The position numbers and the translations under genes were made by a program. Positions 1-64,000 of a DNA stretch of 64,000 nucleotides are shown here, piece after piece; position 1 is the stretch's first letter, and the number at the start of each line of letters is the position of its first letter. The stretch spans positions 1,805,518 to 1,869,517 of the forward strand of contig NZ_OY782498.1 in NCBI RefSeq assembly GCF_963677845.1, read 5' to 3'. The notes below the pieces were generated by a model. The model was not told the DNA's origin and ran no database searches. It worked only from the letters and a program-made list of their open reading frames with translations. The DNA comes from an uncultured Pseudodesulfovibrio sp. (lineage in GTDB: Bacteria; Desulfobacterota; Desulfovibrionia; Desulfovibrionales; Desulfovibrionaceae).

Positions 1-121
1 AAACCCGTATGCTATCGACAATCTTTATTTTCTTATACTTATCGACATCGTCGGAAGCCTGAGCAACTGTGGCCCCCAGCACCATAGCCAACACAATCAC
101 CATACTCAAAAAACGCTTCAT
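1..121 (-). CDS. Secreted protein of unknown function, N-terminal fragment (runs off the left edge)
   Basis: The reverse strand encodes a classic signal peptide: MKRF followed by a hydrophobic stretch (LSMVIVLAMVLGATV) and a likely AQA cleavage site, then a charged mature start (SDDVDKYKKIKIVD). I chose the ATG at 121 because a GAGG lies six bases upstream; a second ATG at 127 abuts that GAGG and is too close. Only about 40 codons are in the window, so the family cannot be named. The leader resembles that of the porin at 3839, so an exported or envelope protein is likely. Confidence 0.6.
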   Translation of the reverse strand, partial: MKRFLSMVIVLAMVLGATVAQASDDVDKYKKIKIVDSIRV

Positions 122-200
122 TTTCATCCTCACACGGTTATTCGTTCAGAGAGAACACGTATTCCCATGATGATAACCACAGAGCGACAATTTTGTAAGC

Positions 201-242
201 AAAAAGAAAAGGACCTACGTGTCATCAAACACATAAGTCCTT
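201..242 (-). terminator. Intrinsic terminator of tRNA-Arg
   Basis: On the minus strand a 14-bp stem (AAGGACTTATGTGT against ACACGTAGGTCCTT, with two G-U pairs) and an 8-nt loop are followed by TTTTCTTTTT. It lies directly after the tRNA-Arg 3' end. Confidence 0.8.
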
Positions 243-252
243 AATTCCTTGA

Positions 253-329
253 TGGTGGGCTATGCAGGATTCGAACCTGCGACTTCTTGCTCCGGAGGCA
301 AGCACTCTATCCAACTGAGCTAATAGCCC
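253..329 (-). tRNA. tRNA-Arg (anticodon CCG)
   Basis: The reverse strand folds as a full cloverleaf. The acceptor GGGCTAT pairs with ATAGCCC, the anticodon stem CTTGC/GCAAG carries the loop CTCCGGA giving anticodon CCG, and the T-arm contains GGTTCGAATCC. The 3' CCA is encoded (253-255). It reads CGG arginine codons. A promoter-like element precedes it and an intrinsic terminator follows, so it appears to be a single-gene unit. Confidence 0.95.
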
Positions 330-341
330 ACAAGAAGCAAG

Positions 342-370
342 TAGCTATACTTCGCTCACTTCTTTGTCAA
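342..370 (-). promoter_or_regulatory. Probable sigma-70 promoter of tRNA-Arg
   Basis: The reverse strand has a perfect TTGACA (365-370). A TAGCTA lies 17 bp downstream, and an overlapping TATAGC is at 15 bp spacing. Transcription would start a few bases before the tRNA 5' end. Confidence 0.5.
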
Positions 371-493
371 GGATACATTAAATGCTCTAAAAAAAGAACA
401 CGTAAAACACAGGAAATACCGTAATGGTCTTTTCTCTTGCAAAAAAGTCTAAAAAAAGTCTATATGGCAAAAAGACAATTCGGCAGGGAGACA

Positions 494-1060
494 ATGGACA
501 CAAAACGCATCATCCTCGCGGTTAGCGGGGCAAGCGGCACTTTGTATGCCGCTTCATTAGTCAAGGCCCTGGGTGGTCGGAATGACGTGGAACTTCACGT
601 CATCATTTCTGACGCGGCCAAAAAAGTCCTTGCCCTTGAAACGGACCTTCCCATTGATGCCCTGACAAAAGGGGCAACCGCCATTCACGCACAGGATGAT
701 ATCGCGGCTCCGCCAGCAAGTGGTTCATGGCGACATGACGGCATGATTATCTGTCCCTGTTCCATGGCGACAGTATCTGCTGTGGCTACAGGCTTCGGAC
801 ACACACTCATCCACAGGGCCGCAGATGTCACCCTCAAGGAACGCGGCAGACTCGTTCTTGTTCCCCGGGAAGCTCCCTACTCCATCATTCATCTCGAAAA
901 CATGCTCACAGCCACCAAGGCCGGAGCTGTCGTTGTACCGGCGAGTCCGGGCTTTTATCATCGTCCGGCAACCATAGAGGACTTGGCTGATCACCTAGCC
1001 GGAAAAATCCTCGACCAATTGGACATCCCCCACACTCTGTTCACGCGGTGGGGGGAATAG
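494..1060 (+). CDS. ubiX: UbiX-type flavin prenyltransferase
   Basis: A 188-aa protein of the UbiX/Pad1 family, which prenylates FMN to make the cofactor (prFMN) for UbiD-type decarboxylases. Visible signatures are the N-terminal Rossmann-like AVSGASGTLYAA, the flavin/phosphate-site PCSMATVSA near residue 96, and the C-terminal run ADVTLKERGRLVLVPREAP. I start at the ATG at 494 (GGGAG just upstream); an upstream in-frame ATG at 437 would add 19 residues with no homology. No ubiD lies nearby; in this group the partner may serve menaquinone synthesis, which is inference. The next gene follows after 10 bp. Confidence 0.9.
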   Translation: MDTKRIILAVSGASGTLYAASLVKALGGRNDVELHVIISDAAKKVLALETDLPIDALTKGATAIHAQDDIAAPPASGSWRHDGMIICPCSMATVSAVATGFGHTLIHRAADVTLKERGRLVLVPREAPYSIIHLENMLTATKAGAVVVPASPGFYHRPATIEDLADHLAGKILDQLDIPHTLFTRWGE

Positions 1061-1070
1061 GAGACACACA

Positions 1071-1748
1071 ATGGAGATTACATGGTTCGGCCACGCAAAT
1101 TTCAGAATCAAGGCCGCTGATGCAACCCTGTTTATCGACCCATTTTTTGTGGGAAATCCCAGTGCCACCACTTCATACAAAGAAGTGGACGAGTGCTCTC
1201 TTATTCTGGTCACTCATGATCACAGTGACCATATAGGTCAAACGCTGGAACTCGCTATCAAACATGACGCCGAAGTCATTGCTATCTTCGACGTCATTCA
1301 GGAACTCATCAGACTCGGTTTACCCGAACATCTAGGCGTTGGCATGAACATTGGCGGCACTGTCACCCGACAAGGTCTGGACATAAAGATGGTTCAGGCC
1401 ATGCACTCCACAGTAAACGGAGCGCCTACAGGATTTATCATCACTGATCCAAAAGGATTATGTGTCTATAATTCCGGCGACACAGGGCTCTTCGGCGACA
1501 TGGAACTTTTCGGTAAATTCCACGACATTGACATTGCGATGCTGCCCATCGGGGGACGTTTCACCATGGACGCCAAACAGGCCGCCTATGCCTGCAAACT
1601 GCTTGGTTGCAAAAAAATAATCCCGCAACATTGGGGGACATGGCCTATTCTTGATCAAAATACCCAAACCATGGCAGAACAACTTGCTCTAACGTCACCC
1701 GACACGGAACTCCTGACTTTGGAAATCGACAAGCCGTTCGAGATTTAG
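1071..1748 (+). CDS. UPF0173-type MBL-fold metal-dependent hydrolase
   Basis: A 225-aa cytoplasmic metallo-beta-lactamase-fold protein. The metal motif THDHSDHIG (about residues 46-54), an early GHANF, and the later GGRFTMD...PQHWGTWP match the compact UPF0173 (YtkL-like) family, whose substrate is generally unknown. It starts 10 bp after ubiX with GGAGACACA before the ATG, so the two are probably cotranscribed. Its stop overlaps the convergent uvrC stop by a few bases (TTTAGG serves both). Confidence 0.85.
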   Translation: MEITWFGHANFRIKAADATLFIDPFFVGNPSATTSYKEVDECSLILVTHDHSDHIGQTLELAIKHDAEVIAIFDVIQELIRLGLPEHLGVGMNIGGTVTRQGLDIKMVQAMHSTVNGAPTGFIITDPKGLCVYNSGDTGLFGDMELFGKFHDIDIAMLPIGGRFTMDAKQAAYACKLLGCKKIIPQHWGTWPILDQNTQTMAEQLALTSPDTELLTLEIDKPFEI

Positions 1749-3583
1749 GCTTTTCTTGAAGCTTTTAGCGATTGCAAAGCTATATAAATTTTCTCTGCCC
1801 GCTTTCGACCAATACCGGGCAAAGCAGTAATATCCGCGCTGTCAGCCTTGATCATTTCGTCGACCGATGCGTATTGATCCCATAAAATTCGAGCTGTTTT
1901 AGGGCCAATGCCCGGAAGAGATGTCAGCTCACTGCTCAAAACAGCCTTCTTCCGCGATTTGCGTTGACGCCCAATAACAAATCGATGCGCCGCATCCCGC
2001 ATCTTCTGCAAGAACAATAACTCCGCACTGCCGGGCTTGAGCGGCATGGGATTCTTGCGCCCGGGCCGAAAAATAAAATCTCCCAACTCACCAGCCCGCC
2101 GGGACTCCCCTTTGGCAATGGAAGCCAACTCCCAACAAACATCATCCACACATTCATTCAAAGCCGCTTCGACCGCCGACAATTGCCCCCGCCCACCATC
2201 AATAAGCACCAGATCCGGCCAGGGCGGCCCGGATTCGACCCTCCGTCTGGCCCATGCTGACAACGCCGCATAGTCATCACCGGTCCCATCCAGCTCGGGA
2301 AAGGCATAGAGGCGAGAGGCCTCGGGGCTTCGCCGCCCCTCTTCAAACACCACCTGCCCAACCCGCATATTTGTGCCTGACAAATGCGATGCATCCACGC
2401 ACTCAATACGTACTGGCTCCTCGGGTAATCGCAGCACCTTCTGTAACCGTGCGGCAATGGTATCTCTTCGCTCACGCGCCTGCGCTCCAACACTCCGAGC
2501 CAATCCAACCAAGTGTTTTTCTTTGGTCGTTTGCGGCAAAGCGATGCGAACCAATCCGACTCCCCGATCAGCCAACACCTCGGACAAAGGCGAATCATCA
2601 AACTTGTAGGGTGATATAATCAATGAGGGGATAAATCGTCCCGGCCCATAGAACTGAGAAATAAAACTCTCAACCACCTCCGGCCCTTCATCCAACGTCA
2701 GGCCGGGCCAAAAAAATTGTTTCTCATCAAGCAACCGTCCTTGACGCACGAACAAAAGGCCAAGGCCAAGACCCTGTCCACTCTGAGCCAATCCGATAAC
2801 ATCCCGGTCACGGTTATCGTGGATGACCGCAATCTGCCCTTCCACGGTCTTTTTGACAGCACGAATCTGATCACGGAACACCGCGGCCTTTTCAAATTCC
2901 ATATCCTTGGATGCGACTTTCATCTGACGAGTCAGAGAATCAACCAACTCCATACTACGACCAGAAAGCAACATTTCAATGCGCTGAACCATATCATTAT
3001 ATAAGGGACGGTCCACTTCCTTGACGCACGGTGCCCAACATTGATGAATATCATGATACAGACAGGGGCGAATTCGATTTTTGAACGCCGTATCCGTACA
3101 TTTACGCAGAGGAAAAACCTTGCCAAGCAACTTCCATACGGTTCTGGCCGCAGTCGAGGATGTGAATGGGCCAAAATAGACAGAACCGTCACGAACAACT
3201 TTACGAGTAATAGATAACCGTGGGAACTCTGACTGCTTGTCCAGTTTAAACAAGGCGTACTGTTTGTCGTCCTTGAGCACGACATTATACCGGGGACGAT
3301 GCTTCTTGATCAGACCAGACTCCAAAAGCAAGGCTTCCTTCTCCGTACTGGTCAACAAAATATCCACTTTATGAACGTGACTGACAAGAGCAATGGTTTT
3401 CGGCGTATGATTCGCACTCGCTCGAAAATACGAGGACAACCGCTTGCGCAGGCTCTTGGCCTTACCAACATACAGGATACGCCCCCGGTCATTCTTCATT
3501 AAATAGACCCCGGGTGTATCCGGAAAATCAGCGGACAAAAATTTGAACTTTGTACCCATGGCAGTGTTGTTTTTTTTCGACAC
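1745..3583 (-). CDS. uvrC: Excinuclease ABC subunit C
   Basis: UvrC makes the dual incisions in nucleotide-excision repair after UvrAB damage recognition. The protein has an N-terminal GIY-YIG nuclease (PGVYLMKN...ILYVGKAKSLRKRLSSYF, residues 20-60), a central UVR helix pair that binds UvrB, an RNase H-like nuclease half (ECVDASHLSGTNMRVGQVVF; LVLIDGGRGQL) and C-terminal helix-hairpin-helix motifs (LPGIGPKTARIL; LPGIGRKRAEKI). I prefer the GTG start at 3583 (612 aa), which has GGAG five bases upstream. The ATG at 3559 lacks a ribosome-binding site, and a TTG at 3619 also lies in frame. Confidence 0.95.
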   Translation of the reverse strand: MSKKNNTAMGTKFKFLSADFPDTPGVYLMKNDRGRILYVGKAKSLRKRLSSYFRASANHTPKTIALVSHVHKVDILLTSTEKEALLLESGLIKKHRPRYNVVLKDDKQYALFKLDKQSEFPRLSITRKVVRDGSVYFGPFTSSTAARTVWKLLGKVFPLRKCTDTAFKNRIRPCLYHDIHQCWAPCVKEVDRPLYNDMVQRIEMLLSGRSMELVDSLTRQMKVASKDMEFEKAAVFRDQIRAVKKTVEGQIAVIHDNRDRDVIGLAQSGQGLGLGLLFVRQGRLLDEKQFFWPGLTLDEGPEVVESFISQFYGPGRFIPSLIISPYKFDDSPLSEVLADRGVGLVRIALPQTTKEKHLVGLARSVGAQARERRDTIAARLQKVLRLPEEPVRIECVDASHLSGTNMRVGQVVFEEGRRSPEASRLYAFPELDGTGDDYAALSAWARRRVESGPPWPDLVLIDGGRGQLSAVEAALNECVDDVCWELASIAKGESRRAGELGDFIFRPGRKNPMPLKPGSAELLFLQKMRDAAHRFVIGRQRKSRKKAVLSSELTSLPGIGPKTARILWDQYASVDEMIKADSADITALPGIGRKRAEKIYIALQSLKASRKA

Positions 3584-3838
3584 GTTCGCTCCAGATTGAA
3601 AGCATACTGTATTTTTCAAGACAAATCATCTTTTCCAGAAAGCACTTTAAACCTCTAAAATTAAAGACTTTTATAGATAATTTATGCGAGTTGAAGTTCA
3701 AAAATTTACACGGTAAAAAAATTTATACTTTTTGTATTTATTTCCTCAAAACCCCTTGCAAAAGCCTGAACCATACGATAAACAGAAAACAGTTTAGGCG
3801 TTCACTTGGTTTGAATTGCAAAAAAAGGAAGATTTATT

Positions 3839-5209
3839 ATGAAACGTTTGACTCTGCTTGCAGTCGCCCTGACCATGGTCTTGGGCATGGCTGCTACTTC
3901 TTTCGCAGCTCCCGAAGTTACCATCTCCGGTAACGTTCTGGTCAACGCTGTTTGGCGTGCCAACTGGGATTTCGCTGACAACAATGACGCTGTGAACAAA
4001 ACAACTCGCGCCATGGACATCCGTGAGCGTGCTGACCTGTACTTCACCGTTACTGCCAATGAAAACCTGAAAGCCGTTCTTGGCTTCCGTTCCGTTCGCG
4101 GCGACTGGGGTCAGGCTGGCATGGTTGCTGACCAGTCCGGTTCTGGCGCACTGAACACAATCGATCTGCGTGATGCATACATCGATTTCAACTGGCCCGG
4201 TACTTCCGTGAACGTTAAAGCTGGTCTCCAGCCCGTCGGCCTGCCCGCAGCAGTTGGTGGCGCCAGCATGGTTCACAATGCTCGCACCACTGGTGTGCTG
4301 ATCAGCTCCCCGATCACTGACAACGTCAGCGTTCTCGGTGGCTGGGTCCGCGCAGGCGATCTCAACACGACCGCTGCTGTTGATAACACCAACGATTCCG
4401 CTATTGATAGCTGGATTTTGGCTCTGCCCCTGAACTTTGAAGGCGTTGCCATGGCTCCTTACGTCATGTACGCCCCCATGGGCGCCAATGCTGGTAACAC
4501 CGCTTCTGCAGCAATCGTTGGCCTGACCAACCGTGCTGTCACTGGCGCTTACACCAACGATGCAATCAACAATGCTTACTGGCTCGGTACTGATTTCACC
4601 CTGTCCATGTTTGATCCTTTCGTAGTTCGTGCTGACCTGAACTACGGTCACGTTGATGGCGACAGAGACCTGTACGACCGTACCGGTTGGTTGTTCGACA
4701 TCGCTTTGGACTACACTGGCTTCGATTTCATGAACCTGTCCCTGACCTACGCCTACACCACTGGTGAAGACGATGACAACACCAACGGTTCCGAGCGTAT
4801 GCCTGTTCTCATCAACGACTGGGCTATCGGTTCCTTCTGGTTCGGCGGTGGCTTGATCACCGGTGACGATCTGGACAGCGACTCTGACAACATCGGCTTC
4901 CACGCCGTTGCTTTGTCCGCTACCGGCATCCAGTCCTTCGCTGAAGGCCTGACTCACGATGCTCACATCGTGTACGCCAAGGGTACCAACGACACCAACG
5001 CTGGTGGCATGGTCTACGGCGCTTCCTTGACCGAAGACGACACCATGTGGGAACTCGACTTCAACACCATGTACAAGATCTACGACGAACTGACCCTGTA
5101 CAATGGTCTTGGTTACGTCAATCTGGACCTCGACGAAGACGCTTGGGGCGCTAACGCTGACGGCGGCGACGCTTGGAAGTTCCAGATTGGTATGGTTTAC
5201 CAGTTCTAA
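3839..5209 (+). CDS. Major outer-membrane porin (Desulfovibrio homotrimeric type)
   Basis: A 456-aa beta-barrel porin with a signal peptide (MKRLTLLAVALTMVLGMAATSFA|AP). Alternating aromatic strands and a C-terminal phenylalanine (KFQIGMVYQF) fit Bam-dependent insertion. The acidic, Asn/Gly-rich loops and codon use dominated by a small set of C/T-ending codons suggest very high expression. It is monocistronic: a roughly 220-bp AT-rich upstream region separates it from divergent uvrC and a strong terminator follows. It is probably the general diffusion pore for small solutes; specificity cannot be read from sequence. Confidence 0.88.
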   Translation: MKRLTLLAVALTMVLGMAATSFAAPEVTISGNVLVNAVWRANWDFADNNDAVNKTTRAMDIRERADLYFTVTANENLKAVLGFRSVRGDWGQAGMVADQSGSGALNTIDLRDAYIDFNWPGTSVNVKAGLQPVGLPAAVGGASMVHNARTTGVLISSPITDNVSVLGGWVRAGDLNTTAAVDNTNDSAIDSWILALPLNFEGVAMAPYVMYAPMGANAGNTASAAIVGLTNRAVTGAYTNDAINNAYWLGTDFTLSMFDPFVVRADLNYGHVDGDRDLYDRTGWLFDIALDYTGFDFMNLSLTYAYTTGEDDDNTNGSERMPVLINDWAIGSFWFGGGLITGDDLDSDSDNIGFHAVALSATGIQSFAEGLTHDAHIVYAKGTNDTNAGGMVYGASLTEDDTMWELDFNTMYKIYDELTLYNGLGYVNLDLDEDAWGANADGGDAWKFQIGMVYQF

Positions 5210-5221
5210 TTTGATTAGAAC

Positions 5222-5239
5222 TTAAGCTGAAAAGCTTAA
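5222..5239 (+). repeat. Perfect short inverted repeat after the porin stop
   Basis: TTAAGCT-GAAA-AGCTTAA, a 7-bp perfect stem with a GAAA loop, lies 12 bp after the porin stop and before the terminator. It may stabilise the 3' end of the porin mRNA; this is inference. Confidence 0.5.
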
Positions 5240-5254
5240 TTGCCAAGTAACGCC

Positions 5255-5291
5255 AGAGGGCCGGGGAGTGCAAACCCCGGCCCTCTTTTAT
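5255..5291 (+). terminator. Intrinsic terminator of the porin gene
   Basis: A 12-bp GC-rich stem (AGAGGGCCGGGG with CCCCGGCCCTCT), loop AGTGCAAA, then TTTTATT. It is one of the strongest hairpins in the window, in keeping with a highly expressed gene. Confidence 0.9.
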
Positions 5292-5443
5292 TATTTTGTG
5301 TCGTCACAGCTGTGCTCAAAAATACGCAAAAACACTGAAACAATAAGATGATTATCAACAGCTATGCTCGACTTTTGGTTTTGCCTCGGATATATAATTC
5401 CTCCTTGGACAACAACACACCATATTGAATAGAGGTCATCATC

Positions 5444-6748
5444 ATGCCTTGCAGAGCATTGAAATATTCGACCAGCGACGATTGGTCCGCCATCCGTGAA
5501 TGGCTCGATCAACGCAAAGACCCTGACACCAAGGTCGACACCTTGGTGCGAGACATTCTAAACAATGTCAAAAATCGCGGCGATGAAGCGCTTGTGGAAT
5601 ATACCCGCAAATTCGACTGTGAATCTCTTCAAATTTCGCAGATACGAGTCCCGGTTGACATCATTAAAGCAGCCTTGTCGGATATCCCTGAATCCGATGT
5701 TGCCATTCTTGAAGAAGCCATTAATCGCGTACGCACTTTTCATACTAACCAAAAAGAAAAATCGTGGTGGACCACCGACGAAGATGGCACTATTCTCGGC
5801 CAAATGGTTCGCCCTATTGATCGTGTCGGCTTATACGTCCCCGGCGGTCAGGGCGGTGAAACGCCACTTATTTCCAGCCTCATTATGAACGCTGTCCCGG
5901 CTCAAGTTGCTGGCGTCAACTCCATTGCCGTCACTTCGCCTCCGCGCAAAGACGGCACTCTGAATCCACATATTTTGGCAACCGCCGCCCTACTTGGTCT
6001 GGACGAAGTCTATCTGGCTGGTTCCGCATGGGCCATTGGCGCTTTGGTCTATGGAACAGACACCATTGCACCGTGCGACATGCTGGCCGGTCCCGGAAAC
6101 ATCTTCGTTGCCACTGCTAAATCCCAACTTATCGGACATGTGGGCATTGACATGGTCGCCGGTCCCAGTGAAATCGCCATCCTTGCAGACGAATCCGCGA
6201 CTCCAGCATGGCTGGCCGCTGACATGCTCTCCCAAGCTGAACATGACCCATTGGCCGCATCCATTCTCGTCACCCCTGACACGGAATTGGCCACAAAGGT
6301 CAAAGACGAATTGATTGCCCAATGCGCCGAGTTGCCCCGTGGTGAAATCGCTGCAAAATCTTTGGAAGACTGGGGCGCCATTGTGACTGTGCCTGACCTT
6401 GAAACAGGTGCGGAATTTATCAACCTACTGGCTGCCGAACACCTTGAATTGGCCATTGCCGATCCATGGACCATGCTTGGTTCCATACGACATGCCGGGG
6501 CCATCTTCATGGGGCACAACTCACCTGAACCTGTTGGAGACTACTTCGCAGGCCCCAACCACGTACTGCCGACTTTGCGTACTGTCCGCTTCTCATCGGC
6601 TTTATCCGTGCAAAATTTCTGCAAGAAATCCAGCGTAATTGCGACCAGTCCAGACTTTGTTGCAGAACACGGTGACAAAATTGCCCGACTGGCACGCCTG
6701 GAAGGACTGGAAGCCCACGCCCGTAGCGTGGAAAAACGAACCAAGTAA
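5444..6748 (+). CDS. hisD: Histidinol dehydrogenase
   Basis: A 434-aa Zn enzyme that oxidises L-histidinol to L-histidine in two NAD-dependent steps, the last two reactions of histidine synthesis. Family landmarks are RPIDRVGLYVPGG, the signature GPGNIFVATAKSQLIG followed by VDMVAGPSEI-type residues, QAEHDPLA, the Glu-His pair in AAEHLEL, and GPNHVLPT. A GAGG lies eight bases before the ATG, and a TATAAT (5393-5398) lies upstream with no good -35. It is not in a his operon here but is followed after 27 bp by purC; both pathways share AICAR, a plausible reason for the pairing. Confidence 0.95.
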   Translation: MPCRALKYSTSDDWSAIREWLDQRKDPDTKVDTLVRDILNNVKNRGDEALVEYTRKFDCESLQISQIRVPVDIIKAALSDIPESDVAILEEAINRVRTFHTNQKEKSWWTTDEDGTILGQMVRPIDRVGLYVPGGQGGETPLISSLIMNAVPAQVAGVNSIAVTSPPRKDGTLNPHILATAALLGLDEVYLAGSAWAIGALVYGTDTIAPCDMLAGPGNIFVATAKSQLIGHVGIDMVAGPSEIAILADESATPAWLAADMLSQAEHDPLAASILVTPDTELATKVKDELIAQCAELPRGEIAAKSLEDWGAIVTVPDLETGAEFINLLAAEHLELAIADPWTMLGSIRHAGAIFMGHNSPEPVGDYFAGPNHVLPTLRTVRFSSALSVQNFCKKSSVIATSPDFVAEHGDKIARLARLEGLEAHARSVEKRTK

Positions 6749-6775
6749 TATTACATTAATAGAGAGGGAAGACTC

Positions 6776-7672
6776 ATGGCCGGCGTTCTGGAAACAAACA
6801 TCACCGAATATCCGCTCATTTCCAAGGGCAAGGTACGCGACATCTATGAAATTGATGACGACACCCTGCTCCTCGTGACCACAGACCGCCTTTCAGCGTT
6901 CGATGTGGTCATGCCTGATCCCATCGAAGATAAGGGCAAGGTCCTCAACCAGATCACTTTGTTCTGGATGAAAATGATGGAAGACCTCGTGCCCAATCAT
7001 ATAATCGCCACCAATGTGGACGACTACCCTGAGCCGCTTCATAAATACAAAGCGGAACTTCAAGACCGCAGTGTGCTTGCCAAAAAAGCCAAGCCCCTGC
7101 CCATCGAATGCATCGTGCGCGGTTTCATTACTGGTTCCGGTTGGAAGGATTACCAAAAAACTGGTGAAGTCTGCGGCCACAAGCTGCCCGCTAACCTGAA
7201 AGAATCCGAGATGCTTGAAAAGGCGTTGTTCACCCCATCCACCAAAGCTGATCTCGGCGACCATGATGAGAACATCACGCTGGATCAGGCTGCCGACCTG
7301 CTCGGTGAAGAGATGATGCGCAAGGTGGAAAAACTGACGCTGGACATTTACACTCGCGCTCGCGACTATGCCAAGGAACGCGGTATCCTCATTGCCGATA
7401 CCAAGTTCGAATTCGGCACAATTGATGGTGAATTGATCTTCATTGATGAAGCCCTGACACCGGATTCTTCCCGCTTCTGGCCTGAAGAAGGTTATGAACC
7501 CGGCAAATCACAGCCCAGCTTTGACAAGCAATACTTCCGCGATTGGTTGGAAGAAATCGGCTTCAACAAACAGCCCCCTGCACCAAGTATTCCGGCTGAT
7601 ATTGCTGCACAGACTCGTGCCAATTATCTGGAAGCATACAAACTTCTGACAGGTGAAAACCTCGAAGTATAG
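6776..7672 (+). CDS. purC: SAICAR synthase
   Basis: Phosphoribosylaminoimidazole-succinocarboxamide synthase (298 aa) condenses CAIR with aspartate in purine synthesis. It shows the ATP-binding start KGKVRDIYEID, TDRLSAFDVVMPDPI, the substrate motif PIECIVRGFITGSGWKDY and IADTKFEFG...DEALTPDSSRFW near the C terminus. At 298 aa it belongs to the longer class rather than the roughly 240-aa enterobacterial class. Its stop codon lies inside the AGGAGG of the following micro-ORF, so the two are likely translationally coupled. Confidence 0.95.
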   Translation: MAGVLETNITEYPLISKGKVRDIYEIDDDTLLLVTTDRLSAFDVVMPDPIEDKGKVLNQITLFWMKMMEDLVPNHIIATNVDDYPEPLHKYKAELQDRSVLAKKAKPLPIECIVRGFITGSGWKDYQKTGEVCGHKLPANLKESEMLEKALFTPSTKADLGDHDENITLDQAADLLGEEMMRKVEKLTLDIYTRARDYAKERGILIADTKFEFGTIDGELIFIDEALTPDSSRFWPEEGYEPGKSQPSFDKQYFRDWLEEIGFNKQPPAPSIPADIAAQTRANYLEAYKLLTGENLEV

Positions 7673-7681
7673 GAGGCTCCC

Positions 7682-7831
7682 ATGCCTGAATGGTTGCAAC
7701 TCGTAGGCCTTGTTATTCTTGGGCTTGTTATCGGACGAATGGTCCGTGGCAAATTCGGCGGAGGCGGCTGAGGCCCCTCAAATGACAAATGCGGCTGGAC
7801 GCCGCCGGAAAAAGATGATCAAGATAAATAG
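7682..7831 (+). CDS. Candidate small membrane selenoprotein (in-frame UGA at 7769-7771)
   Basis: A strong AGGAGG, seven bases before the ATG, overlaps the purC stop. The first 29 codons encode one hydrophobic helix (WLQLVGLVILGLVIG), a basic patch (RMVRGKF) and GGGG. Next is UGA, and the same frame stays open for 19 more codons (GPSNDKCGWTPPEK..., hydrophilic, one Cys seven residues after the UGA) before TAG. A SECIS-like hairpin (7791-7805) follows the UGA at 24 nt. With selenocysteine insertion the product is 49 aa with a cytoplasmic Gly-rich Sec tail, faintly like the GGU-G tails of eukaryotic SelK/SelS. The alternative is a 29-aa membrane peptide ending at UGA. I do not recognise a bacterial family. 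Confidence 0.6.
7791..7805 (+). promoter_or_regulatory. Putative bacterial SECIS hairpin
   Basis: GCGGC-TGGAC-GCCGC forms a perfect 5-bp stem with a 5-nt apical loop, UGGAC. The loop begins 24 nt after the last base of the UGA. Known bacterial SECIS elements have a short upper stem, a small loop with G among its first two bases, and about 16-37 nt from UGA to loop; this element fits all three. No computation was run. Confidence 0.5.
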
Positions 7832-7857
7832 ATAACCGGAGGGGATGCTGTTCCGAC

Positions 7858-7887
7858 TTGACAGGTACGGTAAATACAACTACTAAT
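7858..7887 (+). promoter_or_regulatory. Probable promoter of the rpsF operon
   Basis: A perfect -35 TTGACA (7858-7863) is followed 17-18 bp later by TACTAAT, giving a -10 of TACTAA or ACTAAT. It would give a leader of roughly 55-60 nt before rpsF. Confidence 0.5.
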
Positions 7888-7900
7888 CCCCTCTTGCCTT

Positions 7901-7926
7901 GCCCTCCTCCAATTTGTGGAGCAGGG
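7901..7926 (+). promoter_or_regulatory. Stem-loop in the rpsF leader
   Basis: GCCCT-C-CTCCA, loop ATTTG, TGGAG-C-AGGGC: two 5-bp helices separated by a C-C mismatch, 25 nt before the rpsF start. No U-run follows, so it is not a terminator. Some rpsF leaders bind the S6:S18 complex as feedback; whether this is such an element is inference, as the family's CCG-box is not obvious. Confidence 0.4.
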
Positions 7927-7951
7927 CCAATGACCAAAAGGAGTAATACTA

Positions 7952-8242
7952 ATGGCTAACAACTACGAGACGCTCGTGCTTCTCTCCCCGGAGTTGGCTG
8001 AGGAAAACAGGAAAGAAATCCTGGAAAACCTCACCACCATCGTGGACCGTGAAGGCGGCAAAATGGTTGAGACCGATGATTGGGGCATGCGCCAGCTGGC
8101 CTACCCCGTCGAAAAGCAGACCCGTGGATACTACGTCCGCCTTGTGTACGCCGCTCCCGGCGCACTGGTTGCCGAACTGGAACGCAACATCCGCATCACC
8201 GACGGCATCTTCAAGTTCATGACCGTCAAACTGGCTGCCTAG
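7952..8242 (+). CDS. rpsF: 30S ribosomal protein S6
   Basis: S6 (96 aa) sits on the small-subunit platform and pairs with S18. The sequence has the family's [14 protein letters not shown] start, the [23 protein letters not shown] core, and the FKFMTVKL end. AGGAG lies eight bases before the ATG. It starts the conserved rpsF-rpsR-rplI cluster. Confidence 0.97.
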
Positions 8243-8253
8243 GAGGTTTCACC

Positions 8254-8517
8254 ATGGCATTTCGCAAAAAATTCACACCGAGGAAGAAGTTCTGCCGCTT
8301 CTGCGCGGACAAGGAACTGCCCCTGGATTACAAGCGTCCTGATATCCTTCGTGACTTCGTGACCGAGCGTGGCAAGATCATTGCCCGCCGTATCACAGGC
8401 ACCTGTGCTAAGCACCAGCGTCGCCTGACCAACGAAATCAAGCGCGCCCGTCAGATGGCTCTCCTGTTCTACACCACCGTTCACAGCACTGATGTGAAAA
8501 AGCGTAGCTCCATGTAG
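8254..8517 (+). CDS. rpsR: 30S ribosomal protein S18
   Basis: S18 (87 aa) binds with S6 to the 16S rRNA central domain. It starts at the ATG at 8254 ([17 protein letters not shown]) behind GGAGG. The body has [32 protein letters not shown]. An open frame extends upstream inside rpsF but without homology. The retained cysteines (CRFC and GTC) match the zinc-capable form of S18. Confidence 0.97.
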
Positions 8518-8529
8518 GAGGGAGGACTT

Positions 8530-9075
8530 ATGAAACTTATTTTACGCGCAGACGTCGACGCTCTGGGTCGACTCGGAGATATCGTTACAGTCAAAGACGG
8601 TTATGGCCGCAACTACCTGATTCCTCAGGGCCTTGCAAAGCCTGCCACCAAAGCAAACCTTAAAGCTTTCGAACTTGAACGTCGTAAGCTGCAGGAAAAT
8701 GCTGATTCCCTTCGTGCACAGGCTCAGGGCCTGGCCGATAAGATTGCCGCCACTCCGGTTTCCATCGAAGTGCGTGTTGGCGATGGCGACAAGCTGTACG
8801 GCTCTGTCACCACCACCAACATCGGCGAAGCCATGGAAGAAGCCGGCGTCAATATCGACCGCCGTAAAATCCTGCTTCCCGAGCCCATCCGTGCTCTGGG
8901 TGAGTACGACATCGAAATCCGGCTGCACCCCGATGTGCGCGGCGAGCTGAAGCTCACTGTTGCCCGTCATGGTGGCCCCATTGTCGAAGAAATTGAAGAA
9001 CCCGCTGAAGAAGTGGCTGAGGCCGTCGAGGAATCCATAGAGAATGCCGAAGACGCCGAAACCACAGAGGCCTAG
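8530..9075 (+). CDS. rplI: 50S ribosomal protein L9 with acidic C-terminal tail
   Basis: L9 (181 aa) is the elongated large-subunit protein near the L1 stalk. The N domain (MKLILRADVDALGRLGDIVTVKDGYGRNYLIPQGLA), the long linker helix and the C domain (IRALGEYDIEIRLHPDV) are intact. The usual length is about 150 aa; the extra 30 residues are an Ala/Glu-rich acidic tail with no counterpart in E. coli L9. The ATG of dnaB lies inside this tail. GGAGGGAGG precedes the start. Confidence 0.96.
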   Translation: MKLILRADVDALGRLGDIVTVKDGYGRNYLIPQGLAKPATKANLKAFELERRKLQENADSLRAQAQGLADKIAATPVSIEVRVGDGDKLYGSVTTTNIGEAMEEAGVNIDRRKILLPEPIRALGEYDIEIRLHPDVRGELKLTVARHGGPIVEEIEEPAEEVAEAVEESIENAEDAETTEA

Positions 9076-10498
9076 ATCAGGCCGATACGAGGTTAATCCG
9101 GAAGAAGCCCTGGATAGGGCTTCTTCCGATCTCGTACGCAAAGTCCCCCCTCACTCCCTTGATGCAGAGCAGGCCGTTCTCGGCGGCGTGTTTCAATCTG
9201 AGCACATGTTCCACCAACTGGTGGACCTGATCAATGCTGACGACTTCTATTCACCTGCACACAGGGATATTTTCAAAGCATTTACGCAGCTGTACGACAG
9301 CCACAAGCCTATTGATGTTGTCACTGTCGCCAACCAGCTAGAGCAAGATGGCACCCTCGATACCGTCGGTGGTCCTGTCTACCTTGCTGAACTTTCCGAT
9401 TCAGTCATCAGTGCGAGCAATGCGCTCTATCATGGCCAAATCGTTCGTGATAAATGCATTCTGCGTCGTCTCATCGATATTTCAAGCGGCATTATTTCCA
9501 ACTGTTTCTCTTCTCGTGATGTCAACGAAGTCCTTGATGAATCCGAAAAGGAAATCTTCAAGATTGCACAGAGCAAGGAAATGCGCGGCATGATGCCAAG
9601 CAACCAACTCATCACCAAAGTGTTTGAAGAGTTGGAAGCAAAGTTCAACAACAAGTCCGCTGTCACGGGTATCCAGACCCACTACACCGAATTCGACAGC
9701 ATGACAGCCGGATTGCAAAACTCGGACTTGATCATCATCGCGGGCCGCCCATCCATGGGTAAAACCGCCTTTGCTTTGAACGTTGCATTGCGTTCAGCGG
9801 CCCGTTCCGAATGCCCTACAGCGATTTTCTCTCTTGAAATGAGCATGGAACAGCTCATGACCCGTCTGCTGGCCGTACAAAGTAAGGTGCACTTAAGCAA
9901 CCTGCGTACCGGTTTTCTGCAGGACGAAGACTGGCTTGCTTTACAGGAAGCAGCCGATGTCATCACCAATTCTCCGATATTTATCGACGACACGCCTGCT
10001 CTTTCCACTTTGGAACTTCAAGCCCGTTGCCGACGCCTCAAGGCAGAACACAACCTCGGGCTGGTCGTGGTCGATTACCTCCAGCTCATGCGTTCCAGCG
10101 CACGCCCAGACTCTCGTGAACAGGAGATTTCCGACATCTCACGCCACTTGAAAGCGCTGGCCAAAGAGTTAAACGTCCCGGTTATTGCTTTGTCACAGCT
10201 CAACCGTAAGGTTGAAGAACGGACAGACAAACGCCCCATGATGTCTGACCTTCGTGAGTCCGGCGCTATTGAGCAGGACGCCGATATCATCATTTTTCTC
10301 TACCGTGATGCCGCATACAACAAGAGTGAAGACAACCCCCTCAAAAACCACTGCGAAATCATCATCGGCAAACAACGTAACGGCCCCACTGGCCGCTGCG
10401 AACTCTTTTTCCAAAAAGAGTTCACCGCTTTCGAGAACATGGACGCCACTGTATATCCGTCCGAACTTCCCGAAGGATTCCACGAAGACAACAATTAA
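9044..10498 (+). CDS. dnaB: Replicative DNA helicase DnaB
   Basis: The hexameric fork helicase (484 aa). An N-terminal DnaB domain (PPHSLDAEQAVLGG, residues 35-140) precedes a RecA-like motor with Walker A GRPSMGKTAFAL, Walker B LVVVDYLQLM, ALSQLNRKVEER and SDLRESGAIEQDADIIIFLYRD. No intein interrupts it. The only usable start in frame is the ATG at 9044, which overlaps rplI by 32 bp, so the first 30 residues are encoded opposite phase to the L9 tail. The rpsF-rpsR-rplI-dnaB order is widespread in bacteria. Confidence 0.96.
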   Translation: MPKTPKPQRPRSGRYEVNPEEALDRASSDLVRKVPPHSLDAEQAVLGGVFQSEHMFHQLVDLINADDFYSPAHRDIFKAFTQLYDSHKPIDVVTVANQLEQDGTLDTVGGPVYLAELSDSVISASNALYHGQIVRDKCILRRLIDISSGIISNCFSSRDVNEVLDESEKEIFKIAQSKEMRGMMPSNQLITKVFEELEAKFNNKSAVTGIQTHYTEFDSMTAGLQNSDLIIIAGRPSMGKTAFALNVALRSAARSECPTAIFSLEMSMEQLMTRLLAVQSKVHLSNLRTGFLQDEDWLALQEAADVITNSPIFIDDTPALSTLELQARCRRLKAEHNLGLVVVDYLQLMRSSARPDSREQEISDISRHLKALAKELNVPVIALSQLNRKVEERTDKRPMMSDLRESGAIEQDADIIIFLYRDAAYNKSEDNPLKNHCEIIIGKQRNGPTGRCELFFQKEFTAFENMDATVYPSELPEGFHEDNN

Positions 10499-10519
10499 TC
10501 TCAACCACAAGCGAACGCC

Positions 10520-11809
10520 ATGTACTTCGACTCAGTAGAGGCAATGGACCGCGCCGAACTGGAACAACTCCAGGTCGAACGCCTCAAGAAGACCATCGAG
10601 AATGCCAAAAAGTCACCGTTTTATTCGGAACGTCTGGCCGACTTCAATGTCGATGACATTCGCACAGCAGATGATATTACCAAGCTGCCCTTCACCACGA
10701 AGAATGATCTTCGCAGCCAATATCCCCACGGTCTGCTGACCAAACCGCTGGAAGACTTTGTACGCATGCATGCGTCTTCCGGTACCACTGGTACACCTAC
10801 CGCAATTTTCTATACCCAAAAGGACCTGGATACATGGGCCGAACTCATGGCTCGCTCCATGTACGCCTGCGGTTGCCGCAAATCCGACACTCTCCAGAAC
10901 ATGTCCGGGTACGGTTTGTTCACTGGAGGACTCGGAATTCACTATGGTTCCGAACGACTGGGCATGATCACAATCCCATCCGGCGCAGGCAATACCAAAC
11001 GCCAGATCAAGCTTATTCGTGATCACAATGTTTCTGTACTGCACATCATACCATCATTTGCCCTGTACTTTGCTCAACAAGTTCAGGAAGCAGGCTTCAA
11101 GACGGAAGACATGCCGTGGCGCATCGCCCTTATCGGGGCGGAACCACACACCGAAGAAGCCCGCGCCAAAATTGAAGAAATGATGAATATCAAGGCATAC
11201 AACTCCTATGGCCTTTCCGAAATGAACGGTCCCGGTGTTGCATTTGAATGTATTCACCAGACAGGTATGCACCTCTGGGAAGATGCTTACATTGCTGAAA
11301 TCATCGACCCCGCAACAGGTGAACATGTTGCCGAAGGCGAAATCGGTGAGCTTGTCATGACGACCATTAGGCGAGATGGTATGCCCATCATTCGCTACCG
11401 CACCCGCGACCTGACCCGCTTCATTCCAGGCCAGTGCGAATGTGGCCGCACCCACCGCCGAATTGACCGCATCACGGGTCGTGCCGATGACATGATGATC
11501 TTGAAAGGGGTAAATATCTACCCCATGCAAATCGAACAGTGCCTCATGTCCATGCCCGAAGTTGGTCAAAACTATCTCATCGAACTGGTTCGTGAAGGCG
11601 TGTCCGATCACATGACGGTCAAGGTCGAAATCAAAGAAGAATTCTTCGTAGAAGATATGCGCGCCCTGCAGGGATTACAAAAGAAAATTGCCAAGACCTT
11701 GTGCAGCGAAATCCTGCTCACACCACGCGTGGAATTGTGCCAGCATGACTCCATTCCAAAAACGGAAGGCAAGGCTGTACGCGTCATCGATACGCGCGAC
11801 GAGGACTAA
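10520..11809 (+). CDS. Phenylacetate-CoA ligase family protein (ANL superfamily)
   Basis: A 429-aa adenylate-forming enzyme of the PaaK type, activating an aryl or related acid to its acyl-CoA via acyl-AMP. Motifs are the phosphate loop ASSGTTGTPTAIFYT (near residue 87), the aromatic-acid pocket region YNSYGLSEMNGPG, EIGELVMTTIRRDGMPIIRYRTRD, and the C-domain GRADDMMILKGVNIYP. The catalytic C-terminal lysine lies in PKTEGKAVRV. Sulfate reducers often carry several paralogues that do not belong to a phenylacetate pathway; none of the catabolic genes is adjacent, so the substrate is open. It is 21 bp after dnaB. Confidence 0.85.
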   Translation: MYFDSVEAMDRAELEQLQVERLKKTIENAKKSPFYSERLADFNVDDIRTADDITKLPFTTKNDLRSQYPHGLLTKPLEDFVRMHASSGTTGTPTAIFYTQKDLDTWAELMARSMYACGCRKSDTLQNMSGYGLFTGGLGIHYGSERLGMITIPSGAGNTKRQIKLIRDHNVSVLHIIPSFALYFAQQVQEAGFKTEDMPWRIALIGAEPHTEEARAKIEEMMNIKAYNSYGLSEMNGPGVAFECIHQTGMHLWEDAYIAEIIDPATGEHVAEGEIGELVMTTIRRDGMPIIRYRTRDLTRFIPGQCECGRTHRRIDRITGRADDMMILKGVNIYPMQIEQCLMSMPEVGQNYLIELVREGVSDHMTVKVEIKEEFFVEDMRALQGLQKKIAKTLCSEILLTPRVELCQHDSIPKTEGKAVRVIDTRDED

Positions 11810-11815
11810 TCCATT

Positions 11816-12313
11816 ATGGAATATGTCTGGGCTATTTTCCTCATACTCGGTCTGATGTTTTCGCAGGTGTTGCAACTGTTCAGCCTGCCTGCGAACTGGA
11901 TCGCCATCGCTTTGGTGTCACTGTGGAAATATATCTACCCGGATTCCATGACATGGGATTTTGTCATCATCATTTCAGTGGTGGCTGCCGTCGCCGAAAC
12001 TTTGGAGTTCTTCCTTCAGGCCCGATACGCCGGAAAATACGGTGCCTCAACCCGTGGCAATATTGGCGGCATCATCGGGGCCGTTGCTGGGGCAATCTTT
12101 GGCGCACCGTTCTTTCTCGGACTAGGCGCGCTCATCGGCGCACTCAGTGGCGCCTATCTCGGCTGCCTTATTGCCGAAATGCCTGGACGATCCCGTCCGG
12201 AAGCACTCATGGCCGCCAAAGGAGCTTTTGTCGGCAAGGCTCTCGGCTTTACCGTCAAAACGGCCATTGGAGCCACTATCGTGGTCATTTCAATCCCCAA
12301 AGTCTGGCCATAA
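11816..12313 (+). CDS. DUF456 family membrane protein
   Basis: A 165-aa integral membrane protein with about four helices. Residues 1-50 hold two (IFLILGLMFSQVLQLF; ANWIAIALVSLWKYI), followed by a glycine-rich stretch (GGIIGAVAGAIFGAPFFLGLGALIGALSGAYLG) that resembles a glycine-zipper hairpin, then a conserved KGAFVGKALGFTVKTAIG segment. This is the DUF456 pattern; the function of the family is unknown. It starts 6 bp after the CoA ligase and is followed by a terminator. Confidence 0.75.
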   Translation: MEYVWAIFLILGLMFSQVLQLFSLPANWIAIALVSLWKYIYPDSMTWDFVIIISVVAAVAETLEFFLQARYAGKYGASTRGNIGGIIGAVAGAIFGAPFFLGLGALIGALSGAYLGCLIAEMPGRSRPEALMAAKGAFVGKALGFTVKTAIGATIVVISIPKVWP

Positions 12314-12333
12314 CGAACATTTAGTTGAAAGCA

Positions 12334-12368
12334 AAAGGCTGATTCTCGTATGAGGGTCAGCCTTTTTT
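12334..12368 (+). terminator. Intrinsic terminator after the DUF456 gene
   Basis: AAGGCTGA, a 14-nt loop, TCAGCCTT, then TTTTTTT. The 3' arm overlaps the end of the convergent patatin gene, whose TGA is at 12357-12359. Confidence 0.8.
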
Positions 12369-13244
12369 TGAATCATCAAGGATACCGGACAAACGATCAG
12401 CGGCCAGATCATAGCCGTATTGGATCAATGGGGCAGCCTTATCAAAATCAAGAATCATGCAGAGATTTCTCGGAACTTCAAGGACATGATCGGGAGGATA
12501 CGCAGCGATTTTTTGTCGCGCGATTGTCCCTTGCATGGCATCAAATGATTGCAAAACAATGTTGCGCGTTTTCAGGCCGTTCTTTAAATGCGGCAACGAA
12601 GACTTGATCTTCCCCGTAAAATCCGAAATTGCGTTGCCCAACATAGAACTCCCTTCCTCTTCATCATCAGATAAAAACAACCCTTCCTTGGGTTTTCCAC
12701 ACAAGTTCACGGCAATGGTAATATCTGTATGATCGCTAAAAGTTGGAGCTATGGGAACAGGATTAAGTATACCTCCGTCAATAAGATCAACACCATGGAA
12801 TTTGAATGGAGTGAAAAACAAAGGCAAAGAAATGGATGCACGAATGGCATCGAAAAGTGGCCCCTCATCAATCCACACTTCCTTGGCCGATTCAATATCT
12901 GTAGCTACAGCGGTAAATGGAATATCCATTTCCTCAATCAGTTTTTCGCCGACTAAGCCTTTGAGGGTGTCAATAATCTTGTTACCTCTGAAAAGCCCAT
13001 TGCTTTCAAACGCCAGATCAAGCAATCCAATCATATTGGCCATTGTAACAGCACGTACCCACTCTTCAAACTCGTCAAGTTTACCAATGGCGTGGATACC
13101 ACCCACCAAAGCCCCCATGGAACACCCAGTTATGGATTGAATTGCATAACCATTTTCTTCAAGCCAATGGATAATTCCTATATGGGCAAGACCACGAGCA
13201 CCACCGCTGCCAAGAACGAGAGAAACCGTTTTTTTCTTTACCAT
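12357..13244 (-). CDS. Patatin-like phospholipase (RssA family)
   Basis: A 295-aa serine lipid acyl hydrolase of the bacterial patatin type. The oxyanion loop GSGGARGLAHIG (12-23), the nucleophile elbow GCSMGALVGG (Ser near 42) and the Asp of the Ser-Asp dyad in DGGILNPVP (about 175) are all present, so it should be active. There is no signal peptide, so it is cytoplasmic. It is monocistronic and divergent from thrC. Its natural substrate is unknown for this subfamily. Confidence 0.88.
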   Translation of the reverse strand: MVKKKTVSLVLGSGGARGLAHIGIIHWLEENGYAIQSITGCSMGALVGGIHAIGKLDEFEEWVRAVTMANMIGLLDLAFESNGLFRGNKIIDTLKGLVGEKLIEEMDIPFTAVATDIESAKEVWIDEGPLFDAIRASISLPLFFTPFKFHGVDLIDGGILNPVPIAPTFSDHTDITIAVNLCGKPKEGLFLSDDEEEGSSMLGNAISDFTGKIKSSLPHLKNGLKTRNIVLQSFDAMQGTIARQKIAAYPPDHVLEVPRNLCMILDFDKAAPLIQYGYDLAADRLSGILDDSKKG

Positions 13245-13428
13245 GTCACACTATTTCCTTGATAGAACTCAACAAGTACCTTTATCTACCGTCACCGCTT
13301 TGAAAAGGTCAATGACAGACCTGTCTTCATGTAACAATTGACTTGCACAGCGAGGACTTTTAAGCGAACGTGGTGGCCGTTGAAGCGGCCCAGATTGATC
13401 AACCCAAAACAGTATACCGGATGGACCA

Positions 13429-14877
13429 ATGACTGCCGACCTTTTTCCTACTTATCGTGGACACATGGAATACTTCTGCCTTGGCTGCGGCAAGCGATTC
13501 CCCACCGATGAATTGCATTACACATGCCCCGAATGTGGCGGCGTGTTCCTGCTCGACAACTTGCTTTTTGATGATCTGAAAAAAACATCGGGTAAGCAAT
13601 GGCGAGAACTTTTCGACAGTCGTGCCGCTTCCAAAAAAACTGCCTTGCGCGGAATTTTCCGTTTCTATGAGCTCATGGCCCCTGTGCTTGAAGAAGAAGA
13701 TATTGTCTATCTCGGCGAAGGTAACACCCCTGTTGTCGAATCCAGCCCCGGCCTGAATCAAACAACAGGCCTGACCACTGCATACAAAAACGACGGCCAA
13801 AACCCATCTGCCTCCTTCAAGGATCGTGGTATGGCCTGCGGCTTTTCCTATCTTCGTTCGCTCATCCGTCAAAATGATTGGGATCAGATTCTCACGGTCT
13901 GCGCGTCCACAGGGGACACTTCGGCCGCGGCCGCTCTGTATGCCTCCTATGTCGGAGGGGCCATTAAATCCGTGGTTATTTTGCCACACGGCAAAGTCAC
14001 ACCGGCACAGCTTGCCCAACCACTCGGTTCCGGCGCAGTGGTGTTAGAGGTCCCCGGCGTTTTTGACGACTGCATGAAAGTAGTCGAACATCTGGCCGAC
14101 AATTACCGTGTAGCCTTGCTCAATTCAAAGAATGCATGGCGCATTCTGGGCCAAGAATCCTATGCTTTTGAATGCGCTCAGTGGTTCGATTGGGACATGA
14201 AGGGCAAATGTATTTTTGTTCCCATCGGCAATGCGGGAAATATAACAGCCATCATGGCCGGATTCCTCAAGCTGTATGAACTGGAAATCATCACCGACCT
14301 GCCACGAATTTTCGGAGTCCAGTCACATCATGCTGATCCGGTTTATCGTTACTATGCAGTAGATGATCCCAAAGAAAGACAATACGAGCCAGTGACTGTA
14401 GCCGCATCCGTGGCTCAGGCTGCCATGATCGGCAACCCGGTATCCTTCCCTCGCGTAAAATATTTCGCCGAGAAATTCGAAGCTATTGGAGGCAAGGATT
14501 CTTTCCAAGTCCTTCAGGTCACGGAACAACAAATCATGGATTCCATGATTCAGGCCAACATGCACGGACACATCGCCTGCACACAGGGTGGTGAATCCTT
14601 TGCCGGAGCAAAACGCGCCTTGGAACTCGGTCTGGTAACGCCTGAAGAACTCTGTATTCTCGATTCAACAGCACACCAACTCAAGTTCGTGGACTTCCAG
14701 AATATGTATTTCGACAACAGCTTCCCCCCTGAATTTGAAATCACCCCTGACATGTCTCTGGCGAACACGCCGGAACTGGTCATTTCCCCCGAGGAAAAAG
14801 ACACTCTTTCCCCCGAAGAATACACCCGCAATACTGCGGACAAAGTGGTTGAAAAACTCGGTCTGGAAAAGAAATAA
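13429..14877 (+). CDS. thrC: Threonine synthase
   Basis: A PLP enzyme (482 aa) converting O-phosphohomoserine to threonine. An unusual N-terminal zinc-ribbon-like segment (CLGCGKRF...CPECGG) precedes the fold-type II core with the PLP lysine in NPSASFKDRG (Lys near 127), SAAAALYASY and the glycine loop PIGNAGNITAI. The start at 13429 follows a GGACCA; an alternative ATG at 13465 would begin just before the ribbon. A TTGACT (13338-13343) with a weak TAAGCG 17 bp later could be its promoter. tlyA follows after 9 bp. Confidence 0.92.
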   Translation: MTADLFPTYRGHMEYFCLGCGKRFPTDELHYTCPECGGVFLLDNLLFDDLKKTSGKQWRELFDSRAASKKTALRGIFRFYELMAPVLEEEDIVYLGEGNTPVVESSPGLNQTTGLTTAYKNDGQNPSASFKDRGMACGFSYLRSLIRQNDWDQILTVCASTGDTSAAAALYASYVGGAIKSVVILPHGKVTPAQLAQPLGSGAVVLEVPGVFDDCMKVVEHLADNYRVALLNSKNAWRILGQESYAFECAQWFDWDMKGKCIFVPIGNAGNITAIMAGFLKLYELEIITDLPRIFGVQSHHADPVYRYYAVDDPKERQYEPVTVAASVAQAAMIGNPVSFPRVKYFAEKFEAIGGKDSFQVLQVTEQQIMDSMIQANMHGHIACTQGGESFAGAKRALELGLVTPEELCILDSTAHQLKFVDFQNMYFDNSFPPEFEITPDMSLANTPELVISPEEKDTLSPEEYTRNTADKVVEKLGLEKK

Positions 14878-14886
14878 ACGGGGACG

Positions 14887-15636
14887 ATGGTGGCGAAAAA
14901 ACAACGGGCTGATCAGTTGCTTGCCGCATCCGGTGCGGTGGAAAGCAGAGAAAAAGCCAAACGACTCATTATGGCCGGAAAAGTCCACTATATGGACCGA
15001 GGCCAAAAAATCCCCGTGGGCAAACCCGGACAACAATTCTTCCCGGATACGGAATTTGTTGTCCCGGATGACTCTCGTTTTGTCTCACGCGGTGCCTATA
15101 AGCTGCTGACGGCTATTGAAGAATTTTCCATCGATTTCACAAACAAAATCGCTTTGGATGCAGGAGCGTCAACTGGTGGATTTACCGACTGTATGCTTCA
15201 ACACGGCGCAACACGGGTGTATGCCATCGATGTCGGCTATGGTCAGTTGCACGAAAAACTCCGGCAGGACGATCGGGTCATCAACATGGAACGAACGAAT
15301 GTCCGCCATGCCGAACAAGACCTTATTCCAGAGCTTGTCGATGTCATCGTAGCCGATGTATCCTTCATTTCCCTGACGAAAATCCTTCCGGCCTGCTGCC
15401 AATTCCTCAAGGACGACGGGGAGCTTGTCGTACTCATCAAACCACAATTCGAAGTCGGCCCCGGCCTGACTGATAAAGGCGTGGTCCGTGATGAAAATTT
15501 ACGTCAAGAGACTGTGGATGTGGTCACCGGATTCTGCGAAAACGAACTGAGCCTGATAATTAAGGGTGTCGTTCCATCAAAAATTCTCGGTCCTAAAGGC
15601 AACCAGGAATATATGGCCTACATGGCCAAAGCGTAA
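14887..15636 (+). CDS. tlyA: TlyA-family rRNA 2'-O-methyltransferase / hemolysin-like protein
   Basis: A 249-aa protein with an N-terminal S4 RNA-binding domain (RADQLLAASGAVESREKAKRLIMAGKV) and a FtsJ-like SAM methyltransferase domain (ALDAGASTGGFTDCML; VADVSFISLTKIL). Characterised TlyA proteins 2'-O-methylate ribosomal RNA in cytidine contexts; the old hemolysin name reflects early phenotypes. It begins 9 bp after thrC and ends 4 bp before the EamA transporter, so the three probably form one transcript. Confidence 0.88.
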   Translation: MVAKKQRADQLLAASGAVESREKAKRLIMAGKVHYMDRGQKIPVGKPGQQFFPDTEFVVPDDSRFVSRGAYKLLTAIEEFSIDFTNKIALDAGASTGGFTDCMLQHGATRVYAIDVGYGQLHEKLRQDDRVINMERTNVRHAEQDLIPELVDVIVADVSFISLTKILPACCQFLKDDGELVVLIKPQFEVGPGLTDKGVVRDENLRQETVDVVTGFCENELSLIIKGVVPSKILGPKGNQEYMAYMAKA

Positions 15637-15640
15637 TTTC

Positions 15641-16513
15641 ATGATCCAAGGGCTTATTTACTCGTTGATTTCAGCAACGGCGTTTGCCGCCTTGCCGATT
15701 TTGGTCAAACTCGGCTATGCGGCAGGCATGCGTGGAGCGGTCATGATGCAATACCGCTTTTCCTACGCAGTCATTTTCCTGTTTATATTCATGTTGATCA
15801 AAGACCGATCACTCTTCAAAATATCCAAAAGCAGTTTAGCCAAATGTGCTTTTATAGGCATTATCGTTTATTGGACTCAGACAACCTGTTTTGTGCGAGC
15901 TCTTGCCACGATTCCGGCTTCCACTACCTCTCTGATCCTCTACGGCTATCCGGTAGTAGTCACTTTGGCCTCTGTTATATTCCTGAAACTACGACTCAAC
16001 AAACTTATTGTATTTTCACTCTGTTTGGTCATGGCTGGATGCTGTCTCGTCTTTTTCGACGCCTTTATGCGCGAAGTGGACGCTGTAGGGCTGGCCTATG
16101 CATTTGGCGCTATGGCTACCTTCTCAGCATATCTTGTCCTGACCCAAGTGCTTCTCAAAGGGCTTAAACCTTTGACGGCCACCTTTTATGTAATGCTCTT
16201 TGCCGCCATAGTATTCACCATGTCAGGCGATTTCATGGCTTGGTTCCACACCTCAGGCGAACAAATGCTTATCAGCCTCGCTCTTGGATTATTTCCGGGA
16301 GTACTGGCTGTCACTCTTCTGTATCAAGCCATTGAAAGAATCGGTTGTGCTTATGCCAGTATTTTTTCGTCAGTTGAACCTGTGGTAACATTGGCAGGGG
16401 CTGCCGCCCTGCTCGGCGAGAACATAGTCGTGCTACAAGTAGCCGGCATGGCCCTGATCCTCATAGGCATCATTGTCCCCAATCTCCGATTCGGACAGCC
16501 GCCTCTAAAATAA
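15641..16513 (+). CDS. EamA/DMT-family metabolite exporter
   Basis: A 290-aa inner-membrane protein with ten predicted helices arranged as two repeats of the EamA domain, typical of drug/metabolite transporters. The start at 15641 (MIQGLIYSLISATAFAALPI) lies 4 bp after tlyA; an earlier ATG is inside tlyA and adds non-homologous residues. The ribosome-binding site is weak, so translation may depend on coupling. Coming after thrC, threonine or amino-acid export is possible, but the family's substrates cannot be told from sequence. Confidence 0.82.
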   Translation: MIQGLIYSLISATAFAALPILVKLGYAAGMRGAVMMQYRFSYAVIFLFIFMLIKDRSLFKISKSSLAKCAFIGIIVYWTQTTCFVRALATIPASTTSLILYGYPVVVTLASVIFLKLRLNKLIVFSLCLVMAGCCLVFFDAFMREVDAVGLAYAFGAMATFSAYLVLTQVLLKGLKPLTATFYVMLFAAIVFTMSGDFMAWFHTSGEQMLISLALGLFPGVLAVTLLYQAIERIGCAYASIFSSVEPVVTLAGAAALLGENIVVLQVAGMALILIGIIVPNLRFGQPPLK

Positions 16514-16519
16514 CTTCCT

Positions 16520-17143
16520 TCACGAACTCTCTCCAGAGTTCTCTTCCGCACCAACCATTTCACTAAAAAAAGTCGACACCCCCTCAGGAAGCACCACGTC
16601 ACCCTGAAATCGAATACCCAGCCCTTGATGAGGGCCAGCCTCACAACGAGTCATGAATTCCCCCGTAAAAGAATACGGCTTCTGACCTTCCATTGTCTGA
16701 AACGTTCCGGCAACCGGAGTCTTCGTTTCCAATTTCAATAAGGAGACATCAGCCAAAACAAAACAACACCCACCCGGACTAATGTCTGAGATGTGACCAC
16801 TATACACATCTTCGTTAACGGATACCGTAGCAGGAAAATGACACGTCATCCGGTCCTCTTGCCTAAGGTTATGCTCAACGAACTCAGTGGGATACGTCAA
16901 AAAAACCAAAGACACCGGCGCTGCCTGATAGGAAATGACATCCACACTGAAACCCACAATTCTCCCAGCGCCCAAATATCTCACCTGTAAATGAGTCCCT
17001 TTAACAAGACGCTCACGTATACCAGGCGTTATCGGTACTTTTAGGAGAAGGAATTCCCCTTTGGATTGTCCCACATACCGACAGTTCATACGCTCCTTGT
17101 CCGCATATTCAACAATAATCCGGGAACCGGATTCAATATGCAT
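16520..17143 (-). CDS. PilZ domain protein with YcgR-like N-terminal domain
   Basis: A 207-aa probable c-di-GMP receptor. The N-terminal half (residues 1-95) resembles the flagellar-brake domain of YcgR (GSRIIVEYADKERMNCRYVGQSKGEFLLLKVP). The C-terminal PilZ domain has RQEDRMTCHFPAT, where R-x-x-x-R is normally RxxxR (here RQEDRM, with both arginines present), and the partner DISPGGCCF (D/NxSxxG). The ATG at 17143 has GGAGG four bases upstream. No motility genes are adjacent, so its output, likely motility or surface behaviour, is inference. Confidence 0.82.
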   Translation of the reverse strand: MHIESGSRIIVEYADKERMNCRYVGQSKGEFLLLKVPITPGIRERLVKGTHLQVRYLGAGRIVGFSVDVISYQAAPVSLVFLTYPTEFVEHNLRQEDRMTCHFPATVSVNEDVYSGHISDISPGGCCFVLADVSLLKLETKTPVAGTFQTMEGQKPYSFTGEFMTRCEAGPHQGLGIRFQGDVVLPEGVSTFFSEMVGAEENSGESS

Positions 17144-17155
17144 AGGACCTCCCAA

Positions 17156-17983
17156 TTACGCTTTTCGCTTGTCCATATAGCGTCCCAACAACTTCAAATG
17201 AGCCTTTTCTTCCCTCGCTAAAATTTGCAATATGGTTTCAGTTTGCGAATCAGCTGCCCTTCGTGCACACCGCAAATAGTAATCCAAAGCCTGAGCTTCA
17301 ATCATGGTCGCCAATTGCAGGATTCCTTCATCGTCGTCGAAAGCAGCAGGATGTTGGGCCAAAAAGTCACTGATCTCCACCCCTCCCTCCGCTGCCAAAC
17401 CAATTGATGTAAAAGCCGTTTTCTCAAACCGATCACGATCCATTTTCTGTCCAACAATCCTGCAGTAGAGGGTAAATAATGTATCTTTATGTCGATCTTC
17501 AAACCCAGCCAATTCCATGAATAATTCTATTCTTTCAAGTGTTTCTGCCATATCAGCGCGTTCCACATAGAAGCGTTGCAGATTACTCTCCATGGAGTAC
17601 GCCTTAAGTACAACTTCGGCAGAAGTTTCCGTCCCAGTAAATTCAATCAGTCCAAGTTCCATAGGACCAAAAGCTGTCTCTCCATTCCAACCGGACATGC
17701 CGCCAACAAGATTATTAATCTCGGAAAACCCCTGTCCTTCTAACAATCCCGAAGCGGCCATACTCCGGGCACCCGATCGACAATAGGCCAAAACAGGCTT
17801 CTCCTTGTCAATCTCATCAATACGATCGATGAGTTCAACTAAAGGGACAAGACGCGCTCCGGGAATATGCTCATCAGCATATTCCCACTCCTGACGGACA
17901 TCTAACAAAGTATAAGAGTCAGGTTTACGACTCTCCATAAAAGACCGAGCAGCATCCGCAGTCAACATAGTTATCTGTGCCAT
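17156..17983 (-). CDS. Rhodanese / ferritin-like fusion sulfurtransferase
   Basis: A 275-aa two-domain protein. Residues 1-110 form a rhodanese domain with the persulfide-forming cysteine in VLAYCRSGARSMAASGLL and the DVRQEWEYADEHIPGA signature. Residues 140-275 form a ferritin-like four-helix bundle with Glu-rich helices (MIEAQALDYYLRCARRA; REEKAHLKLLGRYM) that could hold a di-iron site. Such fusions occur in anaerobic deltaproteobacteria; sulfur transfer linked to oxidative protection is a plausible role but unproven. I start at the ATG at 17983 (GGAG nine bases upstream); the upstream frame extension is not conserved-looking. It ends 12 bp before the PilZ gene. Confidence 0.85.
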   Translation of the reverse strand: MAQITMLTADAARSFMESRKPDSYTLLDVRQEWEYADEHIPGARLVPLVELIDRIDEIDKEKPVLAYCRSGARSMAASGLLEGQGFSEINNLVGGMSGWNGETAFGPMELGLIEFTGTETSAEVVLKAYSMESNLQRFYVERADMAETLERIELFMELAGFEDRHKDTLFTLYCRIVGQKMDRDRFEKTAFTSIGLAAEGGVEISDFLAQHPAAFDDDEGILQLATMIEAQALDYYLRCARRAADSQTETILQILAREEKAHLKLLGRYMDKRKA

Positions 17984-18084
17984 AGACGTATTCTCCGATC
18001 GAAACGGTAGAAAGTAGGGACTTTTTCGATGAACAAACAATACGGCAGGAAGACGCATGGCGTCAATATGAGCGAATTTAGCGA

Positions 18085-18795
18085 TCAAATAAAGAACATG
18101 ACGATGATTACCGTCATACAAAAAAAAGCAGCTATGCCATCCTGTATACGCCAAGAAAAATCGGGAGCCCATGCATCGGCTGAATCCAACCGGCGACAAG
18201 CCACCGCCAGCGTTTGGTTCCATGTTTTCTGACCAAGGTTACGCACCAAGGCCAATGGGATGACACGCATCCGCACACTCAGCCCAGACCCGAGACATCG
18301 CCGCGACGCCACTTCCTTAACCTTGGCGAGGGTCTCCAAACAGATAGGCAAAAAATGAATCATTAATGCAAGAGATAAGGCAGCACGCCAAGCTCTTTCC
18401 TGCCCGATCAGTGGTCGCAAAGCCCACGAGACAGCAAGTCCAAGAGACCGTGCAGATGTAGACAATGCCAATCCCAATCCAAGCAAAAGCAATGCAACCA
18501 GCCGTGCGCCCAATTGAAAACCATCCATCACTATAAACTCTACAGGCACACCGGAGACACCATCCAATGCCATCTTGATCCCCACCCAAAAAAGAACAAA
18601 AACCAAAAGACTCCGAATCATCTTGAATCCGACAGACTGCCCTGCAGCCAAAGGCCAAACAAGAAAAAACAAAAAGACTATGTACACAGCCACCGCAAGG
18701 ACATGGACCTTCCACAAACATGGGCCAAGCACAAGAGCAACAACCAGTTTCAAGCGTGGGTCCAATTCCCTGATATGAGCAGCCACACCGGGCAT
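18085..18795 (-). CDS. ECF transporter T component (CbiQ/EcfT family)
   Basis: A 236-aa integral membrane protein with the EcfT/CbiQ layout. An N-terminal LDPRLKLVVALVLG segment leads into several helices, and two Ala-Arg motifs (TSARSLGLAV; ASRRCLGSG) couple to the ATPases in this family. The ATG overlaps the ATPase stop as TGATG (18795), so the two are translationally coupled; the longer frame starting at 18816 would lie inside the ATPase gene. No substrate-binding S component is adjacent. Cobalt or nickel transport is suggested by the nearby DUF4198 gene, but biotin or other vitamins cannot be excluded. Confidence 0.82.
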   Translation of the reverse strand: MPGVAAHIRELDPRLKLVVALVLGPCLWKVHVLAVAVYIVFLFFLVWPLAAGQSVGFKMIRSLLVFVLFWVGIKMALDGVSGVPVEFIVMDGFQLGARLVALLLLGLGLALSTSARSLGLAVSWALRPLIGQERAWRAALSLALMIHFLPICLETLAKVKEVASRRCLGSGLSVRMRVIPLALVRNLGQKTWNQTLAVACRRLDSADAWAPDFSWRIQDGIAAFFCMTVIIVMFFI

Positions 18796-19535
18796 CAATT
18801 TTCCCCCGCGTCCCACGATCCAAGAACACGATCAACAGACCATGAGTGAGGAGGTCGTACACCATGCTCACGAACAGAATCCAGTATGGACTCAGGCGGA
18901 CCTGTCACAACAAGCTTTCCCCTATCAAGAACAGCCAGACCATCCACGAGATCAATAAAACTTTCCAGATCATGGGATGATACAACTTGCGTCAACCCTG
19001 CCTGTCGGTTTTCTCCTATGATGGCTCGCATTTCGCGGACTCCATGGTAATCCAGCCCGCTAAAGGGTTCGTCGAGCAGCAGAACATTCGGATCATCCAA
19101 CAATGCCGCAGCCAAACAAAGCTTACGCTTCATGCCCCAAGAAAGAGTCTGCACTGGCCGTTCCCATGCCGAAAGCACATTGAATCTGTCGGCCATATCC
19201 TTGGCCTGAGCAATGGCTTTTTCATCACGTCTTGAGCCCATCAGCATATCTTCTTCCACAGTTCCACCAAGAATTTGCAGATCGGCATCCTGCATAACCA
19301 AACGACATATGGCGCGAATGGATTTCTCCGAACCGGGGCTGACACGATCGGCAACGGTCAATGAACCTCCAGTAGGGGGATACAGTCCAGCCATAAGCGA
19401 CAGAAGTGTAGACTTCCCGCTCCCATTGGCTCCGACTAACCCCAAAAGAGTGCCTTTGGGAATATTCATGGAAAGACCGGACAGGACATTCCCGCCGGAT
19501 GGATAAGCAAAAGAGAGTGCGTTCAGTGTAATCAT
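18795..19535 (-). CDS. ECF/CbiO-type ABC transporter ATPase
   Basis: A 246-aa ABC ATPase that would energise the adjacent T component. It has Walker A GANGSGKSTLLS (about residues 36-47), Q-loop VMQDADLQ, Walker B VLLLDEPFSGLD and H-loop SSHD. The signature motif is LSWGMKRKL rather than LSGGQ(Q)RV, a clear departure at two positions. The D-loop SGLDYHG is normal. The ATG at 19535 has GAGG six bases upstream. A single ATPase gene means a homodimer, as in CbiMNQO/NikMNQO systems, or pairing with an unlinked partner. Confidence 0.88.
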   Translation of the reverse strand: MITLNALSFAYPSGGNVLSGLSMNIPKGTLLGLVGANGSGKSTLLSLMAGLYPPTGGSLTVADRVSPGSEKSIRAICRLVMQDADLQILGGTVEEDMLMGSRRDEKAIAQAKDMADRFNVLSAWERPVQTLSWGMKRKLCLAAALLDDPNVLLLDEPFSGLDYHGVREMRAIIGENRQAGLTQVVSSHDLESFIDLVDGLAVLDRGKLVVTGPPESILDSVREHGVRPPHSWSVDRVLGSWDAGEN

Positions 19536-19587
19536 GCTGTTCCTCAAACGTCAGGTTCAACCATTGCACGTGAAAGTGTCAACGAAA

Positions 19588-19614
19588 TAAAAAAGCCCCC
19601 GCCGAAGCAGGGGC
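19588..19614 (-). terminator. Intrinsic terminator of the FadL-type gene
   Basis: On the minus strand GCCCCTGC-TTCG-GCGGGGGC, an 8-bp stem (one G-U pair) closed by a UUCG tetraloop, is followed by TTTTTTATTT. It separates the porin gene from the ABC ATPase downstream. Confidence 0.9.
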
Positions 19615-19639
19615 CTGAATATCGTCAAAAACGATGAAC

Positions 19640-20854
19640 TTAGAAGGTATACCCAACAGAAAGACCGGCTCCCCAGGTACGCCCATCCTTAAAGTCCACA
19701 TCGTATGCAGTGCCAGCAGTGTCAGTCATCTCCATACCATGGCGTTCCTTGGTCACGATATACATACCAGACAGGTCAAATGTCAGGTTATTAATCGCGT
19801 ATCCAGCACCAAGAGTGAACATCTGCCGATCATTCGCGGGCAGCATGGGAGAGGTATAATCATGTCGAATAGGACTCTGGTCGTAGACATAACCAGCTCG
19901 CAAAGCCAACGCATTGGTAACCAAATACTCTGCACCAAGCTGGAAGCGCCAAGTACTCTTATAGTTAAAATCTTCTTCAGTATCAGGCAGGGCGAAACCG
20001 TCAAAATCAAATTCGATACGGTCAAACTGTTCCCACTGAGTATACACAATATCAAATTCAAACGTCAGATTTTCAATGGGAGAATATCCCAGTCCAGCGG
20101 TATAACTGGCAGGGAAATCCGCGGTAAGCGTTGCATTACCAGAAGAGACAAGAGCACCAGCTCCATTATGATAGGTAGCTTTGCCTTTTCCGACAAAATG
20201 AACCGGAGACCGGTAGATGAATCCAAAATTCAAATCATCGGTGATATCGTAGAGCATGGACAGATTAAATGCGAGAGCGGCGGAATCTACGTCAACTTTA
20301 AACTTATCTCCACCGCCGAGAAGCATCTTCTTAATCATAAAACCACCCTTAATGAACTCAACGCCACCTGAAAGCGCCAAATCATCAGTCACCTTGTAAG
20401 CAACTGTGGGTGTTAATGAATATGTCTCCAGCAAAGCTTCCTGAAGTAAGGTTGCACCGGCCCACTCGTCGTCATACTTGGTGCCAAGACCAAAACGGGT
20501 GTATTCACCCAAACCGATATACAGATCATCATTAACCTGATGAGTAATGTAGGCATGCGGAACAACATGGTTCACAGAACTGGTGGTAGACTTATCACCG
20601 TCAATGTAAACATCCGACATGGGATTAATAACCGCTGCACCGGCATAAACATTGGTGCCTTCCAGCTTGGTCATCTGAGACGGGTTATAAGCGATGACTG
20701 AAGCGTCATTACCTGTCGCATAGTTGGCGGTACCCATACCCAGCGCACGGTTACCCCACTCATAAAGAGCAAAACCGCCCGCATGAACAGTCACTGCGGA
20801 CGCTAAAATACAGAGTACGAAACTACAGAAAAAAATGGCGGATGCACGTTTCAT
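19640..20854 (-). CDS. OmpP1/FadL-family outer-membrane transporter
   Basis: A 404-aa 14-strand beta-barrel of the FadL family, which carries hydrophobic compounds across the outer membrane. A signal peptide (ending VTVHA|GGFALYEWGNRALGMG) is followed by the N-terminal hatch whose GGFALYE start is typical, then YNPSQMTKL, and the C-terminal aromatic strand SVGYTF. The start at 20854 directly follows GGGGGAAGG; an upstream ATG at 20884 lacks a site. It is transcribed alone and ends in a strong terminator. Long-chain fatty acid or aromatic substrates are both possible. Confidence 0.87.
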   Translation of the reverse strand: MKRASAIFFCSFVLCILASAVTVHAGGFALYEWGNRALGMGTANYATGNDASVIAYNPSQMTKLEGTNVYAGAAVINPMSDVYIDGDKSTTSSVNHVVPHAYITHQVNDDLYIGLGEYTRFGLGTKYDDEWAGATLLQEALLETYSLTPTVAYKVTDDLALSGGVEFIKGGFMIKKMLLGGGDKFKVDVDSAALAFNLSMLYDITDDLNFGFIYRSPVHFVGKGKATYHNGAGALVSSGNATLTADFPASYTAGLGYSPIENLTFEFDIVYTQWEQFDRIEFDFDGFALPDTEEDFNYKSTWRFQLGAEYLVTNALALRAGYVYDQSPIRHDYTSPMLPANDRQMFTLGAGYAINNLTFDLSGMYIVTKERHGMEMTDTAGTAYDVDFKDGRTWGAGLSVGYTF

Positions 20855-21143
20855 CCTTCCCCCTTGAATCCTGCCGATTCGCATCGACAGCGGTCTTGTT
20901 CAATGTGTCCGGCACCCTCCCAGATATGGCAACATGAAAAGCCGCCCCGAATACATTGAAATAATTATTTTGCACAAACTCCCACGTCTTAACCGACACA
21001 AAAAAAAATGTAAAACATTAAAACAATTTCAAACACTTGTTTGATATGTAATTTGAATATGATGGGACATTTTTGCACGGCATGATTCTGGCATTTCTCC
21101 AAGATGAAAACTTATTCGGGAATTTTATTCCCACGGAGATGTC

Positions 21144-21608
21144 ATGCATAATCTGGTTCCCACATTGGATATCAAGGAAAAAAGCTTTCACGGCACTTTG
21201 GCCGTCGGCGGTCTGACTGGCATTGTTGAAGGGTCCATTCAATACGGACACCTGACCCTCCACACAGTATTTCCAGGGATGATGTTGACCCTCATCGGGG
21301 CCTTTCTAGGCGGATTTACCGGATTCTTCCTCAAAGACCTCTTCAGGACCCTTCGGGGCAAAAAACCGTATCGAGGTGTCAATAATGACGGATGGACAAT
21401 GGGGGCGTTTCTGGGAACGATGGTGGGGACATTACTTCAAGTGGCAGCCAGCATAGATGGAGCCAATCTCGTGATCGGCTCCATTGTGGGTGCTTATTTC
21501 GGGGCCGCGTGTGGTGCCTTTCCTGATGAATTCATCACGCCTATCCTGCTCAGAATGCGCGCTGAGAAGCACGCACACACGCCCACAAAACGAAGGCAGC
21601 TTCTATAG
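21144..21608 (+). CDS. Hypothetical glycine-zipper membrane protein
   Basis: A 154-aa protein I do not recognise. It has two or three hydrophobic hairpins rich in small residues: GTLAVGGLTGIVEGSIQ, GMMLTLIGAFLGGFTGFFL, MGAFLGTMVGTLLQ and VIGSIVGAYFGAACGAF. Small-xxx-Gly spacing resembles glycine-zipper helices. A basic loop (RTLRGKKPYRG) and a basic C terminus (RMRAEKHAHTPTKRR) favour cytoplasmic ends. GGAG lies five bases before the ATG. It converges on the DUF4198 gene with 13 bp between stops, and no terminator is evident. Confidence 0.7.
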   Translation: MHNLVPTLDIKEKSFHGTLAVGGLTGIVEGSIQYGHLTLHTVFPGMMLTLIGAFLGGFTGFFLKDLFRTLRGKKPYRGVNNDGWTMGAFLGTMVGTLLQVAASIDGANLVIGSIVGAYFGAACGAFPDEFITPILLRMRAEKHAHTPTKRRQLL

Positions 21609-21621
21609 CTGCCCTCTTCAC

Positions 21622-22365
21622 TTACTTCATTTCGACCCAGATCACTGCGCCGAGTTCAAGCTCACGACCTTTGTATGGTTCATCAGCAGTCGTCAAACCA
21701 GCGAATCCCCACCAACCCTGCCACGGACAAACAAAAGTAAAAACGCCATTTGAGTCGGCGATCACTTCTTGAGTAACCATACGTTCATTTGGAGCGGTAC
21801 GCTTGCCGTCTTTGTTGTAAAATTCAACTTCGACACGGGTAAACGGTGCAGGCTTGCCCTTATACATAATTGTGCCCTGAAATACGTTTCCGGCATAATT
21901 ACCGAACGGACGGGTCAAAGGAACAATTTCTGTTTCCAAACCTAACGGTTTGTTCCATTCCTCACCTTCACCAAAACCATCGACAACAACCTTGGTAATA
22001 TGACGGATATAATTATTCTCGGCATCTTCCTTGTACGGAACCGGATCAAAAACGAATGAGTACATCCCAGGACGCTTGGGTGTATAGGAAGTTTTCCAAC
22101 CGGTATGATCCATAACGCGGGTTTCTTTAAGTGTGGACAACAAATCCATGCGTTTACCATCATCTATGACCAAAAAAAATTCAGCGGGTTTCTCCAACTC
22201 CATCCCTTGCAATTCAAATGGATGGGAAAAAGACAAGGTCAACTCAACATCACGCTTCTGCTGTGTTGTCTCGTCCGTATCAGGAATTAACATACCAAAA
22301 TGAGCGGAAGCGGTTGTCGCCCAAAAAACGCAAACCAATGCCAATACGATTCTCTGTAAACTCAT
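21622..22365 (-). CDS. DUF4198 periplasmic protein (NikK/CbiK-like metal uptake component)
   Basis: A 247-aa exported protein: MSLQRIVLALVCVFWATTASA is a signal peptide and the mature protein starts with the characteristic HFGMLIPD. The family (DUF4198, the COG5266 CbiK group) is the periplasmic accessory of nickel/cobalt transporters in sulfate reducers. A motif set typical of it is present: SHPFELQGMEL, TSYTPKRPGMYSF, and a C-terminal carboxypeptidase-like beta segment (GVFTFVCPWQGWWGFAGL). Three ATGs lie in a row; the third (22365) has the best spacing from AAGGA. A NikR-type operator lies 52 bp upstream, supporting nickel as the metal. Confidence 0.8.
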   Translation of the reverse strand: MSLQRIVLALVCVFWATTASAHFGMLIPDTDETTQQKRDVELTLSFSHPFELQGMELEKPAEFFLVIDDGKRMDLLSTLKETRVMDHTGWKTSYTPKRPGMYSFVFDPVPYKEDAENNYIRHITKVVVDGFGEGEEWNKPLGLETEIVPLTRPFGNYAGNVFQGTIMYKGKPAPFTRVEVEFYNKDGKRTAPNERMVTQEVIADSNGVFTFVCPWQGWWGFAGLTTADEPYKGRELELGAVIWVEMK

Positions 22366-22416
22366 CATCATTCCTTACCTGTTAGTGGATACCAGTTTCT
22401 TTTCTGTGACCAAATA

Positions 22417-22443
22417 ATGTTACTAATACTAAATTTGTAACAC
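22417..22443 (-). promoter_or_regulatory. NikR-type operator upstream of the DUF4198 gene
   Basis: ATGTTAC, a 13-bp spacer, then GTAACAC. The known deltaproteobacterial NikR consensus is GTGTTAC-N13/14-GTAACAC, so 13 of 14 half-site bases match with correct spacing. Its position, 52-78 bp upstream of the start, fits repression over the promoter. Confidence 0.65.
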
Positions 22444-22488
22444 GTGTCAAGAACCAATCGCCACTAAATAGCATTGAATAGCCCCCAT

Positions 22489-23418
22489 CTACTCCGACTT
22501 TGAAGCAGTCTTCCAACGACGGGCAAGGGCCACCCCAGACAGATTGTGCCACAAGCTAAATAACGCTCCGGGTAAAGCACTGACAGCTCCAAAATGCTTC
22601 ACCGCCAAAGCGACGCCAAGACCGGAATTTTGCATACCCACCTCAATTGCAAGAGTTCGAGCGTCACGCTTCGAACACCGAGCCAGTCGTGCCAAACTGT
22701 ACCCAGCAATAAGCCCGATACCGTTATGAAGAATCACAGCCAAAAGAACGAGTGCCGGGAATGTGAGCAACGTTTTCTGATTCAAACCAATGATACAGGC
22801 GATAAGCAGTGCAATAACCATGATGGACAAAGACGGGAAAAACCGCAAAATCGGCTCCAACCGTTTTCGAAAAATACGCCTAAGAATAAGACCATCCAAC
22901 ATGGGAAAAACAACAATCCAAAAAACGGATTGAACCATTGACCAAAAATCAATGTGTACCTGTTTTTCAAGAAGCAAATAAATAATAACCGGAGTAAGCA
23001 ATGGAGCTAGACACGTGGAAGCCAGAGTCAAAGTAACAGACAACGGGACATTGGCACGCGCTAGATACGCAATGACGTTTGAAGCTGTTCCACCAGGGCA
23101 TGCTCCCACAACGACCATGCCAATGACAGCTTCAGCCGGCAATCCGAGAACAAATGAAATACCAACCGCAAGTACTGGCATAAGCACATACTGCATGAGC
23201 ACTCCGAGGCCGACCAGATGCCACTTGCTCAGGATGTCACGAAAGTCACCAAAATCAAGCGTCAACCCCATGCCGAACATAATCACGCCTAAACCAAGAG
23301 GGATATGCGGTTTAATCCAGATAAAGGACGGTGGATAAATCAGGGCAATTCCTGACAACAAAACCGTGATAAAAATAAAATTCTTTTCTACAAATCTGGG
23401 AACTACTTCCAATATCAT
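22489..23418 (-). CDS. Bile acid:sodium symporter (BASS) family transporter
   Basis: A 309-aa membrane protein with about nine to ten helices of the BASS/YocS type. Landmarks are the N-terminal ALIYPPSFIWIKPHIPLGLGVIMFGMGLTL, the crossover motif VVGACPGGTASNVIAYLARANVPLSV, and GMQNSGLGVALAVKHFG. Bacterial members move organic acids or pantoate-like compounds with Na+. The ATG at 23418 matches the family start; the reading frame stays open far upstream into the SRP RNA region but that part is not coding. It has no operon partners. Confidence 0.87.
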   Translation of the reverse strand: MILEVVPRFVEKNFIFITVLLSGIALIYPPSFIWIKPHIPLGLGVIMFGMGLTLDFGDFRDILSKWHLVGLGVLMQYVLMPVLAVGISFVLGLPAEAVIGMVVVGACPGGTASNVIAYLARANVPLSVTLTLASTCLAPLLTPVIIYLLLEKQVHIDFWSMVQSVFWIVVFPMLDGLILRRIFRKRLEPILRFFPSLSIMVIALLIACIIGLNQKTLLTFPALVLLAVILHNGIGLIAGYSLARLARCSKRDARTLAIEVGMQNSGLGVALAVKHFGAVSALPGALFSLWHNLSGVALARRWKTASKSE

Positions 23419-23521
23419 AAATTGACACCATATCCTTTTACAAAGACGTGAAGCGAGGTGCGACAAAAAGCCAATCTTTCTGGAAGATGTAAATATATGA
23501 TGATATGATGGCTGTGAAGAG

Positions 23522-23551
23522 TTGACGAACCGGCAGGAACGCTGTAAGTAT
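23522..23551 (+). promoter_or_regulatory. Probable promoter of the SRP RNA gene
   Basis: TTGACG (23522-23527), a 17-bp spacer, then TAAGTAT. The predicted start, near 23557-23562, lies just before the RNA helix. Confidence 0.4.
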
Positions 23552-23565
23552 CCGTTTCCCGAATG

Positions 23566-23652
23566 AGGGAAGCCGGATGGCGGTTGCGCTGAGAACTCCG
23601 TCAGGTCCGAAAGGAAGCAGCGGTATTGGTTGCTGCCGGGTGTCCGGTTTCC
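23566..23652 (+). ncRNA. ffs: Signal recognition particle RNA (4.5S type)
   Basis: This carries the SRP domain IV hallmark GTCAGGTCCGAAAGGAAGCAGC (quoted here in part: CAGGTCC, GAAA tetraloop, GGAAGCAGC), which binds Ffh. The ends pair perfectly: GGAAGCCGGA (23568-23577) with TCCGGTTTCC (23643-23652), making a closed hairpin of about 85 nt with no Alu domain. The tetraloop is GAAA instead of the E. coli GGAA; both are GNRA loops. The RNA guides FtsY-dependent targeting of membrane proteins. It has its own promoter-like element and terminator. Confidence 0.93.
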
Positions 23653-23657
23653 ACTCA

Positions 23658-23689
23658 AAGGCGCGTTCGATCATGAACGCGCCTTTTTT
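23658..23689 (+). terminator. Intrinsic terminator of the SRP RNA gene
   Basis: GGCGCGTTC-GATCAT-GAACGCGCC, a 9-bp perfect stem, followed by TTTTTT. Confidence 0.92.
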
Positions 23690-23712
23690 CATGCGCGATC
23701 ATCCACATCCAA

Positions 23713-26700
23713 TCAAACTATGCGCTTTTCCAAGCCCTCAACCAAGACTAAAGCTTTCTTAAAATCATACTCTGCAATAAGCTTTAGCATCCGTGCGACA
23801 TCATCATGCAACTCTCCGGGCCATACAAGCTCTTGAACCTCTTTCGCTTTCTTCCGACACACAACAGGTGCACCTTCAGATAATGGCTCCTTAAGAGCTT
23901 CCAGCGAAGCCTGCAAATCGGCAACGTCAGCAACCTCGCCCGCCTGCTTAAGAACGGTTTTACTGCATTCCACTTTCTTAATCACTGCGATGCTTTGTAT
24001 AACCATCGCCAGATCGTGTGAAAAACGTTCCAGTTTCTCCGACACATCGTCGGAAGACTCATCCAAGGCATGTTCCAAATCGCTGGACGACTCAAACAAT
24101 TCCATGGCCCCGAGCATACCAGAAGTCCCCTTTACAGAGTGGGCAAGTCCCACAGCATCTTCAGATCGTCCATCAGTTCTTGCCTGCTCAATTTCCCGAG
24201 CAGCATCAGCATATTTTTCGTCCAGCAACAAAAGAAGATTTCTGTAAAGCTCTTTGTTACCCCGCGCCCGGCGCAAACCAAGCTGAACGTCAATGCCCGC
24301 CATGGAAGACGGAAGACAATCCTCGGATATGGACTCTTTGGTCAAAGATAAAGACCGAGACTGATCCATGGAAGTCGGTCCAATCCACTGCGCAAGGACC
24401 TTGAAAAGATCTTCAGGGTCAAAGGGTTTGGCCACATGCCCATTCATACCCACGGACTGACTCCGTTCGATATCCTCAACCATGGCGTGAGCAGTCATGG
24501 CAATAATCGGCAGATCATTAAATCGATCCTGTTCACGAAGTCGACGAGTCGCTTCATACCCATCCATAACAGGCATCTGCACATCCATGAGGACAAGATC
24601 GACATCCGTTTTATCAAGAAAGTCCAAAGCAGCCTGTCCATTGACGGCTTCAAAAACCTTGATTTTTGCAGACGCCAAAATCTCCAAAGCCACTTGGCGA
24701 TTAATTTCATTATCTTCAACAAGCAAGACTCTGGCCCCACCCAGATTATCCGTAACGCCTTCACGGACCACGGAATCACTGGTTGTGACCATACCTTTAC
24801 CCAAAGTTTCAACAACAAGATTAAAAAGGAAAGATTGATTAACGGGCTTAAACAGCAATCCTTTAAATCCCATTTCATTGGACTTTTTCACCAACGAAGC
24901 ATTGCCATATGCTGAAACCATGAACATGGGAGGCTTAGGGGATATGGACTCATCTGATAAAATGGCCCCAGCAGTCTGAATACCATTCCGCCCAGGCATA
25001 CGCCAATCAATAACCAAAAGATTAAACGCCTCTTCTTCAGGTACATTACGCAATATTTCTAGCGCCTCTTCCCCCGAACTGGCTAAGGATACACACAGCC
25101 CCATGTGCTCCAGCATCCCCTTAAGAATAATTTGAGATGTGTCGTTGTCATCCACCACAAGCGCACGCTGCCCTTGCAACTCTCCCGGAAGCAAAGCGGG
25201 CTCCTTGTCCCTATGATAAATCGGAAATGGGATTTCAAACCAAAACAGGCTTCCCTTGCCCAATTCACTTTCAACACCGATCTCTCCACCCATCAAGCTG
25301 ACGAGCTGATTGCAAAGATTGAGGCCCAATCCGGTCCCGCCATATTTACGGGTAGTGGAAGCATCCGCCTGCGTGAAAGGCTGAAAAAGTTCATCAATCT
25401 GATCCGCCTTAATCCCTATACCGTCATCCTTGACCGTAAAACGCAATCGAGCCTGCTCTTTTTCCAACTCCAGTGGAACAATAGAGACAACCACGGCCCC
25501 TTCGTCCGTAAATTTAACGGCATTATTACACAGATTAATAAGAATCTGTGCCAAACGCATGGAGTCACCAACAACAGAATTCGGAACATCTTTATCTACG
25601 TTGATAAGAAATTCGAGTTTTTTCTCATTTGCCCTTGGCGAAACAATGGTTGTCAACTGCTCCAACACTTGATCAATCGTGAAACCGACAGACTCCACAC
25701 TAAGCATGCCCGCTTCAATCTTGGACATATCCAGCACATCATTAATAATCCCGAGTAAAGACTTGGCCGAAATGTCTATCTTGTTGAGATAGTCCTTTTG
25801 AGTCGCAGACAAATTGGTCATCTTCGTCAAATGCGTCATGCCGATGATGGCATTCATGGGGGTACGAATTTCATGACTCATGTTGGCAAGAAACTCACTT
25901 TTCGCTCTGGTGGCATCTTCAGCGGCTTCCTTGGCATCAATAATCGCTTTCTCTGTCTGTTTGCGAATGTGAATCTCAGACGTCAAAAGCCTATTCGTCT
26001 TATTCAACTCATCAGTCCGCAAAATAACGCGTTGCTCCATTTCATCATACGCGATCTTGAGTTGAGCCTGTGCTCTTCGTAAATCAGAAATATCGGTGAT
26101 CATTCCAAATGAACCATCAAATTCTTCATTCATTCCGATCATCGGACTTGAAGAAACAATAGCCCAAACAATATGGCCATCCTTATGCATAAGCCGACGC
26201 TCATACTGCGATGAAAGCCCCTGAACCCGCTTTTCCATCTCCTGTTCGTGATCAACCAAATCGTCAGGATGCAACAAATCAACTATAGGCTTGCCGTACA
26301 TTTCCATCTCGGTATACCCAAGCATGTCGGCCAAAACCTTGTTGACCATGGTTAAACGCCTATCCTTATCGATAACGATTATACCTTCAGTCGTTGTTTC
26401 AAAAAGACGCCTGTATTTCTCTTCGCTCAGTCGCAACTGATCTTCGCGGGACCGAACTTTTCCAGCCATTTCATTAAACTTGGAAAGAATCGTACGCATT
26501 TCCAAGAGATTGCCCTCTTCCTCATGTTCAGCATATTCACCGGCAGATATACTTTCGATTCGGGCAATGAGCAGATCCAATGGTGTTCGTAAATTCTTGT
26601 TAAGAATCAACTTGGTAAAAACACCGAGAACAATAGCAACAAACAACAGGGATAATAGACTGATCCAAGTGGTTTCATACACTTTATCTTCAAAAATAAG

Positions 26701-27120
26701 CGGCGTCAGACCAAGTTGAATATATCCAACCTCAACATCTTCATAGCTTATACGTTTTCCCTTGACGATAGTTACCCCTTCTTCGATTTCTCCAAAGGAA
26801 TAAACCTCGTTCCCACGGTGGTCGACAACATTGATAAAAACGACAATATCTATCTTTGAAAAGGCATCGCACAAACTGACAACAGATTCTTCTTCCATAT
26901 GCCAAAGATAGGATTCAAGACTATTGGAAAGGTGGGTGAGAGACTCATTGGCCCTTTGCTCAAATTGGGCCTCGGATTTTTCATACAAGACAAAGAAAAC
27001 GATGGAAGAAATAGCAATGGCAGAAGCTGCAAGAACACAAAAAAGACTCGCAGTCAGATGCTGAACAAGGGATCTGTTCCCTCTATGTCTCGGCCTTGTC
27101 ACAAATTTCAATGAAATCAC
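23713..27120 (-). CDS. Hybrid sensor histidine kinase with PAS, two receivers and Hpt domain
   Basis: A 1135-aa membrane phosphorelay protein. Order: TM1 (about 20-45), a periplasmic sensor of about 100 residues, TM2 (about 150-172), HAMP, PAS (about 235-350), coiled coil, HisKA with MSHEIRTPMNAI (His near 415), HATPase_c (NLCNNAVKFTDEG; KYGGTGLGL), receiver 1 (VIDWRMPGRNG), receiver 2 (LMDVQMPVMDG) and Hpt (LAHSVKGTSGMLGAM, His near 993). All phosphotransfer residues are present, so it could run a complete internal relay. The given GTG start abuts GAGG; a TTG at 27111 would be better spaced. No response regulator is adjacent, so the signal and output are unknown. Confidence 0.9.
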   Translation of the reverse strand: MISLKFVTRPRHRGNRSLVQHLTASLFCVLAASAIAISSIVFFVLYEKSEAQFEQRANESLTHLSNSLESYLWHMEEESVVSLCDAFSKIDIVVFINVVDHRGNEVYSFGEIEEGVTIVKGKRISYEDVEVGYIQLGLTPLIFEDKVYETTWISLLSLLFVAIVLGVFTKLILNKNLRTPLDLLIARIESISAGEYAEHEEEGNLLEMRTILSKFNEMAGKVRSREDQLRLSEEKYRRLFETTTEGIIVIDKDRRLTMVNKVLADMLGYTEMEMYGKPIVDLLHPDDLVDHEQEMEKRVQGLSSQYERRLMHKDGHIVWAIVSSSPMIGMNEEFDGSFGMITDISDLRRAQAQLKIAYDEMEQRVILRTDELNKTNRLLTSEIHIRKQTEKAIIDAKEAAEDATRAKSEFLANMSHEIRTPMNAIIGMTHLTKMTNLSATQKDYLNKIDISAKSLLGIINDVLDMSKIEAGMLSVESVGFTIDQVLEQLTTIVSPRANEKKLEFLINVDKDVPNSVVGDSMRLAQILINLCNNAVKFTDEGAVVVSIVPLELEKEQARLRFTVKDDGIGIKADQIDELFQPFTQADASTTRKYGGTGLGLNLCNQLVSLMGGEIGVESELGKGSLFWFEIPFPIYHRDKEPALLPGELQGQRALVVDDNDTSQIILKGMLEHMGLCVSLASSGEEALEILRNVPEEEAFNLLVIDWRMPGRNGIQTAGAILSDESISPKPPMFMVSAYGNASLVKKSNEMGFKGLLFKPVNQSFLFNLVVETLGKGMVTTSDSVVREGVTDNLGGARVLLVEDNEINRQVALEILASAKIKVFEAVNGQAALDFLDKTDVDLVLMDVQMPVMDGYEATRRLREQDRFNDLPIIAMTAHAMVEDIERSQSVGMNGHVAKPFDPEDLFKVLAQWIGPTSMDQSRSLSLTKESISEDCLPSSMAGIDVQLGLRRARGNKELYRNLLLLLDEKYADAAREIEQARTDGRSEDAVGLAHSVKGTSGMLGAMELFESSSDLEHALDESSDDVSEKLERFSHDLAMVIQSIAVIKKVECSKTVLKQAGEVADVADLQASLEALKEPLSEGAPVVCRKKAKEVQELVWPGELHDDVARMLKLIAEYDFKKALVLVEGLEKRIV

Positions 27121-27268
27121 CTCTATCCTGCCAAACCGCCAATCCGAGCAGAATTATCGTACAGCTACATTATCCCCGGTCTTTTTCACCGAGCAAAGCT
27201 CCAAAAAAAGGATACCCATCTGACGCCTCCATCTTTGCACTTCCTATAACACTGGCATATTTCAGTCG

Positions 27269-27274
27269 ATTATA
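27269..27274 (-). promoter_or_regulatory. Possible -10 element for the hybrid kinase
   Basis: A perfect TATAAT on the minus strand, about 150 bp before the kinase start; no convincing -35 is seen. It would leave a long leader. Confidence 0.25.
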
Positions 27275-27347
27275 TTTTCACTTGTTTAAATAGAAATTTC
27301 TTCGAACAGTACATTGGAGTTACGCCATCAACCAAGCGGCGTCAAAG

Positions 27348-27382
27348 CAAAAAGGCCTACCGAAAATTTCGGTAGGCCTTTG
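27348..27382 (-). terminator. Intrinsic terminator of tRNA-Ser
   Basis: AAAGGCCTACCGAAA and TTTCGGTAGGCCTTT form a long perfect stem; on the minus strand it runs into TTTTTGCTTTG, just after the tRNA-Ser 3' end. Confidence 0.85.
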
Positions 27383-27390
27383 TATTTGCG

Positions 27391-27482
27391 TGGCGGAGAG
27401 GAGAGGATTCGAACCTCCGGTGGACGTTAGCCCACACACGCTTTCCAGGCGTGCTCCTTAAGCCGGACTCGGACACCTCTCC
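27391..27482 (-). tRNA. tRNA-Ser (anticodon GGA)
   Basis: A class II tRNA of 92 nt. The acceptor GGAGAGG pairs with CCTCTCC, the anticodon loop CTGGAAA gives GGA, the long variable arm is stem-forming (GTGTGGGCTAACGTCCACC region), and the T-arm has GGTTCGAATCC. CCA is encoded. It reads UCC/UCU serine codons. It follows pyrD on the same strand and may be cotranscribed with it or use a weak TTGCCA/TAGTTA promoter between them. Confidence 0.95.
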
Positions 27483-27552
27483 GCGCTGAGAGGCAGTAAC
27501 TAACCAATATGATGTGCCTTGGCAAGCAAAAAAACGGTCTAATTTTACTTTT

Positions 27553-28470
27553 TTACAAAGGGAGTTGCAGACTGCCCCGAAATTCATCCAAGCTCGCTGC
27601 TCCCAACTCTTCCAAAAGCGATTCCATCTCGTCGGCAAGAGTAAAAGCAAAATCCGGACGAAGGAAATTTGCCGTCCCCACCTGTACGGCATGAGCACCA
27701 ACAAGAATGAATTCCAACGCATCTTCTGCGGAAGCAATGCCGCCGATACCAACTACCGGGATATCCACAGCTTGAACCACCTGATGGACACAACGCAATG
27801 CCACAGGTTTGATGGCAGGACCAGAAAGACCGGCGATAACATTCGCTATGCGCGGTTTACGATTCCTGATGTCCACAGCCATGCCTGAAAGCGTATTAAT
27901 CAACGACAACGAGTCTGCGCCGCCTTCGGCGGCCGCACGTGCACATACAACAATATCCGTCACGTTTGGCGAAAGTTTAACCATGACATGCTTATTGCCT
28001 GCCTGCTTCTTCACCGCTTCTGTCACACTGCCGATCTGAGCCGGGTCCTGACCGAAAGCAATACCGCCTTCCTTCACGTTGGGACAGGAAACATTGACTT
28101 CCAAAGCAGCCACACTGTCTTCACCCGCAAGAACTCCCGCCAGTTCGCCAAACTCTTCGGCATCACATGCATAAAGATTGGCAACCACGGACACATCTTT
28201 CCCTGCCAATGCTGGAAGCGCCTTAGTGACGAATTCCTCAACTCCGGGGTTCTGAATACCAATGGCGTTGAGCATACCACACGGAGTCTCTGCTATACGG
28301 GGCATAGGATTGCCCTCACGCGGTTTAAGCGACAACCCCTTGGCGACGATACCCCCGAGCTTCTCCAAATCGCCATAGGGCGCAAATTCCAATCCAAACC
28401 CAAAAGTGCCGGAAGCGGTCATGATGGGATTCTTGAGTTCAAGCCCGCCGAAAGAAACGTTCATATCCAT
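27553..28470 (-). CDS. pyrD: Dihydroorotate dehydrogenase B, catalytic subunit
   Basis: A 305-aa FMN enzyme, class 1B, that oxidises dihydroorotate to orotate in pyrimidine synthesis. It has NPIMTASGTFGFG at residues 14-26, the loop VVANLYACDAEEF, the active-site base region LEVNVSCPNVKEGG (class 1B uses Cys; SCPN is present), KLSPNVTD, and the FMN phosphate-binding IPVVGIGGIASAEDA. Class 1B enzymes need PyrK to pass electrons to NAD+, and pyrK lies directly upstream with a 12-bp gap. Confidence 0.95.
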   Translation of the reverse strand: MDMNVSFGGLELKNPIMTASGTFGFGLEFAPYGDLEKLGGIVAKGLSLKPREGNPMPRIAETPCGMLNAIGIQNPGVEEFVTKALPALAGKDVSVVANLYACDAEEFGELAGVLAGEDSVAALEVNVSCPNVKEGGIAFGQDPAQIGSVTEAVKKQAGNKHVMVKLSPNVTDIVVCARAAAEGGADSLSLINTLSGMAVDIRNRKPRIANVIAGLSGPAIKPVALRCVHQVVQAVDIPVVGIGGIASAEDALEFILVGAHAVQVGTANFLRPDFAFTLADEMESLLEELGAASLDEFRGSLQLPL

Positions 28471-28482
28471 AGAGCCAGCTCC

Positions 28483-29268
28483 CTAAAGTTCCACTTTGTC
28501 GGCCCAGAACACGGGACCCTTAGTACAGACTTGTACATGGTGACCTTCGCCGTCCTTGGTCACACAACCAAGACAGGCCCCGACGCCGCATGCCATACGA
28601 TTTTCCAAAGAAACTTGCGCACGTCCGCCAAATTCGTTCGCAAATCGTTGGACAGTTTTCATAAATGGGGTCGGCCCACACGAAAGGATCAAACCGTCTT
28701 TCTTGGCGTATTCCTGAATCAAACCCTTCATCGTATTGATAATAGCGTCCAGATCCTCGGGCTTTTCTTCAATGATACATTGCCCTTCCACCTTGTCTGA
28801 CAGCGTTTCAAAGGGGTAACACTCGAGAGGCATCCGGTGTGCCAGAAAAAGTTGCAAATTTTCTGGATGCGGATGAGACTCGACATAACCGCGAAAAGGT
28901 GCGATGCCGATGCCCCCGGCAAGGAGCAAAGTCGGTGTTTCCGGCTCCATGGCAAAGGAATTGCCAAGCGGCCCCCACATGGCGACCGTGTCGCCGGACT
29001 GAAGTTGGGCGATGCGACTGGTGCCGCGCCCCACGTTCTGAATGAACAGGGTCACGGATTCACCATCTGCGGAACAAATGGAAAAAGGTCTGCCCCAAAG
29101 CAAATCCAATTCCCAGTCTACCGGACGAATCATAACGAACTGGCCGGGTTTCCACCCGTCCCAATCCGGATATTCAAGCTTCAACTCGAAGAATTCACCC
29201 GCAGCTTTTGATTGACCGACCGGGGAAACTTCCAATACCTTCACATTGCGGCAATTCCTCAATGACAT
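28483..29268 (-). CDS. pyrK: Dihydroorotate dehydrogenase B, electron-transfer subunit
   Basis: A 261-aa ferredoxin-reductase-type subunit carrying FAD and a [2Fe-2S] cluster that links PyrD to NAD+. FAD-binding RPFSICSADGESVTLF, NAD-binding LLAGGIGIAPFRGYVES, and the C-terminal cluster cysteines CGVGACLGCVTKDG...VQVC are all visible. The start codon is only 11 bp from the divergent U32 peptidase start. AAGG lies seven bases upstream of the ATG, so its promoter must overlap that neighbour's coding region. Confidence 0.94.
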   Translation of the reverse strand: MSLRNCRNVKVLEVSPVGQSKAAGEFFELKLEYPDWDGWKPGQFVMIRPVDWELDLLWGRPFSICSADGESVTLFIQNVGRGTSRIAQLQSGDTVAMWGPLGNSFAMEPETPTLLLAGGIGIAPFRGYVESHPHPENLQLFLAHRMPLECYPFETLSDKVEGQCIIEEKPEDLDAIINTMKGLIQEYAKKDGLILSCGPTPFMKTVQRFANEFGGRAQVSLENRMACGVGACLGCVTKDGEGHHVQVCTKGPVFWADKVEL

Positions 29269-29279
29269 AGAGATACCTT

Positions 29280-31268
29280 ATGAGTAAAAAACATTTACCT
29301 GAAATTATGGCCCCCGCAGGGGACAAATACTCCTACCTTGCTGGCGTCGCCGCCGGAGCGGACGCTATCTACGTAGGTCTGAAACACTTTTCGGCCCGCA
29401 TGCAGGCCAAGAACTTCTCTATCAGTGAGCTTGCACAACTGGCAAGCCTCGGTAGAGACAGGGGCACCAAGACCTATGTAGCCATGAACACGCTGGTTAA
29501 ACCCGGCGACCCCGAATCCGCAGGGCGGCTTATCGAACGTTTGCAACGAACCGTCAAGCCCTATGCGCTCATTGTTCAGGATCTGGCCATGCTGACTCTG
29601 GCAAAACAGGCCGGATTCACTGGTGAACTGCATCTTTCCACTTTGGCAAACATCAGTCATCCGACCGGACTCGCCACCGCCAAAAAACTCGGCGCATCCC
29701 GTGTAGTCATCCCCCGCGAGCTCAATCTTGACGAAGTAAAACTCATGGCCGAAGCATGCCCGAAAGATCTCGATCTGGAAATTTTCGTTCACGGGGCGCT
29801 CTGCCACTGTGTGTCGGGTCGATGTTACTGGTCCAGTTATCTGGGTGGGAAATCAGGTCTGCGCGGCCGTTGTGTCCAACCCTGTCGCCGACTCTACACT
29901 CAGGGTAAACAGCAGCCGGAACGCCTGTTCTCCTGTTCCGATCTTTCACTGGATGTGTTGACCAAACCCTTGCTCTCCATGCCCAAAGTCGCAGCATGGA
30001 AAATTGAAGGACGCAAGAAAGGTCCCCATTACGTCTTTTATACGGTCAAGGCATACCAAATGCTTCGCGACAATCCTAACGACGCAAAGATTAAAAAGGC
30101 GGCTCAGGACCTCCTTGATCAAGCGCTTGGGCGACCAACAAGTCACTCCACTTTCTTGCCGCAACGTCCCTTTCAACCTGTGCAACCCAAAGAACAGACC
30201 AGTTCCGGCAGACTCATCGGTGAAATCAAACGCGACCAGAAGAAACCTTTTTTCCAACCCCGTGAAGTACTCAATCCCGGCGACCTCATTCGGATCGGCT
30301 ATGAAGACCAGCCCGGTCATCGAACCATCCCCATTCGTCGCCGTGTGCCCAAACGCGGCCGCATGGATATCCCCTTTTCCAAACAACACAAAGGCCCCGC
30401 GCTGCCTACTGGCACTAAGGTCTTTCTCGTTGACCGACGTGAACCGGAACTGACAAAACTCATTAAAGGGCTGAATAACGAACTCGACATGTTCCCGGCC
30501 CCTGAGTCCAAGGAATCCCGTTTCACTCCTACGTGGCCCAAAGCCGCAGCTCGTGGCAAGACTCGGAACCGGGCTGAGTCCATCAACCTGTTCCGTCAAC
30601 CGCCTCGCGGCCGTATTTATGACAAGACCGCTTTTTGGTTGGAAAAATCCACTGTCAGCAAAGTACCACAATCATCAGTGATTCGGGCACAATGGTGGCT
30701 GCCACCTGTCATCTGGCCAGACGAAGACAAAAAATACCGCTCCTTGATCAAAGAAGCAGTCAAAAAAGGCGCACGGGAATTTGTGTTGAACGCTCCCTGG
30801 CAGGCCGGATATTTTGAAGACCGAAAAAACGCCAAATTGATAGCAGGCCCATTTTGCAACATATCCAATAGACTGGCTCTCGGCGTACTCAAAGATATCG
30901 GTTTTTCCGCAGCCATTATTAGTCCAGAACTGCCATTCGAGGACATTGAAACCTTATCGCAGAATTCGCCTTTGCCGCTCGGGTTTGTCATCAAAGGATT
31001 GTGGCCCTTTGGGCTTGCCCGCTTTGAAGCAGAATCCGTCAAGATGAACGAGACTATCAAAAGCCCCATGCACGAAGTCTCCTTCGTACGTAAACACGGA
31101 CAGAATAATTGGATTTACCCCGGTTGGGAATTGGACATGACGAAGGAATTCCGCAAGCTGGAACGCCTCGGATTCAAATCTTTCGTCACCATCAAGGAAG
31201 AATGGCCCAAAGACGTCCCGCGTCCCAAAAGAACCAGTGAATTCAACTTGCGACTCAAGTTACTGTAG
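29280..31268 (+). CDS. U32-family peptidase/RNA-modification protein
   Basis: A 662-aa protein of the U32 (YhbU/RlhA-like) family. The start (LPEIMAPAGDKYSYLAGVAAGADAIYVGLKHFSARM) and the iron-sulfur signature HGALCHCVSGRCYWSSYLGGKSGLRGRCVQPCRRLY (quoted in part: CHCVSGRCYW, RGRCVQPCR) are diagnostic. Family members are named peptidases, but characterised ones hydroxylate RNA or support ubiquinone/tRNA hydroxylation. The long C-terminal half (about 330-660) with further U32-like segments makes this a large version. It is convergent with phzF across a shared terminator. Confidence 0.85.
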   Translation: MSKKHLPEIMAPAGDKYSYLAGVAAGADAIYVGLKHFSARMQAKNFSISELAQLASLGRDRGTKTYVAMNTLVKPGDPESAGRLIERLQRTVKPYALIVQDLAMLTLAKQAGFTGELHLSTLANISHPTGLATAKKLGASRVVIPRELNLDEVKLMAEACPKDLDLEIFVHGALCHCVSGRCYWSSYLGGKSGLRGRCVQPCRRLYTQGKQQPERLFSCSDLSLDVLTKPLLSMPKVAAWKIEGRKKGPHYVFYTVKAYQMLRDNPNDAKIKKAAQDLLDQALGRPTSHSTFLPQRPFQPVQPKEQTSSGRLIGEIKRDQKKPFFQPREVLNPGDLIRIGYEDQPGHRTIPIRRRVPKRGRMDIPFSKQHKGPALPTGTKVFLVDRREPELTKLIKGLNNELDMFPAPESKESRFTPTWPKAAARGKTRNRAESINLFRQPPRGRIYDKTAFWLEKSTVSKVPQSSVIRAQWWLPPVIWPDEDKKYRSLIKEAVKKGAREFVLNAPWQAGYFEDRKNAKLIAGPFCNISNRLALGVLKDIGFSAAIISPELPFEDIETLSQNSPLPLGFVIKGLWPFGLARFEAESVKMNETIKSPMHEVSFVRKHGQNNWIYPGWELDMTKEFRKLERLGFKSFVTIKEEWPKDVPRPKRTSEFNLRLKLL

Positions 31269-31279
31269 TCTCTAAATGC

Positions 31280-31319
31280 AAAAAGCCTCCATACCGAAAT
31301 CGGTATGGAGGCTTTTTTT
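31280..31319 (+). terminator. Bidirectional terminator between the U32 gene and the PhzF gene
   Basis: AAAAAGCCTCCATACCG-AAAT-CGGTATGGAGGCTTTTTTT (given in pieces): a 13-bp stem with A/T runs on both sides, so it can stop both convergent transcripts. Confidence 0.9.
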
Positions 31320-31336
31320 ATGACGTTCAAACTATT

Positions 31337-32119
31337 TTATAAAACAATCATTCCCTTCATATACGTCACGGCTTCGCCTGCTATCTTCACACGGTCACCC
31401 ATATTTTCACACTTCAACACTCCGCCGCGAGCCGATGCTTGAAATGCGGTAAGTTGAGATTTGCCCAAACGTTTTGCCCAGTATGGCACCAACATGCAGT
31501 GCGCGGAGCCGGTAACGGGGTCCTCAGGAATACTCACGTCCGGTGTAAAAAAACGAGATACGAAGTCATAGTCCAAACCGGGGGCCGTACAGATAATACA
31601 AAGTCCGTCCACCTTGGCTACCAATCTAAAATCTGGCTCCAATCCACGAACCTGTGCTTCATTTTCAAACACGGCCATCATGTCACGATGTCCCATGTAG
31701 AGTTTCTCTGGACGCGCTCCAAGAGCTGCAGCCACACGTTCGGTTACCTGAATTTCATGAAAAGGCCAGGCAGGGAAGTCCATGGAATAAAAACCGCTTT
31801 CACGGTCCACAAACAATCGCCCGCTCTTGGTTTCGAAAACTACGACAGGATCATTATAATCAAGATGCTCGTAAAGGACATGCGCGCTTGCCAATGTGGC
31901 ATGGCCGCACAGATCAACTTCACTTTCAGGAGTAAACCATCGTAACTCGAAATACTCACCTTTACGCACGAAAAACGCTGTCTCAGACAGATTGTTTTCC
32001 ATGGCGATATTCTGCATCAACTCGTCGGAAAGCCATTCATATAAAGGAATGACCGCCGCCGGATTGCCACTGAACACCGTATCAGCGAATGCGTCTACCT
32101 GATAGAGTTCGAGATCCAT
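31337..32119 (-). CDS. PhzF-family isomerase-like protein
   Basis: A 260-aa protein of the PhzF/diaminopimelate-epimerase fold. It shows VDAFADTVFSGNPAAVIPL, the catalytic glutamate region ENNLSETAFF, the substrate loop DLCGHATLASAHVL, and VTGSAHCMLVPYW near the C terminus. Most members outside phenazine clusters are of unknown substrate. GGGGGAACCC precedes the ATG. It is last in the carB-purF-kpsF-ykgJ-PBP1A run, 14 bp after the PBP1A stop; the neighbours offer no clue to its reaction. Confidence 0.85.
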   Translation of the reverse strand: MDLELYQVDAFADTVFSGNPAAVIPLYEWLSDELMQNIAMENNLSETAFFVRKGEYFELRWFTPESEVDLCGHATLASAHVLYEHLDYNDPVVVFETKSGRLFVDRESGFYSMDFPAWPFHEIQVTERVAAALGARPEKLYMGHRDMMAVFENEAQVRGLEPDFRLVAKVDGLCIICTAPGLDYDFVSRFFTPDVSIPEDPVTGSAHCMLVPYWAKRLGKSQLTAFQASARGGVLKCENMGDRVKIAGEAVTYMKGMIVL

Positions 32120-32133
32120 GGGTTCCCCCTATG

Positions 32134-34485
32134 CTAGAAGGTCTGCTTGAACAGATCATCATCGGAGACAGGACTACCACTGTTACTCCCACTCCCACCG
32201 GATCGAGACATTTCTGTAGGCTCCGACCCAACCTTGAACGGCAGAAAAAACTCCTTAGTCGAAGACGGCGATGCAAGCTTGCCCGTCGTGCCATCTACTC
32301 GGACCATAACAATTCCCGGCGGCTCGGTGAAGTCCTCATACGGATAATCTTTTTCAACGGCCTTACGATAGCTCACCCAGATAGGACTGGCCGCACGAGA
32401 ACCGGTCTCCCACTTGCCCATGGGTGTCAATTCGTCAAACCCAACATATACACCGGTCAGCAAATACGGAGAAAATCCCATGTACCATGCGTCCTGCTCA
32501 TTATTGGAGGTTCCGGTTTTGCCTGCCACTGGCCGCTTAAGCACCCGAGCACGCCAACCAGTCCCGTTCTGAACGACCTGCTTCATCAATGTGGACATGA
32601 TAAAAGCGGTTTGCGGGCTGATAGCATCAGAGACTTCAGGAGCCGACGTAAACAGATCTTCACCCCATGCGGATTTCACAGACAAAACAGTGCGCGGTTT
32701 AACGTAGGAACCACCACGAGGAAATGCTGTATATGCTTCGCACAAATTCATCAGTGACACTACAGCTGAACCAAGGGAGACTGACAGATCATGCGGGAAT
32801 TCCGTCTTAAGTCCCATGGCCTTGGCCCGCTCGATAATTTTACGGATACCGATTTTCTGAGCCACACGAATAGTGCACAGGTTCTTGGACTTAACCAGAG
32901 CCGTCCTCAACAAAACCGGACCATCAAAGGTGCCTTCAAAGTTCTGGGGACGCCACAGCTTGCCTTCTTCGTCATTGGCGTAAACTATCGGAGCATCAAG
33001 AACCAATGTAGACGGTGTGAAACCGTTATCAATGGCCGTAGAATACACAATAGGCTTGAACGCGGAACCCGGCTGACGCTTGGCCTGCGTGGCACGATTG
33101 AACTGACTTTTCTCAAAAGCATATCCACCAACAAGGGCCACGACTTCACCGGTATCAGGCTGAATGGACACCATAGCTCCTTCAACCTTCGGTTCGCGCT
33201 CAAGATCGAGAATCCAGGTGCCACCCTCTTCCTTGGGAGCCTTGGCAACAGTCACCCAAACTACATCGCCTTTCTTGAGAATCTTGCGGGCATCTTTCGG
33301 ATTGGGAACATCTTCGTGAGATTTTTTGATGTTCGGTTCGCGCACCCACCACAGGGCCTTGATCGGGATTTCGCCCTTGAAGACACCAAAACTCACCGAA
33401 ACCTTATCGGCAACAACCTTAGTGACAAAAGCCTTCATCAGTCGGGTCTTGTCCATGATTTCTTTGGTATCCTGCGGCCCTTCTTCTAGAATGCCAGGCA
33501 TGTCTGCAGGCGTAAAATTCCCGATGGGTCCGGTCCAACCACGTCGTTTAGCTGAATTGAGCAGTCCTCGCTTGACCGCTTTTTCCGCAGCCCGCTGATG
33601 CTTCATGCTGCACGGCGTTGTCACAGTCAGACCACCGTTATAGGTCGCATCCTCACCGTATTCGGAAATCAGCCAACGCCGTACTTCTTCGAGATAATAA
33701 GCTCCGGTTTTCCACGATGGGTCTGGCATGGATTTAAGTTCAATCTCTTCATCCATGGCTTCCTGATACTGTTCAGGAGTAATCCAGCCGAGGTGACGCA
33801 TTTGTCCAAGCACGTATTCCTGACGCTTCCGGGCGTGCCGCATATTTCTATACGGATTATACCGAGTCGGCGCCTGAGGTAGGCCAGCCAACATGGCCGC
33901 CTGAGCAATAGACAATTCATTGGAGTGTTTTGCAAAATAAGTTCTGGAAGCAGCTTCAACTCCATAGGAGTGAGCGCCAAGAAAAATATGATTAAGATAG
34001 ATAGTCAGAATCTCTTCCTTGGTCAGATAATTCTCCAACCGGAAGGCAAGAATCGCTTCCTTAAGCTTACGCTTGTAGCTCTTCTCCGAAGTCAGCAACA
34101 ACCGTTTAATAATCTGCTGCGTAATAGTGGAGCCACCCTGACGAGTATGTCCAGCCCTGAGATTCGCCATAAAAGCACGAGCAATAGCGGTTAAATCAAC
34201 ACCATCATGCTCATAAAAACTCGCATCCTCCGAAGCAAGAAAAGCCTTGGGGATCCATGGACTCATCTGATCAAGAGTGACAAGAAATCGTTTTTCCTTA
34301 TAGAAATACCCGAGGACTTCATTGTCCTGAGCGTACACAGTGGTCACCAGAGGAGGGTTGTAATCCGTAATATTCTTGAAACCGGGCAGATCGCTGGCCG
34401 CCCAGTTATACACCCACACAGCACCACCGACTCCAGCGAACATGCACAAAAGGAATATTATCAATAAAACTTTCAGTACTTTCAT
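32134..34485 (-). CDS. mrcA: Class A penicillin-binding protein 1A
   Basis: A 783-aa bifunctional peptidoglycan synthase anchored by an N-terminal helix (LLIIFLLCMFAGVGGAVWVYNW). The GT51 glycosyltransferase domain has EDASFYEHDGVDLTAIARAF, GGSTITQQ and KRKLKEAILAFRLE (residues 65-190). An OB-like insert spans about 310-420. The transpeptidase domain has SAFKP (SxxK), SKN (SxN) and KTGT. The C-terminal tail is Ser/Gly-rich. It lies 11 bp after the ykgJ gene in the long minus-strand run, so it is probably coexpressed with the nucleotide synthesis genes. Confidence 0.94.
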   Translation of the reverse strand: MKVLKVLLIIFLLCMFAGVGGAVWVYNWAASDLPGFKNITDYNPPLVTTVYAQDNEVLGYFYKEKRFLVTLDQMSPWIPKAFLASEDASFYEHDGVDLTAIARAFMANLRAGHTRQGGSTITQQIIKRLLLTSEKSYKRKLKEAILAFRLENYLTKEEILTIYLNHIFLGAHSYGVEAASRTYFAKHSNELSIAQAAMLAGLPQAPTRYNPYRNMRHARKRQEYVLGQMRHLGWITPEQYQEAMDEEIELKSMPDPSWKTGAYYLEEVRRWLISEYGEDATYNGGLTVTTPCSMKHQRAAEKAVKRGLLNSAKRRGWTGPIGNFTPADMPGILEEGPQDTKEIMDKTRLMKAFVTKVVADKVSVSFGVFKGEIPIKALWWVREPNIKKSHEDVPNPKDARKILKKGDVVWVTVAKAPKEEGGTWILDLEREPKVEGAMVSIQPDTGEVVALVGGYAFEKSQFNRATQAKRQPGSAFKPIVYSTAIDNGFTPSTLVLDAPIVYANDEEGKLWRPQNFEGTFDGPVLLRTALVKSKNLCTIRVAQKIGIRKIIERAKAMGLKTEFPHDLSVSLGSAVVSLMNLCEAYTAFPRGGSYVKPRTVLSVKSAWGEDLFTSAPEVSDAISPQTAFIMSTLMKQVVQNGTGWRARVLKRPVAGKTGTSNNEQDAWYMGFSPYLLTGVYVGFDELTPMGKWETGSRAASPIWVSYRKAVEKDYPYEDFTEPPGIVMVRVDGTTGKLASPSSTKEFFLPFKVGSEPTEMSRSGGSGSNSGSPVSDDDLFKQTF

Positions 34486-34496
34486 AGACCTATCCG

Positions 34497-35069
34497 TCAG
34501 AACTTTTTATTGACCCGGCATGCGCCCTTTCGTGGCGCGAGTCCCCATACAAGCCGCAATCGCCCGTACAGGTCCTTGATCGTAGCCCTGTTGGTATCAA
34601 GCCGATCAAGTATTCGTGTAAGTGTTCTCCCTTCCCGCCGAGCCAGACAAGTCGGGGAATCAAAAAATGTCACGCTACTTCCCGCCATCCAAAACGGAAA
34701 CAAACGACAATAATAAGGCCGCGCTTCCTTCGGAATCTCGCACCCTTCCGGGCCTAGAAAACGGCAGGCTCCCATGGAATCCACCGCCAATCGAAAATGT
34801 TCCTTACCTTCTGGAAACAATTCTCGTGCCGCGTCTTCTTCTCCCGGAAACAACCGGCAGACATAATCGATAAACGCCTTGGAATTGGGTGACAGCACAA
34901 AGCCACCGGTAAAGGGAACATGCTCTTGAATGCGTTCTTTCTCAACCTGAGAAAGAGGAAAACAAAATTCTTCCTGACCAGCTGCGATACGACAACAGGT
35001 CGGTCCCTGAAGGGAACACCGTCTGCAAACGTCCGAGTCGTCAATCTGATTTTGGGACACAGTCCACAC
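34497..35069 (-). CDS. YkgJ-family cysteine-cluster protein
   Basis: A 190-aa protein with the YkgJ/UPF0153 zinc- or iron-binding cysteine pattern: CRRCSLQGPTCCR at the start, CRFLGPEGCEIPKEARPYYCRLFPFW in the middle (both clusters intact). The function is unknown; some members assist Fe-S or metal handling. The frame opens with GTG at 35069, with a second GTG at 35060; either could be used and the ribosome-binding site (GGTGG) is weak. It starts 8 bp after kpsF, so coupling is likely. Confidence 0.8.
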   Translation of the reverse strand: MWTVSQNQIDDSDVCRRCSLQGPTCCRIAAGQEEFCFPLSQVEKERIQEHVPFTGGFVLSPNSKAFIDYVCRLFPGEEDAARELFPEGKEHFRLAVDSMGACRFLGPEGCEIPKEARPYYCRLFPFWMAGSSVTFFDSPTCLARREGRTLTRILDRLDTNRATIKDLYGRLRLVWGLAPRKGACRVNKKF

Positions 35070-35077
35070 CCACCGGA

Positions 35078-36091
35078 TTATCCGGCTTCTCTGTTATGAC
35101 CATTGGAAAATCGCAATTCTCCCTTGCCCAACAGATCATGCATATGAACCATGCCAACTAAGGCGTCGTCTTCACTCACAACAGGCAATACGGTAATTTC
35201 ATTGCGTTCCATCACGTCGAGTACATGAGCTGAACTATCACCTGCGACTGCACGCCGAGGCGAAGCAGTCATAACTTCGCTGATGGTCTGATTCCCGTCC
35301 AAGGCATCATCACACACGAGCCGGCGTACATCTCCGTCAGAAAAAACACCCTTGAGGATATTTGCAGCATCTACAATAGCGACAAGGCCGAGCCCACCGT
35401 CATTGAGCACTTTCAGGGCGGCCGCCAGCGAGACATGTTCCCGGACAGTGGGAAGATCTTCGGTGTGCATAAGTTGATCCACACAAATAGCCAACCGCTG
35501 TCCAAGTGAACCGCCAGGATGATACTTTTTGAAATCATCCTTGCCAAAAGACTTCCACTCCATGAGACACACGGCCAAAGCATCGCCCACAGCCAGTTGT
35601 GCGGTGGTGGAAGACGTCGGAGCCAGCCCAAGCGCACACGCCTCACGCGGCACACTGACTTTTATAGTAATATCGGAAAGCTGTGCCATAGCGGACGCAG
35701 TATTGGACGTCATGGCGACAACCGTGGCTCCAAGGGACCGGAGCACCGGAATAATAGTATTTACCTCATCCGTTCCGCCTGAGTTAGACATGGCTATCAC
35801 CACGTCTTCCTTGCGGATCATCCCCATGTCTCCATGCGCCCCTTCTACAGGATGCAGGAAAAAAGACGGAGTTCCTGTACTGGATAATGTGGCGGCAATT
35901 TTGCGACCGACCAACCCGGATTTACCGACGCCAGTAATGACGACACGACCTTCGCATTCAGCCAAAGCAGTCAAAGCTTCCACAAAGGGTTCACCCAGTT
36001 GATCCTTAACCGCTGCCAAGCCCTGGATTTCAATATCCAGAACTTCACGCGCCAGATTCAACCAATCAGTTCTTTTGGAATTGCATGTCAT
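35078..36091 (-). CDS. kdsD: D-arabinose 5-phosphate isomerase (KpsF/GutQ family)
   Basis: A 337-aa enzyme converting ribulose 5-phosphate to arabinose 5-phosphate, the first step to Kdo for lipopolysaccharide. The SIS domain has VITGVGKSGLVGRKIAATLSSTGTPSFFLHPVEGAHGD (in part: GVGKSGLVG, HPVEGAHGD), SNSGGTDEV and the CBS pair at 205-330. The ATG at 36091 has GGAG nine bases upstream; an in-frame TTG at 36112 would overlap purF. It begins 14 bp after purF. Confidence 0.9.
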   Translation of the reverse strand: MTCNSKRTDWLNLAREVLDIEIQGLAAVKDQLGEPFVEALTALAECEGRVVITGVGKSGLVGRKIAATLSSTGTPSFFLHPVEGAHGDMGMIRKEDVVIAMSNSGGTDEVNTIIPVLRSLGATVVAMTSNTASAMAQLSDITIKVSVPREACALGLAPTSSTTAQLAVGDALAVCLMEWKSFGKDDFKKYHPGGSLGQRLAICVDQLMHTEDLPTVREHVSLAAALKVLNDGGLGLVAIVDAANILKGVFSDGDVRRLVCDDALDGNQTISEVMTASPRRAVAGDSSAHVLDVMERNEITVLPVVSEDDALVGMVHMHDLLGKGELRFSNGHNREAG

Positions 36092-36105
36092 AAACACCGG
36101 CTCCG

Positions 36106-37518
36106 CTAGCAAAACTCTTTAATAATACCAGGTTCTGCTTCAAGGCAGTCCTTGCCCATATGATCCGCCAAAGGCACGGGGTACTTGCCATCAAAACAGG
36201 CCAGACACCAATCGTTCTGCGTCACGGAATCAAGCAAGCCGGGAATGGTCAGATAATGCAAAGAATCGATACCCATGAAACGGGCGATATCTTCCGGTGT
36301 ATGGTTAGCTGCAATCAGTTCGCCCTTGCTAGAGAAATCGATTCCGTAAAAACACGGATTCATAATCGGCGGACAACTGACGCGCAGATGAATTTCCTTT
36401 GCGCCCAACTCGCGCAACTTTTTGACACGGGCACGAATGGTCGTTCCGCGAACAATGGAGTCCTCCACGATAACAATGCGCTTGCCTTTGATCATGGATT
36501 TGACCGGATTCAGCTTCACTCGCACGGAAAAATCACGCATATCCTGCGAAGGCTGAATAAAAGTACGGCCCACGTAATGATTACGGATCATGGCAAGTTC
36601 CAGCGGCAAGCCGGATTCCTGAGAATACCCGACAGCCGCGTAGTTACCCGAGTCGGGAAACGGCATAACGAAATCGGCATCCACTGGAGCTTCTTTGGCG
36701 AGCATAGCCCCCATGGCCTTACGACGTTCGTAAACCACATCACCGAAAACATAGGAGTCGGGACGAGCAAAATAGATCAGCTCAAAAATACACTTACTGG
36801 TCTTCTTTTTCTCGGCAAAACGATGAGAAGTAAGCTTGCCCTTGTGAATGGTCACCATCTCACCAGCTTCCAAAGGACGCAAATACTCAGCTTCGATCAA
36901 ATCGAAAGCGCAAGTCTCGGATGCGAACACATAGGAATCCCCCACCCGCCCGAGGGCCAGAGGGCGAAAGCTGTTGGGGTCCTTGATCGCGATCATCTTG
37001 TCGTTAGCGAGAATGAGCATGGAGTATGCACCACGTACACGGCCACACGCCTTGCCAATGGCCTCTTCAATGGTCTCGGACTGATGCAGGTACTTAATGA
37101 TCAGATGGGCAAAAACCTCAGTATCCATAGTCGTCTGAAAAATGGAGCCACTGGCTTCAAGTTCGGAACGCAACTCATACGTATTCACGAGGTTTCCATT
37201 ATGCGCCACGGACAGTTGCAGGTCGCCATGACGAACCCGAAAGGGCTGAGCGTTACGAATAAGTGATGCACCAGTCGTGGAATAACGGATATGCCCCATG
37301 CCGATGGAACCCTTAAGTTCCTTGCTCAGATGACGCTCATTAAAAACATCGGCTACAAGGCCCATGCCCTTTTGTTCGCGGATCTTTTCACCATCCCAGG
37401 TGACAATGCCTGCGGACTCCTGCCCACGATGCTGGAGGGCATAAAGACCGAAGTAGGTCATTCTGGCGGCTTCTTTGTTGCCGTAGATTCCGAAAAGACC
37501 GCAATACTCTTTTTTCAT
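36106..37518 (-). CDS. purF: Amidophosphoribosyltransferase (Fe-S type)
   Basis: A 470-aa enzyme for the first committed step of purine synthesis, PRPP plus glutamine to phosphoribosylamine. The start MKKEY leads to the N-terminal nucleophile in CGLFGIYG after a short propeptide, as in the Bacillus type. The glutaminase core has HIRYSTTG and the PRPP loop IVIVEDSIVRGTT. Cysteines at KCIFELIYFARPDS, SCPPIMNPC and WCLACFDG fit the [4Fe-4S] cluster of oxygen-sensitive PurF. I start at 37518; the longer frame has no homology. It begins 27 bp after carB. Confidence 0.95.
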   Translation of the reverse strand: MKKEYCGLFGIYGNKEAARMTYFGLYALQHRGQESAGIVTWDGEKIREQKGMGLVADVFNERHLSKELKGSIGMGHIRYSTTGASLIRNAQPFRVRHGDLQLSVAHNGNLVNTYELRSELEASGSIFQTTMDTEVFAHLIIKYLHQSETIEEAIGKACGRVRGAYSMLILANDKMIAIKDPNSFRPLALGRVGDSYVFASETCAFDLIEAEYLRPLEAGEMVTIHKGKLTSHRFAEKKKTSKCIFELIYFARPDSYVFGDVVYERRKAMGAMLAKEAPVDADFVMPFPDSGNYAAVGYSQESGLPLELAMIRNHYVGRTFIQPSQDMRDFSVRVKLNPVKSMIKGKRIVIVEDSIVRGTTIRARVKKLRELGAKEIHLRVSCPPIMNPCFYGIDFSSKGELIAANHTPEDIARFMGIDSLHYLTIPGLLDSVTQNDWCLACFDGKYPVPLADHMGKDCLEAEPGIIKEFC

Positions 37519-37545
37519 GGAAGACTCTCTCGTCCTATCCGGCAA

Positions 37546-40500
37546 TTAGCCGTAATATTTTTGCAGGCTTTGAACTTTCAGCCCGGTTTCTCTTACTTCA
37601 AGAATGGCCTGAGCAATGGCCTTGGCCCCGGATACCGTAGTGGTATACGGGATATCGTACAACAATGTATTCTGACGAATCATCTTGGCATCGCTCACGG
37701 TCTTTTTGCCAGACGGAGTATTGATAACCAAGTCAAATTCACCGTTCTTGATATGGTCGACAACGTGGGGACGCTGGCCCTCATGAACTTTGTAGACTTT
37801 CTCGACGTTAACGCCTTTTTCAGCCAGAAAATCGGCAGTACCGCCAGTGGCACACACTCGGAAGCCCATAGCCTCAAAGTCACGGGCAACCAAAACAATT
37901 TTGGACTTGTCCCAATCGTTGACGGACATGAAAACCGTCCCTTCCAAAGGCAATTTCTGCCCTGCCGCCAACTGCGCCTTCATGTAGGCCAGACCAAAAC
38001 TGGGATCGATACCCATGACTTCGCCTGTAGAACGCATCTCAGGTCCAAGCAGCACGTCCACATTGGGGAAACGGCTGAACGGGAATACGGATTCCTTGAC
38101 GGACACATGGCCCTTCTTGCGCATTGCCTTGGGCTTCAAGTCTTTCAACTTCTCACCAAGCATGACGCGGGTAGCGAGCTTGGCAAGAGGAACACCCGTG
38201 GCCTTGGACACAAACGGCACAGTACGGGAGGCTCGTGGGTTGACCTCAATGATATAAACTTCGTTATCCTTAATAGCGAACTGAACATTCATCAGACCGA
38301 CAACACCAAGCTCTTTGGCCATGGCGATAGTCTGCCGTTCGATTTCACGAATCAATTCTCCGCTCAAGGAGTACGGAGGCAACACGGAGGCAGAATCGCC
38401 GGAGTGGATACCAGCCTCTTCGATGTGCTCCATGACACCGCCAATATAAACTTCTTCGCCATCGGCCAAAGCATCAACATCCACCTCGATGGCGTATTCC
38501 AGAAACTTATCGATGAGGGTCGGATGTTCCGGGGAAATGCGTGCTGAATGACGGAAATAATGATCAAATTCATCCATGGTGTAGACGATGTCCATACCAC
38601 GGCCACCCAACACGTATGAGGGACGAAGTACCAACGGGAAATCGAGACTTTCAGCGATTTCACGAGCTTCAACCATGGACATGGCCGTTCCGTTCGGTGG
38701 CTGCTTCAGATGCAACTTATTCAGGAACTGCTTAAACCGCTCACGATCTTCAGCGCGGTCAATGGCGTCCGGACTGGTACCAATAAGCGGCACGCCCGCA
38801 TCCATAAGCCGTAAAGCCAAATTGAGCGGTGTCTGCCCGCCAAACTGAACGATAACACCGTCCGGTTTTTCGAACTCGATGATGTTCATGACATCCTCGA
38901 AAGTCAGCGGCTCAAAATACAGCTTATCCGAAGTGTCATAATCAGTGGAAACCGTTTCCGGATTGGAGTTGACCATGATGGACTGAACACCGAGTTCCTT
39001 CAAAGTAAAGGAGGAGTGGCAGCAACAGTAGTCAAACTCAATGCCCTGACCGATTCGGTTGGGCCCACCGCCCAAAATGACGACTTTCTTCTTTTCGTCA
39101 CGGACGTTTTCCTGACCGGTCTCATAGGTTGAATAATAATATGGCGTGTAGGCCTCGAACTCTGCGGCACAGGTATCAACCAGATAGTAGGTCGGAATAA
39201 TGTCCAATTCCTTGCGCAGAAGACGGATTGCGTCTTCACTGGTCCGCCACATGGCAGCAAGCTGCGCATCGGCATAGCCATATTCCTTGGCCCGGCGGAG
39301 CATTTCGTCCATGCCATCGGCATCTTTGGACACACCCTCGCGCTTGCCGTATTCGATAAGAGTCTTCTCCATTTCAAAAATATCGACGAACTGGCGCAGG
39401 AACCATGGGTCAATCTTGGTCGCCTCGAAAACCTCATCCTCTGTCATGCCACAACGCAACGCATTACGCAGTGCGAACAAACGTTCTGAATTAGGACGGC
39501 GAAGCAGACGTAAAATTTCGTTTTTATCAATATCACAGGTTTCGAAACGCTTACCCAGACCGATGTGTCCGGTTTCCAAGGAACGCAAACCTTTCTGCAA
39601 CGCTTCCTTGAAAGTCCGACCAATGGCCATGGTCTCACCTACGGACTTCATGGCCGTAGTCAGGTAATCCTCGGTGCCGGGGAATTTTTCGAAAGTGAAT
39701 CTGGGAATCTTGATAACGCAGTAGTCAATGGCCGGTTCAAAAGAAGCCATGGTCTCGCGTGTGATATCATTAGGGATTTCATCGAGGGTATAACCGACAG
39801 CCAGCTTGGCCGCGATCTTGGCAATGGGGAATCCTGTTGCCTTGGAAGCCAGAGCAGAAGACCGGGACACGCGAGGATTCATCTCGATAATGATTATCTC
39901 GCCATCCTCAGGATTAATGGCAAACTGAACATTTGATCCACCAGTCTCGACACCGATTTCCCGCATGACGGCAAGTGATGCGTCACGCAATTTCTGGTAC
40001 TCGTCATCCGTAAGCGTTTGGGCCGGGGCCACAGTCACGGAGTCACCGGTATGGACGCCCATGGGGTCCAGATTTTCGATGGAACAGATGATCACGCAGT
40101 TGTCATTTTTATCACGCATGACCTCAAGCTCGTATTCCTTCCAGCCAAGGATAGAACGCTCGAGCATGATCTCACTCTTCATGGACAGAGCCAGGCCGTT
40201 GGAACAAATTTCCTCAAGCTCTTCCATGTTGTAGGCGACACCACCACCGGCTCCGCCCAATGTGTAAGCTGGACGGACGATAATCGGAAACGGGATTTTC
40301 TCACCCCACTCCCGCACGTCATCCATAGTGCGACAGATACCGCTCTCGGGCATACCAAGACCGATATTTTCCATCGCCGCACGAAATTCTTCTCGTGATT
40401 CTGCCTTGTTGATCACTGGAATGTCCGCACCGATAAGTTCAACATTGTACTTATCCAATACGCCCATCTCCGCAACAGCCAAAGCGGTATTTAAACCGGT

Positions 40501-40779
40501 TTGCCCCCCCAAAGTCGGCAAAAGAGCGTCGGGACGCTCTTTTTCGATGATTCGGGCTACGGTTTCGGGCTCAAGGGGCTCGATGTAAGTGGCATCGGCC
40601 AACTCCGGGTCGGTCATAATTGACGCGGGGTTGGAATTGACCAGAACGACTTCGTAGCCTTCTTCCTTAAGCGCTTTAAGCGCCTGGGTTCCGGAATAAT
40701 CGAATTCGCAAGCCTGGCCGATAACGATCGGGCCGGACCCGATCAACATGATCTTTTTGATGTCTGTACGTCTGGGCAT
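37546..40779 (-). CDS. carB: Carbamoyl-phosphate synthase large subunit
   Basis: A 1077-aa synthase making carbamoyl phosphate for pyrimidines and arginine. Two homologous ATP-grasp halves are visible: [23 protein letters not shown] begins the first and [23 protein letters not shown] the second (about residue 555). Each has its EMNPR/EVNPR metal-binding motif. An oligomerisation domain separates them and an MGS-type allosteric domain ends the chain. The start at 40779 follows GGACGAGA; the frame is open further upstream without similarity. carA is not adjacent. The gene opens the long minus-strand run to phzF. Confidence 0.96.
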
Positions 40780-40799
40780 TCTCGTCCAAGGAGTTGAAG

Positions 40800-41130
40800 T
40801 TACGGTATTTTTTGTGAACCGGGGAATCCTGTGCCTACCCCGTCCGATCAGGCAATACCGCCACCCGCCGGACAAGCAAACTTTATTACAGGCTTACCCC
40901 CCGAATGGCAATGGTTTTATGCCTCCTCCTGTTGTGGGAAAAGCAAGAAAAATCCCCTTCAAAACTTCCTCAGCAACTCTTTCCAAGTGTACATTCTTAC
41001 CATTCATATTTTATTTTATCGTTCAAAACTCAAAACTGTAGGCAAAAACCCATCTTTTTACTTAAAACACCCTTGAATAGTATGAATAATTTTCTTCTTT
41101 AATCTCGGCAGCAAAAAACAAAATTCTCCC
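40800..41130. other. Intergenic region between carB and feoA
   Basis: About 330 bp with no supported gene. It is GC-rich near carB, becomes AT-rich toward feoA, and contains only short unsupported frames. It should hold the carB promoter on the minus strand, but I see no convincing -35/-10 pair. Confidence 0.5.
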
Positions 41131-41131
41131 A

Positions 41132-41160
41132 TTGACACAAGCGTAGTTGAGACTTAATTT
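41132..41160 (+). promoter_or_regulatory. Probable promoter of feoA
   Basis: A perfect TTGACA (41132-41137), a 17-bp spacer and TAATTT (41155-41160), giving a leader of about 25-30 nt. No Fur box is recognisable over it. Confidence 0.5.
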
Positions 41161-41193
41161 CACTCTCAACCATTTTTTGAGGGAATATTTAAA

Positions 41194-41475
41194 ATGCAAA
41201 AGCCTTTGACACAATACCCCACCGGGGCTGTTGTTCGTATAACCGGAATTGACGGAGGCCGACAGGCCCGCGCCCGCATGCTCGCCATGGGCATGACGCC
41301 CGGTTGTCCCGTTGAAATCCTGACTGGCGGCCCAACCGGCTGTCGAGTCCGCGTACGTGGATCAGAAGTCGTTCTCTGTTGCGGCCTGGCCGGAAAGATA
41401 ATGGCGGTAGATAATGACTCCAACGAAGGCCCGCACTGCAGTTGCTGCCCCGGACCACGGGCTAAAGCTTCATAA
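41194..41475 (+). CDS. feoA: FeoA-domain protein with Cys-rich tail
   Basis: A 93-aa SH3-like FeoA protein, normally an accessory of the FeoB ferrous-iron importer. The family core is clear: TGAVVRITGIDGGRQARARMLAMGMTPG, then VEILTGGP...VRVRGSEVVLCCGLAGKIMA. Unusually, the C terminus carries HCSCCPGP, which with the CC in LCCGL could bind a metal. No feoB lies nearby, so it is a stand-alone gene with its own promoter and terminator. AGGG is within reach of the ATG. Confidence 0.82.
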   Translation: MQKPLTQYPTGAVVRITGIDGGRQARARMLAMGMTPGCPVEILTGGPTGCRVRVRGSEVVLCCGLAGKIMAVDNDSNEGPHCSCCPGPRAKAS

Positions 41476-41500
41476 TTGAAGACACACACCCGAATTCATC

Positions 41501-41525
41501 AAGCCGCCTCATGGCGGCTTTTTTC
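41501..41525 (+). terminator. Intrinsic terminator of feoA
   Basis: AAGCCGCC-TCAT-GGCGGCTT with a run of six T. The stem is 8 bp. Confidence 0.9.
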
Positions 41526-41675
41526 ATGCACGATTCTCCGAATTATTCTTGTTTCAAACAGATTATTGATGACACCCCGTGTCAAAAATCAACGAAGGCC
41601 ACTCCTTCCGAAACACCGCAAACAGATGAAACACGGGACACAAAACATTGATACGAGCCCATAATCTCCGAGGGT

Positions 41676-42002
41676 ATGGAGAACAAGGAGACCTACTGGA
41701 GCAATCACCCAGCCATACTCACGAACTACGCCCCCCCTGCTCTTCAAAGCCATGACTTTCAAAGCTCAAAAAACGTACTTTCCCATGCCATAGGATTCTT
41801 CAAAAAACTGTTGGACTCTGGGGATAAATAGGACTTTCAAAAAAAAAGTGAACTTATAGAACGAGCAAAAGTCTCTGGTGATACTCATAACGTTTCTAAA
41901 CCATTACGCCAAAAAGTATCAGAAACCGTATTGGAGACATCAATATTACCTGAATCCGTCTCCGACGGAACTCATATTACCCAACCATGTCTAAAGAGCT
42001 GA
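41676..42002 (+). pseudogene. ORF interrupted by an in-frame TAG (unknown protein)
   Basis: An ATG after GAGGGT opens 51 codons (MENKETYWSNHPAIL...FFKKLLDSGDK) ending in TAG at 41829-41831. The same frame continues without another stop for 56 codons (DFQKKSELIERAKVSGD...) to TGA at 42000. Both halves look like soluble, moderately charged protein and join smoothly, which suggests a single gene broken by one nonsense change, or a short 51-aa protein followed by chance. I do not recognise it. The final bases overlap the convergent gene's end. No pyrrolysine genes are in the window, so readthrough is not supported. Confidence 0.35.
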
Positions 42003-42788
42003 AGCACTCCCGGCGGGTTCCAATTCCAAGCGGATGCCCTTGATATCCCCACCGCTTTCGAGCCAAGACTTCAGTAAAGCCCGATTGCGAAAGACCACTG
42101 GATGAGGGCATCCATACCCGGCCTGAACCAACAATCCCGCGGCTTGATCCGGGTAATGTTTAGCTGCGGACAGACAGGCAAGCAGGTTGAGGCAAAGTTC
42201 ATTCATAGGAAAACCAAGGGTCATGGCCTTTCCCAAAGGCAACATCACTTCAGCGTATCGGCGTGCACCATAATAGGCCACGGCCAAGTCAAATTGCGCT
42301 GCGTGCAATCCGGGCAGTAGCTCGGCAATAGCCTCACGCTCGACCACGGTATAAGAAATTCTATCGGCGATGTACGGAGTTCCGTCCACATTACAGACAT
42401 GCACATCAAATCCGTATCGACGAGCCCAAAACACCCCCTCAACGGCCTCATCGGAATCAAGCATCATATCGACTCGTTGACATCCTGCCAACCGCATGGA
42501 TTTAAGCAGCCCATCAGTAGGTACCCTGTCGAGATTAGCACTCCACAGAACCTTTATTTCACGAATCCGCATTTCCTCGCACATGGCAACAACTTTTGCG
42601 TGATCCCTGAACATGACTGGATCATTGAACATGAGCGTAGCAAGATTCTGCTCGCAGACGACCTGTTCCAATTCATCCAAATTCCAGTTGTCATCGAACT
42701 GGACAAAATTCTGCGAAAACATACCGCAATTGTTACTAATATCACTCAATCTGATGTTCTTTCTTTGCACACGCATAGTCCACCCCAT
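41991..42788 (-). CDS. Radical-SAM-like barrel protein lacking the cluster motif, with helical C-terminal repeat
   Basis: A 265-aa protein I cannot name. Residues 30-130 read like the second half of a B12/radical-SAM TIM barrel: LMFNDPVMFRDHAKVVAMCEEM, IKVLWSANLDRVPTDGLLKSMRLAGCQRVDMMLDS (in part: VLWSANLDRVP, AGCQRVDMML). The CxxxCxxC that would bind the iron-sulfur cluster is missing. The C-terminal half (FDLAVAYYGARRYAEVMLPLGKAMTLG...CLNLLACLSAAKHY) looks like two TPR-type helix pairs. Start is uncertain between 42788 and 42776. It lies upstream of nothing on its strand and convergent with the broken ORF. Confidence 0.5.
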   Translation of the reverse strand: MGWTMRVQRKNIRLSDISNNCGMFSQNFVQFDDNWNLDELEQVVCEQNLATLMFNDPVMFRDHAKVVAMCEEMRIREIKVLWSANLDRVPTDGLLKSMRLAGCQRVDMMLDSDEAVEGVFWARRYGFDVHVCNVDGTPYIADRISYTVVEREAIAELLPGLHAAQFDLAVAYYGARRYAEVMLPLGKAMTLGFPMNELCLNLLACLSAAKHYPDQAAGLLVQAGYGCPHPVVFRNRALLKSWLESGGDIKGIRLELEPAGSASAL

Positions 42789-42885
42789 GTCGCCTGTTTT
42801 TTGACGATTCAACGGCAATGGGCATAGAGCTGCAAAGAGTTTGCCAACAAACGGACAAGGTATATGGCAACACCACTCACCTCTT

Positions 42886-42922
42886 TAAAAAGAAAGCCCC
42901 GGAAGCAAATGCTTCCGAGGCT
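42886..42922 (-). terminator. Intrinsic terminator of metG
   Basis: Minus strand AAGCCTCGGAAGC-ATTT-GCTTCCGGGGCTT, a 13-bp stem with a G-U pair, then TCTTTTT, 28 bp after metG. Confidence 0.85.
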
Positions 42923-42949
42923 TATAAACTGCTTTTTTTCGCGTTTGGA

Positions 42950-44893
42950 CTAGCTGACTTTGCTCCCTGCCGGGACATCGCCTGAAGGAGTAAGAAGTTG
43001 CATGCCGTCTTCTGTCTTCACAGCCAGAATCATACCTTGCGACAACTGTTTTCTCAGCTTGCGCGGCTTCAGATTGGCAACAACGACGACCTGTCTGCCC
43101 ACGAGATCATCAGGGCTAAAGAAATCGGCAATACCTGCCACGACCTGACGCAATTCAGCATCACCGGTGTCAACACGAACCAACAACAAGCGATCTGCAT
43201 CAGGATGCTTTTCCACTTCCTTGACCGTTCCGACACGCAGATCGAGCTTTTGAAAATCCTCAAATTCTATATTTGAGATTTCTTCATCGGCTTTTTCCTG
43301 TTTCTTGGACTTCTTGGCAACCTTTTCTTCCTTGGCTTCAGGCAACTCTACACGAGGAAAGAGATTAGATGTCTTGGCAACAGTTTCGCCAGATTCCAAC
43401 AGACCCCAAACATCCAATTCCTTGGGCAAATTAACCTTCTCAGGATCAAACGCTATGCCAAGCTGTTCCAACATCTTTTCGGAAGCTTCCGGCATCACCG
43501 GCCACAGATGGACGGCGATCTTGCGCATATTCTCCAACAGCACATAAATGACCGTGGAGAGACGCTCCATGTTCTCTTCTTTGTACAAAGCCCAAGGAGC
43601 GGTAGCGTCGATATATTTATTCAGACCACGCACCAATTCCCACAACCCTTCAAGGGCACGGGAGAATTTGAATTCGGAATAGAAACTTTGGAAAGACTGC
43701 ATGGCATCCTGACCAATTTTCTTAATTTCCGCATCCACGATATCTTCCACGTCGGGACGGGGAATACTTCCACCAAAATACTTATGTGTCATGGACAAAG
43801 TTCGGCTGAACAAATTGCCAAGATCATTGGCAAGGTCCGCATTGAGGCGTCCAACCAAAGCCTTTTCAGAAAAGCTGGAATCCTGACCAAATGACATTTC
43901 CCGAAGCAGGAAATACCGAAAGGCATCCAGTCCGTAGGCATCTTTCATGGCCAAAGGTTCCACCACGTTGCCAATGGACTTGGACATCTTGGTGTCTTCC
44001 ACCAGCCAATACCCGTGCACGTTAAGGTGCTGATACGGCTCAATACCTGCGGCCTTGAGCATCGTTGGCCAGAATATCGCATGTGGCTTGAGTATGTCTT
44101 TCGCAACCAAATGATTGGCTGCCGGCCAGAACTTCTTAAACTTGTCGCCCTCGGGGTAGCCAAGTGCGGCCAGATAGTTGATCAAAGCGTCAAACCAAAC
44201 ATAAGTGACATACTGATCGTCGAAGGGCAGTTCGATCCCCCAAGTCAAGCGGGACTTGGGACGGGAGATGCACAGATCTTCAAGCTCGCCGGATTCCAGC
44301 AAGCTCATGACCTCGTTTTTGTAGCGTTCAGGACGGATAAAATCAGGATGCGCGTTGATATGCTCGATCAACCAATCCTTGTATTTGGACATCTTGAAGA
44401 AATAGTTTTTCTCCGAAATGTATTCGGGCACGGTCAGATGATCAGGGCATTTACCATCAACCAGTTCCTTCTCGGTATAAAAGCGCTCACAACCGAAACA
44501 ATAATGCCCGCCATATTCGCCGAAATAGATATCTCCTGCGTCATAGACCTTTTGCAGGATGCTCTGCACCACCTCTATATGCCGAGGCTGCGTGGTACGA
44601 ATAAAATCATCATTTGAAATATTCATGTCCGGCCACAGGTCTTCAAAGAGCTTGCTGATGGTATCAACATATTCCTTGGGAGTCTGGCCGTTGGCTTCCG
44701 CGGCTTGAACGATTTTGTCACCATGTTCGTCGGTACCGGTCAGGAAGTAGGTCTCCTCGCCCATCAGCCTGTGAAAACGATTCAAGGAATCGGCCACAGT
44801 CGTGGTATACGCATGCCCCAAATGGGGCTTGGCGTTTACATAGTAAATGGGCGTGGTGATATAAAAACTTTGCAAATCAATTCTCCTTGTCAT
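42950..44893 (-). CDS. metG: Methionyl-tRNA synthetase
   Basis: A 647-aa class I synthetase charging tRNA-Met. The HIGH-type motif is in YYVNAKPHLGHAYTT (HLGH), and KMSKS is intact in DTKMSKSIGNVV. A zinc knuckle CFGCERFY...GKCPDH lies in the connective peptide. After the anticodon-binding domain, a linker (AKEEKVAKKSKKQEKADEE) leads to a C-terminal EMAP-like tRNA-binding domain (DLRVGTVKEVEKHPDADRLLLVRVDTG) used for dimerisation. It starts 27 bp after the PSP1 gene and ends in a terminator. Confidence 0.96.
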   Translation of the reverse strand: MTRRIDLQSFYITTPIYYVNAKPHLGHAYTTTVADSLNRFHRLMGEETYFLTGTDEHGDKIVQAAEANGQTPKEYVDTISKLFEDLWPDMNISNDDFIRTTQPRHIEVVQSILQKVYDAGDIYFGEYGGHYCFGCERFYTEKELVDGKCPDHLTVPEYISEKNYFFKMSKYKDWLIEHINAHPDFIRPERYKNEVMSLLESGELEDLCISRPKSRLTWGIELPFDDQYVTYVWFDALINYLAALGYPEGDKFKKFWPAANHLVAKDILKPHAIFWPTMLKAAGIEPYQHLNVHGYWLVEDTKMSKSIGNVVEPLAMKDAYGLDAFRYFLLREMSFGQDSSFSEKALVGRLNADLANDLGNLFSRTLSMTHKYFGGSIPRPDVEDIVDAEIKKIGQDAMQSFQSFYSEFKFSRALEGLWELVRGLNKYIDATAPWALYKEENMERLSTVIYVLLENMRKIAVHLWPVMPEASEKMLEQLGIAFDPEKVNLPKELDVWGLLESGETVAKTSNLFPRVELPEAKEEKVAKKSKKQEKADEEISNIEFEDFQKLDLRVGTVKEVEKHPDADRLLLVRVDTGDAELRQVVAGIADFFSPDDLVGRQVVVVANLKPRKLRKQLSQGMILAVKTEDGMQLLTPSGDVPAGSKVS

Positions 44894-44920
44894 GACGAAC
44901 TCTGTCCGCCAGCCACGCAG

Positions 44921-46081
44921 TTATTTTTTGGAAGGCCTGCGCCTACGCCTTCTGGGCCTGCGCCCTCTTTTTGATTTTTCATCGCCGGAACGGGATTCGC
45001 TCTTCCCTGCGGGGGCTGAACGATCCGGCGTGCCATCCCGCTCTTTCTTCTCGGGACGCTCCTGACGGCGACGCCGCTTGCCATCCCGCTTGTCACTGCC
45101 ACTCTTATCACTCCGCTTCGGCTTCCCTCGCCCCTGAGGACCACCAGCTTTTTCTTCAGATTTTTCCTTGCCACGTTTAGTATCACGACGAGAATCATCT
45201 GGTCTGGGAGGTCTGCCACCACGCTTGCCGCGCGGATTCCGAGGCTTGGCTTCAGCCAAGGCTTCTTCACTCGGCGGCTTGTTAACTATTTCATTCCATT
45301 CGTCAATGGAAACTTCCCGCTCCTCGAATTTGTCGGTAAGCAAAGACAAGGTCTTTTTAAAGAAATTGGAACGGAGGACTTTCACCTGTCCCATGGACGT
45401 GGTGTACTTCTTTCCTACACGCGGACACATGCGGTGAAATTCTTCATAGCCTTCCTGCTCAAAGCTGAGACAACAAAGCAAACGGCCACAAATTCCTGAA
45501 ATTTTGGTAGGATTCAAGAAAAGATTCTGTTCCTTGGCCATTTTAATGGTCACGGGAACAAACTTACGCATAAACCGACGACAACAGCATATCTGGCCAC
45601 AGTTGCCGATAGCACCGAGCATTTGTGTTTCATGCCGTACACCGATTTGTCGCAGCTCTATACGGGTCCGATATTCTCGGACAAGGTCCTTGATAAGCTC
45701 ACGAAAATCGATTCGACCAGGAGCTGTGAAATAAAAAACCATCTTGGAGCGATCAAAAAAGACCTCAACATCCACAAGCTTCATTCCCAATTTATGGGTA
45801 ACGATGCACTTGCGACAGAACTTGAAGGCATCCTTGGACAGCGCCTCATTCTCGGCTATGGACTCCATGTCCTTTTCGTTGGCAAGACGATAAATCGGCT
45901 TATGGCCTTCGTTATCGTCCTCCTCTTTAGGGGCCTGACGAATCAGAATAACCTTGCCCAACCCCATGCCCTGATCGGTCTTGACGATGACGTGTTGTCC
46001 TTCCCGCACGACAAAAGGACCGGAGGTAAAATAATATACCTGTCCGTAATCGTTGAATTTAACACCAAGTATTTGGCTCAT
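44921..46081 (-). CDS. PSP1-domain protein (YaaT/RicT family) with arginine-rich tail
   Basis: A 386-aa protein. Residues 1-265 are the PSP1 domain, with RKCIVTHKLGMKLVDVEVFFDRSKMVFYFTAPGRIDFRELIKDLVREYRTRIEL (key parts: CIVTHKLGM, FYFTAPGR) and the cysteine clusters GNCGQICCCRRF and CGRLLCCLSFE, which bind an Fe-S cluster in RicT. In Bacillus RicT works with RicA/RicF in RNA processing through RNase Y. The extra 120-residue tail is dominated by Arg, Lys and Gly (RRPRRRRRRPSKK end), likely RNA-binding. The ATG at 46081 has AGGA upstream. It is paired with metG. Confidence 0.83.
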   Translation of the reverse strand: MSQILGVKFNDYGQVYYFTSGPFVVREGQHVIVKTDQGMGLGKVILIRQAPKEEDDNEGHKPIYRLANEKDMESIAENEALSKDAFKFCRKCIVTHKLGMKLVDVEVFFDRSKMVFYFTAPGRIDFRELIKDLVREYRTRIELRQIGVRHETQMLGAIGNCGQICCCRRFMRKFVPVTIKMAKEQNLFLNPTKISGICGRLLCCLSFEQEGYEEFHRMCPRVGKKYTTSMGQVKVLRSNFFKKTLSLLTDKFEEREVSIDEWNEIVNKPPSEEALAEAKPRNPRGKRGGRPPRPDDSRRDTKRGKEKSEEKAGGPQGRGKPKRSDKSGSDKRDGKRRRRQERPEKKERDGTPDRSAPAGKSESRSGDEKSKRGRRPRRRRRRPSKK

Positions 46082-46193
46082 TATATTTCTATCCTGTATA
46101 TAAGCACCCCGAATGATCGGGGAAGAAAGTATCATGCAAAGAGAATCAATATATTAGAAAACGGCTTGGACTTCAAATAATGCCGTCAAAAGA

Positions 46194-46234
46194 AAAACGG
46201 GTGCCGTTTCAGTCGCACGGCACCCGGCTTTTTT
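46194..46234 (-). terminator. Intrinsic terminator of the response-regulator gene
   Basis: GGGTGCCGT, 9-nt loop, ACGGCACCC; the minus-strand 3' side is TTTTTCTTTT. A T-run also flanks the plus side, so it is symmetrical. Confidence 0.85.
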
Positions 46235-46251
46235 ACTTGATAAACAAGGAC

Positions 46252-46647
46252 TTAAAGCAGCCCTAGGCTCTTAATCTCATTGAGAAGTTTTTCCTCATCA
46301 ATGGGCTTGACCAAATAGGAAGTAGCCCCACCGAGGAAAAAGGCGTCGTGTGTTTCTTTCTCATCCGCGAGCATGGTGGTCACGATAACCTTCGACTCAT
46401 CCTGAGGAGCCACATCGTGCTCCTTTTCCAATGCACGAATCTCGCGAAGAGCCTGCTGCCCATCCATTTCAGGCATGAGCAAATCAAGACAAATCAAATT
46501 ATACGGTTCGCCATGAGCCAACCCTCGACCAAAGGCTTCAATAGCCTCTTCGCCGTTGACGGCAATGTCACACTGAGCAACCTGGCGTAAGATCTCATGA
46601 ATCATATTCCGGCTGTAAAAATCGTCATCCACGATAAGCGCTTTCAT
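46252..46647 (-). CDS. Single-domain response regulator (CheY-like)
   Basis: A 131-aa receiver domain with no output domain. It has the acidic pair VDDD (residues 6-9), the phospho-acceptor Asp in LICLDLLMPEMDGQQAL (near 57), the conserved Thr in VIVTTMLADEK and the Lys in LVKPIDEEKL. The ATG at 46647 has GGAGG six bases upstream. It probably relays a phosphoryl signal to a kinase or effector encoded elsewhere; the large hybrid kinase in this window is a candidate partner only by speculation. It is transcribed alone. Confidence 0.9.
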   Translation of the reverse strand: MKALIVDDDFYSRNMIHEILRQVAQCDIAVNGEEAIEAFGRGLAHGEPYNLICLDLLMPEMDGQQALREIRALEKEHDVAPQDESKVIVTTMLADEKETHDAFFLGGATSYLVKPIDEEKLLNEIKSLGLL

Positions 46648-46744
46648 GCACACCCTCCTGAGCAAACTCACAGCTTACAGCAACCTGAAAATTAATGTCA
46701 CTTTACACGACAAAATGCAACTCCTGCCATCCCCCGAATTCAAC

Positions 46745-47626
46745 CTAAATCTGTATGGTCTTTCCTTCACGCGCCAATTCAAAATTCACACCGGAATCCC
46801 CCCACTTCTCCTTGAGACGATCCTGAATGCCATCCAACTCTTCATCGGTCCGGGTTGTATCATGATGCGTCAGGTATGTCTTCCCCGCGCCCGTGTCCCG
46901 CGCCAACTCAAGAGCGCTTTCATATGTCGAATGCCCCCACCCCCGCTTGGTCTCATACTCTTCGTTCGTATATTGTGAATCCACTATCAACACATCAACG
47001 CCACGAATAAAATCAACAATAGCTTGACTGCGCTCCTGCACAACTTGTTCATATTCTTCAAACTCAGCGTCACCGGGCTGATATATGTTCTGCAACTGCT
47101 CATGATCACCCGTAAAGAAGAGGCTTTTGTCGTCACATTCCACCTTAAACCCAAAATTCATGGCAGGATGATTCATGAGGATCGTTGAGACTTTTGCAAA
47201 TTCAAGATCGACAATCTGCCCATCAGACAAGGTGTTGTAGGAAATATTCGCTTGCAATTCGGCCACACGCACTGGGAAATGGGGATATTCCATCTGCTTG
47301 GCAAGCACGGCTTCAATGCCTGTCATGGTCACAGGATCGGGTGGACCATAAATAGTCAATTCATTCCCCGGTACAAACATGGGGATAAAAAAAGGCATAC
47401 CCTGAATATGATCCCAATGCGTATGGGAAACAAAAAGATGACAATTGACTGGCATACTCTCCGACAACTCAATACCCAATTCCCTGATGCCGGTCCCGGC
47501 ATCAAGAATAACAAGATCATCAGCGTCGGATCGGACCTCAATACAGGTGGTATTACCGCCATATTTAACCGTGTCTGCTCCTGGTGACGGCAAAGAACCC
47601 CGCGTCCCCCGGAATTGAAACCGCAT
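46745..47626 (-). CDS. MBL-fold metallo-hydrolase (cyclic-nucleotide phosphodiesterase-like)
   Basis: A 293-aa metallo-beta-lactamase-fold enzyme with the arrangement of the RNase Z/PDE-like group. The N terminus reads RGTRGSLPSPGADTVKYGGNTTCIEV, then LDAGTGIRELG, the metal motif SHTHWDHIQGMPF, FTGDHEQ and LTHHDTTRTDEELD at the end. Such proteins are often found near signalling genes in deltaproteobacteria and may hydrolyse a cyclic nucleotide, but the substrate is not shown. Its start is 2 bp after the HDOD stop, so the two are one transcript. Confidence 0.85.
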   Translation of the reverse strand: MRFQFRGTRGSLPSPGADTVKYGGNTTCIEVRSDADDLVILDAGTGIRELGIELSESMPVNCHLFVSHTHWDHIQGMPFFIPMFVPGNELTIYGPPDPVTMTGIEAVLAKQMEYPHFPVRVAELQANISYNTLSDGQIVDLEFAKVSTILMNHPAMNFGFKVECDDKSLFFTGDHEQLQNIYQPGDAEFEEYEQVVQERSQAIVDFIRGVDVLIVDSQYTNEEYETKRGWGHSTYESALELARDTGAGKTYLTHHDTTRTDEELDGIQDRLKEKWGDSGVNFELAREGKTIQI

Positions 47627-47628
47627 GA

Positions 47629-48486
47629 TCAGGCCTCCCCAAGCTTGATAAATATCCGAGCACGTTCCACTTCTTCATCAAGAGTTGGAAGCTCTGAGAT
47701 GAGTTCCTCCATATCCATGGAAAATCGTTCCCTGACAGACTCGGGCAAAGGCTCAATCTCAAAATCTCCGGCCGCCCCGAAAGATAATTTTTTGGTAATT
47801 TGGTTAGCCGCAAACAAACAATCAAGAAGCTGAGAAGACTCTCCTGAACCAACAACATGATGCCGAGCTATGGCATCATGCAATTCCACGGGAAGATTCC
47901 ACTTCTTGGCAAGCATAGCACCAATATCAGCATGATTAGCACCAATAACATCCTGCTCACACCGATGAAACGCAGCACCGGGTTCTGAAGCTCTTTCCGA
48001 AACTTCTTCAAACTCATCCGGCATGTACAGGGCAAAAACAGCCTTGCCAACGTCATGAAGTAATCCGGCCGCAAAGTAATCAGCAGCGTCATCACGCGAA
48101 ACACCAAGTTTAACCCCTAGCATTCGTGTTGCCGTGGCCACGGCCAATGAGTGTAACCAGAATCCTCCCATGTCCAAATGCTTCCCTGCTGACTTGGGAA
48201 TGGCTCCGACAGCCGCCAAACCTAAGGCGACATTCTTCAACGTGTTCAAACCGAGATACACGCTGGCCTGATTAATGGAAGTAATTTCGCGAGACAATCC
48301 GAAATAGGCAGAATTGACCAACCTCAAAATTTTGAGAGTAAAAACCGGGTCCCGCTTGATGACCTCGACCAGATCTCTCTGAGAACAATTGATGTCCCCT
48401 GTCAGCTTCAAAACCTGATTAACACTCTGAGGAAATGCAGGCATTTTCTCAACGGCAGTCAATAATTTATCTTTAAGTTCTGTCAT
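47629..48486 (-). CDS. HDOD-domain signalling protein
   Basis: A 285-aa protein. Residues 15-210 form an HDOD domain, an HD-like fold without full catalytic metal ligands: AFPQSVNQVLKLTGDINCSQRDLVEVIKRDPVFTLKILRLVNSAYFG (in part: LKLTGD, RDPVFTLKILRLVNSAYFG), then AAGLLHDVGKAVFALY, where HD is retained. HDOD proteins act as regulators of cyclic-di-GMP or stress signalling and rarely have defined activity. Two ATGs (48495, 48486) are possible; GGA lies four bases before the second. It precedes the MBL gene. Confidence 0.84.
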   Translation of the reverse strand: MTELKDKLLTAVEKMPAFPQSVNQVLKLTGDINCSQRDLVEVIKRDPVFTLKILRLVNSAYFGLSREITSINQASVYLGLNTLKNVALGLAAVGAIPKSAGKHLDMGGFWLHSLAVATATRMLGVKLGVSRDDAADYFAAGLLHDVGKAVFALYMPDEFEEVSERASEPGAAFHRCEQDVIGANHADIGAMLAKKWNLPVELHDAIARHHVVGSGESSQLLDCLFAANQITKKLSFGAAGDFEIEPLPESVRERFSMDMEELISELPTLDEEVERARIFIKLGEA

Positions 48487-48609
48487 TGATTCCATTCACT
48501 TGAATGTGACATGTTTTACTAAATTTTGTGTACCTAAAAACTGAAAACCAAACCATCTGATATACATGAAAGAACGGTAGCTCAGGAAAAACTCTGTGGC
48601 AAGTGAGAT

Positions 48610-51015
48610 CTATGGATAAAACGACTGCACAGTACACCCATCCCGCCCCCAACGACACGCAACTTGCCCATGGCGAGAGGTTGTCAAAACCTCACCTCCA
48701 GCAACACGCACAACTTCAGGATGCGGGAATCCATATCGATTGAGATATCCATTGGAACACAGGACGGTCTGTGGCGCTACGGCCTTGTTAAACCGAGGAT
48801 CAAGACTACTCCGACTCCCGTGATGCGGCAAGACAAGGACCTCGGCCCTTATATCTTTTCCCTCAAGCAAAATGGCATCAATCCCAAACTTCTCAACATC
48901 CCCCGGCAACAAGGCCAAAGCCCCCCCCTTCCACATCAACCGCATAACCAGTGACCGTTCATTGGCTTTACCACTTTTAAATTGGGGCCCGGGATGCACA
49001 ACTTCAAAAACTGCATTATCCGTCAACGACACCACATCATGACTCGTCAAAGGCTGAGGATGAAGATGCTTCCGAGCCAAGACGCGCCGCATCCGCTCAC
49101 CTGTCAGAGCTCGCGGCATCATGCCATTCGTATAAAACTCCCCAACCTGAAATCGATCGAAAATAAAAGGCAGACCATGACTGTGGTCCACATCAGGATG
49201 CGTCATAAAAACACCGTCCAGACGCGGAGGCCTACCATACGTCAAAGCTGGCGCCACGACGGCCTCCCCCAGATCAAAGGTTCGCGATCCGCCCCCGCCA
49301 TCAACGAGCCACCGATGACCGCCGGGCAAAGAGACAACCAAAGCTTGTCCCAACCCGACGTCCAGCATGGTCAATTTCACTTCGTCTCGAGCATCGACAA
49401 CCATCAATGATACGTGTGGGAAAACGAGCAAAACAAATCCAATGGCAGCCAACTCCACAGGAACTCGTCGAGAACTTCTCATAATGGAAACGACCACGAT
49501 CAATAGAACAGAACACCCCAACATTTCCGGCCATAATGGTCTCAGTACGGCAAAAACAGGCGTCAATCCGGCATTAGCAGCCCAATATAATATGTTCAAC
49601 AATACGTCCGCGACCTGTGAGGCCCACGCAAGGAGAACCCCGCCAAGGAATTGCGTCCAAGGGAAGACTATCAAAAGCATACCAGCCAACCCCAAAGGCA
49701 TAATCACCAACCCAAGCATGGGCAGCCAAACCAAATTGAGCAAAATGTTCGGACTCATCGTTCCGAAATACCATGAAACAAGTGGTAACAATGCGATGTT
49801 TGCGCAGACACTCATACAGACGATACCGATAGCTCCCCGAACAAGCTTACGAAGCCATGACCCATCGGCCAAAAACAAGGAACGAAAATGAGGATACATA
49901 AGGCCTATGCCAGCCACGGCGACCACTGACATTTGCAAGCTCAAATCAAAAACAGCCATGGGGGTGATAAAAACGATGGTCAACAGGGCAAAAAAAAGCC
50001 CATCCATGAGAACTCTGCCCCGTCCCTGAAGTAAGAGAAATCCCCAGAATCCAAACATCGTGGCTGCCCGAATCAATGACGCAGAAGGTTGGCCGAGCCA
50101 TGCATAACCCAGCACCAATGGGGCAGCCATCAACACTGCCAGTTTGGGACGGGGGAGGGATAGAAGTAACGGGGGATATATCCAACTCACGAATAATGCC
50201 AAACCGACCCCCATGGCCGCCACAAACCCCACATGCAAACCGGACAAGGCCAATGTATGAGCCAATCCCGCACTCCTGGTCGCGGTCATAGTGTCGCTTA
50301 AAAGCAGAGATTTATCGCCAGTAGTCAAAGCCAGAATCATGGCTCCACCCTGCGTCTCAGGGACAGACTCTGCCACGGCATTCCGCAGTCGGGATTTCAA
50401 CTGCCACAGAATATCATCGAGAGGCTCTCCCCATTGCAAGGGAGCTTTCCCTACAGGCCATGCTCGCCAAAAAACACCTTGGCGCTGCCAGTACCAACCA
50501 TAATCCCAACCACCGGGATTACCAAAACCACGCGCCGGAACAACTCGCAGTACAGCCTCGAGACTCTGCCCCGGCGAAGGTCTATACCAAGGATGACGGA
50601 TGGATAAAACGAGTTTACCCGGCAAAGACTCTTCAACACCATCGACCATGCACCGCACATTCCCAAGCACGACACGAAGCCGGTTGCTTGAACGAGGTTC
50701 CACCCGTTCTGCCACAGCCCGTACCATGATTGGCTTTCGACTCTCTGCCCATTCGGGTCTCTCGTGGGGTAATTCAGGTGTACGCTGAGAAGCATAACCA
50801 AAACCAAAGGCCGCACAGCAGATAAAAACCAGCAATGGCAAACGACACGCTTGGTCTCGCAACAGGCAATCGGCCAAATACACAATACCAAGCCCCGCTA
50901 TGGCTGGAACAGGATATTTGAAGGACACAATCCCGAGAACAAACGCCAATCCATAGGATTGCCATGGCAACAATCCGGGAACGATTGATCGTGATGTCCA
51001 ACAGGCTTTATCCAT
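48610..51015 (-). CDS. comEC: ComEC/Rec2-family DNA channel protein
   Basis: An 801-aa membrane protein of the competence DNA-import channel family. It has an N-terminal DUF4131 region with two early helices, a central ComEC competence domain with many helices (GDKSLLLSDTMTATRSAGLAHTLALSGLHVGF is a family hallmark, here LALSGLHVGF) and a C-terminal MBL-type nuclease domain (LDVGLGQALVVSLPGGHRWLVDGGGG; MTHPDVDHSHGLPF; LPHHGSRSS). The nuclease metal motif DVDHSHG is intact. I take the ATG at 51015 with GAG five bases upstream; GTG at 51021 is also in frame. Other competence genes are not in the window. Confidence 0.9.
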   Translation of the reverse strand: MDKACWTSRSIVPGLLPWQSYGLAFVLGIVSFKYPVPAIAGLGIVYLADCLLRDQACRLPLLVFICCAAFGFGYASQRTPELPHERPEWAESRKPIMVRAVAERVEPRSSNRLRVVLGNVRCMVDGVEESLPGKLVLSIRHPWYRPSPGQSLEAVLRVVPARGFGNPGGWDYGWYWQRQGVFWRAWPVGKAPLQWGEPLDDILWQLKSRLRNAVAESVPETQGGAMILALTTGDKSLLLSDTMTATRSAGLAHTLALSGLHVGFVAAMGVGLALFVSWIYPPLLLSLPRPKLAVLMAAPLVLGYAWLGQPSASLIRAATMFGFWGFLLLQGRGRVLMDGLFFALLTIVFITPMAVFDLSLQMSVVAVAGIGLMYPHFRSLFLADGSWLRKLVRGAIGIVCMSVCANIALLPLVSWYFGTMSPNILLNLVWLPMLGLVIMPLGLAGMLLIVFPWTQFLGGVLLAWASQVADVLLNILYWAANAGLTPVFAVLRPLWPEMLGCSVLLIVVVSIMRSSRRVPVELAAIGFVLLVFPHVSLMVVDARDEVKLTMLDVGLGQALVVSLPGGHRWLVDGGGGSRTFDLGEAVVAPALTYGRPPRLDGVFMTHPDVDHSHGLPFIFDRFQVGEFYTNGMMPRALTGERMRRVLARKHLHPQPLTSHDVVSLTDNAVFEVVHPGPQFKSGKANERSLVMRLMWKGGALALLPGDVEKFGIDAILLEGKDIRAEVLVLPHHGSRSSLDPRFNKAVAPQTVLCSNGYLNRYGFPHPEVVRVAGGEVLTTSRHGQVACRWGRDGCTVQSFYP

Positions 51016-51154
51016 GGTCACTCGGCTTTCACCATAACGGTTGCAGAAATTCCCCCGACACCCTTGGAATTAACAGGAAGCTTTCACGTTATCCAGCATC
51101 CTTTCAAAAAGCATATGCCGTTCGTCTGTGAGACGATTCATCTGAAACGACAAC

Positions 51155-51188
51155 AAAAAACGACCGACATCACACGGATGTCGGTCGC
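51155..51188 (-). terminator. Intrinsic terminator of murA
   Basis: Minus strand CGACCGACATCC-GTGT-GATGTCGGTCG (mostly paired, 10 bp) followed by TTTTTTG. Confidence 0.88.
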
Positions 51189-51212
51189 TAAAATAATAGG
51201 TCTATTTAAGGA

Positions 51213-52469
51213 CTATCCGCTAACACGCTTGATACGTGCGCCCACACCGGAAAGCTTGGCTTCGATATTTTCGTAACCACGATCCAAATGATAGATACGT
51301 TCAATAGTAGTCGTCCCCTCGGCAGCCAGGCCAGCCAGCACGAGAGATGCGCTCGCCCGCAAATCAGACGCCATAACCGGTGCTCCCCTGAGCTGATCCA
51401 CGCCATGAACCATGGCAGTACGCCCCTTGAGTCGAATATCGGCACCAAGACGAACCAATTCGAGAACATGCATGAATCGATTCTCAAAGATTTTCTCCTC
51501 AATAATCCCCGTCCCCTTACCAAGACACATGAGAGCCATGAGCTGGGCCTGCATATCGGTAGGGAATCCGGGATGAGGCAGTGTAGTCACATCCACATTT
51601 TCCAGCAGTCCATTGGCTCGACGAACAAGGACATAGCCTTCTTCCTCCTGCAACCAGACGCCCATTTCGCGCAGCTTGTAACTGACAGCATCCAAGGCAT
51701 TAAACGGACAATCCAGAACTTCCAATTCACCACCAGTGATAGCAGCAGCGACCATATAAGTTCCGGCTTCAATACGGTCCGGCATGACGCGATAATCACA
51801 CCCAGAAAGGGAAGACACACCTTGGACCGTGATGACACTGGTTCCCTGCCCGGATATTTTCGCACCACAGGCATTAAGGAAATTCGCAAGGTCCTCGACC
51901 TCCGGCTCACGCGCCGCATTCTCGATAACACTCTCACCTTCAGCCAGACAAGCCGCCATAAGGATATTCTCAGTCCCGCCAACGGTTGGGAAATCCAAAG
52001 TGATCTTGGCCCCCTTGAGGCCGCCTTTGCAATGCCCTTTGATGTACCCTTCGGTAATTTCGAACTCGGCCCCCATACGTTCAAAGCCTCGCAGATGAAG
52101 ATCCACCGGACGCGCACCAATGGCGCAACCGCCGGGGAGTGCAACTTTGGCTTCCCCCAGTCTGGCGAGGAGCGGTCCAAGACACAACACTGAAGCGCGC
52201 ATGGTCTTGACGAGATCATACGGGGCTTCAGGTTTAAGCCCTGTACATAAACTCGTAACTTCGTTGTTTTCAAAAGAGGTTTCACAACCAAGAATATTCA
52301 AGAGTTTCAAAGAAGTTCTGATGTCAGCCAATTTGGGGACATTACTCAGATTGACCTGACCCTCCGCCAAAAGACATGCCATTAATATAGGCAGAGCCGC
52401 ATTTTTAGCTCCGCTGACCTGAATACTTCCCTGAAGAGGAACGCCGCCTTCAATAATTAGTTTATCCAT
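51213..52469 (-). CDS. murA: UDP-N-acetylglucosamine 1-carboxyvinyltransferase
   Basis: A 418-aa enolpyruvyl transferase starting peptidoglycan precursor synthesis. It has [22 protein letters not shown] at residues 16-37, the catalytic cysteine in [19 protein letters not shown] (Cys near 115, so the fosfomycin target is intact), [16 protein letters not shown] and the C-terminal [13 protein letters not shown]. It stands alone, with its own terminator. It is divergent from tRNA-His. Confidence 0.96.
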
Positions 52470-52494
52470 CTGTTACCTTTTTTTATTCTTTTGC

Positions 52495-52523
52495 TTGACC
52501 GTAGTAAAAAGCTTAGTTAAATA
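52495..52523 (+). promoter_or_regulatory. Probable promoter of tRNA-His
   Basis: TTGACC (52495-52500), 17-bp spacer, TAAATA (52518-52523), with the tRNA 5' end 14 bp further on. Confidence 0.55.
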
Positions 52524-52536
52524 CTGCCCCTCACAC

Positions 52537-52613
52537 GGTGGGTGTAGCTCAGTTGGTAGAGCACCTGGTTGTGGCCCAGGTGGCCGTGGGTTCAAGTCCC
52601 ATCACTCACCCCA
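52537..52613 (+). tRNA. tRNA-His (anticodon GUG)
   Basis: A complete cloverleaf with acceptor GTGGGTG/CACTCAC, the histidine-specific extra G at position -1 (52537) opposite discriminator C, anticodon loop TTGTGGC giving GUG, and T-arm GGGTTCAAGTCCC. CCA is encoded at 52611-52613. It reads CAC/CAU codons. Confidence 0.96.
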
Positions 52614-52626
52614 AGTGACCATAATT

Positions 52627-52658
52627 GGACGGAACATCAGTTCCGTCCTTTTATTTTG
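52627..52658 (+). terminator. Intrinsic terminator of tRNA-His
   Basis: GGACGGAA-CATCAG-TTCCGTCC then TTTTATTTT, an 8-bp stem. Confidence 0.88.
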
Positions 52659-52762
52659 CCTGTTTTCCTCGCGGCAAGCCAGTCCAATCAGACCTCCTGC
52701 ATTTGAGATCAGCCGAATTGCGACACCACGTGCCACTTTCTTGGTTTGGGAGCCCTTGATTT

Positions 52763-53938
52763 TCATAGCCCCAAGGCCTCCTGAAATTCTTTTTCCATCT
52801 TCGACGCAGCCTGTTTCAAAAGCGTCAATTGTTGAGGTCTAAACGCAATAGCTTGAGAAAAATCGCTGTAGACAGGCCATTCTTCAAGCATTTCATGATA
52901 CATTTGAAGATGTTTATCTACATTCTTCACCGTAATCTCATCATCTCCATCAAGCATCGCCCCAAAAATAAAGTCGTTAACACCCTGCCCGTAGTGATTC
53001 TCGTCCTCATAGTTCGCATTATTATTCACAATTCCCTTAAGCGTAACGAACGAAAACAATTTGACGTTGGGCAAATCAGAAATCTCTGAAGTAAGCGCTT
53101 TGATATATATCGGATACAACGCCCATGCATTGTCACCCAAACTGGTAATGAGAGAAACCGGTGGAATAAAAAAAGAAAACTCAACACTCGGATATTCAAC
53201 AGCCAACGACAACATTCTTTTAAAATTCTCAAAAGAAGGCGACCCAATCTTCCTTCCTGTACCGATCACTTTTCGTTGATTTGTTACATAATCATCCCGG
53301 TCGCCCTTTTTTTTCAAAGAATTATAAAGCAAAAATCGCCCCTTAACGACATGCTCATTCATCCACTGATTATATGTTACAACAGTCTGATCATTAAACG
53401 CTCCATTCTTCAACAGATCAAACGTCAACGCACTGGTATTACCGTTTAACAAATAACTGATGGAACCAACGAAATCACTTTTTTTTGCGGTATACAATTT
53501 TTCGGGAAACCCCTTTGTCGATCGAAAAGGCGTGGGGTTGTCTTCCATATAAACCCTATTCCGAAGTTCCCAAAAAACTTTTTTTACTCGTCCGGTTTCC
53601 AGCGCAGCCTGAGCTTCAAGATAATGTTCCTTCCAGTATCCCCCAAACATGGTCAACCGAATAGGCTTTACTGAATGATTGCCATATTTCTTTGAAATAT
53701 CGAAATTTTCAGAAAGAGATGTGCCTATAATAACAGCATCATAATCAAAGGGGCCGTCCAGATAAGACCGAATAAGACCGCTATTCTGAAGCCGCGGATT
53801 TTTGTAAAATCCAATTGATTCATTACAAGCAAAGAACTGCAGAGGATCAACACAATAATTAGCTATAGCCACCACACTCAAAAAAAGAACAGGGACGATG
53901 CAAACAAACAGCGCATGTTTTTTGTAATTTGAACTCAT
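52763..53938 (-). CDS. SGNH-hydrolase-like partner of the MBOAT acyltransferase
   Basis: A 391-aa exported or membrane-anchored protein with an N-terminal helix (ALFVCIVPVLFLSVVAIANYCVDPLQFF). The SGNH block I GTSLSENFDISKKYG and the late acid/histidine motif DENHYGQGVNDFIFG (Asp-x-x-His spacing) suggest an acetyl-transfer partner like AlgJ/AlgX/DltD. Its start is 1 bp after the MBOAT stop, so they are coupled. Base composition is markedly more AT-rich than the flanking murA and selB, and it lies beside a tRNA gene. Confidence 0.75.
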   Translation of the reverse strand: MSSNYKKHALFVCIVPVLFLSVVAIANYCVDPLQFFACNESIGFYKNPRLQNSGLIRSYLDGPFDYDAVIIGTSLSENFDISKKYGNHSVKPIRLTMFGGYWKEHYLEAQAALETGRVKKVFWELRNRVYMEDNPTPFRSTKGFPEKLYTAKKSDFVGSISYLLNGNTSALTFDLLKNGAFNDQTVVTYNQWMNEHVVKGRFLLYNSLKKKGDRDDYVTNQRKVIGTGRKIGSPSFENFKRMLSLAVEYPSVEFSFFIPPVSLITSLGDNAWALYPIYIKALTSEISDLPNVKLFSFVTLKGIVNNNANYEDENHYGQGVNDFIFGAMLDGDDEITVKNVDKHLQMYHEMLEEWPVYSDFSQAIAFRPQQLTLLKQAASKMEKEFQEALGL

Positions 53939-53939
53939 A

Positions 53940-55397
53940 TTAAAATTGCCAGTAAATAAATTCGCTGATTCGCTGGTGCTGCAGACTCACGATTATCGCT
54001 GTGATGAACAGTGCACAGTTTGCCATACACCATTTCCACTCCGCCCGAATATGACGAACCCACTGTTGGCTGTTACGAAAGAAAATATCCTGCAAAACCA
54101 AAAACAGAATAAAAATAAGACCAATACTGACCACAAAAGGAGAATCCACCACATTTGCTCCGAACTGCTCAGCCCACCTGAAAGTCCGTGAAACAGTCAC
54201 ACCGTGCATCCCCACCATTCCCGCAAGCACATCAAAGGCATCATGCATGGAATCAGCCCTAAAAAACACCCAGGCCATATTCACAAACAAAAAAGTCATC
54301 AGCCATGCCAACGGCCTGTAAATCCCAACTCCCAACTTTTTCCAAAACCGCACAACACAAATGCCGACCCCATGCAGGATGCCCCACAAAACATAGGTCC
54401 ACCCTGCTCCATGCCAAATACCGCCAACAAAAAAAACGATAAAAAGGTTACGATAGACACTGGCTTCCCCTACTCGGTTCCCTCCAAGCGGAAAGTATAT
54501 ATATTCACGTAGGAAACGGGACAAAGTGATGTGCCATCGACGCCAAAAATCTTGCACATCAAGCGCTCGATATGGCGAATCAAAATTGATGGGTAATCGA
54601 ATATTAAATAAAAGCCCGATGCCGATAGCCATATCCGCATAGCCGGAAAAATCAAAATAGAGCTGAAGAGAATAACTGAGACTGGTTCTCCACGCTTCAA
54701 AAAACTGAATATGACCGGTATCTGCATACCCCGCAATAGCCCACTGAGCAAAGGTGTCGGCTATTACGATTTTCTTAAATAAACCAATGATAAACAGCGT
54801 CAGCCCTTGATATATGTTCTCCCAATTCAATATTTTATTCGTCAAATCCTTGAACTGCGGCATCATCTCCCGATGGTGCACGATCGGTCCGGCGATCAAC
54901 TGAGGGAAAAAGCAAACAAACAAAGCGTATCGTCTAAACTTATACTCATCCGCCACACCTGAAAACGAATCATTCAAATAAGCGATCTGCTGAAAAGTAA
55001 AAAAACTGATCGCCAATGGAAGGATAATTGTATCAATCGTAATATTTGATCCAACCAAAACATTGACATTATCTATAATAAAATTCGTATACTTAAAATA
55101 GACCAAAAGCAGAATATTAAAACATACTCCGACATAAAACACCGCTTTCCGTCTTGACACATTCCTGTCAGCAAAACGGCCACCCCAATTGGTAAGCAAT
55201 GTCCCAAACCCATAATTTATGACAATAGACGACAAAATGATAAAAATATTATCGACTTTGTAATAAGCGTAAAAAACGAGAGAAAATAGGATGAGTGCGA
55301 CTTCAGCAAATTCCGGATGTTTCTTGGAAAGTGCGAAAAAGACAAATACGGAAAGTGGTAGAAAAATAAAAATAAATTCGAACGAATAAAACAGCAT
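53940..55397 (-). CDS. MBOAT-family O-acyltransferase (AlgI-like)
   Basis: A 485-aa multi-helix membrane protein that moves acyl groups across the inner membrane for O-acetylation of an extracytoplasmic polymer. Signatures are PLAISFFTFQQIAYLND, FPQLIAGPIVHHREMMPQF, QDFWRRWHITLSRFLREYIYFPLGG and the catalytic His region GGIWHGAGWTYVLWGILHG. It is followed by the SGNH partner. No polysaccharide synthase genes are adjacent, so the acceptor is unknown. The DNA is clearly AT-rich relative to neighbours. Confidence 0.88.
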   Translation of the reverse strand: MLFYSFEFIFIFLPLSVFVFFALSKKHPEFAEVALILFSLVFYAYYKVDNIFIILSSIVINYGFGTLLTNWGGRFADRNVSRRKAVFYVGVCFNILLLVYFKYTNFIIDNVNVLVGSNITIDTIILPLAISFFTFQQIAYLNDSFSGVADEYKFRRYALFVCFFPQLIAGPIVHHREMMPQFKDLTNKILNWENIYQGLTLFIIGLFKKIVIADTFAQWAIAGYADTGHIQFFEAWRTSLSYSLQLYFDFSGYADMAIGIGLLFNIRLPINFDSPYRALDVQDFWRRWHITLSRFLREYIYFPLGGNRVGEASVYRNLFIVFFVGGIWHGAGWTYVLWGILHGVGICVVRFWKKLGVGIYRPLAWLMTFLFVNMAWVFFRADSMHDAFDVLAGMVGMHGVTVSRTFRWAEQFGANVVDSPFVVSIGLIFILFLVLQDIFFRNSQQWVRHIRAEWKWCMANCALFITAIIVSLQHQRISEFIYWQF

Positions 55398-55508
55398 GAA
55401 ATATTTGATTCCTAGTTAGGTCGCTCCCTAACAAGGAAAACGTCCATTATCAGTTGCATCATGTCAGGAATACGGAGTCGGGAAAGCCCTTTCCGCAATC
55501 AAAACCTT

Positions 55509-56219
55509 CTACTCAGCGGCCTTTGCCGTGTCCAGCAGTTCACGCAAACGCTTTGCAGCTTCAGGTTGAATTTTCTGTTCCAAAAGGATGGCTCGTGGTC
55601 CACCGCCTTTCACGCCGGTGTATGCTTCGTTCAAAACCGTCCGGTCAGTGAAACCACCGCTATTGACGGCTAACCCCGCATACAATCCACTCCGCTCTCC
55701 CACAAAATACACGTTACCGGATTCATAAAATTCATCAGTTTCATGAATTTCATAATCAATATTGAGAACAATCAGGCGGGCATGGGCCTGCAAAATGGCA
55801 CCTGTCAGCAACATGTAACGAACATCATCTTCATGCATAAACAAGACAATGCCGGACTGTTTTGAAACTCCTGCCTGAAATCCGAATCCGACCGACCCCT
55901 TGGTCATAAAAACCGGCCCAGTCCAACCTTCATCCGTCGAGGCCATCAAAACTGCGTTGCCACCACCTATGGACACAAGTAGGCTCGCCTCGCCAATGGC
56001 GGGAATGATCAACACGCCCTTGGCCTTGTTGATCATCTTGCCGATGACACCTTCGTGATCATTCCGAATCGTCGTTTCAAGGACGTTCGCAGCCTCATCC
56101 ACCAGTGCATTTGCAGCGGCAATATCACCATCTGCGCCACGGGTGGTTTTCCCGGCGCATCCAGCCATCAGGATGAATCCCAGTATCAGGAGCCAAATAA
56201 AACAGTGACGTGTATCCAT
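55509..56219 (-). CDS. SYLF/YSC84-domain lipoprotein
   Basis: A 236-aa lipid-binding SYLF (Ysc84) domain protein. The leader ends in the lipobox LMAGC (Cys near 21), so it should be a membrane lipoprotein. The mature domain shows NALVDEAANVLETTIRNDHEGVIGKMINKAKGVLIIPAIGEASLLVSIGGGNAVLM, GFGFQAGVSKQSGIVLFMHEDD and VYFVGERSGLYAGLAVNSGGF (short motif anchors: GVLIIP, GLYAGLAVN). Its role in bacteria is unclear. It begins 31 bp after the selB stop on the same strand. Confidence 0.85.
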   Translation of the reverse strand: MDTRHCFIWLLILGFILMAGCAGKTTRGADGDIAAANALVDEAANVLETTIRNDHEGVIGKMINKAKGVLIIPAIGEASLLVSIGGGNAVLMASTDEGWTGPVFMTKGSVGFGFQAGVSKQSGIVLFMHEDDVRYMLLTGAILQAHARLIVLNIDYEIHETDEFYESGNVYFVGERSGLYAGLAVNSGGFTDRTVLNEAYTGVKGGGPRAILLEQKIQPEAAKRLRELLDTAKAAE

Positions 56220-56250
56220 GAGAATGGCCTAAAGGGAGTGTGTCCCTGTG

Positions 56251-58158
56251 TCAAGAACGTTTGCGGAGATGGCGTACGTCTCCAACGCGAACCGTCAATT
56301 TCTCTTTATCAAAATACTCCAGTATCGGAATAAGATACTTACGCGAGAGCCCTGTTATTTCCTTACAGTCAGGGGCGGACATTTCTTGATTATCCGCAAA
56401 AAAAGCAACTATCCGGCCTTGAAGGTCATCCAAAGCCGCCTTGTGATAATACATGTCACCTTTGATGCGTACCAACTCACCTTGTTCCTGCAACAACTTC
56501 AAGACACCGGAAGCCTGCTTGAAATCCAGGCCTAGTGGTTCAAGTACATCCTTGAGATTGGGCGGGGTACCGCCTCCATTGGTGTAGGCTCCAAGAATAG
56601 TCTCTCGCACTTTTTCCTGATCTGAAGCCAACGAGACCTTGTGCCCCTTCAGCTTAAGTAATTCCTGTTCGGCGACAATCTCACCAGCCTTAAGCATTCG
56701 TTCAACCACAAAATGAAATAATTTGGGAGGCAAATCATTGCCCCAAGAGGAAGCCAGTTCACCTCGTTGCACACCGGGCTTCATGGAATCCCTGGCATGA
56801 AAATCTTTCAAGAAAACCAGCAAACTCTCGCCAAGTGACGCCGCCAGCTGCCCGCCGGCATACCGACGCGTTTCCTTGTCAAACAACACGGACTTCTGCT
56901 GACCACCAAGTAGTCCCAAAGTCTTCTCCAACCCCTTTGTTTCCAGATTGGTCATGGTCAGTAGTTGTGCGAAGGTCAATCCGACAGGACCTGCCAACTC
57001 CAATTGGGCTGCTGCCACATCTTCGGGCGTCTCGGCAGCAAGTTGTTGCATAAGCTCCACCTTGTCCGAGAATCGTTTTATAGTATGTCCGACTGGTCCT
57101 ATAACCCGACCACCGGCAAAGGCCCTTAGCGGGGAAAATGCGCGCAAAACGATACGGTCACCGTACACTGCGGCCAAGGGCTCCGAGAAACGGACCTGAC
57201 AGACGCACGTTTCACCGGGTTTTAGGTCTTCTCGATCCAACAGATAGACACGAGCCAGCACTTCACGCGCACCGTGATGAAAATGAATTTCCCGCCGATG
57301 CTTGAGCGGCAGGTGTGAAGATTCCAGAACGGTTAATTCGATGTCCCATACCGTAGAAGGGAACAATGACCCCGGGCGAGCCAACACATCTCCCCGCCTG
57401 ATATCGTCCACTTCCAGCCCATGCACATTAATGGCAGTCCGTCGTCCGGCCTGAGCTGTCTCCACGGTCTCACCATGCGATTGCAGACTGCGCACCTTGG
57501 TTTCTGTCCCTGTCGGGTAAAGGATAATATCCTCACCAACGGAAACGGAACCGGAAACCATAGTCCCGGTGACCACAGTACCGTGTCCTTTCATGGTAAA
57601 CACACGATCAACGGGCAAACGAAATAAATCGGAACGACGACGTGGCTTGAATTCTGCCATCAAGATCCGCAACTGATCCTTGAGCGCATCCAGTCCATCA
57701 CCAGTATGTGCAGACACTGGAATAATCGGTGCACCAGCAAGAAATGTCGGTTCAAGATAAGACGCAACTTCTTCTTCCACCATCTCCAACCATTCCGCAT
57801 CCACCATGTCAGTCTTGGTCAAAGCAACAACGCCGGTGGTTACACCAAGCAACTGACAAATTTCCAAATGCTCACGGGTCTGGGGCATAATCCCCTCATC
57901 CGCAGCAATGACCAAAACTACAAAATCAATCCCGGCGGCACCGGCCACCATATTTTTTACGAATTTTTCATGGCCAGGGACATCGACAATCCCCAACCTG
58001 CTTCCCTCTCCCAAATCAAGAAAAGCAAAACCAAGTTCTATGGTGATGCCGCGTTTTTTCTCTTCTGATAATCGATCACAATCGATACCGGTAAGCGCTT
58101 TGATAAGAGTTGTCTTTCCGTGGTCGATATGACCGGCTGTTCCCATGATAACGGGCAT
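56251..58158 (-). CDS. selB: Selenocysteine-specific elongation factor
   Basis: A 635-aa EF-Tu-like GTPase that brings Sec-tRNA to UGA codons marked by a SECIS hairpin. G motifs are [14 protein letters not shown] (G1), [12 protein letters not shown] (G3) and ALTKTDM (G4). Residues 175-350 hold the EF-Tu-like beta domains, and 370-635 hold four winged-helix RNA-binding modules, the last ([21 protein letters not shown]) typical. The genome therefore can decode UGA as selenocysteine. Start at [14 protein letters not shown]. Confidence 0.95.
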
Positions 58159-58305
58159 ATATGGTAATCCTTGACTATCTGTTTTTCATTACAACGAGAA
58201 CTCGGATAATAGGGAAAAACACGCTTCGCCACAAGAGCACAAAACAAGCTCTCAACTTTAAAGTCGAAACACAATTCAACACTGGATGCAACTTCCCTAA
58301 AAAAA

Positions 58306-58333
58306 TTGACCAAATTCCCCCATTTAATATAAA
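58306..58333 (+). promoter_or_regulatory. Promoter of the first FecR gene
   Basis: TTGACC (58306-58311), 16-bp spacer, TATAAA (58328-58333). The start codon is 42 bp downstream with GAGGGGA as a ribosome-binding site. Confidence 0.6.
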
Positions 58334-58374
58334 GCTATACTACTTAATAAATTTAATATTCGAAGAGGGGACTC

Positions 58375-59274
58375 ATGTGTACTGCAAAAAGAATCACACG
58401 AACCGCACTGTTCACAGCGCTGTTTATCTGCATTGCCCAGATACCAGCCTTCGCGACTGACACACAAATCGGGGAAGTCATTGCCATGGCAGGAACCGTC
58501 ATTGCAGAACAACCTAACGGGACTAGTCGTCAACTTGAACTGAATCAACCGATTATCACTCAGGACACCATCGCCACAGGAACAAAAAGTTCCATCGAAA
58601 TTCTTTTCAAAGACGAATCAGTCTATTCCCAAGGTCCGGATTCCCGAATTTCGTTAGATAATTTTGTTTATTCAACTAACGTATCAGCATCAAAACTCCT
58701 TTTCAAAATGGGCGAAGGAACTTTCAGATACGTAACCGGACAAATTGTTAAAACAAACCCGGATGCATTCGCACTCCAGACCCCCACTACCACCATAGGC
58801 ATCAGAGGCACCGAAGTTTTTGCGATTGTCACTCCCGACAAAGAAGAAATCGGCAATACGAAACTCAGTAAAAAACACACTATGACCGTTGGCGATAAAG
58901 CACTAAATATACCACGAACCTCGGTTAACGTTAATCCTCAGACCGGCGCCGTATCCGACCCAACTCCAGTTTCTCAAGAAACCATCAATAAAATCGTGAA
59001 GGCAGCTCCAATGACATCTCTGGGCGAACTCGGCAACCCTGGTCCAAAGAAGGATCTCGAACGCAAAGTACAATCTTTCAAACAGCAGATAGAACGGAAC
59101 AAGGAAAGTCTCGATGGTTTAAGTAATAAACCTGATTACGAAAAACTTCACAGAATCAAAGTTCAAAAAACCAATCAAGAGACAACAGAAAAAGACCGAG
59201 ATAGCGGTGGCAACTCCGGAGACCTTGGCGGCGGTGAAGGTGGTGGTGATGGCGGTGGAGGCGGTGGACATTAA
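58375..59274 (+). CDS. FecR-domain protein, copy 1
   Basis: A 299-aa exported protein. A signal peptide (ALFTALFICIAQIPAFA) precedes a FecR beta-sandwich at residues 28-145: GEVIAMAGTVIAEQ, SSIEILFKDESVYSQGPDSRISLDNF and SKLLFKMGEGTFRYVTGQIVK, then TPTTTIGIRGTEV, the hallmark of the family. After a helical segment the chain ends in a Gly-rich tail (GDLGGGEGGGDGGGGGGH). FecR-like domains sense or scaffold at the cell surface. It is followed by a Sel1-repeat gene, and the pair is duplicated next door. Confidence 0.88.
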   Translation: MCTAKRITRTALFTALFICIAQIPAFATDTQIGEVIAMAGTVIAEQPNGTSRQLELNQPIITQDTIATGTKSSIEILFKDESVYSQGPDSRISLDNFVYSTNVSASKLLFKMGEGTFRYVTGQIVKTNPDAFALQTPTTTIGIRGTEVFAIVTPDKEEIGNTKLSKKHTMTVGDKALNIPRTSVNVNPQTGAVSDPTPVSQETINKIVKAAPMTSLGELGNPGPKKDLERKVQSFKQQIERNKESLDGLSNKPDYEKLHRIKVQKTNQETTEKDRDSGGNSGDLGGGEGGGDGGGGGGH

Positions 59275-59328
59275 AAACCGATTGCAAACACCTGCTTCCA
59301 GCAACATTCGAAGACAAGGATAAAAACA

Positions 59329-59880
59329 ATGAAAATACGCTTCATACAACACGCATTGCTCCTGACCATGACAGCTCTCTTTACAGGCGGATGTGTCGTC
59401 ATGGCACAAATGGCCGAAAAGCAAGGAGACAAAGCCTACCAACAACAAAACTACACAACGGCCTTTGAGCATTATACTGAAGCAGCCCAAAGCGGCAGCG
59501 CCACAGCTCAATACCACCTCGCCGTCATGCATGCTGAGGGGCTGGGAACTCAAGAGGACATGAACAAAGCCGCAAAGCTGTTACAACAAGCTTCCGCGCA
59601 AGGTCAAAAAGATGCACAACTCATGCTCGGCCTGTTCTACGTGTATGGAGATGGTGTCCAACAAGACCCAATCAAAGGAGCGGAATGGATCAAAACTTCC
59701 GCAGAGAATGGCAATGATATAGCTATGTACTACCTCGGCAACCTTTATGCTACGGGCCTGGGCGTAACTAAAGACATCCCTTCTGCGTTATATTGGATGA
59801 AACAAGCAAAGAATTCTGGATTTCCGGTCAAAAATGAATATCTGACCGAGGCAGGCCTCACTTCCCTTTATCAAAAGTAA
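59329..59880 (+). CDS. Sel1-repeat lipoprotein, copy 1
   Basis: A 183-aa protein with a signal peptide and probable lipobox (TGGC, Cys near 22), then about three to four Sel1-like repeats: GDKAYQQQNYTTAFEHYTEAAQSG, AQYHLAVMHAEGLG, AQLMLGLFYVYGDGVQQDPIKGAEWI and AMYYLGNLYATGLGVTKDIPSALYWMKQA. Such helical solenoids mediate protein contact. It lies 54 bp after the FecR gene, probably in one transcript. A terminator-like hairpin follows. Confidence 0.86.
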   Translation: MKIRFIQHALLLTMTALFTGGCVVMAQMAEKQGDKAYQQQNYTTAFEHYTEAAQSGSATAQYHLAVMHAEGLGTQEDMNKAAKLLQQASAQGQKDAQLMLGLFYVYGDGVQQDPIKGAEWIKTSAENGNDIAMYYLGNLYATGLGVTKDIPSALYWMKQAKNSGFPVKNEYLTEAGLTSLYQK

Positions 59881-59911
59881 ATACTATTTTCGTCGGTTCC
59901 AAAACTCTCAT

Positions 59912-59945
59912 GGGTGCAAACAATAATGTTTGGACCCTTTTTCAT
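59912..59945 (+). terminator. Intrinsic terminator after Sel1 copy 1
   Basis: GGGTGCAAACA-ATAA-TGTTTGGACCC (10 pairs, one G-G mismatch) then TTTTT. Confidence 0.7.
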
Positions 59946-60038
59946 CATAAAGTGACAATTATAATAGTTTCATATAAGTCCAGTATGATATTTTTTTCTT
60001 AACCAATATAAACACTTAATCTGTGGAGTTATTATTTC

Positions 60039-60998
60039 ATGATATCCATGAGAATTACACAGTGCGTTATGGCTCTCCTCATAACGGCTGTCTGCATAAG
60101 TCCTTCTTTGTCGATGGCAGCCGCACCTTCTCAAGCCCCCGACCCAATAGGTGAAGTGATCCACATCATGGGATTTGTCTCGGCCGAAATGCCGGGGAAA
60201 GAAGCCAGAAAACTTGAATTGAAAAGTCCGGTTTTCATTCATGAAGTTATTGTCACAGGAAGAACCGGCAACGTGGAAATCCGCTTCAAGGATGACACTA
60301 TTTATTCACAGGGAAATGAATCGACTCTTTCCTTGGACGACTATGTCTTTTCCGAAAACCCTTCTGCCTCGAAGCTTCTTTTCAAAATGGGCGAGGGGAC
60401 ATTCCGTTTTGTCACAGGTCAGATCGTCAAACAAAATCCTGAGGCCTTTGCCCTGACAACCCCTATGACCTCCGTTGGCATTCGGGGCACGGAGCCGTTT
60501 GCCATTGTCGAACCAAAACGAGAGCTTATAGGCGTTCTCGAAATAGCTTCTGGACACACCGTAATCGTTAGTTCTGAAAAAAATGCCATATCAATGTCCG
60601 AGGCAAATCTCATGACCAAGATTGAACTTGGCCGCCCTCTTTCTCCACCAGCCCCGGTCCCTGCTACAGTACGCGAAAAAGTAATCAAAGCTGCCCCCAT
60701 GACCAGTCAGGGCGAGTTCGGGTTGTATGGTTCAAAAAAAGAACTGCAACTCAAAGCTGATGGTTTCAAGAACCTCCTGGATTTTGAAAAAAAACAAATT
60801 GGTGGATTGAACGTTCGTCCAGACTACCAACAACTGCGCAAAATTGCTGTGCAGGAGCGAGCCTTCAAAAATGCCACAAATGAAAGAGATGGAAAGACAA
60901 AGGCGGAAGCAGGCTTGGGTGGCGGTGAAAACACAGATACCGCTAGCAGCGAGAGCGAAGGCGGCGGAGCAAGTAGTCCTGCAGGGTCTACACCATAA
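60039..60998 (+). CDS. FecR-domain protein, copy 2
   Basis: A 319-aa paralogue of the gene at 58375, with signal peptide (TQCVMALLITAVCISPSLSMAA) and the same FecR core: GEVIHIMGFVSAE, NVEIRFKDDTIYSQGNESTLSLDDYVFSENPSASKLLFKMGEGTFRFVTGQIVK (short anchors: VEIRFKDD, LLFKMGEGTFRFVTG) and TPMTSVGIRGTEP. The C-terminal tail is Ser/Gly-rich (SSESEGGGASSPAGS). ATGs at 60039 and 60048 are both possible. The two copies differ more in the tails than in the core, fitting an old duplication. Confidence 0.86.
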   Translation: MISMRITQCVMALLITAVCISPSLSMAAAPSQAPDPIGEVIHIMGFVSAEMPGKEARKLELKSPVFIHEVIVTGRTGNVEIRFKDDTIYSQGNESTLSLDDYVFSENPSASKLLFKMGEGTFRFVTGQIVKQNPEAFALTTPMTSVGIRGTEPFAIVEPKRELIGVLEIASGHTVIVSSEKNAISMSEANLMTKIELGRPLSPPAPVPATVREKVIKAAPMTSQGEFGLYGSKKELQLKADGFKNLLDFEKKQIGGLNVRPDYQQLRKIAVQERAFKNATNERDGKTKAEAGLGGGENTDTASSESEGGGASSPAGSTP

Positions 60999-61055
60999 TG
61001 AAAGACTAAAATGGCTGAAGGCATAAGCCGTTGACGCCGATGAAGGAATAAAACG

Positions 61056-61613
61056 ATGAAACGATTTCTCACATATTGTGTGTTTCTAACACTTAGCACC
61101 TTCCTGCTTGCCGGTTGTGTCGTCGAGAAAGTGACGAATCAAATACCGGAACGACAAGGAACAAAGGCGTATCTGAAAAAAGACTACGACACCGCTATCA
61201 CCAAATATGAGTATGCTGCGGAAAATGACAATGCCAACGCTAAGTACGCATTGGCCACAATGTATATGGAAGGAGAAGGGGTTAAAAAAGACATGAACAA
61301 GGCCCTGCAACTTCTTGAGCAGGCATGCGATCAGGAACAAAAGGACGCACTGCTCATGCTCGGCCTGTTTTATGTTTACGGAGACAATGTCCCCACCGAC
61401 AAGATCAAGGGTGCCGACCTCATATATAGAGCCGGGGTCGCGCAAAACGATGTAGCGATGTACTACATGGGCCATCTCTACGCTGCAGGCGTCGGCGTAC
61501 AAAAAGACCTTCGTCGAGCACAGATGTGGATGAACAACGCCAAGGAATTTGGTTTTCCTGTCAAGGAAGAACTCCTGACGCTCAAAGGATTGGAAGCTTT
61601 GTACGACAACTAG
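61056..61613 (+). CDS. Sel1-repeat lipoprotein, copy 2
   Basis: A 185-aa paralogue of the gene at 59329. The lipobox is canonical (LLAGC, Cys near 21). Repeats: GTKAYLKKDYDTAITKYEYAAENDN, AKYALATMYMEGEGVKKDMNKALQLLEQACDQEQ, ALLMLGLFYVYGDNVPTDKIKGADLIYRA and AMYYMGHLYAAGVGVQKDLRRAQMWMNNAKEFGFPVKEE (repeat units only). It lies 57 bp after FecR copy 2 and ends at a bidirectional terminator. As a membrane lipoprotein it could bind the FecR protein; this is inference. Confidence 0.86.
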   Translation: MKRFLTYCVFLTLSTFLLAGCVVEKVTNQIPERQGTKAYLKKDYDTAITKYEYAAENDNANAKYALATMYMEGEGVKKDMNKALQLLEQACDQEQKDALLMLGLFYVYGDNVPTDKIKGADLIYRAGVAQNDVAMYYMGHLYAAGVGVQKDLRRAQMWMNNAKEFGFPVKEELLTLKGLEALYDN

Positions 61614-61630
61614 TCCACTGTAAAAAACAA

Positions 61631-61667
61631 AAAAAGGGGTGCCAACATACTGTCGGCACCCCTTTTC
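61631..61667 (+). terminator. Bidirectional terminator between the FecR/Sel1 module and the M18 peptidase
   Basis: AAAAAGGGGTGCC, 10-nt loop, GGCACCCCTTTTC: a 9-bp stem flanked by A and T runs, between convergent genes. Confidence 0.9.
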
Positions 61668-61681
61668 TATTCGATTCACAG

Positions 61682-63067
61682 CTACCGTTTCAGAAATTCC
61701 CTGAATGCCAGTGTGCAGGCGTAAATATCAGCCTTGGAGGACAACTCGAAAGGCGAGTGCATGGACAACACTGGCACACCGACATCAATGACATCCATGC
61801 CGTATACAGCCAAAAATTTGGCCACAGTCCCACCGCCACCGACATCGACCTTACCCAACTCAGACATATGCCACGGGATACCAGCGTCATCAAAGATACG
61901 CCTGAGCCAGCCAATATAATCCGGGTGGGCGTCATTGGCTCCCACCTTACCACGATGACCGGTAAATTTGTTAAAGCACGGCCCATATCCAATACGAGCA
62001 GCGTTCAGGGGCTCGTATACATCTTTATGATCCGGGTCCATGGCCGCAGAGACATCCGCAGACAGTACTGAACCATTCATGAAAATCGAGGATAAACGTG
62101 CGCCCGGTTCCCATGTCTCGGCCAATTCCTCCATGCAGTACTCAAAGAAATAGGACTTGGCACCAGTTGCCCCTTCGGAACCGATCTCTTCCTTGTCCCA
62201 AAACAGAACAATCTGCGCATACTCAGGATCTTCTTCAGCAAGCAGTGCTTCCAAAGCGCAAAACACACTGGAACGATCATCCTGACCATATCCGCCAATG
62301 GTAGCCTCATCCAAACCGACAAATCGGGCCGGACCAGCCGGAACAGCCTGCATCTCGGCACTAAAGAAATCGGACTCGTCAATACCATACCGCTTATTCA
62401 ACAGTTCAAGCACCATACGTTTAACTGGTTCTTTGATATCTTCATCGTCCTTCTTATTCTTGGACGCAGGAGAGTGACCAAAAACCAGATTCAACTTTTC
62501 TGCCTCAAAGGCATCAGAAACCTTTTTACCCATTTCATTGGCTGCCAAATGAGGTAACAAATCAGTGATGGTAAAGACCGGGTCCTTGGGGTCCTCACCA
62601 ATGCACACGGTCACTTCCTCACCGGATTTTTTAATCACCGTACCATGCAGGGCCAAAGGAATGGTCAACCATTGATACTTACGGATACCGCCATAGTAAT
62701 GGGTCTTGGCAAGACAAATGTCAGTATCCTCATAAAGAGGACGTTGTTTCAAATCCAGACGAGGGCAGTCTGCATGCGCACCGACTAAACGAAACCCTTC
62801 GGACAATGGACGTTTACCCTTCCGTGCCAGAAAGCATGTCTTGTTTCGATTGAAACGGTAAGCCAACGGAGCTTTGAGATCATCCTTGAAACCGGCCTTC
62901 TCCACCCGTTTGCGCACATAATCCATAACCAAACGCTCGGTCTTGCATTCACTGAGAAATTTCACATAATCTTTTGCCATGGCATCCATGGCCTTGCGAT
63001 CCTTCTTGGAGGAATACACTTCCCAAGCGGTCTTTGGTTCATATTCAAGTGTTTTTTTCTTACTCAT
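61682..63067 (-). CDS. M18-family aminopeptidase
   Basis: A 461-aa zinc aminopeptidase of the M18 (aspartyl aminopeptidase) family, cytoplasmic. Metal-binding motifs are GAHADCPRLDL, ILFWDKEEIGSEGATGAK-like (here VLFWDKEEIGSEG), the mid-region ERSVFCALEALLAEEDPEY context DDRSSVF, and the C-terminal MHSPFELSSKADIYA. It is the longer bacterial form. The ATG has AAGG seven bases upstream. It sits 9 bp after the selA stop, so the two are likely cotranscribed, although peptidase function has no clear link to selenium. Confidence 0.9.
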   Translation of the reverse strand: MSKKKTLEYEPKTAWEVYSSKKDRKAMDAMAKDYVKFLSECKTERLVMDYVRKRVEKAGFKDDLKAPLAYRFNRNKTCFLARKGKRPLSEGFRLVGAHADCPRLDLKQRPLYEDTDICLAKTHYYGGIRKYQWLTIPLALHGTVIKKSGEEVTVCIGEDPKDPVFTITDLLPHLAANEMGKKVSDAFEAEKLNLVFGHSPASKNKKDDEDIKEPVKRMVLELLNKRYGIDESDFFSAEMQAVPAGPARFVGLDEATIGGYGQDDRSSVFCALEALLAEEDPEYAQIVLFWDKEEIGSEGATGAKSYFFEYCMEELAETWEPGARLSSIFMNGSVLSADVSAAMDPDHKDVYEPLNAARIGYGPCFNKFTGHRGKVGANDAHPDYIGWLRRIFDDAGIPWHMSELGKVDVGGGGTVAKFLAVYGMDVIDVGVPVLSMHSPFELSSKADIYACTLAFREFLKR

Positions 63068-63076
63068 GATGAATCC

Positions 63077-64000
63077 TTATTTTTCGGTCAGGGAAACCAC
63101 GGCCTGCTCCAACGCGGAGGCGACCATTTTCAATTCTGTCGAAGCCAATGTGCGCGGATCAATGAGAAATTCATCATCCTCAATACGCGCCACCAGCGGC
63201 GGGTCGGTCTGAAGAAGCGCGTCCTTCAAATCGCCCACGGAAATATCTTTTACGGCAATAGAGACCATGGTTCCGGGCAGGTCATATTCAGGGAAAGCCC
63301 CACCCCCCACTCTGGATGATCCTTTTTTCATGGAAACCACAGCCCGTTCAGCAAGGGCCTGACGGATAGCATCAGCCAAACGACGCGCCTTGCTCTTAAG
63401 CGCTTCCTGTGATGCGGTGATCATTTTCAAGGTCGGCACCTTGCGCCGCGCTTCATCCATGTCGAGATAAAGACGCAAGGTCGCCTCAAGAGCAGCCAAT
63501 GTCATTTTATCAATACGCATGGCCCGATTGACCGGATTCTTCTTGATACGATCAATATATTCTTTCCGTCCGACAATAATACCTGCCTGCGGACCACCAA
63601 GCACCTTGTCGCCAGAAAAAGACACCACATCCGCGCCTTGCGTCACTGTCTGTTGCACTGTCGGTTCACCCAGCAAACCTTCTCCCTGCAACGAGTAGAG
63701 AGACCCGCTCCCAAGGTCTTCGATAACTGGCAGATTATACTTGTCACCCAATTCACGCATTTCCGGCAGAGTTACTTCCTTGGTAAACCCGACCACTCGG
63801 AAATTGGACGTATGTACCCGCATGAGCGCACCAGTCTCATCGTTAATGGCATTCTCATAATCATGGACATGACTTCGATTGGTGGCTCCTACTTCGTGCA
63901 GAATCGCCCCGGACTTGGTCATGACATCCGGGATACGAAACGATCCACCAATCTCGACAAGCTGCCCGCGAGACACGATAACCTCACGTCCCTTAGCCAA
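63077..64000 (-). CDS. selA: L-seryl-tRNA(Sec) selenium transferase, C-terminal part (runs off the right edge)
   Basis: 307 residues of the PLP enzyme that converts Ser-tRNA(Sec) to Sec-tRNA using selenophosphate. The PLP lysine lies in FSGDKVLGGPQAGIIVG, and EVGATNRSHVHDYENAI, VIEDLGSGSLYSL and KNPVNRAMRIDKMTLAALEATLRLYL are family landmarks (motif anchors: EVGATNRSHVHDY, NRAMRIDKMTLAALE). The N-terminal third is outside the window. With selB it shows the host makes selenoproteins. It is upstream of the M18 gene on the same strand. Confidence 0.95.
   Translation of the reverse strand: MAKGREVIVSRGQLVEIGGSFRIPDVMTKSGAILHEVGATNRSHVHDYENAINDETGALMRVHTSNFRVVGFTKEVTLPEMRELGDKYNLPVIEDLGSGSLYSLQGEGLLGEPTVQQTVTQGADVVSFSGDKVLGGPQAGIIVGRKEYIDRIKKNPVNRAMRIDKMTLAALEATLRLYLDMDEARRKVPTLKMITASQEALKSKARRLADAIRQALAERAVVSMKKGSSRVGGGAFPEYDLPGTMVSIAVKDISVGDLKDALLQTDPPLVARIEDDEFLIDPRTLASTELKMVASALEQAVVSLTEK

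Follow-up and report, generated by a model that had tools for sequence, protein, structure and literature searches.

A predicted 49-residue membrane selenoprotein downstream of purC in Pseudodesulfovibrio, with homologues across its phylum

The short gene directly downstream of purC in an uncultured Pseudodesulfovibrio sp. (Desulfovibrionales, Thermodesulfobacteriota in the NCBI taxonomy) very probably encodes a selenoprotein with a single N-out/C-in helix and a cytoplasmic selenocysteine (Sec); from sequence analysis, we put the probability of this reading at about 0.93. Decoding of its in-frame UGA as Sec is strongly supported by the conservation of the UGA, protein-level constraint, exchange between Sec and Cys, and a covarying SECIS element. 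The window, i.e. the whole stretch of 64,000 nucleotides that was analysed, belongs to a source genome of 3.70 Mb in one contig.

With TGA translated as U, the frame reads MPEWLQLVGLVILGLVIGRMVRGKFGGGGUGPSNDKCGWTPPEKDDQDK*. It comprises 29 codons, the UGA (7769-7771), 19 further codons and a TAG at 7829-7831, and a Cys is situated seven residues after the Sec (U+7). The AGGAGG, which runs over the purC stop (TAG, 7670-7672), is followed by a gap of 5 nt to the ATG at 7682. All of these elements had been pointed out in the first-pass annotation and are present in the sequence; a SECIS-like hairpin at 7791-7805 had gone unmentioned there. The proposal of a 49-residue membrane selenoprotein is supported by the TGA conservation, the constraint, the SECIS and the Cys forms described below, and the family turned out to be far larger than supposed.

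Table 1. Features of the predicted selenoprotein gene and its surroundings, in positions of the window
Feature	Position	Strand	Basis
purC, upstream neighbour	6776..7672	+	TIGR00081 above cut-off
AGGAGG ribosome-binding site, overlapping the purC stop	7671..7676	+	sequence
Predicted 49-residue selenoprotein gene, including stop TAG	7682..7831	+	TGA=U translation; homologues in 34/36 genus genomes
Predicted transmembrane segment, about residues 5-22, N-out/C-in by charge, limits approximate	7694..7747	+	hydropathy and positive-inside count (119 members)
UGA, predicted as selenocysteine, codon 30	7769..7771	+	TGA in 169 analysed genes, Cys codon in 5
TGC codon of Cys37, presumed Sec partner	7790..7792	+	Cys at U+4 to U+8 in 107/119 members
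Putative bSECIS upper stem-loop GCGGC[UGGAC]GCCGC	7791..7805	+	loop 24 nt past UGA, -8.2 kcal/mol; in agreement with published constraints
rpsF, downstream neighbour, named by eye, synteny query	7952..8242	+	tblastn synteny
selB	56251..58158	-	TIGR00475, 399 bits vs cut-off 242
selA, 5' end cut by window edge	63077..64000	-	TIGR00474, 424 bits vs cut-off 268

Conservation and decoding of the UGA

A protein search of 98 relatives yielded full-length homologues with an internal TGA. The genus profile matched 34 of the 36 searched genus genomes, and all 34 matches were read with TGA at the position; G008 and G014, in which no match was obtained, have completeness values of 82% and 81%, respectively. 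With wider profiles, 140 of 247 genomes of the order (E<=0.001) and 157 of 395 genomes of a phylum sample, which includes some family members, gave a match, these order and phylum tallies being based on profile score with part of the matches read individually. An every-fourth subset of the phylum sample gave 40 of 80 (E<=0.01), where G400 looks like a chance match and G348 is unread. Some 40-50% of the sampled genomes of this first phylum have matches. Twenty fetched matches of the phylum sample had been listed as stop-free, and in all of them (20/20) the TGA is found at the expected place just beyond the aligned end. A second phylum was picked after a Cys form had appeared in the genome behind locus L075, and the sampling covers two phyla; since this sample was built around a MAG labelled Blastopirellula marina, the phylum is presumably Planctomycetota. 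Here, 27 of 294 genomes matched, namely 22 with TGA, 4 with a Cys codon and 1 judged to be chance.

The analysed set consists of 169 genes with TGA at the position, including the window gene, and five homologues with a Cys codon (loci L106, L260, L267, L268 and L278), three of which (L260, L267 and L278) are Cys-rich. The first-pass annotation had named a TAA or TAG at this position in relatives as evidence against its reading, and none was seen among the homologues read. It had also suggested looking for Cys homologues in relatives negative for selA and selB; the five Cys forms bear out the first part of this idea, while the fifth one, in a genome of the window's own family (G119), is accompanied by selB. 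Several candidates were excluded. In a search by DNA pattern, 20 of 28 matches were family members, and L054, L055, L057, L059, L061, L064, L072 and L075 are non-members at the matched spot. Left out of the counts were G043, G308 (at L123), G310 and G123, which carry FeoB-associated-like ORFs with no UGA at the place, as well as G136, with its UGA elsewhere, and L290, judged to be chance. L282 was read as TGA, but the hairpin script failed to place it, and L028 and L030 are duplicates of G015 and G044. A second, weaker TGA-bearing match lies near the first in G240 (L092), G250 (L119) and G242 (L113).

Conservation past the UGA, the other check proposed in the first-pass annotation, was then quantified. 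The pN/pS was 0.36 for U+1 to U+12 and 0.30 for the 22 N-terminal codons anchored on the EW motif (19 sequences); an earlier value of 0.80 ahead of the UGA was discarded, as differing lengths of the Gly run had caused misalignment. As controls, a stretch of 12 codons beyond the final stop gave 0.98 (10 sequences), and the two alternative reading frames gave 1.16 and 1.65 (20 sequences). Among 23 aligned members of the genus and one neighbouring genus, L7, the UGA residue, G31 and W39 are invariant, and C37, G38 and P41 are kept in at least 90%. Judged by these comparisons, the codons after the UGA evolve under constraint at the protein level.

The strict bacterial SECIS rules given in section 5 of PMC13188914 were applied with a continuous stem required. 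The window gene conforms to this model, as do 105 of the 169 members, compared with 2.3% among shuffled sequences and 2.2% among 4219 control windows, rates that represent non-independent trials because the members share ancestry. None of the five Cys forms conforms (0/5). The hairpins contain 55 distinct stem sequences, and the 64/169 failures include some narrow misses and others without a clear hairpin. Under a looser test (uninterrupted stem of at least 5 pairs, loop start at +20 to +35), 113 of 123 TGA members scored, against a background of 23% for dinucleotide-shuffled windows and 39% for other stretches of the same loci.

Covariation was measured on UGA-anchored windows grouped by the spacing in the protein rather than by the hairpin. 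For the group with Cys at U+5 (66 windows), the best scanned centre gave z=8.4, reached by 0/300 column shuffles; the same centre was on top in the first 25 windows of this group (z=6.1). Two adjoining centres (z 4.9 and 3.1) also beat all 300 shuffles, the former coinciding with the hairpins of several members from the second phylum. For the U+6 windows, the hairpin centre ranked second (pairing 0.83 vs 0.80), and in the U+7 group, to which the window gene belongs, it was outside the four best, a result that says nothing because the stems there hardly vary. These data indicate that the stems keep their pairing through changes on both sides, i.e. they covary. Folded singly, the hairpin region of the window was no stabler than its shuffles (z -1.1; equalled or exceeded by 28/200), and the bases of the hairpin have other partners in its minimum-energy fold. 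The hairpin signal, as far as these analyses go, emerges across members and is not significant in single-sequence folding.

The presence of selA and selB in the window, noted in the first pass, was confirmed by family models above cut-off, with selA truncated by the window edge. selD lies elsewhere in the same genome (L291, C1:3423424-3424353), so that selA, selB and selD are all present. This selD has an in-frame TGA itself, and its product is probably a selenoprotein too. A scan of the window and the selD locus located no tRNA-Sec. A selB match above cut-off was obtained in 71 of 80 genomes of the phylum subset and in 53 of 56 of a family set. In the 80-genome sample, carriers of the gene make up 36/71 of the selB-positive and 3/9 of the selB-negative genomes (p=0.48), an association that is uninformative because selB is nearly universal there. 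Three carriers lack a full selB match; their genomes are 85%, 89% and 94% complete, the last with 7% contamination. Between selB and selA of the window, two similar ORFs on the opposite strand (58375-59274 and 60039-60998) look FecR-like by eye, and the former ends in a long Gly run.

Architecture, variants and gene neighbourhood

Topology was counted in 119 of 123 members, four without a Met in range being left out. These proteins have a median length of 50 residues (45-66), a strongly hydrophobic stretch ahead of the Sec and a tail with about 39% charged residues. The C-terminal side is more positive than the N-terminal side in 110/119 members, which predicts an N-out/C-in topology. A Cys is found at U+4 to U+8 in 107/119 members, and this near Cys is missing in 12/119. 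Outside Desulfovibrionales, the UGPxxxxCGWxPP tail is replaced by UMSxSC with a Lys-rich end, and (I/V)LP(K/R)(L/F/M)G(V/I) after the helix is retained. Two variants deviate in the Cys position. In genus g7 (L192-L198), most of the members read lack a near Cys and have a GGCG-type tail with a Cys well downstream. In L026 (G019) the downstream Cys is lost and the Sec is directly preceded by a Cys (GGGGCUGPAAGGW), which looks like a shift of the partner.

The coupling to purC proposed in the first pass stands for many Desulfovibrionaceae, in which purC, the gene and rpsF form a same-strand run according to tblastn synteny. It does not extend to the other loci examined, where assorted housekeeping neighbours such as fabI, an aminotransferase, an FmdB-like ORF, serS, engB-hisG, gltX and ccdA/tlpA were seen, mostly named by eye from the sequence without a family scan. 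The purC link is local and therefore says little about function, and purC was set aside as a functional clue because the neighbours vary across loci. Recurring neighbours are a ccdA-like gene in 4 loci and a tlpA-like gene in 3. In the loci examined, the gene moves among housekeeping neighbours and no partner is named by context. dsrA was present in 24/39 carriers and 15/41 non-carriers (p=0.043), a weak association that ignores kinship and counts the unread G348 among the 39.

Proposed mechanism and competing readings

Translation would start at 7682, and the hairpin just past the UGA would recruit SelB, so that Sec is inserted at codon 30 and translation continues to the TAG. In the product, one transmembrane helix would be followed by a short turn, which places the Sec about ten residues away from the membrane, by a Cys, usually another 5-7 residues on, and by a tail that is charged and probably unstructured. 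Such a pairing of Sec and Cys near the membrane suggests a selenenylsulfide redox centre tethered to meet a membrane partner. At roughly even odds, we infer a reversible selenenylsulfide bond between the two residues and, for the protein, a role as redox relay or reductase tethered to the cytoplasmic membrane on its inner side.

Conventionally, the UGA would be read as an ordinary stop, leaving a 29-residue membrane peptide and a downstream frame open by chance, and the non-significant folding of the single hairpin sequence agrees with this. However, protein-type constraint continues beyond the UGA, the Cys is conserved, as are a Trp and a Pro in the window's genus, and Cys codons replace the TGA in five homologues. 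Together with the bSECIS enrichment (stated as about 46-fold, with rates of 105/169 versus 2.3% and 2.2%), these observations argue strongly for Sec, and we regard an ordinary stop as extremely improbable. The UGA might also serve as a selenium-dependent switch, in which termination or Sec insertion yields either the 29-residue peptide or the 49-residue protein, possibly acting on a purC-rpsF transcript. The position of the gene inside a same-strand run, with purC before and rpsF after it in many Desulfovibrionaceae, would suit such a role, but the neighbours change across the phylum while the protein and hairpin persist, which implies no fixed target, and a switch of this kind seems improbable.

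The main rival to the redox relay accepts the selenoprotein and assigns its Sec and Cys to the binding of metal, selenide or persulfide, in a small membrane-anchored trap or chaperone. Here, the Cys-rich character of three of the five Cys forms and a weak, sub-threshold likeness to PF12669 (E=0.03, 15 bits, cut-off 27) are in favour, whereas the partner Cys is usually single and no recurring transport gene was noticed alongside among the neighbours named by eye. We consider such a binding role possible but doubtful. If the relay reading is true, the family would have been overlooked since it is very short, resembles an ORF of 29 codons and is poor in Cys homologues. The family would extend the prokaryotic selenoproteome by a family widespread in sulfate-reducing and related bacteria, in which selenoproteome counts may be low. 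A single-pass selenol anchored on the cytoplasmic side of a bacterial membrane would also turn the role of such a residue into a directly testable question.

Comparison with known families

The first-pass annotation knew of no matching bacterial family, and this still holds for the collections searched. The window protein matched no model of PHROG or NCBIfam and none of Pfam at gathering level, and some 11-12 further forms (7 + 5, one scan set each) likewise had no match in NCBIfam or, at gathering level, in Pfam. Table 1 of PMC13188914 (2026) comprises 119 prokaryotic selenoprotein families, and none of its entries is described as a protein of about 50 residues with a single helix and U and C 5-7 apart. 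With the small redox selenoproteins of that table, the family shares a Sec at the presumed redox centre, a Cys nearby, Sec/Cys homologues and a bSECIS. The nearest motif among the PMC13188914 entries is that of 'DG' (GUxG, NF049953); the window protein has no match to this 172-position model, whose best match in the genome lies elsewhere with 10.9 bits against a cut-off of 130. A sequence search of the PDB gave weak helix matches only (best E 0.21). The family is new to the family models, the 2026 table and the literature searched, a comparison that covers families other than those without a public model (e.g. GOS_A). For Salidesulfovibrio onnuriiensis IOR2, deep-Sep reports 10 known selenoprotein genes and 0 new ones (PMC12013277), whereas G024, presumably this organism, carries two tandem TGA-bearing members (L097); therefore, by gene counts only, selenoproteins of very short length appear to escape at least one current method.

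The sole match of the window protein in a Pfam scan at E<=10 was the FeoB-associated Cys-rich membrane protein family PF12669, at the sub-threshold score given above and with a short sequence. The layout is shared, i.e. a small protein with an N-terminal helix followed by a basic/Gly-rich stretch and Cys. PF12669-like Cys-rich ORFs, with a small helix and GCGC, were seen in G043 (L121), G310 (L122), G308 (L123) and G123 (L124); they differ in having no UGA at the place, and match the genus profile weakly (E ~7e-4 to 3e-3). These ORFs may be distantly tied to the selenoprotein family.

In SELENOK and SELENOS, a single transmembrane helix leads into a Gly-rich, poorly structured region on the cytoplasmic side, which bears the Sec. 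The likeness to them drawn in the first pass holds for the layout, a predicted single helix followed by a cytoplasmic Sec (hydropathy and charge, 119 members), and fails for the Gly run ahead of the U, which is typical of the window's genus and replaced elsewhere by PKLGIKG or PKLGVPT. In contrast to these eukaryotic proteins, the present family is bacterial, about 50 residues long, and has its Sec in mid-chain, with a Cys and a charged tail after it; the two are likened by layout only. A broader and more tentative proposal is that the family represents an old membrane-tethered selenol relay, common to the phylum of sulfate and metal reducers and the second phylum (presumably Planctomycetota), which would shuttle electrons between thiol systems of the cytoplasm and a membrane partner and would be a counterpart of SELENOK and SELENOS in layout, not in descent.
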